In this document: positions 1-32,283 of the stretch, one piece after another
How the letters are laid out: every line of letters begins with the position of its first letter
Numbering within the stretch: position 1 is the stretch's first letter
DNA from: a virus
IMG/VR virus record: IMGVR_UViG_3300025732_000164
Coordinates: 1 to 32,283 of that record
Reading direction: 5' to 3' (one strand)
Length of the DNA: 32,283 nucleotides
Position numbers and translations under genes: made by a program
Notes under the pieces: model-generated
Databases searched by the model: none
What the model was told of the DNA's origin: nothing
What the model saw: the letters and a program-made list of their open reading frames with translations, nothing else

Positions 1-1
1 C

Positions 2-148
2 ATCGACAGACTCGAGTCCAACCCGCGCGAGTACGAAGCCGTCCTGCAGCACCTGTGGGAGATGCTCGACGACGGGTACTACAACGGTGAGTATCTATCC
101 AATCGCATCGCGAGCGCGCTCGAGACGCACGCTGGCATAAAGCTCTAG
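2..148 (+). CDS. C-terminal end of an unknown protein (partial)
   Basis: Only the last 48 codons are inside the window, in frame from base 2 to a TAG at 146-148. The peptide starts IDRLESNPREYEAVLQHLWE and ends ETHAGIKL. It looks soluble and helical with acidic patches, and I do not recognise it. Codon use (C- or G-ending third positions) matches the next gene. The stop lies inside the next gene's ribosome-binding region: the AGGAGGAAAA that follows the stop is the Shine-Dalgarno of the GTG start at 157, so the two genes are probably co-transcribed. Confidence 0.7.
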   Translation: MDRLESNPREYEAVLQHLWEMLDDGYYNGEYLSNRIASALETHAGIKL

Positions 149-156
149 GAGGAAAA

Positions 157-1374
157 GTGACTACCAACCTAACCCACGCGTCGATCATCCCGCTCATCGG
201 CGGAGAGACCATCGGCTCAGAGCGCGCCTTCGGTAAGCGACCTGAGTACTTCCTGTCGTACTCTCCGTTCTCAGCCAACGACTCGCACATCGTCAACTGG
301 TACGAGAACGAGGTTCCATACCTGCTCCTAGACGAGGGAGCCACCTTTCCAAAGAGAGTGAACGTAGTGTCCGCGGTGTGCCCGTGCGCTGGTCTGTCGC
401 AGATGTCTTTCGGCTTCGGAGACCACAACCCAAACAACAAGTGGATGGAGACCACGGCGCAGTACGTCCTGGGCGAGATGAAGCCTGACGTATTCTGGGG
501 AGAGAACGCGCCTGGGTTCGCGTCGAACATCGGCAAGAACGTTCGCGAGAAGCTGCGGTCCATCGCCGCCGAGAACGGCTACACGATGACTGTCTACCGC
601 ACTCGGTCGCTCCTTCACGGCCAGCCTCAGATCCGCGAGCGGTCCTTCTACTTCTTCTGGAAGGGGACCAAGACGCCGGTCCTAAACTACTACGACCGCC
701 CGCACCGTAAGATCGAGGACGTCATCATCGAGGCGTCTCGCGCGAACAGCCAGCAGGAGCCGATCAACAAGAAGACTCCGTCTCGAGACGACATTCACTA
801 CAGGTTCGTCCTCGAGGAGCTTCACGGCGGAATGTCGCACCGAGAGTTCGTCGAGAAGGTCGATCCAAAGGACGTGCGCCGCAGTGACTCGTTCACCTAC
901 ATACAGAACATCGGAGTCGACCTGCAGCGCCTCGCGGACTGGCTCAGGAAGGAGGGCCACGACAAGGAGGCCGACAAGACTCTTCGAAAGAAGGCTAAGC
1001 TCGACAGCGGCAAGGGCGTGATGCGTCGCGGCACTATGATCCCGAAGGACTACATCGGTGCTTTCGTCGGGCACTACCCGACGATGCTCACGCACCCCGT
1101 CGAGGACAGGTACATCTCTTACCGCGAGGCCATGTCGATCATGGGTCTTCCGGAGAGCTTCGAGCTGCTCAATCCGACTAAGAGCGTCAACCACATCTGT
1201 CAGAACGTTCCGGTTCAGACAGCGCAGGACATGGCCGAAGAGGTCGTCGCCGCGCTCGAGGGTAAGCGGGACTGGATCAACGCGAAGTATGTTTTCCAAA
1301 GGAACCACGACAGGACCCTAGACGTCAGGGACGGCGGTGGATCCAGCCTCGACGAGTACCTATCGTCGAAGTAG
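157..1374 (+). CDS. C5-cytosine DNA methyltransferase-like protein
   Basis: This 405-residue protein resembles cytosine-C5 DNA methyltransferases, which transfer a methyl group from S-adenosylmethionine to cytosine in DNA. The conserved motifs appear in the right order: the catalytic Pro-Cys of motif IV in VCPCAGLSQ (Cys77), ENAPG of motif VI (116-120), a perfect QxRxR motif VIII (Q158, R160, R162), and a motif X-like QNVPVQTAQDMAEEV near the C-terminus. The N-terminal SAM-binding motif I is not the usual FxGxG; PLIGGETIGSE at about 12-22 sits where it should be. The region between motifs VIII and IX (about 185-300) is short for a target-recognition domain. GTG 157 follows AGGAGGAAAA. It probably modifies phage DNA against restriction, or it could be a related base-modifying enzyme; specificity cannot be read from sequence. 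A terminator follows. Confidence 0.8.
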   Translation: MTTNLTHASIIPLIGGETIGSERAFGKRPEYFLSYSPFSANDSHIVNWYENEVPYLLLDEGATFPKRVNVVSAVCPCAGLSQMSFGFGDHNPNNKWMETTAQYVLGEMKPDVFWGENAPGFASNIGKNVREKLRSIAAENGYTMTVYRTRSLLHGQPQIRERSFYFFWKGTKTPVLNYYDRPHRKIEDVIIEASRANSQQEPINKKTPSRDDIHYRFVLEELHGGMSHREFVEKVDPKDVRRSDSFTYIQNIGVDLQRLADWLRKEGHDKEADKTLRKKAKLDSGKGVMRRGTMIPKDYIGAFVGHYPTMLTHPVEDRYISYREAMSIMGLPESFELLNPTKSVNHICQNVPVQTAQDMAEEVVAALEGKRDWINAKYVFQRNHDRTLDVRDGGGSSLDEYLSSK

Positions 1375-1383
1375 TAACGTTTT

Positions 1384-1421
1384 CAATGGGTTACCGGATA
1401 GTCTGGTAACCCATTGTTTTT
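1384..1421 (+). terminator. Rho-independent terminator after the methyltransferase gene
   Basis: A perfect 12-base-pair stem (CAATGGGTTACC at 1384-1395 pairs with 1405-1416) with a 9-base loop is followed directly by a run of five T. It isolates the methyltransferase operon from the AT-rich promoter region downstream. Confidence 0.9.
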
Positions 1422-1442
1422 CCTCAGTTTTTTCATTTCTGA

Positions 1443-1488
1443 AACAAAATTTCACAGTCTGAGCCAAAAAAAGTAACAAAATTTCACA
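1443..1488 (+). repeat. Two 14-bp direct repeats in an AT-rich island
   Basis: AACAAAATTTCACA occurs at 1443-1456 and again at 1475-1488, exactly 32 bp apart (about three helical turns). It lies in an AT-rich stretch (about 1417-1510) that contrasts sharply with the GC-rich genome. The stretch sits just upstream of the promoter at 1507, so it may act as an UP element or as binding sites for an activator. A replication origin is possible but unsupported. Confidence 0.6.
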
Positions 1489-1506
1489 AATTTCTGCTTT
1501 TTTTGG

Positions 1507-1535
1507 TTTACAATCGTCCGACTCCGTGGTACTAT
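1507..1535 (+). promoter_or_regulatory. Sigma70-type extended -10 promoter
   Basis: TTTACA (1507-1512), a 17-base spacer ending in TGG, then TACTAT (1530-1535). Predicted transcription start is about 1542. It has the same architecture as seven other promoters in the window, and A/T tracts lie upstream where an UP element would be. It drives the histone-tail-like gene at 1570. Confidence 0.75.
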
Positions 1536-1564
1536 CTGTATATTGATGATCCAAACCACGGAGT
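1521..1564 (+). promoter_or_regulatory. 9-bp inverted repeat linking promoter spacer to Shine-Dalgarno
   Basis: ACTCCGTGG (1521-1529, the end of the promoter spacer) is the exact reverse complement of CCACGGAGT (1556-1564), which contains the GGAG Shine-Dalgarno of the gene at 1570. Only RNA reading through from upstream would contain both arms. RNA starting at about 1542 would have only the right arm and a free ribosome site. It could instead be a DNA operator. Confidence 0.6.
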
Positions 1565-1569
1565 ACCGC

Positions 1570-1863
1570 ATGTCTGACACCACCACGACTACCGAAGCCC
1601 CCGTCATGAACGAGTTCGGCTTCGTCCTCAAGAGCAAGCCCAAGGCAGCTAAGACGGCTGCCCCCAAGGCCGCTAAGACGCCCAAGACCCCCAAGGCCCC
1701 CAAGGCTCCGCGAGTCACCAAGGAGTCGCGCGCCTTCGCCGTCTACGAGCAGAACAAGAAGCTCAGTGGCAAGGACCTCCAGGCCAAGATCGCGGCCGAG
1801 CTCGGCGTCAGTCTCGAGCGCGCTTACGGCTACACTCGCCTGGTCCTCAAGTCCGCCAGCTGA
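1570..1863 (+). CDS. Small histone H1-tail-like basic protein with C-terminal helical domain
   Basis: This 97-residue protein has an acidic/threonine N-terminus, then a low-complexity Lys/Ala/Pro-rich segment (about residues 22-52, with repeated KAAK, KTPK and KAPK units), then a 45-residue domain (SRAFAVYEQNKKLSGKDLQAK...) that looks helix-turn-helix-like. The composition resembles histone H1 tails and bacterial AlgP/Hc1-type nucleoid proteins, so DNA binding or compaction is likely; this is inferred from composition. I chose ATG 1570 because GGAG at 1560-1563 is well placed; an upstream TTG at 1543 has no ribosome site. The gene stands alone behind its own AT-rich promoter, and its C-ending codons suggest strong expression, early in infection. 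Confidence 0.8.
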   Translation: MSDTTTTTEAPVMNEFGFVLKSKPKAAKTAAPKAAKTPKTPKAPKAPRVTKESRAFAVYEQNKKLSGKDLQAKIAAELGVSLERAYGYTRLVLKSAS

Positions 1864-1879
1864 GCGTCGCTTAGGCGAA

Positions 1880-1899
1880 ACTCGGGCTTCGTCCCGAGT
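1880..1899 (+). other. GC-rich hairpin after the histone-tail-like gene
   Basis: ACTCGGG (1880-1886) pairs with CCCGAGT (1893-1899) around a CTTCGT loop. No T run follows, so it is more likely an RNA-stability or pausing hairpin than a complete terminator. It lies in the 92-base gap before the gene at 1956. Confidence 0.4.
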
Positions 1900-1955
1900 C
1901 TGCGGGAAGTGCCCCACCCGCACTGACGAGCCAGGGCACAGGCATGGAGCCACTC

Positions 1956-2270
1956 ATGAATCGGTCTAGCACATACAAGTTCACGGTCGAGTCGATCAAC
2001 GACCCGCGGATCGCGCAGCTGCGCGCCGCCATCAAACTTGAGAACGCAGTCGGTCGCATCGTCGGTCGCATCGTCGGTGACCGAGTGGAGTTTCCTGAGT
2101 TTCGCAAGCAGGTCTGCGTCCGGCCGCGCCTCGGCAAGGGTAACCCCTTCGCGCCGCTCTATCGTCGCGGTGGCCCCTTGTACCGGAGTTCGTCTCAGGA
2201 CATTCGCCCCGAGCACGGCACTCGGTTCGACGTCTACGTTCACAAAGTCTACCGCCAGTGCATGTCGTGA
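1956..2270 (+). CDS. Hypothetical protein of 104 residues with a small internal repeat
   Basis: I do not recognise this protein. It is basic and soluble-looking, starting MNRSSTYKFTVESINDPRIA. A 12-base unit, GTCGGTCGCATC, is repeated in tandem at about 2050-2073 and gives the peptide repeat GRIVGRIVGD. ATG 1956 is preferred because GGAG at 1946-1949 lies six bases upstream; the ATG at 1944 is part of that ATGGAG ribosome-site motif, as happens before several genes here. Its stop overlaps the GTG of the next, 42-codon gene, suggesting translational coupling. Confidence 0.65.
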   Translation: MNRSSTYKFTVESINDPRIAQLRAAIKLENAVGRIVGRIVGDRVEFPEFRKQVCVRPRLGKGNPFAPLYRRGGPLYRSSSQDIRPEHGTRFDVYVHKVYRQCMS

Positions 2271-2395
2271 GAGTCTTCAAGAGCATCTGCGCCCAGGCAC
2301 TAGTCTGGGCGTTCGCTGGCCTGGTCGGCGTGGTGTTTGGCCTAGGCCTAGGGTCTCTAGTCACCAACGCGTGTCGGATCGTGAGTCAGCTGTGA
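2267..2395 (+). CDS. 42-residue single-pass membrane peptide
   Basis: GTG 2267 overlaps the preceding stop (GTGA). The frame stays open to TGA 2393-2395. The peptide begins VRVFKSICAQALVWAFAGLV and continues with a Gly/Val/Leu-rich run: one hydrophobic helix of about 22 residues after a short basic N-terminus, which would orient the N-terminus inside the cell. No Shine-Dalgarno is visible, so translation is probably coupled to the upstream gene. Such peptides are common in phage accessory regions; the role is unknown. The stop codon is part of the TGATAAATA late-promoter-like sequence. Confidence 0.55.
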   Translation: MRVFKSICAQALVWAFAGLVGVVFGLGLGSLVTNACRIVSQL

Positions 2396-2401
2396 TAAAT
2401 A
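2394..2401 (+). promoter_or_regulatory. Late promoter-like GATAAATA
   Basis: GATAAATA differs from the T4 late consensus TATAAATA only at the first base. The ATG of the secreted-protein gene is at 2407, five bases after it, almost exactly where T4-type late transcripts begin, so the product would be leaderless or nearly so. A very similar arrangement exists at 15390-15402. Confidence 0.45.
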
Positions 2402-2406
2402 GCCAT

Positions 2407-2727
2407 ATGAAAGCGTCGACCCTGGCCCTAGCCGCCGCCCTCTCCGTCGCGTCGCCGTCTCCGGCTCACGCAGGCGACGCGACGGCGCCGCTCCTCGGCG
2501 GACTTCTGTTCGGAACGATCCTCGGTGGCGCTATGAGCAGCCACAGTCACCATCACTACGCGCCTCCGCCGGTGTACTACTACCCAGCGCCGGCGCGATA
2601 CGCCGCCGAGCGCCGGTGCGACACCGTCTGGTTCTATGACCGGTGGGGCTATCGTCGCTGGGAGGACCGCTGCTACTGGGTCAGCGTCCCCGTGTACGAC
2701 CCGTCATACTCGGCGCCGGATCGCTGA
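2407..2727 (+). CDS. Small secreted protein with signal peptide
   Basis: This 106-residue protein has a classic Sec signal peptide: MK, a hydrophobic Ala/Leu core, and an AHA|GD cleavage site near residue 23. The mature part has a Gly-rich hydrophobic segment (LLGGLLFGTILGGAM, glycine-zipper-like), a His/Pro/Tyr-rich stretch (HSHHHYAPPPVYYYPAP), and a C-terminal domain with two cysteines (RRCDTVW and EDRCYW) that could form a disulfide. It resembles small periplasmic or outer-membrane-associated bacterial proteins, so capture from a host is plausible. ATG 2407 has no Shine-Dalgarno. The signal peptide fixes the start despite a longer open frame upstream. Function is unknown; envelope modification or superinfection exclusion are guesses. 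Confidence 0.7.
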   Translation: MKASTLALAAALSVASPSPAHAGDATAPLLGGLLFGTILGGAMSSHSHHHYAPPPVYYYPAPARYAAERRCDTVWFYDRWGYRRWEDRCYWVSVPVYDPSYSAPDR

Positions 2728-2741
2728 CTAGATCCGAGCGG

Positions 2742-2770
2742 TTGACAATAGTCGATCGCTGTGGTACAAT
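2742..2770 (+). promoter_or_regulatory. Sigma70-type extended -10 promoter
   Basis: TTGACA (2742-2747), a 17-base spacer ending in TGG, TACAAT (2765-2770). Transcription should start near 2777, giving a leader of about 26 bases before the GTG at 2803. It drives the zincin/VWA gene. Confidence 0.9.
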
Positions 2771-2802
2771 AGTAACAACAGCGTCGTTTCATGGAGAGTC
2801 CC

Positions 2803-4974
2803 GTGAGGGAGAACGTTCTTAATGACTTGGCTCGCCTGCTCGCGAGCGAGAACATCGAGATCCATCACACTAGGTCCCTGACCGAAGCCTTCTTCGACGT
2901 GAAGAAGCGCGAGCTGCACCTCCCAGAGTTCAACTTGGTCGACGAGACTAGGTACCTGATGTACCTAGTCCACGAGGTGTCTCACTCGCTGTACACTCCG
3001 TCCGAAGAGTGGCACAAGGAAGCTGCCAAGTCCAGCCGCTTTAAGACCGCGCTCAACATGGTCGAGGACGCTCGCGTCGAGCGACTCATTAAGAGGAAGT
3101 ATCCTGGAGTCAGGCGCGACCTGAGCGCGGGTTACAAGAGGCTCCACGAGCTCGACTCGTTCGGCATCGCAAGTTTCTTGAAGTCTAAGAGCCTGAGTAA
3201 GCTCAGTCTCGTCGACCGCATGAACCTGCACGCCAAGCTTCGCGGCCACGTGACCGTCCCGTTCAGTCGCGACGAGACTCAGTTCGTCGACCGCTTGGAC
3301 TCCGTCCTGGAGTGGAGCGACGCCGTGACTCTGGCCAAAGACGTCCTGGAGTTCAGCGACGCTCGAGCCGCAAAGCGTCGTGAGATCGCCCTGGACTTCT
3401 CTCAGTCGCAGCGTGGCGGCAAAGCGAGTCAGACAGAGTCGCCGAGCAGCGACAGTCAGACAGAGTCGCCGAGCAGCGACAGCGAGGGCGATGAGACCGA
3501 AGAGTCTAGCGAGTCGCAGACCGGTGAGACCGACGTTGGCCAGGCCGATAGCGAGTCGCTCAGCGACCAAGAGTTCGGAGAGATGCTCGAGGACTTCACT
3601 CAGCGTAGCATCGACTCTCGCATGCAGAAGGACCTTAGCTATAGGTCCTCCTACACGTGTCCAAAGATTAGGATCGACTATCGGTCATTCGACTACCGCC
3701 ACTACGTCACTCCTCTCAAGCGCCACCTCGAGTACCTCTTGAGTAACTGCGACGACGAGGCATACGGAGCGTATAAGAATCGTTTGTTGCCTAAGCCCGG
3801 TCAGTGCAATCCCCATCCTTTCGCGTACGTCTTCTCGAAGGAGCAGGCGGCCGACCTGATGCGCGAGTTCAACACTAAGAATAGGAGCACGATCTCGTAC
3901 CTCCTGAAGGAGTACGAGGCTAAGAAGGCTGCGGACGAGTACATGCGAGCCAGGGAGGATAAGACTGGCACGATCAATCCGACCGCGCTCCACCGCTATA
4001 AGATCAGCGAGGACGTCTTCCGTCGCTCGACTGTGGTTCAGAGTGGTAAGTCTCACGGCATAGTGATGTTTGTAGACTTCTCAGGTTCTATGTCGAGTGT
4101 CCTTAAGGATACGATCGAGCAGGTGGTACTCCTAGTCTCGTTCTGCCGCCGCGCCGGCATCAAGCACAGAGTCTTCTCATTCACTCAACGCAACAAGGGC
4201 GACGCGGACGGCTTCATTGATGGTGTCAAAGATAGGTTGCAAACGACTAAGCAGCTCATGGGCGAGGAGTTCAAGAGCGTGGAGTTCATCGACGAGCACA
4301 CGGACCTCCTCGAGATGTTCAGAGACGATATGTCTCAGTCCGAGTACGCTGCGGTCGCCGGCAACCTCATGCGAGGCAACCGCTCGCCCGTGTACAGCCT
4401 CGGGTACACTCCGCTCAACAGCACGATCGTCCTAGCGCGTCAGGTCGTTCGAGACTTCAAGACTCAGAGCGGAGTTCAGCAGGTGAGCGTCGCGTTCCTG
4501 ACTGACGGGTCTAGCGATCAATCGCCGTACGCGACGTACATCGACAGCGAGACTAGGCAGCCGATCGCACCGGGCGGCGCTCCGGTCCAGTTCAGCGCTC
4601 AGACAGCGGCTCTAGTGCAGTCTCTTCGAGCCGCGCTCGGAGTCACCGTCGTTAACTTTCACATAACCAACGACGCTGGCTCCCTCAGGTATCTAACTCA
4701 AGAACAGAAGCGTCGCTTGAAGCGAGACGGCTCGATCTCAATTCCAGGTGCAGAAGGCTACGACTCTCAGTACATGATCCTTCGGTCCAACATGCGAGCC
4801 GGCACCGACATCGGCGAACAGATCGCAGATAAGACTATAACGGACCGCGAGCTGACTCGCCGCTTCATCGCGGCTAACACAAAGCGGCTGTCGTCTCGCG
4901 TCATCCTCGAAGACTTCGTTAAGAGAGTCTCGCGTCCTGCGAAAGAATCGGTTGACATTAAGTCGGCCGCGTGA
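2803..4974 (+). CDS. CobT-like protein: zincin-type metallopeptidase region plus VWA domain
   Basis: This 723-residue protein has three parts. The N-terminal region carries HEVSH (residues 57-61), a zincin HExxH motif, followed by NMVEDARVERL (E88, R91, E93), the pattern typical of the metallopeptidase-like half of CobT/DUF2201 proteins. A Ser/Asp/Glu-rich linker (about 200-265) contains a perfect 9-residue tandem repeat. The C-terminal half is a von Willebrand factor A domain with an intact metal-ion-dependent adhesion motif, DFSGSMS, near residue 425. VWA proteins of this kind work with MoxR/CobS AAA+ ATPases, and one is encoded next door. No CobN is present, so cobalt chelation is unlikely; a protein-remodelling or proteolytic role is inferred. 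GTG 2803 fits GGAGA at 2793-2797; the ATG at 2791 is the alternative. Confidence 0.8.
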   Translation: MRENVLNDLARLLASENIEIHHTRSLTEAFFDVKKRELHLPEFNLVDETRYLMYLVHEVSHSLYTPSEEWHKEAAKSSRFKTALNMVEDARVERLIKRKYPGVRRDLSAGYKRLHELDSFGIASFLKSKSLSKLSLVDRMNLHAKLRGHVTVPFSRDETQFVDRLDSVLEWSDAVTLAKDVLEFSDARAAKRREIALDFSQSQRGGKASQTESPSSDSQTESPSSDSEGDETEESSESQTGETDVGQADSESLSDQEFGEMLEDFTQRSIDSRMQKDLSYRSSYTCPKIRIDYRSFDYRHYVTPLKRHLEYLLSNCDDEAYGAYKNRLLPKPGQCNPHPFAYVFSKEQAADLMREFNTKNRSTISYLLKEYEAKKAADEYMRAREDKTGTINPTALHRYKISEDVFRRSTVVQSGKSHGIVMFVDFSGSMSSVLKDTIEQVVLLVSFCRRAGIKHRVFSFTQRNKGDADGFIDGVKDRLQTTKQLMGEEFKSVEFIDEHTDLLEMFRDDMSQSEYAAVAGNLMRGNRSPVYSLGYTPLNSTIVLARQVVRDFKTQSGVQQVSVAFLTDGSSDQSPYATYIDSETRQPIAPGGAPVQFSAQTAALVQSLRAALGVTVVNFHITNDAGSLRYLTQEQKRRLKRDGSISIPGAEGYDSQYMILRSNMRAGTDIGEQIADKTITDRELTRRFIAANTKRLSSRVILEDFVKRVSRPAKESVDIKSAA
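3427..3480 (+). repeat. 27-bp perfect tandem repeat inside the CobT-like gene
   Basis: Two exact 27-base copies (3427-3453 and 3454-3480) encode two copies of SQTESPSSD in the acidic linker. It is in frame, so copy-number change would only alter linker length. Confidence 0.95.
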
Positions 4975-4980
4975 TATAAT
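4952..4980 (+). promoter_or_regulatory. Sigma70-type consensus promoter
   Basis: TTGACA (4952-4957), a 17-base spacer ending in TGA, and a perfect TATAAT (4975-4980). It overlaps the last codons and the stop of the CobT-like gene. The expected start is near 4987 and it serves the AAA+ gene. It is the best match to consensus in the window. Confidence 0.92.
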
Positions 4981-5003
4981 CTGACTATAACATGGAGAGA
5001 GCT

Positions 5004-6203
5004 ATGCTCACTGGCGATCAGAAAGAAGCGTTCCTCAAGGCTATGCACGAGCGGTTTCCGAGTGGCACCGCGGACACTAAGCAGATCAAGGCGGTCGTGC
5101 ACGAGCTCGGTCTACCCGCCGTCCCATCCTTCATCTGGAAGAACCGACTCGGAAACGGCGTGTTCTCGATCCCGGCTCAGCTGAGCGCGACTCGAGTCGC
5201 GTCGGCTCGCGTCGTGTCTCTTCCCAAGCGTCCGGCACCGCCGCCGGTACCGGTTGAGCCGGCTCCGGAAGCTGCGACAAAGTTTGATCCAAACGCGCAG
5301 ACGTCGCACACTTACGCGGAGGTTCCTACGGCCGACGACTTCTTCGTCCCGTTCGGAGACTTCAGTACGGTGACCGCGATCGTGCGGTCCACGGAGTTCT
5401 TCCCGGTCTACGTCTCGGGTATGTCTGGGTGCGGTAAGACTCTCATGATCGAGCAGTCCTGCGCCCGCCTCGGCCGAGCGATGACTCGAGTCCAGATGTC
5501 TCGCGAGACCGACGAGGACGACCTCATCGGTGGATTCCGCCTCATCAACGGTGAGACTAAGTTCGTGAAGGGTCCGGTGATCCGAGCCATGGAGCTCGGT
5601 TCGATCCTGCTCATCGACGAGGCTGACCGAGCCGATCCCACTAAGATCATGTGCATCCAGGGCATCCTGGAGGGTAAGCCGTACTACATCAAGAAGACCG
5701 GCGAGGTAGTCTACCCGCGGCCCGGCTTCAACGTCTTCGTCACCGCCAACACCCTCGGCCGTGGTGGGTCTGACGGTCGCTACAGCGCAGCGACCATCCT
5801 CGACGACGCTCTGCTCGAGCGGTTCCCGGTGACGATCCCCCACGAGTTTCCGAACGAGTCCATCGAGAAGCGCATCCTGAGCGGTCGCCTCTGTGGGTCG
5901 AGCGGCTGCTCTGTGGCCGAGACTGCGGTCGTCGACGACCTGGTCAAGTGGGCGACCATCATTCGTAAGACTTTCGAGGAGGACGGCATCGACGAGACTA
6001 TCTCGACGCGCCGCCTAGTGCACATCGTCAACACCTATCGTCTGGTCGGTAAGATCGACAGGGCCATCGAGCTCTGCGTGAACCGGTTCGACGAGGAGAC
6101 GAGGAGCACTCTCACGGAGCTCTGGGCTCGCGTCAAGCGCGAGACTCAGGGAAGTCCGGTGCCAGACCAGGCTGGTCCGGTGTCGGCAGATCCGGCTCAG
6201 TGA
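5004..6203 (+). CDS. MoxR/CobS-type AAA+ ATPase
   Basis: This 399-residue AAA+ ATPase has a Walker A motif GMSGCGKT (139-146), a Walker B motif LLIDEAD (202-208), a sensor-1-like FVTANT (245-250) and an LLERF element typical of MoxR-family proteins. A predicted small helical domain lies at 1-57, followed by a Pro/Ala-rich linker (about 73-92). T4-like cyanophages carry a similar gene usually labelled cobS, although its phage role is not established. MoxR ATPases form hexameric rings that act on VWA partners; the CobT-like protein upstream is the obvious partner. ATG 5004 is chosen because GGAGAG at 4994-4999 fits it; ATG 4992 lies inside the ATGGAG ribosome-site motif. It has its own strong promoter. 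Confidence 0.88.
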   Translation: MLTGDQKEAFLKAMHERFPSGTADTKQIKAVVHELGLPAVPSFIWKNRLGNGVFSIPAQLSATRVASARVVSLPKRPAPPPVPVEPAPEAATKFDPNAQTSHTYAEVPTADDFFVPFGDFSTVTAIVRSTEFFPVYVSGMSGCGKTLMIEQSCARLGRAMTRVQMSRETDEDDLIGGFRLINGETKFVKGPVIRAMELGSILLIDEADRADPTKIMCIQGILEGKPYYIKKTGEVVYPRPGFNVFVTANTLGRGGSDGRYSAATILDDALLERFPVTIPHEFPNESIEKRILSGRLCGSSGCSVAETAVVDDLVKWATIIRKTFEEDGIDETISTRRLVHIVNTYRLVGKIDRAIELCVNRFDEETRSTLTELWARVKRETQGSPVPDQAGPVSADPAQ

Positions 6204-6239
6204 GGAGCCGGGTCATCGTTAACTTTGAAGGAGTACATC

Positions 6240-6506
6240 ATGACTAACTTCAAGACTACCCGCCTCTTGAACTTCCTCAAGGGTGGTAGCGACATCACGG
6301 AGGCTCAGGCTCGCCGCCGCTTCGGCATCGAGAACCTGTCGGCCACCGCGTCCTACCTTCGCGGCAAGGGCTACGCCGTCTACGCGAACCGCAAGGTCTC
6401 CGAGCGCGGCAACGAGTTCACTGCGTACCGCATCGGTACTCCGTCGCGCAAGGTGATCGCGGCGGGCTATCGCGCGCTGCGCGAGGAGCTCGGTCGCGCC
6501 GCCTAG
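6240..6506 (+). CDS. Small winged-helix/HTH DNA-binding protein
   Basis: This 88-residue protein begins MTNFKTTRLLNFLKGGSDIT, followed by an EAQARRRFGIENLSATASYLRG segment that reads as helix-turn-helix, then a hairpin wing (YAVYANRKVSERGNEFTAYRIG) and a basic C-terminus. I recall similar small proteins in many T4-like marine phages, where they are predicted DNA-binding regulators. ATG 6240 is preceded by AAGGAG at 6228-6233 with ideal spacing; the upstream TTG is not needed. C-ending codons suggest good expression. It lies 36 bases after the AAA+ gene, probably in the same transcript, and is followed by a strong terminator. Confidence 0.8.
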   Translation: MTNFKTTRLLNFLKGGSDITEAQARRRFGIENLSATASYLRGKGYAVYANRKVSERGNEFTAYRIGTPSRKVIAAGYRALREELGRAA

Positions 6507-6510
6507 GCGT

Positions 6511-6531
6511 TGGTAGTCCTTCCTACTACCA
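6511..6531 (+). other. Hairpin between the HTH gene and the terminator
   Basis: TGGTAGT (6511-6517) pairs with ACTACCA (6525-6531) around a 7-base loop. No T run follows. It precedes the true terminator by 20 bases and may protect the 3' end. Confidence 0.5.
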
Positions 6532-6550
6532 GTGTTCTCCATGCAGACTT

Positions 6551-6581
6551 GGGACGGGCTCCGAGCCCGTCCCATCTTTTT
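6551..6581 (+). terminator. Strong Rho-independent terminator
   Basis: A 10-bp GC-rich perfect stem (GGGACGGGCT, 6551-6560, with 6564-6573), a 3-base loop, and then ATCTTTTT. It ends the CobT/AAA+/HTH transcription unit. Confidence 0.93.
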
Positions 6582-6595
6582 CCTCGAGGTGTCCT

Positions 6596-7132
6596 ATGAG
6601 AGTGTACCTTGGTCCTTACAAGAGATACTGGGGCCCGTACCAGATCGCTGACCTGCTTCGGTACGTAGGAGTCTCGAGCGAGAGGTGCGATCAGATTGGC
6701 GAAGCGCTCGGTTCATACCCGCTCGTCGAGAAGATCTGCAACTGGGTATGTGAGAAGAGGGGTGCGAGAGTCGCGCGAGTCCGCATCGATGGGTACGACG
6801 TGTGGAACGTAGACACGACTATCGCAACGATAGCTCTCCCACTTCTCAGGAAGCTTCGCGAAGTAAAGCATGGGTCGCCGCACGTCGACGACAGTGATGT
6901 TCCAGAGAACCTGAGGTCGTCTTCCTCCGTCATGATAGAAGACGATCATACCGACTCGAACACTCACAATAGGTGGGACTGGGTCATCGGCGAGATGATC
7001 TGGGCCATGGCATTCAAGGTCGGCGAGGTCCCCGAGGCCAGAGACTATTCTGATAACTGGAGAGCTAACGAGGACCGCGCAGAGAACGGTTACAGACTTT
7101 TCGGTAAGTACTTCTCCGCCCTGTGGGACTGA
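6596..7132 (+). CDS. Conserved T4-like phage protein of unknown function
   Basis: This 178-residue protein has the pattern GPYKRYWGPYQIADLLRY, IDGYDVWNVDTTIA, KHGSPHVDDSDVPENL, NRWDWVIGEMIWA and ENGYRLFGKYFSALWD. From memory, this pattern is widespread among T4-like marine phages (the YDVW...KHGSP...DVP...RWDWVLDEMIWAF...GFRLFGKYY family), where it is annotated as hypothetical. It is acidic, Trp/Tyr-rich and has no membrane segment or recognised catalytic motif. ATG 6596 follows GAGG. It lies between a strong terminator and a late promoter; no sigma70 promoter is obvious directly upstream, so its expression source is unclear. Confidence 0.75.
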   Translation: MRVYLGPYKRYWGPYQIADLLRYVGVSSERCDQIGEALGSYPLVEKICNWVCEKRGARVARVRIDGYDVWNVDTTIATIALPLLRKLREVKHGSPHVDDSDVPENLRSSSSVMIEDDHTDSNTHNRWDWVIGEMIWAMAFKVGEVPEARDYSDNWRANEDRAENGYRLFGKYFSALWD

Positions 7133-7134
7133 GG

Positions 7135-7142
7135 CATAAATA
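7135..7142 (+). promoter_or_regulatory. Late promoter CATAAATA with adjacent anti-Shine-Dalgarno
   Basis: CATAAATA matches the T4 late consensus at 7 of 8 positions. ACTCCT (7142-7147), directly after the box and upstream of the expected start near 7148, is the exact complement of AGGAGT (7168-7173) in the next gene's ribosome site. Confidence 0.75.
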
Positions 7143-7175
7143 CTCCTGGACCAACCTATCGCTATGGAGGAGTGA

Positions 7176-8162
7176 GTGACTCTAGAACTCAACGTGTCGC
7201 CTGAAGTTCTTCGAAGCAGAAAGATCCTAGTGTGCACTCCCATGTACGGTGGGATGTGCGCCGGTCACTACGCTAAGTCCTGCTCCGACCTCAAGGCAGT
7301 GGGCATGCACTACGGAGTCGAGATCGACTTCTTCTACCTATTCAACGAGAGTCTGATCCCGCGAGCTCGAAACTACCTCGTGGACGAGTTCCTTCGCAAC
7401 AAGAAGTACACTCACCTAATGTTCGTCGACGCCGACATCGGCTTCGACCCGAGCGACGTCATCGCGCTCTCCATCATCGCCGACTCGTCCTCTGAGATGG
7501 ACATCGTGTGCGGCCCGTACCCAAAGAAGTGCATCTCCTGGGAGAAGATCAAGCGGGCCGTGGACAAGGGATTCGCCGACAAGGACGCGAACGTCCTCGA
7601 GAACTACGTCGGCGACTACGTCTTCAACCCAACGTCCGGGTCAGAGACTCTGCGTCTCGATGAGCCAGTCGAAGTACTCGAGGGCGGCACCGGCTTCATG
7701 ATGATCCCGCGTCGGACGCTCGAGCGCTTCTCCGAGGCGTACCCAGAGATAAACTACAGGCCCGACCACGTTCGCACCGAGCACTTCGACGGCTCGAGGA
7801 AGATCGGACAGTTCTTCCAGGCTGAGATCGACCGGTACAGTCCAGTCACCGTCTACGAGGCCGTGATCAAGCGCCTCATCGACGGCGAGCAGGTCGACGT
7901 CACCGAGGTCAAGAAGATGTACGAGGACGCTCAGAGAAAGATTCACGACTCGAGCGAGCGTTACCTCTCCGAGGACTACTGGTTCTGTCAGAAAGCCCGC
8001 GCCGCGGGTATGAAGGTGTGGCTCTGCCCCTGGATGAAGTTGCAGCACTTCGGAACTTACATGTTCGGAGGCAGCCTCATCGACCTAGCTCAGATCGGCG
8101 CGTCGGCCACCGCAGACCCAGCGTCTATCGGTAAGGCTAAGAAGCTGGCGAGTGGTCGTTGA
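7176..8162 (+). CDS. Glycosyltransferase-like protein (GT-A fold, GT2-like)
   Basis: This 328-residue protein has an N-terminal nucleotide-sugar-type domain. KILVCTPMYGG (16-26) is a typical first strand, RARNYLVDEFL (64-74) follows, and LMFVDADIGF (81-90) holds the DxD motif that binds metal and the sugar nucleotide. Later features are GGTGFMMIPRR (an acceptor-side loop) and SEDYWFCQKARAAGMKVWL, which matches the conserved ED-x-FC region of GT2 enzymes. Similar proteins occur in T4-like cyanophages. The target is unknown: virion protein, host surface or modified DNA are all possible. GTG 7176 follows GGAGGA at 7166-7171. The late promoter upstream implies late expression, favouring virion decoration. 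Confidence 0.75.
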   Translation: MTLELNVSPEVLRSRKILVCTPMYGGMCAGHYAKSCSDLKAVGMHYGVEIDFFYLFNESLIPRARNYLVDEFLRNKKYTHLMFVDADIGFDPSDVIALSIIADSSSEMDIVCGPYPKKCISWEKIKRAVDKGFADKDANVLENYVGDYVFNPTSGSETLRLDEPVEVLEGGTGFMMIPRRTLERFSEAYPEINYRPDHVRTEHFDGSRKIGQFFQAEIDRYSPVTVYEAVIKRLIDGEQVDVTEVKKMYEDAQRKIHDSSERYLSEDYWFCQKARAAGMKVWLCPWMKLQHFGTYMFGGSLIDLAQIGASATADPASIGKAKKLASGR

Positions 8163-8187
8163 CAATTCGCCCAGTGAGTGGTACATT
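8159..8187 (+). promoter_or_regulatory. Sigma70-type extended -10 promoter for the clamp operon
   Basis: TTGACA (8159-8164), a 17-base spacer ending in TGG, TACATT (8182-8187). The -35 box overlaps the stop of the glycosyltransferase gene. The expected start is near 8194. Confidence 0.85.
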
Positions 8188-8225
8188 ATCAGTATGGCGT
8201 GACAAACTAGGGAGATCCTATCATC

Positions 8226-8906
8226 ATGAGCGGCGTGAAGCTTTCAAAGGGGACGATCGACGTCCTAAAGAACTTCTCGGGGATCAACAGTCAGATCCTC
8301 GTGAAGAAGGGGTCTGTGCTTCGAACGATCTCTGCCCAGAAGACCATCATGGCCCAGGCGACCGTCGAGGACGAGTTCCCAGTTGACTTCGCCATCTACG
8401 ACCTACCGCAGCTCCTGTCGGCGATCGGTCTGTTCCAAGACCCGGACATCGAGTTCGGTGACCGAAGCCTGACGATCTCTGGCGCCAACGGCGTGAGCCT
8501 GCGGTACACGTACGCGTCTCCCGAGAACATCGCGGCTCCTCCCAGCAAGGACATCAAGCTCCCGTCTCAGGACCTAACGGCCGAAGTCACTCAGGCCCAG
8601 CTCGCTGCGGTCATCAAGGCGGCCGGCGTCCTGTCGATGCCGGAAGTCGCTATCGTCAGCGACGGCGACGACGTGTCTCTCGTGGCCGGCGACGCGAAGA
8701 ACAAGTCGTCCAACCAGTTCCTGCAGCCGATCTCTCACGGCCCCGTCTCGGCTAGGTTCACGATGATCTACAAGGTCGAGAACCTCCTGCGAGTGATGCC
8801 GGGCGACTACACGCTCAACGTATCGTCGAAGGGTCTGACGCACCTCAAGTCGAGCAGGCTTCAGTACTGGATCCCCACGGAGTCGTCGTCCAAGTACGGA
8901 GAGTGA
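8226..8906 (+). CDS. gp45: Sliding clamp (DNA polymerase accessory protein)
   Basis: This 226-residue protein is very close in length to T4 gp45 (228). Its position directly before gp44 and gp62 and its clamp-like sequence (KLSKGTIDVLKNFSGINSQI at the start, alternating strands, C-terminal GLTHLKSSRLQYWIPTESSS) identify it. It forms a trimeric ring that tethers gp43 to DNA; in T4 it also activates late transcription together with gp55 and gp33, which fits the TATAAATA promoters here. ATG 8226 follows AGGGAG with slightly long spacing. C-ending codons suggest strong expression. It is first gene of the gp45-44-62-regA-dps-like operon. Confidence 0.92.
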   Translation: MSGVKLSKGTIDVLKNFSGINSQILVKKGSVLRTISAQKTIMAQATVEDEFPVDFAIYDLPQLLSAIGLFQDPDIEFGDRSLTISGANGVSLRYTYASPENIAAPPSKDIKLPSQDLTAEVTQAQLAAVIKAAGVLSMPEVAIVSDGDDVSLVAGDAKNKSSNQFLQPISHGPVSARFTMIYKVENLLRVMPGDYTLNVSSKGLTHLKSSRLQYWIPTESSSKYGE

Positions 8907-8907
8907 C

Positions 8908-9852
8908 TTGACTAAGCAAGAGTACCTCTGGGTCGAGAAGTATCGCCCGAGGAAGATCGCTGACTGCGTTCTTCCCCAAGAGCTTCGCGACGCCTTTCAG
9001 AAGTTCGTCGACTCGGGTAGCGTCCCGAACATGCTCCTGTCTGGCTCATCCGGCGTAGGTAAGACTACCGTCGCTCGAGCCATGCTGGAGGAGCTCGGTG
9101 CAGACTACATCGTCATCAACGGGTCTCTGCGAGGAAACATCGACACTCTTCGCGTCGACATCCAAGCGTTCGCCAGCACGGTGTCGTTCACGAGCGGGAG
9201 GAAGTACGTCATCCTCGACGAGGCTGATTATCTGAACCCAAACTCGACTCAGCCAGCTCTGAGAAACTTCATGGAGGAGTATGCGAACAACTGCGGCTTC
9301 GTCATGACGTGCAACTTCAAGGCTAGGATCATCCAGCCTCTTCAGTCTCGGTGCAGCGTCGTCGACTTTGTGATCCCGCGAGAGCAGAAGGCGGCTCTAG
9401 CGTCTAAGTTCATGAAGCGCGCTCAGCAGATCCTAGAGGCCGAGGGAGTCGGAGAGGTCGACCCCAAGGTACTCGCCGCCCTCATATCGAAGCACTTTCC
9501 AGACTGGCGGCGAGTCATCAACGAGCTGCAGCGGTACTCGATCCACGGTAAGATCGACGCCGGCATGCTGGCGCAGGTCAAGAGCGAGGACCTGACTGAC
9601 CTAGTCAAGCTTCTTCGAGCTAAGGACTTCGTCGGCATGCGCCGGTGGGTCGGTCAGAACTCGACGATCGACACCACGACGATCTACCGTAAGCTCTACG
9701 ACTCAGCGAGCGAGTTCCTCAAGCCTCAGTCGGTACCGAGCCTGGTCCTCATCGTCGCTGACTACCAGTACAAGGCCGCGTTCGTCGCCGACCAGGAGGT
9801 CAACCTGGCCGCCTGCCTGACGTCGATCATGGCCGACTGCGAGTTCGAGTGA
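8908..9852 (+). CDS. gp44: Clamp-loader large subunit (AAA+ ATPase)
   Basis: This 314-residue protein is close to T4 gp44 (319). It has the N-terminal box WVEKYRPRKI (8-17), Walker A GSSGVGKT (46-53), a DEAD-box Walker B ILDEADYLN (102-110), and the SRC motif (147-149) typical of the RFC/gp44 family. With gp62 it uses ATP to open and load the gp45 ring. The start is a rare TTG at 8908, one base after the gp45 stop and placed after GGAGAG (8898-8903); this should tune its level below gp45. No better in-frame start is present. Its stop overlaps the gp62 start. Confidence 0.95.
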   Translation: MTKQEYLWVEKYRPRKIADCVLPQELRDAFQKFVDSGSVPNMLLSGSSGVGKTTVARAMLEELGADYIVINGSLRGNIDTLRVDIQAFASTVSFTSGRKYVILDEADYLNPNSTQPALRNFMEEYANNCGFVMTCNFKARIIQPLQSRCSVVDFVIPREQKAALASKFMKRAQQILEAEGVGEVDPKVLAALISKHFPDWRRVINELQRYSIHGKIDAGMLAQVKSEDLTDLVKLLRAKDFVGMRRWVGQNSTIDTTTIYRKLYDSASEFLKPQSVPSLVLIVADYQYKAAFVADQEVNLAACLTSIMADCEFE

Positions 9853-10280
9853 GTATCAACCCATTCGAGTTCGTAGACTCCGTCGGGTTCACTAAGAGGA
9901 ACCTGATCCGCGAGGCCGAGGACCCGGCGGCCGCAGAGCGCGAGTACAACCCGTTCATAGTGAACCGGGCGCTCTCGTACCACATCGACGCCATACACTA
10001 CGCGAACGAGATGAACTTCCACCGAGACCTGAGCGGGCTTCTCGCGGTCGACTTTCTTATAAATACTCTAAGAAAGCGGAAGCGGTTCGCTAAGTGGGCC
10101 AAGCCCGTGGTCGAAGACGACGTAGGTATAGTCATGGAGTACCACGGCTACAACCGCGCTCGAGCCACGGAAGCCCTGAGGCTGCTAACTTCCGAGCAGC
10201 TCGACTCCATGCGAGCGACTCTAGAGAGGGGTGGCCGTGACGGCAGGGATCGTCGACTCGATGGTGGAGGTGAGGCTTAA
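9849..10280 (+). CDS. gp62: Clamp-loader small subunit
   Basis: This 143-residue protein follows gp44 with a GTGA overlap (GTG 9849 and TGA 9850-9852), as expected for clamp-loader partners made in fixed ratio. Sequence features are NPFEFVDSV at the start, EYNPFIVNRALSYHIDAIHYANEMN (typical of cyanophage-type gp62), RKRKRFAKWAK, and a C-terminal ATEALRLLTSEQLDSMRATLE helix. It is shorter than T4 gp62 (187), as in other marine T4-like phages. A perfect TATAAATA lies inside the gene at 10058. The C-terminal 44 bases overlap the regA reading frame. Confidence 0.9.
   Translation: MSINPFEFVDSVGFTKRNLIREAEDPAAAEREYNPFIVNRALSYHIDAIHYANEMNFHRDLSGLLAVDFLINTLRKRKRFAKWAKPVVEDDVGIVMEYHGYNRARATEALRLLTSEQLDSMRATLERGGRDGRDRRLDGGGEA
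10058..10065 (+). promoter_or_regulatory. Perfect TATAAATA inside gp62 (possible late promoter)
   Basis: This is an 8/8 match to the T4 late consensus followed by CTC, as at other late sites here, but it lies within the gp62 coding sequence (encoding part of FLINTLR). It could give late transcripts of regA and the Dps-like gene, or be coincidental. Confidence 0.4.
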
Positions 10281-10644
10281 GTCTCCCGAGGACTTTCTAA
10301 AAGTCCGCGAGACTCTCACTCGCATCGGCGTAGCGTCCAAGAAGGACCGTAAGCTCTACCAGTCCTGTCACATACTTCACAAGCGCGGTCGGTACTTCAT
10401 CGTTCACTTCAAGGAGCTGTTCGCTCTCGACGGTAAGCCGACGGACTTCAGCGAAGACGACATCGGCCGCAGGAATACGATAACTAACCTACTGGGTGAG
10501 TGGGGCCTGGTCGACCTAGTCGACGACCGGTCTAAGAGTCCTACGGTCCCAGTGTCACAGATCAAGATACTGACTCACCGAGAGAAGGACGACTGGATCC
10601 TAGAATCTAAGTATCAGATCGGAAAGAAGCGAGGAGAGTACTGA
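10237..10644 (+). CDS. regA: Translational repressor RegA
   Basis: RegA binds ribosome-binding regions of early phage mRNAs, including clamp-operon messages in T4, and represses their translation. The core sequence MVEVRLKSPEDFLKVRETLTRIGVASKKDRKLYQSCHIL... (residues 9 onward) follows the T4 RegA pattern MIEINLKTPEDFLKIKETL closely, and GRYFIVHFKELFALDGK is also conserved. With GTG 10237, six bases after AGAGAGGG, the protein is 135 residues. ATG 10261 (127 residues) matches the T4 start better but has poorer ribosome-site spacing; GTG 10231 is too close to that site. Its stop overlaps the next ATG (TGATG). Confidence 0.92.
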   Translation: MTAGIVDSMVEVRLKSPEDFLKVRETLTRIGVASKKDRKLYQSCHILHKRGRYFIVHFKELFALDGKPTDFSEDDIGRRNTITNLLGEWGLVDLVDDRSKSPTVPVSQIKILTHREKDDWILESKYQIGKKRGEY

Positions 10645-11075
10645 TGTCAGCAGTCGACGCCATGAGGACGTACTTCGCGACTTCGTTCGCGTTCTACCTC
10701 AAGACGCACTACTTTCACTGGAACATCGAGGGCGAGAACTTTCCGCAGTATCACAAGCTCCTCGAGGAGATCTACACCGACGTGTACGGTGCAGTCGATC
10801 CCGCGGCAGAGTTCATTCGCACGCTTGGTCAGTACGCGCCAGGCTCGCTCAACCGATTCATCGAGCTCTCTCGAGTCCAGGACACTACGTCAGTCCCAGC
10901 GGCTAGAGACATGATGCAGCAGCTGCTGGCTGACAACTCGAAGGTCCTCGAGACGATCCGCGACGCGTACGACGCCGCTGAGTCCGAGGGCGAGCACGGT
11001 CTGTCGAACTTCCTCGCCGACCGCCAGGCAGCGCACAAGAAGTGGCAGTGGTTCCTGCAGTCGACGATCAAGTAG
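10644..11075 (+). CDS. Dps-like miniferritin
   Basis: This 143-residue protein is a ferritin-like four-helix-bundle member of the Dps family, which oxidises and stores iron in a 12-subunit shell and often protects DNA. The ferroxidase residues are all present with Dps spacing: H25 in HYFHWN, H37, D52 and E56, i.e. 12, 27 and 31 residues apart as in E. coli Dps. The lysine-rich N-terminal tail used by E. coli Dps to bind DNA is missing, so iron/peroxide detoxification is more certain than DNA binding. It overlaps regA by TGATG and is the last gene of the clamp operon. It may protect phage DNA or replication proteins from oxidative damage. Confidence 0.85.
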   Translation: MSAVDAMRTYFATSFAFYLKTHYFHWNIEGENFPQYHKLLEEIYTDVYGAVDPAAEFIRTLGQYAPGSLNRFIELSRVQDTTSVPAARDMMQQLLADNSKVLETIRDAYDAAESEGEHGLSNFLADRQAAHKKWQWFLQSTIK

Positions 11076-11078
11076 TCG

Positions 11079-11107
11079 TTGACATATGGGCCGTCGTGAA
11101 TTATATA
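11079..11107 (+). promoter_or_regulatory. Sigma70-type promoter for hsp20
   Basis: TTGACA (11079-11084), a 17-base spacer and TATATA (11102-11107) within TTATATATAG. Unlike the other seven promoters it has no TGN just before the -10. The expected start is near 11114. Confidence 0.75.
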
Positions 11108-11111
11108 TAGA

Positions 11112-11171
11112 GTAGGCGTCGCCTCCGGGGGCGCCTACCTGACCCTTGCTGAAAACAGGAGGAAAGCAGCA
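11112..11171 (+). promoter_or_regulatory. Candidate ROSE-like RNA thermometer in the hsp20 leader
   Basis: A GC-rich stem (GTAGGCG 11112-11118 with CGCCTAC 11132-11138) is followed by CCTTGCT (11144-11150). That segment can pair with the AGGAGG ribosome site (11157-11162) over a six-base loop, with G11148 bulged out and one U-G pair. This U-U/C-G-C-U versus AGGA arrangement with a bulged G is the hallmark of ROSE thermometers before small heat-shock genes. An alternative stem, TTGCTG 11146-11151 with CAGCAA 11167-11172, would instead cover the start codon. Either could make translation temperature-sensitive. Confidence 0.6.
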
Positions 11172-11636
11172 ATGTACGACAGCACTCTTCGTAAGATGTT
11201 CGACCAGTCCTTCGTCGGGTTCGACGAAGTCTTTGACCGCCTCAGCCGCTTCAGCGGTGACATGAAGAAGGCGATCCCCACCTACCCGCCCTACAACATT
11301 AAGAAGGTCGATGATAACCGGTACTGCATCGAGCTCGCGGTCGCTGGCTTCGGTAAGACCGACATCGACGTCGTGATCGAGGACGGGACTCTCACCATCA
11401 AGGGAGAGACTAAGTCTCAGCCTGAGAACCAGATGTACCTGTTCAAGGGCATCGCGGACCGAGCCTTCAAGCGCACGTTCAACGTGGCCGACACCATCGA
11501 GATCCGCAACGCGGAGCTCATCAACGGCATGCTTCGAGTCTGGCTCGAGAACATCATTCCGGACCACAAGAAGCCCCGCAAGGTCGACGTGACCGAGCCC
11601 GGCGAAGTGACCGGTAAGCAGCTGCTCAACGAGTAG
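11172..11636 (+). CDS. hsp20: Small heat-shock protein Hsp20 (alpha-crystallin family)
   Basis: This 154-residue protein is an IbpA-type small chaperone that holds unfolded proteins in the cytoplasm. The N-terminus (STLRKMFDQSFVGFDEVFDRL) is typical of bacterial IbpA. The alpha-crystallin domain spans about 38-135: PPYNIKKVDDNRYCIELAVAGF, VVIEDGTLTIKGET, and NGMLRVWLENIIP, a variant of the A-x-x-x-n-G-x-L signature. Hsp20 is a recurrent gene in T4-like cyanophages, where a role in virion assembly has been suspected. ATG 11172 follows AGGAGG (11157-11162) by nine bases. C-ending codons suggest high expression. It has its own promoter and a structured leader, and is followed by a hairpin. Confidence 0.93.
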   Translation: MYDSTLRKMFDQSFVGFDEVFDRLSRFSGDMKKAIPTYPPYNIKKVDDNRYCIELAVAGFGKTDIDVVIEDGTLTIKGETKSQPENQMYLFKGIADRAFKRTFNVADTIEIRNAELINGMLRVWLENIIPDHKKPRKVDVTEPGEVTGKQLLNE

Positions 11637-11659
11637 CCAGCCGCGGTGTTTGACTAACT

Positions 11660-11683
11660 GGAGGGGGCGCCTGCCCCCTCCTT
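11660..11683 (+). terminator. GC-rich hairpin after hsp20 (weak terminator or attenuator)
   Basis: GGAGGGGGC (11660-11668) pairs perfectly with GCCCCCTCC (11673-11681) over a four-base loop, followed by only two T. The 3' arm sequence CCTCCT (11677-11682) can alternatively pair with the AGGAGG ribosome site of the next gene (11690-11695), so two mutually exclusive folds exist. Confidence 0.65.
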
Positions 11684-11700
11684 CCAATCAGGAGGATCTT

Positions 11701-11835
11701 GTGCTTAGGGCTATTCTAGAATCTCTGACTCCGTCGCGAGTCAGTCGCCTCGTCTCTGTCTTCAGAGACGCTCACGTACCGTACTCAGTGAGGATGGACG
11801 CTTTCAGGAGCATCGAGCGACTTCGGTGGCAGTGA
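11701..11835 (+). CDS. 44-residue hypothetical basic protein
   Basis: A GTG at 11701 follows a strong CAGGAGGA ribosome site (11689-11696), and the frame runs to TGA 11833-11835. The peptide begins VLRAILESLTPSRVSRLVSV and is Arg-rich and probably helical, with no membrane segment. I do not recognise it. It sits between hsp20 and the lysis genes, so it would be read on hsp20 read-through RNA. The ribosome site can be covered by the 3' arm of the hairpin upstream. Confidence 0.6.
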   Translation: MLRAILESLTPSRVSRLVSVFRDAHVPYSVRMDAFRSIERLRWQ

Positions 11836-11837
11836 GT

Positions 11838-11873
11838 CTTCTCTATAAATAGGTGACAGTCACCTAGGAGGAG
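11838..11873 (+). promoter_or_regulatory. Ribosome-site-sequestering hairpin containing a late promoter
   Basis: The sequence TAGGTGACAGTCACCTA (11850-11866) is a perfect palindrome. Below it, CTTCTCT (11838-11844) pairs with GGAGGAG (11867-11873, two U-G pairs), which is the endolysin Shine-Dalgarno. The AUAAA of the promoter (11845-11849) bulges out. Read-through RNA from hsp20 would form this stem, while RNA starting at about 11857 lacks its 5' arm. T4 lysozyme gene e is controlled in just this way. The palindrome alone could instead be a DNA operator. Confidence 0.65.
11844..11851 (+). promoter_or_regulatory. Late promoter TATAAATA of the lysis genes
   Basis: A perfect T4 late consensus with the expected start near 11857. 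It lies in the 5' arm of a hairpin that would cover the endolysin ribosome site (see the next entry). Confidence 0.88.
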
Positions 11874-11879
11874 CCAGCC

Positions 11880-12494
11880 GTGATCACAGAGCAGCAGCTT
11901 AGAGAGTGCCTCCCTCTAGCAACAGACGAGGCAGTCTATAACTTTGCTCCTGCGATTGCGGCTGCCATGGAAGAGTTCGACATCAGCAACGCTGCACGCG
12001 CCGCCGGGTTCATAGCCCAGTGCGGACACGAGAGCGGCAACCTGAAGTACGTCAAGGAAAACTTAAACTACAGCGCCCAGGGCCTGGCCAAGACTTTCCC
12101 GAAGTACTTCAACGCGTCGAACGCCGAGGCGTACGGGCGCAAGCCCGAGGCGATCGCTAACCGAGTCTATGCCAACCGCATGGGCAACGGTCCAGAGGAG
12201 TCTGGAGACGGCTGGGCGTTCCGCGGTCGCGGACTGATCCAGCTGACGGGCCGGGACAACTACCGAAGGTGCGGAGAGGGGCTTGGAGTCGACCTCTTGT
12301 CTGACCCAACGTACCTAGAGACTCACGAGGGCGCGGCTCGGTCCGCAGCGTGGTTCTGGAAGTCTCACGGCCTCAACGAGGTCGCTGACAGGCACGACGT
12401 CCTCAAGATGACTAAGATCATCAATGGCGGCACGATCGGCCTCGAGGAGCGTAAGCACAACTTCGAGCATGCCCTGAGCGTTCTGAATGGCTGA
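11880..12494 (+). CDS. Endolysin, GH19 chitinase-like lysozyme
   Basis: This 204-residue enzyme belongs to glycoside hydrolase family 19, whose phage members cut peptidoglycan glycan strands. The catalytic region is FIAQCGHESGNLKYVKENLNYSA; E51 in HES is the likely acid, with E60 in the second conserved position. GDGWAFRGRGLIQLTGRDNY is the family's substrate-cleft signature, and AAWFWKSHGLNEVAD and TKIINGG follow as usual. There is no signal peptide or membrane segment, so it needs the holin to reach the cell wall. GTG 11880 follows AGGAGGAG. The late promoter and hairpin upstream should restrict translation to late transcripts. It overlaps the holin-like gene by eight bases. Confidence 0.9.
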   Translation: MITEQQLRECLPLATDEAVYNFAPAIAAAMEEFDISNAARAAGFIAQCGHESGNLKYVKENLNYSAQGLAKTFPKYFNASNAEAYGRKPEAIANRVYANRMGNGPEESGDGWAFRGRGLIQLTGRDNYRRCGEGLGVDLLSDPTYLETHEGAARSAAWFWKSHGLNEVADRHDVLKMTKIINGGTIGLEERKHNFEHALSVLNG

Positions 12495-12873
12495 GAAGAA
12501 GGAAGAGTCTTGGATCAATGCCAAGTGGCGGCCAGTCATGGGCTGGCTGTACATGGCCACGTGCGCGTTCGACTTCATCGTCGCTCCGATAGCGTGGGCC
12601 ATCCTGCAGGCCCTCCTCAAGCTGCCGGTTAAGCAGTGGGAGCCTCTGACTCTGCAAGGAGCCGGTCTCTACCACCTAGCCATGGGTGCTGTGCTCGGCG
12701 TCGCGGCATGGAGCCGAGGGCAGGAGAAGATGGCTGGAGTAGGCGGCTCTTCTCCGGGATTCGGATCGAGCCCGATGGGAGCGAGTCGACCACTGACTCC
12801 GTCCGCTAGGCCGATGACTCCCGCGAGGGACACCGACGAGGAGGATGCGGACAACTCTCCGCGCCGCAGGTAA
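12487..12873 (+). CDS. Holin-like membrane protein
   Basis: This 128-residue protein overlaps the endolysin stop. Hydrophobic segments lie at about 19-43 (WLYMATCAFDFIVAPIAWAI...) and 58-76 (GAGLYHLAMGAVLGVAAW), and the region resembles the three-TM phage/gene-transfer-agent holin family (NAKWRPVMGW at the start and TLQGAGLYHLAMGAVLG). The C-terminal 45 residues are polar and disordered (Gly/Ser/Pro-rich, then DTDEEDADNSPRRR), as expected for a cytoplasmic holin tail. Holins form inner-membrane holes that release the endolysin at a set time. No Shine-Dalgarno is seen, so translation is probably coupled to the endolysin. Confidence 0.8.
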   Translation: MAEKKEESWINAKWRPVMGWLYMATCAFDFIVAPIAWAILQALLKLPVKQWEPLTLQGAGLYHLAMGAVLGVAAWSRGQEKMAGVGGSSPGFGSSPMGASRPLTPSARPMTPARDTDEEDADNSPRRR

Positions 12874-12880
12874 CTATCAG

Positions 12881-12909
12881 TTGACATCTCGCTCTTGATA
12901 TGATAGAGT
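12881..12909 (+). promoter_or_regulatory. Sigma70-type extended -10 promoter for gp43
   Basis: TTGACA (12881-12886), a 17-base spacer ending in TGA, TAGAGT (12904-12909). The ATG of gp43 begins seven bases after the -10 box, at the usual transcription start position, so the mRNA would be leaderless. Confidence 0.8.
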
Positions 12910-12915
12910 TACACT

Positions 12916-15387
12916 ATGAGCTACTACACGAGCGTCGTCGAGCGCGGAGACGCGATCTTAGTCCGCGGGTTTGAGAACGGTCTGCGCTTTCAGCGCAGAG
13001 ACACGTACAAGCCTAGGATGTTTGTCCCAAGCAAGGACGGAGAGTGGCGGAGCCACACCGGGACTAGGCTTGATGAGATTGAGTTCTCAGGCATGCGAGA
13101 CGCTCGAGAGTACACTCGCACATACTCCGAGGTCAGTAACTTTAAGCTTCACGGTCTGAACCGGTACGCGTACACGTACATCAACGAGCGGTACCCGGGC
13201 GACATAGAGTACGACGTCGATAAGATTCGCGTGGCGAACATCGACATCGAGGTCGCGTCTAACGACGGCTTCCCAGACCCAGAGGACGCTAAGCACCCGA
13301 TCATCGCGATCACTCTGCGCGTGGCTGGCATGAGCTACGTGTTCGGCACGGGAGAATTCTCTACGGATAGGCGAGACGTGGAGTACACTCGGTGCGCTAA
13401 CGAGGACGAGATCCTCATGCGATTCGTTCACCAGTGGGCGAGTAAGCACCCAGACATCGTCACCGGGTGGAACATCGACAAGTTCGACATACCGTACGTC
13501 GCGCGCCGGCTCCTGATGCTCGGAGAGCGTCGGCGAGATGACTACCTCAAGCTGCTCTCTCCGTGGGGCATAGTCAAGAACAACTCTGACCGATCCAACT
13601 TCGGTAAGTCATCCTACCGAGCGTTCGAGATCGTCGGCGTCGAGGTCATCGACTACCTCGCTCTCTATAAGAAGTTCATGTTCGTTCAGCAGGAGTCCTA
13701 CCGCCTCGGTTACATCGCTCACGTCGAGCTCGGTGATAAGAAGATCGACTACTCCGAGTACGAGACCCTGCACAACTTATACCTCAGGGACTATCAGAAG
13801 TTCATCGAGTACAACCTCCACGACGTCGACATCGTCGACCGACTCGAGGACAAGCTTAAGCTGATCGAGATGGTCCTCGCGCTCGCGTACGACGCTAAGG
13901 TCAACTACAGCGACGTATTCATGCCGGCTCGAGTGTGGGACGTGATCATTCACAACCACCTGTGGAAGCGGCGAGTCGCCGTACCGACAAACGTCTCGAG
14001 TCAGAAGACCGAGAGCTACGTCGGCGCGTACGTCAAGGACCCACAGAAAGGTATGCACGACTGGGTCATGTCCTTCGACTTGAACAGCCTGTACCCCCAC
14101 CTCATCATGCAGTACAACATCTCTCCGGAGACTCTGTCGAGCGAGGTCGTAAACGTAGAGTCCATCGACTGGCTGCTCGAGAACGAGCCGCCTGTGACCG
14201 AGGGGTACAGTCTAGCTCCTAACGGGTGCTTGTACAGCAACGAGCGGCAGGGATTTCTTCCCGAGATCATGCAGCGAATGTACGACGACCGCGTGCGCTA
14301 CAAGAGCCTGATGATCGAGGCTCAGAAGAAGCTCGAGGCCGAGCGAGACCCTGCGACTAAGAAGACTCTGGTCAAGGAAGTCTCTCGATACAAGAACGTT
14401 CAGATGGCCAAGAAGGTCTTGCTGAACTCCGCTTACGGCGCTCTTGGCAACCAGTACTTTCGGTTCTTCAACCTGAGCAACGCAGTCGCCATCACCACGG
14501 GTGGCCAGCTCGCGATCCGCTGGGTCGAGCGCGAGCTCAACGCTAAGCTCAACAAGATGATCGGCACAGACGGCGTGGACTACATCATCGCGTCCGACAC
14601 CGACAGCATCTACATTCGCATGGGCGCGCTCGTGGACCGCGTCGGCGTCTCGGCCGACAAGGCTGTCGGCTTCCTCGACAGAGTCTCGAGCGAGGTCATC
14701 CAGCCGGAGATCGATCGGATATACGAGCGGCTCGCTGTGAGAATGAACTGCTTCTCTCAGAAGATGCAGATGAAGCGCGAGTCGATCGCTGACAGAGGAA
14801 TATGGACGGCTAAGAAGCGGTACATCCTCAACGTGCACGACAGCGAGGGCGTGCGGTACTCGAGTCCTAAGCTGAAGGTCATGGGCATCGAGGCCGTGAA
14901 GTCGTCGACTCCGGCCGCGTGCCGAGAGGCCATCAGGGACGCGCTTAAGATCATGATCACGTCTGATCAGAAGACTCTTCGATCATACGTGTCTGACTTC
15001 CGCGAGCGGTTCAAGGCTATGCCGTTCGAGGACGTCGCTTTCCCAAGAAGCGTGCAGTCCCTGAGCGACTACACTCTTGGCTCAGGCTCGATCCCAATCC
15101 ACGTCAGGGCGGCGCTCGTGTACAATAAGAAGCTGCGCGCGATGAAGCTCGACAAGAAGTATGAGCTCATTAAGCCGGGCGAGAAGATCAAGTTCTGCTA
15201 CGTTAAGACTGGCGACCACAACGTCATCGCAGCGATCACCGTCCTCCCGCGAGAGTTCGACATGGCCGGCTCGATCGACTACGACACGCAGTTTCAGAAA
15301 GCGTTCCTAGACCCGCTCGAGGCGATCGTCGAAGCCGTCGGATGGTCGATCGAGGATCGAGCGTCTCTAGAAGACTTCTTCACGTAA
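12916..15387 (+). CDS. gp43: Family B replicative DNA polymerase with proofreading
   Basis: This 823-residue protein (T4 gp43 has 898) is the replicative polymerase. Exonuclease motifs: Exo I NIDIEVAS (D110, E112), Exo II GWNIDKFDIPYV, and Exo III YNLHDVDIVDRL. Polymerase motifs: A FDLNSLYPHLI (D388), B KKVLLNSAYGALGN, and C SDTDSIYI (D561, D563). All catalytic acids are present and no frameshift is seen. Unlike some T4-like phages, the gene is not split. ATG 12916 has no Shine-Dalgarno and coincides with the predicted transcription start. The gene is separated from gp45/44/62 by the hsp20 and lysis genes. Confidence 0.97.
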   Translation: MSYYTSVVERGDAILVRGFENGLRFQRRDTYKPRMFVPSKDGEWRSHTGTRLDEIEFSGMRDAREYTRTYSEVSNFKLHGLNRYAYTYINERYPGDIEYDVDKIRVANIDIEVASNDGFPDPEDAKHPIIAITLRVAGMSYVFGTGEFSTDRRDVEYTRCANEDEILMRFVHQWASKHPDIVTGWNIDKFDIPYVARRLLMLGERRRDDYLKLLSPWGIVKNNSDRSNFGKSSYRAFEIVGVEVIDYLALYKKFMFVQQESYRLGYIAHVELGDKKIDYSEYETLHNLYLRDYQKFIEYNLHDVDIVDRLEDKLKLIEMVLALAYDAKVNYSDVFMPARVWDVIIHNHLWKRRVAVPTNVSSQKTESYVGAYVKDPQKGMHDWVMSFDLNSLYPHLIMQYNISPETLSSEVVNVESIDWLLENEPPVTEGYSLAPNGCLYSNERQGFLPEIMQRMYDDRVRYKSLMIEAQKKLEAERDPATKKTLVKEVSRYKNVQMAKKVLLNSAYGALGNQYFRFFNLSNAVAITTGGQLAIRWVERELNAKLNKMIGTDGVDYIIASDTDSIYIRMGALVDRVGVSADKAVGFLDRVSSEVIQPEIDRIYERLAVRMNCFSQKMQMKRESIADRGIWTAKKRYILNVHDSEGVRYSSPKLKVMGIEAVKSSTPAACREAIRDALKIMITSDQKTLRSYVSDFRERFKAMPFEDVAFPRSVQSLSDYTLGSGSIPIHVRAALVYNKKLRAMKLDKKYELIKPGEKIKFCYVKTGDHNVIAAITVLPREFDMAGSIDYDTQFQKAFLDPLEAIVEAVGWSIEDRASLEDFFT

Positions 15388-15389
15388 GG

Positions 15390-15397
15390 TATAAATA
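15390..15397 (+). promoter_or_regulatory. Late promoter TATAAATA adjoining an ATG
   Basis: A perfect late consensus starting three bases after the gp43 stop. The next ATG is at 15402, four bases past the box, so a late transcript would begin at or within the start codon and be leaderless. Confidence 0.75.
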
Positions 15398-15401
15398 CGA
15401 C

Positions 15402-15782
15402 ATGACCAACGTTCCTCCAGAGTACCTGGGCTACGACTACGGCTTCACTGCAGTGGACGAGAGCGACATGCTGCTCAAGAAGTCCCAGGCAGCCGAGCCC
15501 GCTGCGCCACAGCTTCCAGCAGACGTACTCGAGTCGATCCTCGATAGGATCGAGTCCAAGCTGGACAACATTGGGATCGCGGTGCAAGACGTTGGAGCGA
15601 AAGGCACGGCTCTCGTCGAGTCCACAGAGTACGGCGAGAAGATCAAGAAGCTCGAGGCCATCATCGTGCCTCTTCTGAACAACCTCTTGAAGACGGCTGA
15701 CAAAGAGTGGATCCACTGGCCGAACAGGCGAGAGACTCTTCAGAGACAACTCGACGCAGTCATATCCATAACTCGAGGCTGA
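15402..15782 (+). CDS. Conserved T4-like phage protein with coiled coil
   Basis: This 126-residue protein starts MTNVPPEYLGYDYGFTAVDE, an N-terminal pattern I recall from marine T4-like phages, and ends KKLEAIIVPLLNNLLKTADK...IHWPNRRETL, also conserved in that group. The middle (about 43-72) is helical and probably coiled-coil. No enzyme motif or membrane segment is visible. The ATG has no Shine-Dalgarno; a late promoter directly abuts it. An upstream in-frame extension into gp43 was not used because the conserved N-terminus starts here. The late promoter suggests a structural or assembly role. The next gene starts one base after its stop. Confidence 0.75.
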   Translation: MTNVPPEYLGYDYGFTAVDESDMLLKKSQAAEPAAPQLPADVLESILDRIESKLDNIGIAVQDVGAKGTALVESTEYGEKIKKLEAIIVPLLNNLLKTADKEWIHWPNRRETLQRQLDAVISITRG

Positions 15783-15783
15783 C

Positions 15784-16647
15784 TTGCAGAAGCTAGACTC
15801 TATCGCCGCTGGTGCGGTCGGAGTCGTCATATCGGCCGTGGCTGCCTGGTACTCGATCCTAGGCTTGACCACGATGTTCTCAGGAGCGTTCTGGCCCGTC
15901 CTAGTCATGGGCACCGTCCTCGAGACCGGCAAGGTCGTCACTGCGTCCTGGCTCTATAGGAACTGGAGAGACGTGCCTCAAGCGATGCGCGCGTACTTCT
16001 CAGCGGCCGTCGTCGTCCTGATGGTCGTCACTAGCGTCGGCATATTTGGGTACCTATCCAGCGCGCACGTGTCTGGGTCCGTCGAGACCGGAGACTATCG
16101 AGCTAGAGTCGCGTACATAGACTCAGAGATAGCGACTCAAGTGACTGCAGAGGCTGCGGCGGTCAGGCAGCTTAAGCAGCTGGACTCTGCGGTCGAGAAG
16201 CTCATAGAACTCGACCAAGTGTCCAAGTCGGTGCAGCTCAGGCAGCAGCAAGCTAGAGACCGCGAGGCGCTCAGGACCGAGGTCAGGCGCGCTCAGGACG
16301 CTTCGGCTGCGCTGAGGACCGAGCGCGCGAGCGTCGCCACTCTCATAAGACGGGCAGAGGCCGAGGCTGGTCCGGTTCGATACGTCTCGGAGCTCGTGTA
16401 CGGCGAGTCTAGCCAGGAGTACATGGACAGGGCCATACGAATGGTCATAGTACTACTCGTGTTCGCGTTCGACCCACTCGCGATACTCCTCATCATGGCC
16501 GCCAGCTATCGAAAGACGTCGGTCGACCTACCCACGGGATCCATAACTTCTGCGGTGAAGCTCGACTCTGCTGGTAAGCCTGACGGATCGTCGAGCGTGT
16601 ACGTCCCGGACTACCCTGAGTACAGGCCGCGTAAGAGAAGGCGTTGA
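15784..16647 (+). CDS. Conserved phage membrane protein with long periplasmic-type coiled coil
   Basis: This 287-residue protein begins with two or three transmembrane helices: about 7-32, 33-50 (GAFWPVLVMGTVLETGKVVTA) and 70-92 (YFSAAVVVLMVVTSVGIFGYL). A long charged coiled coil follows (about 105-205), then a C-terminal transmembrane helix (about 220-240, MVIVLLVFAFDPLAILLIMAA) and a basic tail ending RPRKRRR. The ETGKVVTASWLYRNW segment is characteristic of a family I recall from many T4-like marine phages, with no known function. The start is TTG 15784 with GAGG nearby, probably coupled to the gene before. ATA and CTA codons are frequent, suggesting modest expression. Membrane or superinfection roles are possible but unproven. 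Confidence 0.75.
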   Translation: MQKLDSIAAGAVGVVISAVAAWYSILGLTTMFSGAFWPVLVMGTVLETGKVVTASWLYRNWRDVPQAMRAYFSAAVVVLMVVTSVGIFGYLSSAHVSGSVETGDYRARVAYIDSEIATQVTAEAAAVRQLKQLDSAVEKLIELDQVSKSVQLRQQQARDREALRTEVRRAQDASAALRTERASVATLIRRAEAEAGPVRYVSELVYGESSQEYMDRAIRMVIVLLVFAFDPLAILLIMAASYRKTSVDLPTGSITSAVKLDSAGKPDGSSSVYVPDYPEYRPRKRRR

Positions 16648-16672
16648 CATCCGTCTCGTCTTGTGTTAGATT
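16644..16672 (+). promoter_or_regulatory. Sigma70-type extended -10 promoter for uvsX
   Basis: TTGACA (16644-16649, overlapping the preceding stop), a 17-base spacer ending in TGT, TAGATT (16667-16672). The expected start is near 16679, giving a leader of about 23 bases with GGAGG. Confidence 0.87.
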
Positions 16673-16701
16673 ATTGACTCACCCTTGGCAATGGAGGCTA
16701 C

Positions 16702-17763
16702 ATGGCTAACTTCTTTCGAGAGATGGTTCGCGAGCTTGCGGACCCGGACACTCACTTGGCCGAGGACGGCCTTCACTCGAGCGAGTTCACTGGGTGGATC
16801 GACACCGGCTCGTACATCCTGAACGCTGCACTGAGCGGGACCATCTACGGCGGCATCCCGAACAACAAGATCACGGCCTTCGCGGGCGAGTCTGCCACGG
16901 GTAAGACTTTCTTCGTCCTCGGCGTGATGCGACAGTTCCTCATGGACAATCCGGACGCAGGCATCATCTACTACGACACCGAGGCCGCGGTCACCAAGAA
17001 GATGATGGTCGACCGCGGTGTCGACGTCTCTCGAGTCATCGTCTCCGAGCAGTCGACGGTGCAGGGTTTCCGAACCCACGCTATGCGCACTCTTGACCGA
17101 TACATGGAGAACAAGGACCGCCCACCGATGATGCTGGTCCTCGACAGCCTCGGCCAGCTGTCGACCGACAAGGAGGTCAACGACATCTCCGAGGGCAAGG
17201 ACGCTAGAGACATGACTCGAGCGCAGCTCATCCGCGGTGCGTTCAGGGCACTGTCTCTGAAGCTGGCTAAGGCTAAGTGCCCGATGCTCGTGACCAACCA
17301 CGTCGGCGAGCTCATCGGCAGCTACGTCCCGATGAAGGTCATGGGCGGCGGCTCCGGCCTGAGGTACGCAGCGTCTCAGATCGTTTTCCTCTCTAAGAAG
17401 AAGGATCGAGAGGGCACCGAGGTAGTCGGCAACATCATCCACTGCAAGATGGAGAAGAGTCGACTCACCAAGGAGAATAAGATGGTCGACGTCCGCCTGA
17501 CGTACGACCGAGGCCTCGACCGACACTACGGACTCCTCGAGCTGGCAGAGAAGCACGACTTGATCCGTAAGTCAGGCACTCGGTACGAGATGGCCGACGG
17601 ATCCAAGGTCTTTGGAAAGTCGATCATGGAGGACCCAGAGAAGTACTTCACTAAGGAGGTCCTCGACGCCATCGACGCAGCGGCCAAGACAGAGTTTCTC
17701 TATGGGACTAAGGAAGACGAGGACGCGGAGGACGGCGATGAGATCGGTAGCGAGTCTAAGTAA
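16702..17763 (+). CDS. uvsX: RecA-like recombinase UvsX
   Basis: This 353-residue RecA-family protein coats single-stranded DNA and drives strand exchange in recombination-dependent replication. Walker A is GESATGKT (62-69), the catalytic glutamate region is YYDTEAAV (around E94), Walker B is MMLVLDS (143-149), and PMLVTNHVGE is the RecA L2-side segment. The C-terminus is very acidic (KEDEDAEDGDEIGSESK), as in T4 UvsX. ATG 16702 follows GGAGG (16693-16697). C-ending codons indicate strong expression. It ends 26 bases inside the next gene's reading frame; gp41 follows, so recombination and replication genes are clustered. Confidence 0.95.
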   Translation: MANFFREMVRELADPDTHLAEDGLHSSEFTGWIDTGSYILNAALSGTIYGGIPNNKITAFAGESATGKTFFVLGVMRQFLMDNPDAGIIYYDTEAAVTKKMMVDRGVDVSRVIVSEQSTVQGFRTHAMRTLDRYMENKDRPPMMLVLDSLGQLSTDKEVNDISEGKDARDMTRAQLIRGAFRALSLKLAKAKCPMLVTNHVGELIGSYVPMKVMGGGSGLRYAASQIVFLSKKKDREGTEVVGNIIHCKMEKSRLTKENKMVDVRLTYDRGLDRHYGLLELAEKHDLIRKSGTRYEMADGSKVFGKSIMEDPEKYFTKEVLDAIDAAAKTEFLYGTKEDEDAEDGDEIGSESK

Positions 17764-18052
17764 GCCGCCGGCGTACGCGGCTCTTCCCGAAGAGAGCGAG
17801 TGCGTTCGCATACGCATCGAGGAGGGTCCGCTCTCCGGGATGGTGTTCAACTTCAACACTCTGAGAGTCGGGAGCGTTGACTCTGAGAGCGACGAGGTCC
17901 CCGTTAAGTTTAGCTACGAAGTAACGACTCCTCCCATGGACGAGAGCTACGACGCGGTCTTTGACAAGGAGGCGACCGACGAGACCATCGCGGCCATCCT
18001 CTTTGACATAATCGAGTGCGTGGCGTGTAGGAACTCTAAGAGCGGCGAGTGA
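17738..18052 (+). CDS. Conserved small phage protein between uvsX and gp41
   Basis: This 104-residue protein overlaps the uvsX end by 26 bases in another frame. ATG 17738 follows GGAGGA (17727-17732) with good spacing; the long in-frame extension further upstream lies wholly inside uvsX and is not used. The sequence ECVRIRIEEGPLSGMVFNFN and DETIAAILFDIIE suggests a mixed alpha/beta fold. I recall similar acidic proteins beside uvsX in marine T4-like phages, with no known role. It has two C-terminal cysteines (ECVACR). Its position suggests a part in recombination or replication, which is inference. Confidence 0.7.
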   Translation: MRSVASLSKPPAYAALPEESECVRIRIEEGPLSGMVFNFNTLRVGSVDSESDEVPVKFSYEVTTPPMDESYDAVFDKEATDETIAAILFDIIECVACRNSKSGE

Positions 18053-18058
18053 TCTCAG

Positions 18059-18087
18059 TTGACACGAGTGCGGTAGTGTGATACTAT
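18059..18087 (+). promoter_or_regulatory. Sigma70-type extended -10 promoter for gp41
   Basis: TTGACA (18059-18064), a 17-base spacer ending in TGA, TACTAT (18082-18087). The gp41 ATG (18094) lies seven bases after the box, at the expected transcription start, so this mRNA too would be leaderless. Confidence 0.87.
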
Positions 18088-18093
18088 GGTAAC

Positions 18094-19512
18094 ATGCGTA
18101 TAGAGAGCGTCATCCTTCGCAGCCTCCTTCACGACGAGGCTTATCTTAGAAAAGCACTGCCGTTCGTCAAGCCTGAGTACTTCTCGGACTCGGCCGAGCG
18201 TAACGTCTACGGAGTCATATCTGACTTCGTTCAGAAGTACAACGCTCGGCCGACAGCCGACGCTCTGGCAGTCATGGTCTCCGACCAGAGGGGGCTCAGC
18301 GAGTCTGACTTCAAGAGGTCGGGCGAGATCGTCGAGTCTCTCAGAGAGGCCGGCGAGACCGACGTCGCGTGGCTGACCGACGAGACCGAGAAGTTCTGCC
18401 AGGAGCGAGCGATCTACAACGCGATCATGGAGTCCATCTCCATCATCGACGGTAAGTCTAAGACGCTCGACAAGGGTAGCATTCCGAAGGTCCTGCAGGA
18501 CGCGCTGTCGGTGTCGTTCGACGCTCACGTCGGTCACGACTTCATCGAGGACTCCTCCAACCGCTTCGAGTACTATCACCGAGTCGAGGAGCGGCTCCCG
18601 TTCGACATCGACTATCTAAACTCCGTGACCGGCGGCGGCCTGCCTAGGAAGACTCTCAACATGATCCTCGCGGGCACCGGAGTCGGTAAGACTCTAGCGA
18701 TGTGCCACATGGCCTCGAGCAACATGACCGACGGCAAGAACGTCTTGTACGTGACGATGGAGATGGCCGAGGAGAAGATCGCCGAGAGGATCGACTCGAA
18801 CCTCCTCGACGTGCCGATCGCCGACCTCAGGACCCTATCGCGCGAGTCCTACGACAAGAGAGTGGCTCGACTCCGAGAGAAGACGGTCGGAAAGCTCATC
18901 ATCAAGGAGTACCCGACTGCCGGAGCTCACGTCGGTCACTTTCGGCACCTGCTGAACGAGCTGCACCTGAAGCGGTCTTTTCGTCCAGACGTCGTCTACC
19001 TGGATTACCTAAATATATGCATGTCGTCCAGGATCAAGCCGGGCTCCAACGTGAACACGTACCAGTACGTCAAGGCCATCGCTGAGGAAGTCCGCGGCCT
19101 AGCCGTGGAGTTCAACATTCCTATAATCTCAGCGACTCAGACCACTCGGTCAGGATACGCGAACAGCGACCCCGACCTGACGGACACTTCCGAGTCCTTC
19201 GGCCTGCCGGCCACTGCCGACTTCATGATCGCCCTCGTCTCGAGCGAGGACCTCGAGGAGCTCGGCCAGCTCATGGTCAAGCAGCTTAAGAACCGGTACG
19301 GAGACCCGACGGTCAACCGAAAGTTCATGGTCGGCGTCGACCGGTCCAAGATGCGACTCTACAACGTGGAGGAGTCGGCTCAGGCCGGCGTCTCCGACGG
19401 CCCAGTCATGGATAAGACTGGGTTCGGTAAGAGGCAGCGAGAGGACGACTCTATGAAGTGGGCGACTAAGCGAATGGGCAGAAAGGACTTCACTGGATTA
19501 AAGGTGTCATGA
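18094..19512 (+). CDS. gp41: Replicative DNA helicase (DnaB-like)
   Basis: This 472-residue protein is the T4 gp41 homologue (T4: 475), a hexameric 5'-3' helicase that also carries the primase. The N-terminal helical domain covers about 1-150. The RecA-like ATPase core has Walker A GTGVGKT (194-200), TMEMAEEKIAERI (the DnaB H1a region), Walker B VVYLDYLN (D304), and SATQTTRSGY, the H3 region that senses ATP. The C-terminus is basic. ATG 18094 lacks a Shine-Dalgarno and sits at the predicted transcription start. Its stop overlaps the ATG of the next gene. Confidence 0.95.
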   Translation: MRIESVILRSLLHDEAYLRKALPFVKPEYFSDSAERNVYGVISDFVQKYNARPTADALAVMVSDQRGLSESDFKRSGEIVESLREAGETDVAWLTDETEKFCQERAIYNAIMESISIIDGKSKTLDKGSIPKVLQDALSVSFDAHVGHDFIEDSSNRFEYYHRVEERLPFDIDYLNSVTGGGLPRKTLNMILAGTGVGKTLAMCHMASSNMTDGKNVLYVTMEMAEEKIAERIDSNLLDVPIADLRTLSRESYDKRVARLREKTVGKLIIKEYPTAGAHVGHFRHLLNELHLKRSFRPDVVYLDYLNICMSSRIKPGSNVNTYQYVKAIAEEVRGLAVEFNIPIISATQTTRSGYANSDPDLTDTSESFGLPATADFMIALVSSEDLEELGQLMVKQLKNRYGDPTVNRKFMVGVDRSKMRLYNVEESAQAGVSDGPVMDKTGFGKRQREDDSMKWATKRMGRKDFTGLKVS

Positions 19513-19700
19513 GTAAGAGCTGGAAGAAGAACCGCGACTGGAGCGACGAGTACGACGCCGACGAGAAGCGAGAGATGCATCGCCGGCGACGAGAGGACAG
19601 GCGAGAGAGCAGCTGGGACCGCGAGGAGGTGGACTACTCCCTGAGGGACAACGCTCGCCAGCCTGAGGTTCGTAAACCTAAGGTCTGGAGCAGATACTAG
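19509..19700 (+). CDS. Small highly charged protein downstream of gp41
   Basis: This 63-residue protein starts in an ATGA overlap with the gp41 stop. It is extremely charged: KKNRDWSDEYDADEKREMHR followed by RRREDRRESSWDREEVD, with no hydrophobic core, so it is probably disordered and may bind nucleic acid or a protein partner. I recall small charged proteins of this kind in marine T4-like phages but no function. Translation is likely coupled to gp41. Confidence 0.65.
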   Translation: MSKSWKKNRDWSDEYDADEKREMHRRRREDRRESSWDREEVDYSLRDNARQPEVRKPKVWSRY

Positions 19701-19710
19701 GGAGGCTAGC

Positions 19711-20181
19711 ATGGCGTACGTAAGCGTGACTGGCAGCGCTGGCAACAGCGGCGTCAAGAAGTGGGAGTACGCGTGCGCGGTCGAGTGGATGCTCAACGAG
19801 CTGGCCGGAAAGAGGCTGACTTCCAGACTCGAGGTCAACGTTAGGCTAGTGCCTGGGCTAAAAGCTAAGGACGGGTGCAAGGGTGACTGCACCTGGGAGG
19901 ACGACAACCTCCGCCCGAGGGAGTTCACCGTACGGTTGGACACCGAGATGCCGAGACAGACGCAGTTTAAGATCCTAGCGCACGAGCTCACGCACGTCAA
20001 GCAGTACGCTCGCGGAGAGCTCTTCGACACGTGCCGCTTAGACAAGATCAGGTGGAAGCGTCGCATGTACGCGTATCCGGACAAGGTGAGTAACAGAGTC
20101 TACATGAAGTGGCCCTGGGAGGTCGAGGCCAGGAAGATGGAGCAAGTTCTCTATAAGAAGTGGGTCAACCGAAGTGAGTGA
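19711..20181 (+). CDS. Zinc metalloprotease-like protein (SprT/zincin type)
   Basis: This 156-residue protein contains LAHELTHVKQ, an HExxH zinc-peptidase motif (H91, E92, H95), with a downstream glutamate-rich helix WPWEVEARKME (E137 or E139) that could provide the third zinc ligand. Two cysteines (DGCKGDC, 56-60) precede it. Small HExxH proteins are common in T4-like marine phages and are labelled peptidases without a known substrate. It might process host or phage proteins, or act on DNA-protein crosslinks as SprT relatives do; both are inference. ATG 19711 follows GGGAGG. It lies in the gp41 operon. Confidence 0.72.
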   Translation: MAYVSVTGSAGNSGVKKWEYACAVEWMLNELAGKRLTSRLEVNVRLVPGLKAKDGCKGDCTWEDDNLRPREFTVRLDTEMPRQTQFKILAHELTHVKQYARGELFDTCRLDKIRWKRRMYAYPDKVSNRVYMKWPWEVEARKMEQVLYKKWVNRSE

Positions 20182-20191
20182 GGAAGTCGCG

Positions 20192-20353
20192 ATGCAAGAG
20201 GTCAAGGAGATCGTCGAGAGTATCTGGAACCGACGAATCGACGCAGTATCAGACGCGTACGCTCGGTGCCAGGAAGCCGGCTGCTCTTGGGGAGTGAACT
20301 ACTGGGCGGGCGTCTACTCGTCGCTCGTTCGAGTCTCTTCCACCAAGGAGTAG
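20192..20353 (+). CDS. 53-residue hypothetical protein
   Basis: ATG 20192 follows AGGAAG (20181-20186), five bases away. A GTG at 20174 in the same frame is an alternative (59 residues). The peptide runs MQEVKEIVESIWNRRIDAVS with two cysteines further on (RCQEAGCSW) and ends SSTKE. It has no membrane segment and I do not recognise it. The next gene's ribosome site (AAGGAG) lies within its last codons, so the two are coupled. Confidence 0.55.
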   Translation: MQEVKEIVESIWNRRIDAVSDAYARCQEAGCSWGVNYWAGVYSSLVRVSSTKE

Positions 20354-20355
20354 CC

Positions 20356-21360
20356 GTGTCCAATCATATGCTGGTGGCCGCAGTCGCGCTAGTCCTCGTG
20401 GCTCTAGCGTTCGACTTCACTAACGGCTTTCATGACGCAGCGAACTCTATAGCGACTGTAGTCGCTACCGGGACTCTAAGCCCAGGCTTCGCGGTCGCCC
20501 TAGCAGCCGCCTGCAACTTTCTAGCCATGTGGGTGTTTGACTGGAAAGTTGCGGCGACCATAGGAAAGGGCGTGGTCGACCCGTCGGTGGTCGACTTGTA
20601 CGTCGTGCTCGCTTGCCTGTGCTCGGCTATAGTCTGGAACATGCTGACTTGGTACCTAGCGCTGCCGACATCGAGCTCTCACGCCATAATCGGTGGTCTA
20701 GTCGGTGCGGCTGTAGCCAACTCCGGACTGACCGCAGTGATGGGCGACGGCGTGGCCAAGATCGCAGGGTTCATCTTGGTCAGTCCGCTCCTAGGATTCG
20801 TCCTAGCCGCGGGACTGTACACGATACTCAAGGTGGCTGTGCCAGAGAACAAGACGACAGAGAAGTGGTTGCGAGTGACTCAAGTCGCGAGCTCGGCCGC
20901 GTACAGCCTGGGCCACGGCACGAACGACGCTCAGAAGACGGCCGGCATCATATTCTTGATACTCGTAGCGTCTCGAGCAGTTTCGCCCACCGACGATATA
21001 CCGTACTGGGTCATGCTGTCGTCGTTCGCGGTCATGGGTCTAGGGACTCTAGCCGGCGGGTGGCGCATAGTCCACACCCTGGGCTACAAGCTCACTCACC
21101 TAGCGCCTCGAGGAGGCGTCGCGGCTGAGCTCGGCGGCAGCATGATGCTGTTCACGACTTCCGCGCTTGGCGTCCCAGTGAGCACGACTCACACCATAAC
21201 CGGCGCCATACTCGGAGTCGGTAGCGCGCACAGGGACCCGCGAGTCGACTGGGGAGTGGCTAGGACGATAGTTGCAGCATGGTTCGTGACTATACCAGCC
21301 TGCGCGGCGCTCGGCGCTGCCTTCTGGGTCTTTGCAAAGACGGTTGCCGGACATATGTGA
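20356..21360 (+). CDS. PiT-family inorganic phosphate transporter
   Basis: This 334-residue protein has about ten hydrophobic segments and belongs to the PiT/PHO4 family, which imports phosphate using a cation gradient. The family signature occurs in both halves: GFHDAAN (24-30) and GTNDAQK (188-194). The paired motifs PTSSSHAIIGG (104-114) and PVSTTHTITGAI show the family's internal duplication. Bacterial PiT proteins are often longer (400-500 residues), so this is a compact form with a short central loop. GTG 20356 follows AAGGAG (20345-20350); the longer open frame upstream overlaps the previous gene. It is an auxiliary metabolic gene that would feed phosphate to phage DNA synthesis. Frequent CTA and ATA codons suggest low expression or recent acquisition. 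Confidence 0.92.
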   Translation: MSNHMLVAAVALVLVALAFDFTNGFHDAANSIATVVATGTLSPGFAVALAAACNFLAMWVFDWKVAATIGKGVVDPSVVDLYVVLACLCSAIVWNMLTWYLALPTSSSHAIIGGLVGAAVANSGLTAVMGDGVAKIAGFILVSPLLGFVLAAGLYTILKVAVPENKTTEKWLRVTQVASSAAYSLGHGTNDAQKTAGIIFLILVASRAVSPTDDIPYWVMLSSFAVMGLGTLAGGWRIVHTLGYKLTHLAPRGGVAAELGGSMMLFTTSALGVPVSTTHTITGAILGVGSAHRDPRVDWGVARTIVAAWFVTIPACAALGAAFWVFAKTVAGHM

Positions 21361-21370
21361 GGAGGGTGGT

Positions 21371-21502
21371 GTGACTAGCGACTTGACTAAACTGATCGCA
21401 GCGTTTGCTCTGAGCGTGTACCTACTGTTCGGTCTGCCAAGGACCGTCGAGTGGGCGATCCGTCACTCAGGCTGGATCGAGTCGCACCGATCCCACGAGT
21501 GA
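21371..21502 (+). CDS. 43-residue single-pass membrane peptide
   Basis: GTG 21371 follows GGAGGG and the frame runs to TGA 21500-21502, which overlaps the late promoter. The peptide VTSDLTKLIAAFALSVYLLF contains one hydrophobic helix, then GLPRTVEWAIRHSGW and a polar tail. Its position directly after the phosphate transporter suggests co-expression, and it could be a small regulator of that membrane protein, but this is inference. I do not recognise it. Confidence 0.55.
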   Translation: MTSDLTKLIAAFALSVYLLFGLPRTVEWAIRHSGWIESHRSHE

Positions 21503-21508
21503 TAAATA
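21501..21508 (+). promoter_or_regulatory. Late promoter GATAAATA with adjacent anti-Shine-Dalgarno
   Basis: This 7/8 late match begins within the preceding stop (TGATAAATA). ACTCC (21508-21512) is complementary to the GGAGT ribosome site (21529-21533) and lies upstream of the expected start near 21514. Confidence 0.75.
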
Positions 21509-21538
21509 CTCCGGTCTCGTAATAGATTGGAGTGAACC

Positions 21539-23062
21539 ATGGGAAGCTCGATAATTGGCTGGGCAAAGACGTGCGCTAATGACTTGACCAAGCCTAACTC
21601 TCCGAGACCCAGGGGCAGCGCGCTGGTCGGATACACTCCGACTGACTGGAGTAAGACTCCCGACGGAAAGGGAGGGTTCACGTATGCGGACCCTCGCCTC
21701 AACGTCCTGCAGGAGAACCTTCTAGTCATAAACCAGCTTCTGTCAGACCTGCGCGAGCGCGCGCTCAACGATCTGTCCGGAGAGATAAGAAGCAACCTCG
21801 AGGCTAGGACCATCAAGGATCCTACGATCGAGCGCATCGGGTGGATCATGGCTAAGATGGTCGAGTGCGTCGCGCTGGCGTTCCCAGCGGGCACAGTCGG
21901 AGCCGTCGTCGCCGGTCTAGTATGTCGCCTAGCGTCCGGCGGCATACAGTACATCACGAAGACGAACCAGGACAACCCAGACTATCAGCAGGCGATCAAC
22001 GACCTGCACAACTCAGTCGACGAGTGGTTCAGCGACCTAGAGGATCAGATCAGCGACTGGATACAGGACCTACAGGGTAGCTGGAGTAAGCCGTACACGG
22101 ACCAGGACGGAAAGACGATTCGCTTGTCCGAGATCGCCGAGCACGACGAGAAGCTTCCTCACAAGGGTCCTCAGAAAGAGTACAACGAGTGGTTCAACCT
22201 GAGCACTTATCTAGTCAAGCGGCTCATGGTTCGACAGCTGCTCCCGGTGCAGTACATGAAGCGCTCCGCGGGGATGAGCTTCAACGAGGATGAGACTGAG
22301 TACAACGCGTACTGGTTCTGGAACGTGAACTGGGTCGAGGTTCGCAACTCTGACACGTGGGACAGTTGGCGCCGGCGCAGCGAGTGGCCGCGAGTCCCGT
22401 CCGACATGAGGAGAGACCTAGAGGGGCCGCACGAGGACATAGGCAACTGGCAGGACATCAAGGGTGGGCACCAGTACTACCAGAGCACCAACGGCGACGG
22501 CAAAGTCGTCCTCAACGCAGCGGTGTGGGACAACGGCCAGTACTGGTGGACGCGAAAGTCTGACAACCGCTGGTGGTACTGGGGAGGTCGCGACTGCTCA
22601 TCGTGGGACGCTAGGACTCAGGGAAGCACGTGCGGCGCCGTCATCGACGGCAATGGAAACATCCTCAGGGGGCACGTGTTCCTCGACTACGTCAGCGACG
22701 TACTCAACAACGTGGGTCGGTTCAACATATGTCAGAACCTAGGACCGAGCTGCCTACTTTACTACGAGCTCAAGGACCCGAGGACTGGCCAGATCGTTCG
22801 CAACAGCAGGAGCCGGGACCTACTGCTCAACGTCGACTCCTGCAAGGACTACTTCTATCAGATCAACTGGTTCAAGTGGAACTGGTGCTACGTAGGCGTC
22901 CAGCTTAGGTTCTACATACTGACCGACTCGAGCGGGAACCGCATGAACGACGCGACGGCGAGGTGGCTGTTCAGAGACGACGGGCACGGGAACGTCACGA
23001 ATCCAAAGGGCATCGCCGACCGCCTCGATGTGTACTTCAACTGGGGCCTCTCCCAGCGGTAG
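21539..23062 (+). CDS. Orphan 507-residue late protein
   Basis: I do not recognise this protein. Residues 1-100 are mixed polar and helical. Residues 101-139 form a long hydrophobic stretch rich in Ala/Gly/Val (GWIMAKMVECVALAFPAGTV, then GAVVAGLVCRLASGG), long enough for one or two membrane helices or a buried hairpin. An acidic Trp-containing helix follows (NDLHNSVDEWFSDLEDQISD). The C-terminal half is strikingly rich in Trp and Tyr (YAYWFWNVNW-like clusters, WWYWGG) and has several cysteines. The layout, a helical hydrophobic domain followed by an aromatic beta-rich domain, resembles some pore-forming or carbohydrate-binding proteins, but that is only a resemblance. ATG 21539 follows GGAGTG. 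The late promoter points to a virion or lysis-stage role. Confidence 0.7.
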   Translation: MGSSIIGWAKTCANDLTKPNSPRPRGSALVGYTPTDWSKTPDGKGGFTYADPRLNVLQENLLVINQLLSDLRERALNDLSGEIRSNLEARTIKDPTIERIGWIMAKMVECVALAFPAGTVGAVVAGLVCRLASGGIQYITKTNQDNPDYQQAINDLHNSVDEWFSDLEDQISDWIQDLQGSWSKPYTDQDGKTIRLSEIAEHDEKLPHKGPQKEYNEWFNLSTYLVKRLMVRQLLPVQYMKRSAGMSFNEDETEYNAYWFWNVNWVEVRNSDTWDSWRRRSEWPRVPSDMRRDLEGPHEDIGNWQDIKGGHQYYQSTNGDGKVVLNAAVWDNGQYWWTRKSDNRWWYWGGRDCSSWDARTQGSTCGAVIDGNGNILRGHVFLDYVSDVLNNVGRFNICQNLGPSCLLYYELKDPRTGQIVRNSRSRDLLLNVDSCKDYFYQINWFKWNWCYVGVQLRFYILTDSSGNRMNDATARWLFRDDGHGNVTNPKGIADRLDVYFNWGLSQR

Positions 23063-23070
23063 TATAAATA
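23063..23070 (+). promoter_or_regulatory. Late promoter TATAAATA with adjacent anti-Shine-Dalgarno
   Basis: A perfect late consensus directly after the previous stop. ACTCCG (23070-23075) is the exact complement of CGGAGT (23090-23095) at the ribosome site and lies upstream of the expected start near 23076. Confidence 0.85.
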
Positions 23071-23100
23071 CTCCGAGCCTGCGAGAGACCGGAGTCACAA

Positions 23101-23859
23101 GTGGCCATACCCAAGGGTTTAGACACAAGTTTCATCAAGCGCGCTATGGAGAGCACGTCTTTCAACGTGACTGCCGCTGACTTCGTGCACTCTGATCTTA
23201 AGTATAAGAGAGAGATTCAGTATCTATTCGCTCTAAACTTTTTTCCAAAGTTTGACACTACCGCTATTCCAAAAGATCTGAATGTCAATGTCATAAACAA
23301 GCTGATCAGAGATCTTAAGCAGATCAGCTCGACGAACTTTAATAAACTCTACGGATACAATCTTAAGGGAATCGGCCCGGGTGAGGTCATGCTGTTCTTC
23401 TTGATCGGATCTGCTGCGCTTGGAGGAGGATCCTCCGCTGCGAAAGATGTGGTTCTGATCGGAGGAAAGAGTTACGAAGTCAAGGCGGCTAAGATCTCTA
23501 CAGATAACTATGCGTATGACTTCAAGCTTGGTGGAACGGTTCCAATATCTGACATCATGACAAACTTGTCTAATCTCAGTAGAAAGGTCAATGGGCCTGG
23601 CAGCAGTCAGACTGAGATTAACGTTGGTATGATACAAAAGATATCTCAGAAAGCTCCGGTTGAGTATAAGTCTATAGTAGACGCATACGCGAGCGTCGCG
23701 TATGATAAGTACTTTAAGAATCACGAGATCATCTTCTTGAATAACAATGAGTCTATGACTAGCAAAGGACTCATAGCTGGAGTCAAGTCTGTAAAGAAGT
23801 CAGACGTCATTCTTGACAGAATGACGTCTGGTACGATCAAACCTAAGGTTAAGCTGTGA
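23101..23859 (+). CDS. AT-rich gene for a PD-(D/E)xK nuclease-like protein
   Basis: This 252-residue protein has the pattern GIGPGEVMLFFLIGSAALGG, then SSAAKDVVLIGGKSYEVKAA: E95, D116 and E126-x-K128 form a plausible PD-(D/E)xK nuclease active site on a beta hairpin. I recall a similar GPGE...GG...D...YEVKA family in marine phages with no firm function. Two 60-base stretches I counted (23221-23340) are 35% and 38% G+C, against 60% just upstream; codons such as ATA, AAT, TCT and GAT are common, so the gene was probably acquired recently. GTG 23101 follows GGAG with six-base spacing. A role as mobile or defence-related nuclease, or in DNA processing, is inference. Its stop overlaps the next start. 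Confidence 0.72.
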   Translation: MAIPKGLDTSFIKRAMESTSFNVTAADFVHSDLKYKREIQYLFALNFFPKFDTTAIPKDLNVNVINKLIRDLKQISSTNFNKLYGYNLKGIGPGEVMLFFLIGSAALGGGSSAAKDVVLIGGKSYEVKAAKISTDNYAYDFKLGGTVPISDIMTNLSNLSRKVNGPGSSQTEINVGMIQKISQKAPVEYKSIVDAYASVAYDKYFKNHEIIFLNNNESMTSKGLIAGVKSVKKSDVILDRMTSGTIKPKVKL

Positions 23860-24080
23860 AGCCTGACCCATACGTTCCCGATCACACGTGCCCGTACATC
23901 GACCGAGCCGTCGACCTGATAAATATGATGGCGGCTGAGAGTAACTCCGACTGGCGAAAGACTCAGGCTAAGCTAGCGATCGCCTACATGGAGTTTCTTA
24001 GAGAAGCTAACGAGAAGCTCAGAGACTCGAGTCGGTACTGGCACGAGGTGAGCAAGAACAGAGGGAGGAAGAAGTCGTGA
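23856..24080 (+). CDS. 74-residue conserved hypothetical protein
   Basis: GTG 23856 overlaps the nuclease-like gene stop (GTGA). The peptide starts MKPDPYVPDHTCPYIDRAVD and continues LINMMAAESNSDWRKTQAKL; it is helical with a basic C-terminus (SKNRGRKKS). The HTCPYID start with a following helix and EFLREANEKLRDSSRYW resembles small helical proteins of unknown function in other phages. Codon use returns to the GC-rich norm. A GATAAATA at 23918-23925 lies inside the gene and is probably incidental. Its stop overlaps the next gene's GTG. Confidence 0.6.
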   Translation: MKPDPYVPDHTCPYIDRAVDLINMMAAESNSDWRKTQAKLAIAYMEFLREANEKLRDSSRYWHEVSKNRGRKKS

Positions 24081-24190
24081 TTGATGCACTGCTCTGGATC
24101 GTAGTCGGTATCGTCGTCGGATGGCACTTTCCACAGCCTACCTGGGCTAAGTCGATCGAGGATCGCATCAGGGGCTGGTTCGGTCTATAA
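24077..24190 (+). CDS. 37-residue single-pass membrane peptide
   Basis: GTG 24077 follows a strong GGGAGGAAG ribosome site and the frame ends at TAA 24188-24190. The peptide is VIDALLWIVVGIVVGWHFPQ then PTWAKSIEDRIRGWFGL. One hydrophobic helix is followed by the P-QPTWAK segment, which I recall from very small membrane proteins in T4-like marine phages. Conservation of that motif argues that it is a real gene. Function is unknown. Confidence 0.65.
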   Translation: MIDALLWIVVGIVVGWHFPQPTWAKSIEDRIRGWFGL

Positions 24191-24197
24191 TATACCC

Positions 24198-24232
24198 CAG
24201 AGAGCTCATAGCTCATTATACACAGCTCTCTG
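24198..24232 (+). other. Inverted repeat (possible processing site or weak terminator)
   Basis: CAGAGAGCT (24198-24206) pairs perfectly with AGCTCTCTG (24224-24232) across a 17-base loop. No T run follows. It separates the accessory block from the virion genes. Confidence 0.5.
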
Positions 24233-24244
24233 AGTATGTCAAGG

Positions 24245-24252
24245 CATAAATA
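24245..24252 (+). promoter_or_regulatory. Late promoter CATAAATA of the virion-gene block
   Basis: A 7/8 late consensus match with the expected start near 24258. CCGCAG (24255-24260), which straddles the expected start, pairs with CTGCGG (24277-24282), overlapping the first bases of the GGGAGG ribosome site (24281-24286). Confidence 0.78.
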
Positions 24253-24291
24253 GACCGCAGTAAGTCCAAGGAAAACCTGCGGGAGGCGCGC

Positions 24292-26946
24292 GTGGCCGGT
24301 AAGACTCAGCTCCTAGAGCGAGACGATGAGATCAGCGACAGCGAGCTGTCTTCCGTCCTAGACAAGCACAGCCCCAGCGACCTAGACCCCCACCCGAGCG
24401 ACGCGCCGTACGCGCACGTTCTAGACGACCTACTGGGCGACGACCTCGAGGAGGGAGTCCTCAGTACTCAGTCACGTCAGAAGCTAGCGTCTCGCATGCG
24501 CGCTATGGCGTCTAAGCTGACGCGCATGAGATCCATGAAGCGCTTTCGCATGGCTCCGTCGGCTCGCCTGCAGTACAGGGCTCGCAAAGCAGCGATCATG
24601 GCGCTACGTCGGAGAGTCGCTGGAGACCGCGGGAAGAGGTACTCTGACCTATCTCCGTCTGAGCGAGTTCAGATCGACAAGCAGGTCTTATCCAGGTTCG
24701 GAAAGAACTTCAGAGTAATCGTGACGAACGCGGCGCGCCGGCTCCTACCGATGATTCGCAGGAAGGAGTCTGAGCGGCTCAGAGTCGCTCGGGCGAACGA
24801 GTCGTACAAGCCCGGGTACTACAAGGGTCTGGCTTCTTCGACCAAGAGGGCGCGCCACGCTCACTTCGCTAGGCAGACTAAGATGTCCGACGACGACCCA
24901 GCGGCGTACAAGAAGGCGCCCGGAGACGACAGGGAGACTCGAATGAGCAAGCACACTCGTAAGTATCACTCCGTGTACGAGGGTCGAAAGTCCGCTCACG
25001 GCGGCACCGACGACGACCCGCAGGACAACATCGTCTATCAGATGAGGAAGGTCATCAACCTCCGCGGTAAGCACAAGGTCAAGTTCGCCGACGGCTCGAC
25101 GATGGACATGCACCCAGACCACGCTCGGCACATCATCTCTAGGTACATGGCTCAGCCTAAGCCGCTCGACAAGCATAAGTTCGTTCGTCGCCTTGGCGCG
25201 TCATCCACCAACATGCGGAAGGAGCTTGGTGACCAGTTCTCGATCGACAAGGATCTTCCGGTGTCGTCGGACCCGCGCGAGTTCCCAGTCCGCTCGTCGT
25301 ACCTGACTTCGGGTAAGAAGCCTGTGCGAGAGGGGATGGGATACAGAGTCACTGGTCGAGCGACTGACTTCGTCCCGCAGAACGCTCCCGAGTTTCCTCC
25401 CACCAGCCACGCCATCCCGACGGCGTCCATGGAGACCGAGGCCGACGAGAAGGCCGCGGCCATGGCCAAGGACCGAAGCGTGGGCACTCTGCTCCGCCTG
25501 GGTCTCGCTAAGCCAGACGACGCGACCAAGATTCAGAAGTGGCTGAAGTCTGACAAGGGCAAGTCTATGTCGAGCGCGATGCGCGACAAGCTCCTGGGAG
25601 TACTCGACAAGCTCATGGGAGCGGCCGCAGACGATCCTCAGTTCATCTCTCGCGTCAGGACCAAGCACCTCGACATGAGAGAGGACGTCGCTACTCAGAT
25701 CGAGCGCGAGAGGTCTGCTCTGTCACAGCGGCACGAGCGCGAGCGCGAGGCCCTGCACCGCCGCATGCACGCTAAGAAGGCGGCGGATAAGAAGCACAAG
25801 GAGACCCTCGCTAAGTCTAGGTCCTCGAGCTACCTGAAGGCCGACGTCGAGCACGAGATCAGCGAGGCCGCTGACCGAGGACTTCAGAAGAAGGCGGAGA
25901 AGTCAGGCATTCCCGTGGGAATCCTTCGCAAGGTCTACAACAGGGGCATGGCCGCGTGGAAGACTGGTCACCGCCCAGGAGCAAACCAGCAGCAGTGGGC
26001 GTACGCTCGAGTCAACAGCTTCATCACCAAGGGCAAGGGTACCTGGGGCGGCGCCGACAAGGACCTAGCTTCTCGAGTTCGCGAGGAGGTCGAGGCCGTC
26101 GACGAGGCGACCATCTCTCGCCGCAAGTACACGGTCGGTAAACCGATGTCTTCCTACAAGCCCATCGCGAAGGGCAGCTCGGACATGTCCGGCTTCAAGG
26201 GAGTCGACTGGAAGAAGGCCACCGACTCAGTCCTCGCCGACCTACGGCGCGAGCGAGAGGCGAGGGCTAAGAAGCCTGTCGCTGAGGCGGCTGGGATCGG
26301 CACCGACGAGCTTCGCCAAGAGTACGCCGCGGCGACTCCTGGCCAGAGAACCGGAGAGGTCAGCGTCTCCCACGTGTCGGCTCCTAAGCCGTGGGAGGTC
26401 GACGAGCAGGCTGAGTCGACTCGCGACATCGGTAAGTCGGTCCGCACCTGGGAGCAGGTCCGCACCGTCCTGTCTGGAAGAAAGAACGTCAGCGAGGCGT
26501 TCGTCGCTGGGATCGACGACGCGCCGTTCGCTCGAGAGGTGGGCTTCGGTCTCGGCGGTAAGACCTTCGAGCACCACCCGTCCGTAGTCGAGGAGGCTAA
26601 GGAAGAGTGCCCCGGCTGCAAGGACTGCGAGGGCGTCGAGGAGGAGCTCAGAGACTACCAAGACGTCGACGAGGAGAACATCACTCACAAGGGTCGAGCC
26701 ATCAAGCTCGGTGCGGTGACTAAGTCCAACCGACCGAACAAGAAGCGCATGGTCCACGTTCGCAACGACAAGGGCAACGTGGTCACCGTGCACTTCGGCG
26801 ATCCCAACCTTGAGATCAAGAGGGACAACCCAGAGCGACGCAGGAACTTCAGAGCGCGCCACAACTGCTCTGACCCAGGTCCGAGGTGGAAGGCTAAGTA
26901 CTGGTCGTGCAGGTACTGGTCTAAGACTCCAGTCAGCAAGATGTAG
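24292..26946 (+). CDS. Large basic virion-associated protein (conserved in T4-like marine phages)
   Basis: This 884-residue protein looks mosaic. After an acidic N-terminus (1-60), VLSTQSRQKLASRMRAMASK begins a strongly basic helical region (about 57-170, with RARKAAIMALRRRVAG and LSPSERVQIDK) that I recall from many marine T4-like phages. A segment around 550-590 contains GMAAWKTGHRPGANQQQWAY and ARVNSFITKGKGTWGGADKDL, a motif shared by diverse phage proteins (I believe DUF5824). The last 30 residues, RARHNCSDPGPRWKAKYWSC, form another recurrent phage C-terminal tail with two cysteines that may bind metal. Basic content and the late promoter suggest an internal head or DNA-packaging-related protein; no enzyme motif is visible. 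GTG 24292 follows GGGAGG. Confidence 0.75.
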   Translation: MAGKTQLLERDDEISDSELSSVLDKHSPSDLDPHPSDAPYAHVLDDLLGDDLEEGVLSTQSRQKLASRMRAMASKLTRMRSMKRFRMAPSARLQYRARKAAIMALRRRVAGDRGKRYSDLSPSERVQIDKQVLSRFGKNFRVIVTNAARRLLPMIRRKESERLRVARANESYKPGYYKGLASSTKRARHAHFARQTKMSDDDPAAYKKAPGDDRETRMSKHTRKYHSVYEGRKSAHGGTDDDPQDNIVYQMRKVINLRGKHKVKFADGSTMDMHPDHARHIISRYMAQPKPLDKHKFVRRLGASSTNMRKELGDQFSIDKDLPVSSDPREFPVRSSYLTSGKKPVREGMGYRVTGRATDFVPQNAPEFPPTSHAIPTASMETEADEKAAAMAKDRSVGTLLRLGLAKPDDATKIQKWLKSDKGKSMSSAMRDKLLGVLDKLMGAAADDPQFISRVRTKHLDMREDVATQIERERSALSQRHEREREALHRRMHAKKAADKKHKETLAKSRSSSYLKADVEHEISEAADRGLQKKAEKSGIPVGILRKVYNRGMAAWKTGHRPGANQQQWAYARVNSFITKGKGTWGGADKDLASRVREEVEAVDEATISRRKYTVGKPMSSYKPIAKGSSDMSGFKGVDWKKATDSVLADLRREREARAKKPVAEAAGIGTDELRQEYAAATPGQRTGEVSVSHVSAPKPWEVDEQAESTRDIGKSVRTWEQVRTVLSGRKNVSEAFVAGIDDAPFAREVGFGLGGKTFEHHPSVVEEAKEECPGCKDCEGVEEELRDYQDVDEENITHKGRAIKLGAVTKSNRPNKKRMVHVRNDKGNVVTVHFGDPNLEIKRDNPERRRNFRARHNCSDPGPRWKAKYWSCRYWSKTPVSKM

Positions 26947-26948
26947 TC

Positions 26949-28241
26949 GTGGCCCAGTTTAGGACAGACACGAGTAAGCTAGACAACTCGCACCTCATCA
27001 CGAGGTACGAGGTCGGGATGCTGAGCGACCGCCTGACGCCGGGTGGCTCGATGGTCGACGCGTTCGGAAAACTTCGCATATCTCAACCATATACTCTGTT
27101 CGACAGCAGCCACAGGTACCAGGACAACGGCAAGTGGTCGACGACAAATACTTCTAGTAGTTTTACTACATACCAAGTGAACGAGAGCGTGATCGACATG
27201 ACGGTCAAGACGGCGGTAAACGCCGAGGTCGTCAGAGAGACTTATCGTGTGTTCACGTACCAGCCCGGTAAATCCATGCTTAATCTAAACACGTTCGTCA
27301 TGAACGACGACTCTACTAAGACTGGCCTCAGACAGAGAGTCGGTCTCTTCAACTCAAACAACGGAGTGTTCCTCGAGAAGCTCGGCGCAAACTTATACTT
27401 CGTCCTTAGGTCTAAGACGACTGGAACCGTCGTCGACACGAGAGTCTTGCAGTCTAACTGGAACAAAGATACGTTCACGAGCAACACGTACTCGACTCAA
27501 ACTGGAATAAACTTTACAAACGGCCTAGACGTCACTAAAGTCAACATCCTCTGGTTCGACATCGGCGGGCTCGGAGCCGGAGACGTTCGGTGTGGGTTCG
27601 TTGTAGACGGTCGACCTCTCCAAGCCCACGTGTTTCATAATGAGAATATGAGCTACAGCTCATACATGACGACTGCTAGCCTACCGCTCAGGTACGAGAT
27701 CAAGAACACTCTCGCGACATCTTCTAACTCGACTCTCAAGCAGATCAGCTCGTCGGTCATCTCCGAGGGTGGCTACGAGAAAGTCACTCCCATGACTGTG
27801 GTTAGGTCGACCTCCAACACGACCATAAGCACTGCAGCGTCCTTCGTTCCGATACTATCCGTCCGCCTCGCGTCGGACCGGCTCGACGCAGTGATCGTAC
27901 CAGCGCAGATGAATTTCTTCCCGACTTCGTCAGACAACTTCGAAGTCGCGCTTATAAAGAATGCGACTCTGACTGGCGAGAGCTACGACACGAGCACCTA
28001 CGCTAACATCGATGTCGATAGATCGGCGACTGCGATGACTGGCGGCACGATGGTCCGGCACGAGTACGTCGCTGCGACTAACCAAAGTGGGGTTCCACTC
28101 AACAAGCTCACGGACTACAACTTCGAGATGCAGCTGGGTAGGACCACGGGCGGAGTGTCGGACGTACTGACTCTAGCTGCTAGAGTCTTGACGGGCACGG
28201 GAACCGGCATGGGCTCGCTTTCCTTCTACGACCTAACTTAA
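26949..28241 (+). CDS. Virion structural protein (probable tail or fibre-associated)
   Basis: This 430-residue protein is rich in Ser, Thr and Asn and probably all-beta. DAFGKLRISQPYTLFDSSHRY (about 36-56) is a motif that I recall from T4-like marine phage structural proteins, as is the later region LYFVLRSKTTGTVVDTRVLQ, SNWN. No catalytic motif is visible. The start is GTG 26949, two bases after the preceding stop, with only a weak ribosome site, so coupling is likely. Stretches such as 27060-27180 are richer in A/T than the flanks, which may mark a recombining fibre-type gene. The exact location in the particle cannot be told. Confidence 0.72.
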   Translation: MAQFRTDTSKLDNSHLITRYEVGMLSDRLTPGGSMVDAFGKLRISQPYTLFDSSHRYQDNGKWSTTNTSSSFTTYQVNESVIDMTVKTAVNAEVVRETYRVFTYQPGKSMLNLNTFVMNDDSTKTGLRQRVGLFNSNNGVFLEKLGANLYFVLRSKTTGTVVDTRVLQSNWNKDTFTSNTYSTQTGINFTNGLDVTKVNILWFDIGGLGAGDVRCGFVVDGRPLQAHVFHNENMSYSSYMTTASLPLRYEIKNTLATSSNSTLKQISSSVISEGGYEKVTPMTVVRSTSNTTISTAASFVPILSVRLASDRLDAVIVPAQMNFFPTSSDNFEVALIKNATLTGESYDTSTYANIDVDRSATAMTGGTMVRHEYVAATNQSGVPLNKLTDYNFEMQLGRTTGGVSDVLTLAARVLTGTGTGMGSLSFYDLT

Positions 28242-28253
28242 CGGGAGACGCGC

Positions 28254-28490
28254 GTGTCATACGCATCGCTAGAGAGTGCCATACGTCGAGTAGTCGTCGA
28301 GAAGAGCGACGACTACGAGGGAGAGATGGCCCGAGCACAGCTTAAGTCCATAGCGGACAAAGCGTCTAAGCTCGCTGACGCTATGAAGGACGACACAGAG
28401 CTCGAGGCTTGGATCCAGTCCAAGATCACTACGGCCGAGGACTACATCTCGACCGTTCACGACTACATGACATACAAAGACAAGAAGTAA
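28254..28490 (+). CDS. Small conserved phage helical protein
   Basis: This 78-residue acidic helical protein has KSIADKASKLADAMKDDTEL and EAWIQSKITTAEDYISTVHDY, ending MTYKDKK. The EAWIQSKIT-x-AEDYISTV-x-DY pattern recurs in many phages beside structural genes, with no known function. GTG 28254 follows GGGAG. It has a 12-base gap before and after, so it belongs to the virion operon. Confidence 0.75.
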   Translation: MSYASLESAIRRVVVEKSDDYEGEMARAQLKSIADKASKLADAMKDDTELEAWIQSKITTAEDYISTVHDYMTYKDKK

Positions 28491-28502
28491 GGAGAGCACT
28501 CA

Positions 28503-29270
28503 ATGTTTGGAACAAAGAAGTTTGGACTAACAGACTCGATCATCGATGCGGTCAAGTCTGTCGTAGAGGGCAAGGTTAAGGAGTACGGAGTCGACACCGA
28601 GCGCGAGCTCGCTGCAAAGGGCGAGAAGCCCATCCGCGCGCCGAAGAAGCCTAAGAAGGTCGAAGAGGTCGCCGACCCCGCGGGTTCTCCAGCCGGCGGC
28701 CGTCAGACCAACGCGATGGACGCCCGTCGCCCGACTCCGAGCGACAAGTACCGCATGAAGAATCGAAAGGGCGATAAGAACCTCGACGGTAAGGTCGAGC
28801 CCATCGAGCTCACGCCGAACCTCAAGGAGATGACCATGAAGGAGCGCACCGCGTTCCACATGGCCGCCGCCGCAGCGAAGCGGACCGGCAAGTCTCACTT
28901 CATGTTCGGTGGTAAGAAGTTTCCGGTCAAGATGTCGGCCGACGCAGCGCGCGAGATGACCTCTGAGGAGGCCGTCAGCGAGGAGCGCTGGATCAACATC
29001 AAGACTAAGGCCGTCGTCCAAGCTCCGGACCGCGACAAGGCTGCCCAGCTCCTCAACACCAAGACGCTGTACATTCGCAAGGCGCCGGCGTCGACTAACG
29101 AGGAGAAGACGATGACCGGACCCGAGGTCACTCGGGCTCATAAGATCGGTAAGCACTTCAAGAAGAAGGGCGTCGGCGACGAGCCGTACGCTCTGGCGAC
29201 CTGGATGACTCTCAGGAAGCCGAGCGCAGCCAAGAAGGCTGAGAAGACTATCGAGAAGAAGAAGGACTAA
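28503..29270 (+). CDS. Virion-associated protein with conserved HMAAAAAKRTGKSHF motif
   Basis: This 255-residue protein is basic and repeat-like. A short N-terminal helix (DSIIDAVKSVVEGKVKEYGV) precedes a Lys/Pro-rich linker. TAFHMAAAAAKRTGKSHFMF then GGKKFPVKM (about 120-145) is a motif found in several structural proteins of T4-like marine phages. The C-terminus has EVTRAHKIGKHFKKKGVGDE followed by PYALATWMTL, another recurrent module, and a Lys-rich tail. No enzyme motif. ATG 28503 follows AAGGAG. C-ending codons in the second half suggest good expression. It probably belongs to the particle, by context. Confidence 0.68.
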   Translation: MFGTKKFGLTDSIIDAVKSVVEGKVKEYGVDTERELAAKGEKPIRAPKKPKKVEEVADPAGSPAGGRQTNAMDARRPTPSDKYRMKNRKGDKNLDGKVEPIELTPNLKEMTMKERTAFHMAAAAAKRTGKSHFMFGGKKFPVKMSADAAREMTSEEAVSEERWINIKTKAVVQAPDRDKAAQLLNTKTLYIRKAPASTNEEKTMTGPEVTRAHKIGKHFKKKGVGDEPYALATWMTLRKPSAAKKAEKTIEKKKD

Positions 29271-29273
29271 CTC

Positions 29274-29281
29274 TATAAATA
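29274..29281 (+). promoter_or_regulatory. Late promoter TATAAATA
   Basis: A perfect late consensus just after the stop at 29270. The expected start is near 29287, giving a leader of about 57 bases with GAGGAGAG (29328-29335). A small hairpin TTTCGT/ACGAAA (29295-29300, 29319-29324) lies in the leader. No convincing anti-Shine-Dalgarno arm is seen here. Confidence 0.88.
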
Positions 29282-29343
29282 AGGCGAGCGATTGTTTCGT
29301 TATGCCGAGTAGTCACTGACGAAAAGCGAGGAGAGAACGTCAA

Positions 29344-30114
29344 ATGCCACTCTGGAACTTCCTGCACGAGAAGAACAACCCGTCTTCTGGTGCCAACAGC
29401 GTCGCGGGTAGGATTGCCGGTTACGAGCCTTTCGGTGGCGCGACCGACGGCAGAGAGTCTTGGAAGCGAAACGTAGTCGCGACCAAGTACGGCTGGGTCC
29501 GTCGGACTAACGTCACTAAGGACGGTGCTAACAGCCAGCGCGACGAGATCGTCGTCGCGGCCAACCCTGGGATCACCTCGGGCACCGACGACGGCTACGC
29601 CAACGTCTCGCACCTGGCCTTCCCGGACATCGCGCAGGTCTACTTCAGCTCGAACAGCACCGGCGGAACCGCGCTGCAGGCGAACAGCTACGCGAACATC
29701 TACGTCGTGTTCAACGAGCCGATTCGCAGCAAGGGCGGCCGAGTCATCTACCAGTTCAAGGTCGCTAACACGGTCTCTGGCAACGCGACCACGGCCTACT
29801 GGTCGAACAACTCGATCGTCGCTGGTTACAAGAACGGCGGCAGCTCGATCGTCAACGCGAACAACACACTCGTGTTCCGCGTCTACCTGCCGTTTGTGAA
29901 CGGCAAGACGTCGACCTATAAGGTCAACGCGAACACCGTCCAGGCCAACGGCGTCACTGCTGCCGGCGTCCTGAAGGGCGGCGGCGTGACGTCGAACCTC
30001 GTCAGCGAGAACATCACCACCGCTGGTTCCGAGGCCGCGAACCTCGTCATCACTGGCGCGGTGTCGAACAATGCTGGTACCTTCACGGTGCGCGCCGCGA
30101 AGACCGGCGGCTAA
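29344..30114 (+). CDS. Abundant virion protein (capsid decoration- or fibre-like)
   Basis: This 256-residue protein begins MPLWNFLHEKNNPSSGANSV and is otherwise rich in Asn, Ser, Thr, Gly and Val with beta-strand character. The region ANIYVVFNEPIRSKGGRVIY and later NANNTLVFRVYLPF resemble the strands of an Ig-like or jelly-roll domain. Its codon choice is the most extreme in the window (almost always C-ending: AAC, GTC, ATC, GGC), which usually marks very highly expressed genes. Together with its own perfect late promoter and a longer leader, this suggests a high-copy structural protein such as a head decoration or sheath-associated protein. No homologue is certain to me. ATG 29344 follows GAGGAGAG. 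Confidence 0.7.
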   Translation: MPLWNFLHEKNNPSSGANSVAGRIAGYEPFGGATDGRESWKRNVVATKYGWVRRTNVTKDGANSQRDEIVVAANPGITSGTDDGYANVSHLAFPDIAQVYFSSNSTGGTALQANSYANIYVVFNEPIRSKGGRVIYQFKVANTVSGNATTAYWSNNSIVAGYKNGGSSIVNANNTLVFRVYLPFVNGKTSTYKVNANTVQANGVTAAGVLKGGGVTSNLVSENITTAGSEAANLVITGAVSNNAGTFTVRAAKTGG

Positions 30115-30130
30115 CCGGAGTCGATAGGCC

Positions 30131-30535
30131 ATGGCCGATAAGAAGGTAAGTCAGCTAGCTTCTCTGGCGTCGACCACGAGGGAGGACCTCCTCTACGTGG
30201 TCGACGATCCCAACGGCACTCCGACGTCGAAGAAGATCACAATTAAGAACTTCTTCGGCGCGGTGCCGAGCAACACTGTGTTCAACGCTCGCGTCACCGC
30301 TAAGGCTAACGTATCCATCACGTGCTCCAACACCGTGGTTACGTCGAACGTCAACTTCGTCGGCGCTGGCCTGACTAAAGCGAACAACTTCATACTGACT
30401 CTCAAGACGGCTCCCGCGTCAAACAACGCGACGACTGAGGGTTATAAGACGGGTGCAGTCTTCTTCTCAAACACTCACTTGTACGTGGCCGTTAACGCTA
30501 CCACGATCAAGAGAGTCGCGCTGAGCACGTTCTAG
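30131..30535 (+). CDS. Small fibre/baseplate-type structural protein
   Basis: This 134-residue protein starts MADKKVSQLASLASTTREDL LYVVDD, then GTPTSKKITIKNFFG. This N-terminal module is widespread in phage tail fibre and structural proteins, where it usually forms an attachment or trimerisation base. The C-terminal GAVFFSNTHLYVAVNATTIK RVAL is a typical short beta motif of the same group. There is no long fibre shaft, so it may be a minor particle component. ATG 30131 lies 17 bases after the preceding gene; the ribosome site is weak (GGAG at 30116-30119). Its stop overlaps the GTG of the next small gene. Confidence 0.75.
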   Translation: MADKKVSQLASLASTTREDLLYVVDDPNGTPTSKKITIKNFFGAVPSNTVFNARVTAKANVSITCSNTVVTSNVNFVGAGLTKANNFILTLKTAPASNNATTEGYKTGAVFFSNTHLYVAVNATTIKRVALSTF

Positions 30536-30684
30536 TGAAGACCTTCGAGCAGCTCAGAGAGTGGCTCACTCGCGGCGGAGCCGACGAGGAGGAGGAAGAG
30601 GAGGAGGCCGCGAGAGGGCCTAAAGCTAAGAAGACGTCGCGAGAGTCGTCTAGAAAGTCGGAGTCAGAAAAGAATAAGAAGTAG
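30535..30684 (+). CDS. 49-residue protein with acidic run and basic tail
   Basis: GTG 30535 shares its G with the preceding TAG stop (TAGTG). The peptide VKTFEQLREWLTRGGADEEE continues as an unbroken run of acidic residues (seven Glu in all) and ends in a Lys/Arg/Ser-rich tail with many KS and KK pairs. It is surely disordered apart from the N-terminal helix. The N-terminal KTFEQLRE pattern is common at the start of T4-like phage virion proteins. No Shine-Dalgarno; translational coupling is likely. Confidence 0.55.
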   Translation: MKTFEQLREWLTRGGADEEEEEEEAARGPKAKKTSRESSRKSESEKNKK

Positions 30685-30690
30685 GATACC

Positions 30691-31071
30691 ATGCGTGAGT
30701 TGACTGAGAGTAACTTTATGATCTATGCGGCGAGGCACTATGACAACCCGAGGTGCGTGAGCGAGGCAGAGTTCCACGAGGACGTGGGTAGGATAAAGAG
30801 CATCAGTCGACTCTTCGGTAGGTACGATAAGACCGGCGAGCTTAAGCACAGACTGATACTGAATCACATCCGAGTCCTCTACAATGTGTTCGAGCACGAG
30901 GCTATGACTAAGATGCTGTGCTTCAGGCTGAGCCGATACCTGCACTACCTGAAGCCGTTCCTCGTTCTCCTTCACTACTGGCCCTCTCGCGTCGAGGTCG
31001 GTAACCTAGTCGTAGTAGACTCGTGCGTGTCTATGGACAAGGGCGTGGTAGAGGCACTAAGGACGATCTGA
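30691..31071 (+). CDS. Conserved T4-like phage protein, putative neck or assembly role unknown
   Basis: This 126-residue all-helical protein begins MRELTESNFMIYAARHYDNP and contains YDKTGELKHRLILNHIRVLYNVF, LKPFLVLLHYWPSR and MDKGVVEALRTI. From memory, this pattern is a strongly conserved small protein of marine T4-like phages, found beside structural genes and annotated as hypothetical. The LLHYWPS stretch is hydrophobic but too short and too interrupted for a confident membrane helix. ATG 30691 follows AGGA. Its stop overlaps the next start (TGATG). Confidence 0.78.
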   Translation: MRELTESNFMIYAARHYDNPRCVSEAEFHEDVGRIKSISRLFGRYDKTGELKHRLILNHIRVLYNVFEHEAMTKMLCFRLSRYLHYLKPFLVLLHYWPSRVEVGNLVVVDSCVSMDKGVVEALRTI

Positions 31072-32036
31072 TGGCTGGAGTAGCAGTAGACGCATTCCTG
31101 ACCTACCAGTTCCTCAAGCGGCTAGTGACGCCGTTTCGAGACACTCAGGCGTTTGCTCTCGGAATCATCGACGCAGACGGTCACAAGATTCGCGACCCAA
31201 AGACGCAGGTCGAGCTAGACTCCTACCGCTACTTCGATCGTCTAGTGTTCAACCTCAAGAAGCTCATCGAGAAGGTTCCCGGTGGAAAGAGTCGGATCGC
31301 GACTTACGCTGCGGCGCTCCTCCTTCTGCGCGAGCAGGACGAGGAACTCCTGGACGAGTACGTCCTAGAGCGAGAGCTGCACTCAGAGATCAGCGGCCTT
31401 CGCGGAGTCGACTTGCCTGACACTAGTAACTTAACGGAGGCGTCCGTGAAGCTAAGGAAGCTCGGCGCGAAGAGGTCGTCGTCGAAGAGCGACCCGAGGA
31501 TGAAGCTCGCGAAGTTTCTTCGCGACCGCGAGGAGTATAAGAAGCTGTTCAAGAAGGAGGACGCTCCGGCCAACGCAGTCGGCGGCGGTGCGATCCACGG
31601 CGTCGGAGTCGGACCCAAGGGAGAGCCTGGCGTTCCTCCGATGGCGACTCTGAGAAGAAAGCGACCAGTCGACCTCCCTAAGCAGGGATCGTCGGTGATC
31701 AAGCAGCCTAAGCGCGTCCTGGTCGACGAAGCGAGGGTCCCTAGGATCATCGACCAGAGGACTGGCAAACCAGTCCCGATGGTCTACTACAAGGCCTTGG
31801 GAAAGGCCGCGCCAGTCGGTAAGTCGAGCTCGTCCAAGGGTAACGGCGGCGACGGTGACGGCGGAGAGGAGTACCTCCACTTGTCCGAGAGGCTGGCCAA
31901 GGTCGATGGAAAGTGGGCTCTAGTCTCTAAGAAGACCGGTAAGCCACTCGCGTACTACAAGGGCGAGGGAAAGCCGTCGGCCGAGTGGGTGGCGCGCCAG
32001 GAGCGGCGCATTCAGTACTTCAAGCACGGCGGCTGA
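31071..32036 (+). CDS. Conserved phage protein with C-terminal ERRIQYFKH motif
   Basis: This 321-residue protein starts MAGVAVDAFLTYQFLKRLVT PF, a pattern conserved in T4-like marine phages, followed by YRYFDRLVFNLKKLIEKVPGG (a helical module). A Lys/Ser-rich linker (about 130-160) and a Gly/Pro-rich stretch (about 165-195) follow. The C-terminus, ERLAKVDGKWALVSKKTGKP then ARQERRIQYFKHGG, is a short module seen at the ends of several phage proteins. No enzyme motif is present. ATG 31071 overlaps the previous stop as TGATG; a longer upstream frame is ignored. The role is probably structural, by context. Confidence 0.73.
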   Translation: MAGVAVDAFLTYQFLKRLVTPFRDTQAFALGIIDADGHKIRDPKTQVELDSYRYFDRLVFNLKKLIEKVPGGKSRIATYAAALLLLREQDEELLDEYVLERELHSEISGLRGVDLPDTSNLTEASVKLRKLGAKRSSSKSDPRMKLAKFLRDREEYKKLFKKEDAPANAVGGGAIHGVGVGPKGEPGVPPMATLRRKRPVDLPKQGSSVIKQPKRVLVDEARVPRIIDQRTGKPVPMVYYKALGKAAPVGKSSSSKGNGGDGDGGEEYLHLSERLAKVDGKWALVSKKTGKPLAYYKGEGKPSAEWVARQERRIQYFKHGG

Positions 32037-32037
32037 C

Positions 32038-32283
32038 GTGGGTTTCCTCGTGGGAGGCGTCGGACTGAAGCTAGCCATCGCGCTGGCGCTCGTGTCCGTT
32101 CTCTCGGGGGGAGTCATCTACGTTCAGTCCCTCAGGATGAGCCTACAGGTCGCTCAAGAGAACCAAGCGAAGCTAGAGGGCGTCGTGTCGTCTCAGAAGG
32201 CGGTGATGGATCAGACCAACCGCGACATCGAGAAGATGCGCGAGATCAATCAGAACCTGAGCATCGAGATGAGCGTCGCTCGC
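32038..32283 (+). CDS. Membrane-anchored coiled-coil protein, spanin-like (partial)
   Basis: The reading frame opens at GTG 32038, one base after the preceding stop, and runs off the window end after 82 codons. A single N-terminal transmembrane helix (KLAIALALVSVLSGGVIYVQ, about 11-30) is followed by a heptad-rich coiled coil (SLQVAQENQAKLEGVVSSQK and onward). This is the layout of inner-membrane spanins (Rz-type) and of several unnamed phage membrane proteins. The Shine-Dalgarno is weak; coupling is likely. Without the C-terminus or a second spanin gene the assignment stays open. Confidence 0.6.
   Translation, partial: MGFLVGGVGLKLAIALALVSVLSGGVIYVQSLRMSLQVAQENQAKLEGVVSSQKAVMDQTNRDIEKMREINQNLSIEMSVAR

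What the first reader, a model, noticed from the sequence alone, without database searches (positions are those of the whole stretch)
11079..11174. Candidate ROSE-type RNA thermometer before a phage hsp20
CCTTGCT (11144-11150) can pair with AGGAGG (11157-11162), leaving one bulged G, which is the core of ROSE thermometers known before rhizobial and enterobacterial small heat-shock genes. A GC-rich upstream stem completes a multi-hairpin leader. A phage copy would let infection respond to heat, or be a captured host regulatory unit. A competing stem (11146-11151 with 11167-11172) would cover the AUG instead.
Basis: partly seen in the sequence, partly recalled or inferred. Interest (0 to 1): 0.72.

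Follow-up and report, generated by a model that had tools for sequence, protein, structure and literature searches.

The report
ROSE-like RNA thermometer before phage hsp20
The messenger RNA of a phage small heat-shock protein begins with a two-hairpin RNA switch of the kind bacteria use to sense heat; the same switch sits before hsp20 in nearly every related phage examined and, in a few phages, before dnaK or groES-groEL, so these viruses seem to carry their own heat- or stress-gated chaperone control.

Summary
CCUUGCU (11144-11150) pairs with AGGAGG (11157-11162) leaving G11148 bulged, behind a GC-rich hairpin (11112-11138). A covariance model built without the window finds it (29.1 bits, E=1.7e-5) and nothing else in the window. 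The leader is conserved, with covariation, before hsp20 in 77 of 80 viral loci not used for training and 13 of 13 further named phages, and is the only significant match in 10 of 10 phage records searched whole. DNA-pattern hits in viral contigs precede hsp20 in 222 of 240 cases, and dnaK or groES-groEL in 6. Marine alphaproteobacteria have it too. Against strict membership: Rfam ROSE_3 is the best family hit but only 17.9 bits (cut-off 43). Folding energies do not prove temperature response; the competing AUG stem is not conserved. Best reading: a ROSE-like translational switch, a phage/marine branch outside Rfam's families, uncoupled from sigma-32. Heat response itself is untested; Hsp20 keeps the arginine that E. 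coli IbpA needs to repress its own leader.

The parts
11079..11084 (+). TTGACA, possible -35 hexamer, 17 nt before TATATA
   Evidence: read in sequence; the promoter scan lists nothing in 10900-12000 (TATATA fails its rule)
11102..11109 (+). TATATATA, T4-late-promoter-like box (also possible -10)
   Evidence: TATAWATA: 6 sites in window versus 0.04 expected; a like box at this place in 25 of 50 phage relatives
11112..11138 (+). hairpin I, GC-rich, bulged G11121, loop UCCG
   Evidence: fold; most covariation of the alignment is in this hairpin
11144..11162 (+). hairpin II: CCUUGCUG (11144-11151) with CAGGAGG (11156-11162), bulged G11148, covering the Shine-Dalgarno
   Evidence: RNAalifold finds the anti-SD/SD pairing unaided on 49 leaders
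11157..11162 (+). AGGAGG Shine-Dalgarno
11146..11172 (+). alternative stem 11146-11151 with 11167-11172 reaching the A of AUG; window-specific
   Evidence: 6/6 pairs here; 1-4 of 6 in the other scored leaders
11172..11636 (+). hsp20 (154 aa small heat-shock protein)
   Evidence: Pfam PF00011 E=5.4e-16, PHROG 432 E=8.8e-39

Best explanation
A ROSE-like, cis-acting translational switch. Transcription from a phage (late-type) promoter starts just before hairpin I (inferred). Hairpin I is a stable 5' cap that helps hairpin II fold (inferred from Pseudomonas work). In hairpin II the CCUUGCU strand masks the Shine-Dalgarno AGGAGG through a helix weakened by a bulged G and a U-G wobble, so Hsp20 translation is low until the helix opens. 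Opening by heat is the most likely trigger by analogy (not shown); release of Hsp20 self-repression when misfolded protein sequesters Hsp20 may be a second trigger (not shown). The phage has kept the translational half of the bacterial heat-shock circuit and has its own promoter in place of sigma-32.
For: Core and both hairpins present. Best of 4227 Rfam families for 11000-11300 is ROSE_3, full length, 17.9 bits, its only match in the window (E=0.0048); ROSE_3 also hits 4 of 11 relatives' loci exactly at the hsp20 leader, up to 32.2 bits, E=0.0087. Held-out model R2 finds the window element alone, E=1.7e-5, and the hsp20 leader in 77 of 80 further viral loci and 13 of 13 further named phages. 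Covariation: 83.5% of cells paired on the MAFFT alignment versus 72.8% shuffled and at most 53% slid; 83 versus 32 double changes. Outer core pair C-G 24, U-A 7, A-U 5; wobble position U-G 31, C-G 18. In 10 phage records searched whole the only match below E=0.5 is the hsp20 leader. A DNA-only pattern leads to hsp20, groES-groEL or dnaK in 228 of 240 cases. Phage leaders carry late-promoter-like boxes (25 of 50; 3 of 40 in cells), cellular ones sigma-32-like pairs (16 of 40; 0 of 50 in phages).
Against: No Rfam ROSE model reaches its gathering score in the window or in 20 relatives' loci. The phage model scores the Pseudomonas and E. coli ibpA leaders at only 9.1-9.2 bits, so the families are not mutually recognisable. 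Nearest-neighbour folding does not separate these leaders from other genes' by temperature response: window Shine-Dalgarno 8% unpaired at 25 C and 24% at 50 C (Pseudomonas control 4% to 25%), but several relatives are predicted mostly open (L082 about 80%). Conservation of the anti-SD strand could in part reflect the fixed Shine-Dalgarno; within the core only one of six pairs shows double changes, and that pair fails in 16 of 60 sequences.
Confidence: 0.8

Rival explanations
1. The leader is mainly an operator for Hsp20 itself: as in E. coli, the small heat-shock protein binds its own folded 5' UTR and blocks translation until misfolded or unassembled protein (for a phage, the late flood of virion proteins) titrates it away. 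Heat is then only one way to trigger it.
For: PMC10474464 (passages read): E. coli IbpA represses its own mRNA through the 5' UTR; R93 is irreplaceable and an aromatic at 34 is needed. The matching residue is R in the window, in 36 of 37 other phage Hsp20s (one K) and in 30 of 30 cellular ones; the aromatic of the YPPYN motif is kept in 15 of 15 aligned proteins. Late-type promoter timing fits.
Against: R93 may be kept for structural reasons; the position of K98, needed in E. coli, is T in the window. No binding data. The same leader before dnaK and groES would need trans-action.
Confidence: 0.35
2. A constitutive late mRNA leader: hairpin I stabilises the 5' end and the Shine-Dalgarno is merely strong; the anti-SD pairing is incidental.
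For: Late-promoter-like box directly upstream; weak predicted sequestration in several relatives.
Against: Only chaperone genes carry it: one significant match in each of 10 whole phage records. U(U/C)GCU in 82 of 86 leaders by regex, and G and C of the core in every row of the alignment; compensatory changes at the outer core pair.
Confidence: 0.08
3. The competing stem 11146-11151/11167-11172 that reaches the AUG is the working fold.
For: Perfect 6-bp complementarity in the window.
Against: Not complete in any of the other 47 scored leaders; -4.9 kcal/mol against -5.6 for hairpin II.
Confidence: 0.05
4. Chance complementarity before one gene.
For: Such a 7-mer lies in about 0.6% of random 17-nt stretches of this composition.
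Against: Held-out conservation and covariation.
Confidence: 0.01

Closest known systems
Pseudomonas ibpA short ROSE-like thermometers (PMC3669281, passages read; scored here with Rfam RF02523 ROSE_3)
   Same: Two hairpins; 61-62-nt UTR (about 57-60 nt here if transcription starts near 11112-11115, inferred); U(U/C)GCU masking the Shine-Dalgarno; G-C pairs flanking the core; hairpin I with a bulge before CC/GG (ROSE_3 structure line); gene is a small heat-shock protein.
   Different: 17.9 bits here against a 43-bit cut-off and 69.2 for a Pseudomonas-type sequence; phage gene; late-type promoter box instead of sigma-32; consensus hairpin I GCC-NNNN-GG of its own branch.
Enterobacterial ROSE (RF01832 ROSE_2) and rhizobial ROSE (RF00435; accession recalled)
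   Same: Same core and role.
   Different: Three to four hairpins according to PMC3669281; no match to these models in 11000-11300 even at E<=10.
Known phage RNA thermometers: lambda cIII, SPbeta blyA fourU, Caudoviricetes sigma-70 fourU (PMC11182007, passages read)
   Same: Phage-borne leaders that control translation by temperature.
   Different: None is described there as ROSE-type or before a chaperone gene.
Cyanobacterial hsp17 thermometer (PMC4477652, start of abstract in search listing only)
   Same: Thermometer before a small heat-shock gene, in the host phylum of many of these phages.
   Different: Single hairpin with a 1x3 bulge; the cyanophage leaders are two-hairpin ROSE-like.
ROSE-like and ROSE-G elements before ABC transporter genes (PMC11342760, PMC12857270, passages read)
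   Same: UUGCU (ROSE-like) with bulged G; ROSE-like leaders found by motif before other genes.
   Different: Cellular, transporter genes; the term 'phage' does not occur as a word start in either text.

Membership tests
ROSE-like RNA thermometers (as defined in PMC3669281/PMC11342760) | U(U/C)GCU imperfectly paired with the Shine-Dalgarno in the 3'-proximal hairpin, with a bulged G | tested here: met
ROSE-like RNA thermometers (as defined in PMC3669281/PMC11342760) | Two to four hairpins with a stable upstream hairpin | tested here: met
   hairpin I 11112-11138, -18.8 kcal/mol at 37 C; covarying in relatives
ROSE-like RNA thermometers (as defined in PMC3669281/PMC11342760) | Leader of a small heat-shock (or other stress) gene | tested here: met
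   hsp20
ROSE-like RNA thermometers (as defined in PMC3669281/PMC11342760) | Temperature-dependent opening and translation | not testable with these tools
   nearest-neighbour folding at 10-50 C is inconclusive
Rfam ROSE_3 / ROSE_2 / ROSE | Covariance score at or above the family's gathering cut-off | tested here: not met
   17.9 bits vs 43 for ROSE_3; no ROSE family at gathering score in 20 relatives' loci
Proteobacterial sHsp heat-shock unit (ROSE plus sigma-32) | sigma-32 promoter upstream | tested here: not met
   sigma-32-like pattern 0 of 50 phage loci (L001, the copy of the window, not among them), 16 of 40 cellular loci; the window has TATATATA
fourU thermometers | Four U opposite the Shine-Dalgarno | tested here: not met
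   strand is CCUUGCU

The most novel reading that the evidence does not exclude
Phages carry a chaperone regulon of their own: one ROSE-like leader, detached from sigma-32 and driven by phage late-type promoters, gates hsp20 in nearly all T4-like marine phages and also groES-groEL and dnaK in some, with the phage Hsp20 acting as the repressor of these leaders, so that the switch reads the load of misfolded or unassembled virion protein as well as heat.
Probability: 0.27. Interest if true: 0.88.

Novelty: new variant of a known kind. Interest (0 to 1): 0.73.

Why it matters
hsp20 is a core gene of cyanophages (PMC3037559, passages read) whose role is only guessed there (scaffolding during capsid maturation). 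A conserved translational switch on it makes its regulation testable: does heat, infection or virion-protein load open it? It would be a widely conserved phage RNA thermometer and a ROSE branch that Rfam's cut-offs miss, and its presence before dnaK and groES-groEL in some contigs suggests a multi-gene chaperone regulon. It also bears on how marine phages and SAR11 bacteria respond to warming.

Tried and rejected
Thermodynamic melting as proof: rejected, nearest-neighbour energies did not separate these leaders from 21 other gene starts of the window (28 starts given, 7 had no recognisable Shine-Dalgarno). Competing AUG stem: rejected as a conserved feature. Sigma-70 promoter by scan tool: none found in 10900-12000; TTGACA-17-TATATA is by eye. 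Generic late leader: rejected by whole-record searches. fourU: motif absent. Direct host capture: the Hsp20 tree mixes phage and cell groups (at least 2 changes forced by supported branches), the window lies in a supported set of 28 phage rows, and the direction is not resolved; five rows have long branches. In 12 whole cellular genomes the best match was the hsp20 leader in each; 11 are below E=0.001, the twelfth is at 0.0148, and the next-best match anywhere is at 0.036, so the phage dnaK/groES elements are not simple copies from those genomes. The ten second-rank cellular matches were fetched but their downstream genes were not examined. Nucleotide search of the neighbourhood in named phages: all 40 rows listed (of 226 records) were matches in the endolysin part only. 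No near-identical named phage was found; the host of the window is unknown. Structure prediction was not used: the protein family is clear.

Rows dropped or corrected: L003's start was first misassigned and then fixed. L055 was left out of the training alignments because its element heads an upstream phasin-like gene; L001 was left out as a copy of the window; near-copies (3 or fewer differences) were removed. L089 and L090 (records named Pseudomonas phage Y7 and Campylobacter phage A11a) hold host-type ibpA and were used as positive controls. Model R1 was trained on 49 leaders, so its hits on those loci are not independent; R2 (48 leaders, window left out), the 80 cellular loci and the dnaK/groES contigs were not used to build the models that found them, though some are near relatives of training rows.

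Full report
WHAT IS THERE. The window is a 32,283-base virus record with T4-type replication genes around the site: clamp-loader subunits, regA, a Dps/ferritin-like gene, hsp20, endolysin, holin, family-B DNA polymerase. Between the ferritin-like gene (stop 11075) and hsp20 (11172-11636) lies a 96-base gap. It holds TTGACA (11079-11084), TATATATA (11102-11109), hairpin I (11112-11138) and hairpin II (11144-11162) with the Shine-Dalgarno AGGAGG. TATAWATA occurs at 6 sites in the window against 0.04 expected; the five TATAAATA copies are all on the + strand, and those at 11844, 23063 and 29274 fall shortly before open reading frames, so a T4-late-type box is probably in use here (inferred).

THE OBSERVATION. 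By itself it would be only suggestive.

FIRST ROSE TEST. At gathering thresholds Rfam gives nothing in the window. With a permissive threshold on 11000-11300 the best of 4227 families is ROSE_3, over its full length, 17.9 bits, E=0.19. As a single-family search it is the only match in the window, E=0.0048 (there all 14 control genomes gave matches at the lax limit, none over the cut-off, so a sub-threshold match in a whole genome means little by itself). In 11 loci of relatives ROSE_3 hits 4, each exactly before hsp20, at 24.3-32.2 bits (best E=0.0087). The Pseudomonas-type and E. coli-type ibpA controls score 69.2 (ROSE_3) and 100.4 (ROSE_2).

RELATIVES. Hsp20 relatives in viral contigs (80 loci) and named phages were read upstream of the gene. 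84 of 86 leaders with at least 40 nt upstream hold a U(U/C)GC core before the Shine-Dalgarno (in 82 the next base is U, in L026 and L079 it is not). The two misses are L044 (variant CCUGCC) and L055, where the element lies further up, before a phasin-like gene in front of hsp20. RNAalifold on 49 leaders finds the anti-SD/SD pairing unaided. On that MAFFT alignment the two-hairpin structure has 83.5% paired cells (72.8% shuffled; 45-53% slid) and 83 double-change cells (32 shuffled; 19-33 slid). On the model-fitted alignment, which leans to the structure, the figures are 91.0% and 126. Most covariation is in hairpin I. In the core the outer pair is C-G, U-A or A-U with 16 of 60 unpaired, the wobble is U-G or C-G, and the rest hardly vary, as expected next to a fixed Shine-Dalgarno.

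MODELS AND HELD-OUT TESTS. R1 (49 leaders) matches 89 of 91 sources, one match each, at the hsp20 leader or its operon head; the two misses are the ibpA controls. R2, built without the window, finds 11103-11177 at 29.1 bits, E=1.7e-5, and nothing else in the window up to E=10. On 80 further viral hsp20 loci R2 hits 77 at E<0.01; of the three misses L501 and L509 start at the gene, and L465 shows the element by eye. On 13 further named phages (12 cyanophages and the Pseudomonas phage Ettore) 13 of 13 are hit at the leader, Ettore weakest at E=0.015; one other match, on the opposite strand of L526, has E=0.03. In 10 phage records searched whole each has one strong match, the hsp20 leader (E 4.9e-5 or better), and the next best anywhere is E=0.59. 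The phage model scores the ibpA controls at only 9.1-9.2 bits near the right places, so this branch is distinct from the Rfam families.

OTHER CHAPERONE GENES. Of the 240 sites, 206 have hsp20 as the next gene and 16 have it within 900 bases, after a small gene (phasin-like or rubredoxin-like, by my reading, where I looked). Of the other 18, 6 precede dnaK (L121, L159, L185) or groES-groEL (L119, L150, L163), 9 lie at contig ends, 1 precedes a phasin-like gene near a contig end (L214), and 2 look like chance (L262, L294). Pfam confirms ClpX, Cpn10, Cpn60 and Hsp20 on L119, Hsp70, Hsp20 and ClpS on L121, Cpn10 on L150 and Cpn60 on L163; the DnaK of L159 and L185, the GroEL of L150 and the GroES of L163 were named from their sequences alone. 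R1, which had not seen them, scores these six leaders at 27.0-53.0 bits. L119, L121 and L185 each hold two elements: L119 reads clpX, element, 14-codon open frame, groES, groEL, element, hsp20; L121 reads element, dnaK, element, hsp20, clpS; the gene after the second element of L185 was not read. Phage-type genes lie on L163 (DNA ligase, tail-fibre-like) and on the L119 contig (ribonucleotide reductase, DNA ligase). For L121, L150, L159 and L185 the viral origin rests mainly on IMG/VR's classing, with weak or auxiliary-gene hits for the first three.

CELLS. The closest cellular relatives are mostly marine alphaproteobacteria, many of them SAR11. R1, trained on phage leaders only, hits the leader in 67 of 80 at E<0.01; the misses are mainly SAR324, other non-alpha and truncated loci. 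Some of these contigs (L340, L343, L345, L348, L350) group with pelagiphage Hsp20 and may be phage pieces in metagenome bins. In 12 cellular genomes searched whole the best match was the hsp20 leader each time. By pattern, sigma-32-like boxes precede 16 of 40 cellular leaders and 0 of 50 phage leaders; late-type boxes precede 25 of 50 phage and 3 of 40 cellular leaders. The Hsp20 tree needs at least two changes between phage and cell on supported branches, and the window sits in a 28-row phage set (96/95). So the leader moves between, or has been kept in, phages and marine bacteria, while the promoter differs.

HOW IT LIKELY WORKS. Shown: sequence, pairing, conservation, specificity. Known for the closest family (PMC3669281, passages): hairpin II alone senses temperature, hairpin I stays closed, stabilising the core abolishes the response. 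PMC11342760 (passages) reports that deleting the bulged G reduces heat induction and that adding a U-to-C change abolishes it. Inferred: the same here. Folding by nearest-neighbour energies is not decisive. A second input is possible: E. coli IbpA binds and represses its own leader through R93 (PMC10474464, passages), and that arginine is kept in the window, in 36 of 37 other phage and 30 of 30 cellular Hsp20s.

KNOWN OR NEW. PMC11182007 (passages) names phage thermometers in lambda cIII, SPbeta blyA and a Caudoviricetes sigma-70 gene; none is described there as ROSE-type. My ten searches of the held library listed no ROSE element in a phage; the library lacks most subscription papers and all preprints. 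I describe it as ROSE-like by its mechanism-defining motif, and not as a member of Rfam's ROSE families, whose cut-off it fails.

Noticed in passing
L119 3843-7751; L121 4892-7770; L185; L150 5407-7391; L163 3803-5774; L159 3485-5471: Viral contigs with heat-shock genes (groES-groEL or dnaK, sometimes with hsp20, clpX or clpS) carrying one or two copies of the same leader element.
   Followed up: partly
L055 2412-2727, L233, L324, L229, L325: Small first genes (phasin-like or rubredoxin-like, by sequence reading) between the element and hsp20: the element heads a two-gene operon.
   Followed up: partly
L533 (NC_015280.1, P-HM1) 930-1000: The annotated hsp20 start (944) lies inside the leader element; the ATG at about 995 fits better.
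   Followed up: partly
L089 (OQ572409.1), L090 (MG065691.1): Records labelled Pseudomonas phage Y7 and Campylobacter phage A11a (both UNVERIFIED) hold Pseudomonas-type and E. coli-type ibpA with their ROSE elements: probably host contamination.
   Followed up: partly
L534 (OR805294.1, Pseudomonas phage Ettore) 906-973: An Arenbergviridae phage of P. aeruginosa also has the leader before hsp20 (19.0 bits, variant core UUGCG).
   Followed up: partly
window 11660-11700: A second GC-rich inverted repeat (GGAGGGGGC...GCCCCCTCC) follows the hsp20 stop codon, with another AGGAGG after it.
   Followed up: no
L119 5125-5250: Between the element and groES there is a 14-codon open frame starting at the expected AUG; it may be a leader peptide or mean that groES is reached by coupling.
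   Followed up: no

Follow-up and report, generated by a model that had tools for sequence, protein, structure and literature searches.

T4 gene e is the textbook case of late-only control. Its late motif lies in or beside the 5' arm of a hairpin that holds the Shine-Dalgarno sequence (SD) in its 3' arm, and the late start drops the 5' arm from the transcript (McPheeters et al. 1986; review PMC3014915). The hairpins over the ribosome binding sites (RBS) of T4 soc, 49, I-TevI and I-TevII and of Aeh1 mobE follow the same principle, but they belong to non-lysis genes and are unrelated in sequence (PMC3014915). According to the 2010 review, the structure is present in some close T4 relatives and absent in others, and the cyanophages examined were without gene e (PMC3014915). 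T4 late motifs span -13 to -6, and CTAAATA is the late motif reported for Aeh1 (PMC1524935).

The locus described here resembles that of gene e in being a lysis gene with a late motif in or beside its 5' arm, the SD in its 3' arm, and a predicted late start that would drop the 5' arm. It differs from gene e in its enzyme, a GH19 endolysin (PF00182) unrelated to T4 lysozyme, which would work like e without being e. It also differs in its position between hsp20 and gp43, in its single promoter where T4 has two, and in a predicted start at the centre of a perfect palindrome.

Gene neighbourhood of the endolysin

The stretch of DNA analysed, hereafter the window, is a 32,283-base virus record and a fragment of an uncultured T4-superfamily phage. 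A T4-superfamily replication cluster runs along one strand, comprising a CobS-like ATPase, the gp45 clamp, the gp44 and gp62 clamp loader, regA, a ferritin-like protein, hsp20, the endolysin, a holin, gp43, UvsX and gp41; the features of the endolysin locus all lie on the + strand. The frame at 10644-11075 was considered as gp33 and dropped, as Pfam gives a ferritin-like protein. The endolysin (11880-12494) begins with GTG at 11880, falls in phrog_181 (endolysin) and matches PF00182 above the family cut-off; together with the neighbours hsp20 and gp43, this match supports the initial annotation of a GH19 enzyme inside the replication cluster. An Rfam search of the window gave no match.

One contig (L001) is near-identical to the window, and the next relatives by endolysin identity are L011 and L012 (86%), L010 (80%) and L013 to L015 (65%). 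The order hsp20, GH19 endolysin, in some cases holin, and gp43 is common to many uncultured T4-type contigs, and was absent from isolate phages among the matches listed. A DNA search gave scattered GH19 endolysin matches only, and Microcystis phage Mel-JY01 has a GH19 gene at a different place.

Early RNA running towards the endolysin would likely originate at a sigma70-like promoter of hsp20 (TTGACA, then TATATATA; 11079-11109), found by sequence and pattern scan and a consensus match only. Downstream of it lie hsp20 itself (11172-11636; phrog_432, PF00011), a terminator-like GC-rich hairpin with a weak U tract 3' of hsp20 (11660-11681; z -2.83), to which L010 has a similar hairpin in alignment, and a 44-aa reading frame with a good SD (11701-11835). 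This frame is kept in L002 and L010 with 64% identity over 36 aa; it had no match in a Pfam search and belongs to no known family. Its stop falls 2 nt before the 5' arm of the RBS hairpin and 44 nt before the endolysin, a geometry like that of T4, in which 37 nt separate e from the end of its upstream neighbour nudE. The suggestion that RNA reads through from hsp20 needs two corrections, as the terminator-like hairpin probably limits such read-through too, and the 44-aa frame intervenes before the endolysin.

On the other side, the holin (12487-12873; phrog_3427, PF11351) overlaps the end of the endolysin gene and is presumably carried by the endolysin's late RNA. gp43 has its own sigma70-like promoter (12881-12909, again a consensus match only), so it would be independent of RNA passing through the lysis genes. 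Another overlap of promoter and hairpin is seen in the hsp20 leaders of the window (11079-11171), L163, L175, L212, L221 and L313, where a TATAAATA or TATATATA box and a GC-rich hairpin are followed by CCTTGCT...AGGAGG.

Late motif, leader hairpin and predicted folds

The motif TATAAATA occurs five times on the + strand of the window and never on the - strand, against a chance expectation of about 0.1 per strand at 58% GC. Four of the five sites are intergenic, each following a stop codon at a distance of at most 9 nt; the fifth, at 10058, lies within the gp62 coding frame, is conserved there in L002, and is doubtful as a promoter. At another site (15390-15404) the motif stands 4 nt before the ATG at 15402, where either late RNA would be nearly leaderless or the true start lies downstream. 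The gp45 clamp is encoded in the window; gp55 is absent from this fragment, and gp33 was not identified. Homologues of the late sigma factor gp55 are present in all seven of the relatives with large contigs, which supports reading TATAAATA as a late promoter.

In the endolysin leader TATAAATA occupies 11844-11851, 36 nt before the start codon, and its assignment as a late promoter draws on the motif copies, the related leaders and the T4 register (PMC1524935). Applying that register of -13 to -6, transcription is expected to start near 11857. The motif adjoins and overlaps the outer 5' arm CTTCTCT (11838-11844), which pairs with the SD, GGAGGAG (11867-11873), as outer 3' arm through five Watson-Crick and two G-U pairs. 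Within this outer stem, a perfect 17-base palindrome, TAGGTGACAGTCACCTA (11850-11866, centre 11858), folds into an inner stem of seven pairs, and a 5-nt bulge, AUAAA, lies between the two stems. The centre of the palindrome coincides with the predicted start, and since both 5' arms (11838-11844 and 11850-11856) precede that start, RNA beginning there would lose the stem, as the initial annotation had proposed; its coordinates for the arms, promoter, palindrome and SD are all exact.

A perfect 17-bp palindrome that overlaps the end of the TATA box and the start site could also be a DNA operator, at which a repressor or activator directly controls the late promoter. We regard this as very improbable. 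The palindrome is single-copy in the window, and an exact search for promoter and palindrome found it elsewhere in one near-identical contig only; it is not conserved in L010, L012 and L013, which have other hairpins or none; and an operator would leave the outer, SD-pairing arm unexplained.

The predicted folds are consistent with a hairpin that hides the ribosome site until late transcription. The unpaired share of the SD is about 1% in read-through RNA and 65-69% in RNA from 11856-11859, and opening the initiation region is predicted to cost 21.1 kcal/mol in the long RNA versus 8.8 in the short. In the short RNA the GUG pairs with CAC, and the total opening cost of 8.8 is ordinary for the window. 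Among the window's 35 gene starts, that of the endolysin is the most occluded and gains most, 12.3 kcal/mol, when the RNA is truncated at -23. The second largest gain, 7.4 kcal/mol, belongs to the gene at 24292, and that of the gene at 21539 is also high (6.3); both genes stand behind late-type motifs. T4 gene e behaves in the same way in the same calculation, which upholds the likeness originally drawn between the two. A genome-wide T4 scan of pairing across the start placed e first and I-TevII second, with soc also significant; all are known cases, and the score thus finds real switches.

Could a GC-rich leader and a purine-rich SD form such a hairpin by chance, without a role, beside a real late promoter? 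The 43-nt hairpin (-14.4 kcal/mol, z -2.8) is equalled by 2 of 200 shuffles, which argues against this, whereas the 71-nt stretch around it stands out less (z -1.56), with 13 of 200 shuffles folding equally well. Pairing across the predicted late start is -8.8 kcal/mol versus -3.7 +/- 2.3 in SD-preserving shuffles (p=0.043), a modest significance for the window leader on its own, and L010 is without the hairpin. Together with the rank of the endolysin as most occluded of 35 starts, this pairing nevertheless lends computational support to the original claim of a late promoter joined to a hairpin over the endolysin ribosome site. The same hairpin placement is moreover strongly enriched in relatives, as described below, and we consider chance an unlikely explanation.

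The endolysin is not the only gene of this genome to have a late-type motif with an SD-pairing arm. Three more NATAAATA motifs are followed by bases that pair with or beside the next gene's SD (21501-21545, 7135-7180 and 24245-24296), with p values of 0.02, 0.10 and 0.02 for pairing across the start at genes 21539, 7176 and 24292, respectively. This phage may apply a late-only switch to several of its genes.

Endolysin leaders across related phages

Hairpins are placed non-randomly behind the endolysin late motif across relatives. The sample comprised 50 distinct GH19-endolysin leaders, less than 85% identical. In 47 of them NATAAATA or NCTAAATA starts 26-64 nt upstream of the start codon, usually with an inverted repeat directly behind the motif. 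Pairing across the predicted start reached p<0.05 in 24 of these 47 leaders against about 2 expected from SD-preserving shuffles, although the leaders are related and combined p-values overstate independence. Mean pairing over the leaders is strongest 6-15 nt past the motif, and immediately ahead of the motif it is weak. Automatic classing from single minimum free energy folds was unreliable, as alternative folds mix, and we relied on motif-anchored stems and on the energy of pairing across the start. The motif-anchored stem finder returned strong stems in 40% of endolysin leaders versus 1.4% of random positions; in late-type leaders of four large relatives the figure was 3% (2/67), one of the two being an endolysin. 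Values of -8 kcal/mol or better were found for 49% of endolysin leaders versus 16% of other late-motif genes in the same loci (p 1e-4). Among these other genes were the L230 endolysin, which is of another family, and the L004 homing endonuclease, both gene types known for such control in T4.

Two kinds of hairpin fill this slot. In the RBS-hiding kind, the SD or start codon lies within the 3' arm or next to it; this kind is found in the window, L013/L015, L044, L094, L202, L210/L211 and L313/L379, and the hairpins of different relatives are unrelated in sequence. In the terminator-like kind, a GC-rich hairpin is fused to the motif, often with a U-rich tail, as in AATAAATAGCGGGGAAGCAATTTCCCGCTATTTTT of L312. 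Nineteen leaders of this kind could be aligned, with compensatory changes in the stem, and covariation was seen in this class only. A good U tract is missing in part of the 19, and some of these may be blocking hairpins rather than terminators. A start six bases past the motif would drop most of the 5' arm, with the exception of L314, in which most of the stem survives a late start. As with intrinsic terminators between transcription units, many relatives have a GC-rich stem, several of them U-tailed, between an early and a late gene; the difference is that the 5' arm holds the predicted late start, and the stem could therefore not re-form in late RNA. If this reading is right, the terminator-like kind would block read-through RNA and spare late RNA, and the logic of gene e would be shifted from translation to transcription.

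The window hairpin might also have no part in translational control and reflect compaction or insulation. In that case a hairpin that blocks transcription or stabilises RNA would have been squeezed together with a late promoter into the gap behind hsp20, and the SD would be hidden as a by-product. About 19 relatives do have a GC-rich, often terminator-like, motif-fused hairpin in place of an RBS hairpin, and in phage C48C1 the fusion precedes a gene without known endolysin identity. The window hairpin, however, lacks a following U tract and is directly continuous with the SD, a terminator-like hairpin is already present elsewhere, at 11660-11681, and several relatives hide the SD or start codon too, in stems of unrelated sequence. 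We judge this explanation to be improbable for the window.

Whether a gene e-type logic was conserved or re-invented at this locus had been left as an alternative. The late motif is indeed conserved; the hairpins are not, as they differ in sequence and kind, and this looks like repeated re-invention under one constraint. Among the window's close relatives, the same hairpin with covariation was not found: L010, which shares the 44-aa frame, keeps GATAAATA and has no RBS hairpin, and in its place L011 and L012 carry a terminator-like hairpin ahead of the motif. Late-type motifs hardly occur in hsp20-gp43 gaps that lack GH19, of which 29 distinct ones were compared. Five were found: two precede endolysins from other families, that of L230 having the fusion and that of L236 no stem; one is in C48C1, where the fusion precedes a gene of unknown function; and two have weak stems only. 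The motif thus tends to track lysis genes and not hsp20.

Several leaders merit description in their own right. At the hsp20-gp43 locus of L230 (820-1350), a phrog_894 endolysin has the same late motif fused to a GC-rich hairpin. In the complete genome of C48C1 (OQ984149; L240, 4550-4610), the fusion AATAAATAAGGGGGAGAGATCCCCCTTCTTT lies behind hsp20 and before a 266-aa gene. The homing endonuclease of L004 (8472-8510) has its SD and start hidden by a stem beginning behind TATAAATA, as in T4 I-TevI and I-TevII. In the large relative L398 (15573-15625), regA has AATAAATA and a long hairpin over its SD and start, and late-only control of this translation repressor is possible. The leaders of L222, L243, L244, L344, L345 and L375 share a conserved hairpin, CTTCTATATTATG-loop-AATATAGGAG, over the SD; as it lies 15-20 nt past the late motif, it would be retained in late RNA, and these leaders may be under another control. 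CTCC behind the late motif was considered as a general anti-SD and dropped, being frequent in the window and not in T4 or four relatives.

Proposed mechanism and meaning

In our judgement, a T4 gene e-type late-only expression switch on the GH19 endolysin is the best explanation for the window, and probably the correct one. Early and middle RNA from hsp20, whose existence we infer, would carry the whole hairpin (11838-11873) with the SD buried and would give no endolysin. After replication begins, RNA polymerase with the phage late sigma factor and the clamp would use TATAAATA at 11844-11851, and transcription would start near 11857, in mid-palindrome. The resulting RNA would be without both 5' arms, its ribosome site would be exposed to translation, and the endolysin and overlapping holin would be made late only. 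It counts against such a switch that translation of the 44-aa frame would bring ribosomes to within 2 nt of the 5' arm, where they could disrupt the outer stem. The hairpin at 11660-11681 may also remove most read-through already, leaving the RBS hairpin little role.

A broader reading, to which we give an even chance, concerns the uncultured T4-superfamily group as a whole. Here, lysis genes in an early replication cluster would be insulated by a hairpin that the late start cuts. The slot would hold one of two devices, a hairpin that hides the RBS and acts on translation, as in T4 e and the window, or a terminator that is fused to the promoter by its 5' arm and acts on transcription, such that only RNA from the late promoter escapes. 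The arrangement would have arisen repeatedly and would tend to accompany the lysis gene, even where the endolysin belongs to another family. At this lysis locus, hairpins interrupted by the predicted late start do recur in these two forms. We did not find the terminator-like variant, a promoter-terminator fusion with the start inside the stem, described in the literature searched, in which subscription journals are thinly covered and absence is weak evidence.

That an unrelated enzyme in a distant branch of the superfamily, known from uncultured phages, should follow this logic, with differing hairpins in the same register, suggests a recurring constraint that is solved anew, namely that no lysis protein be made from early read-through RNA. 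A simple scan for pairing across NATAAATA+6 recovers known T4 cases and nominates new ones. If the proposal is true, the timing of lysis would be predictable from sequence, and these phages would offer a compact design of promoter and insulator.
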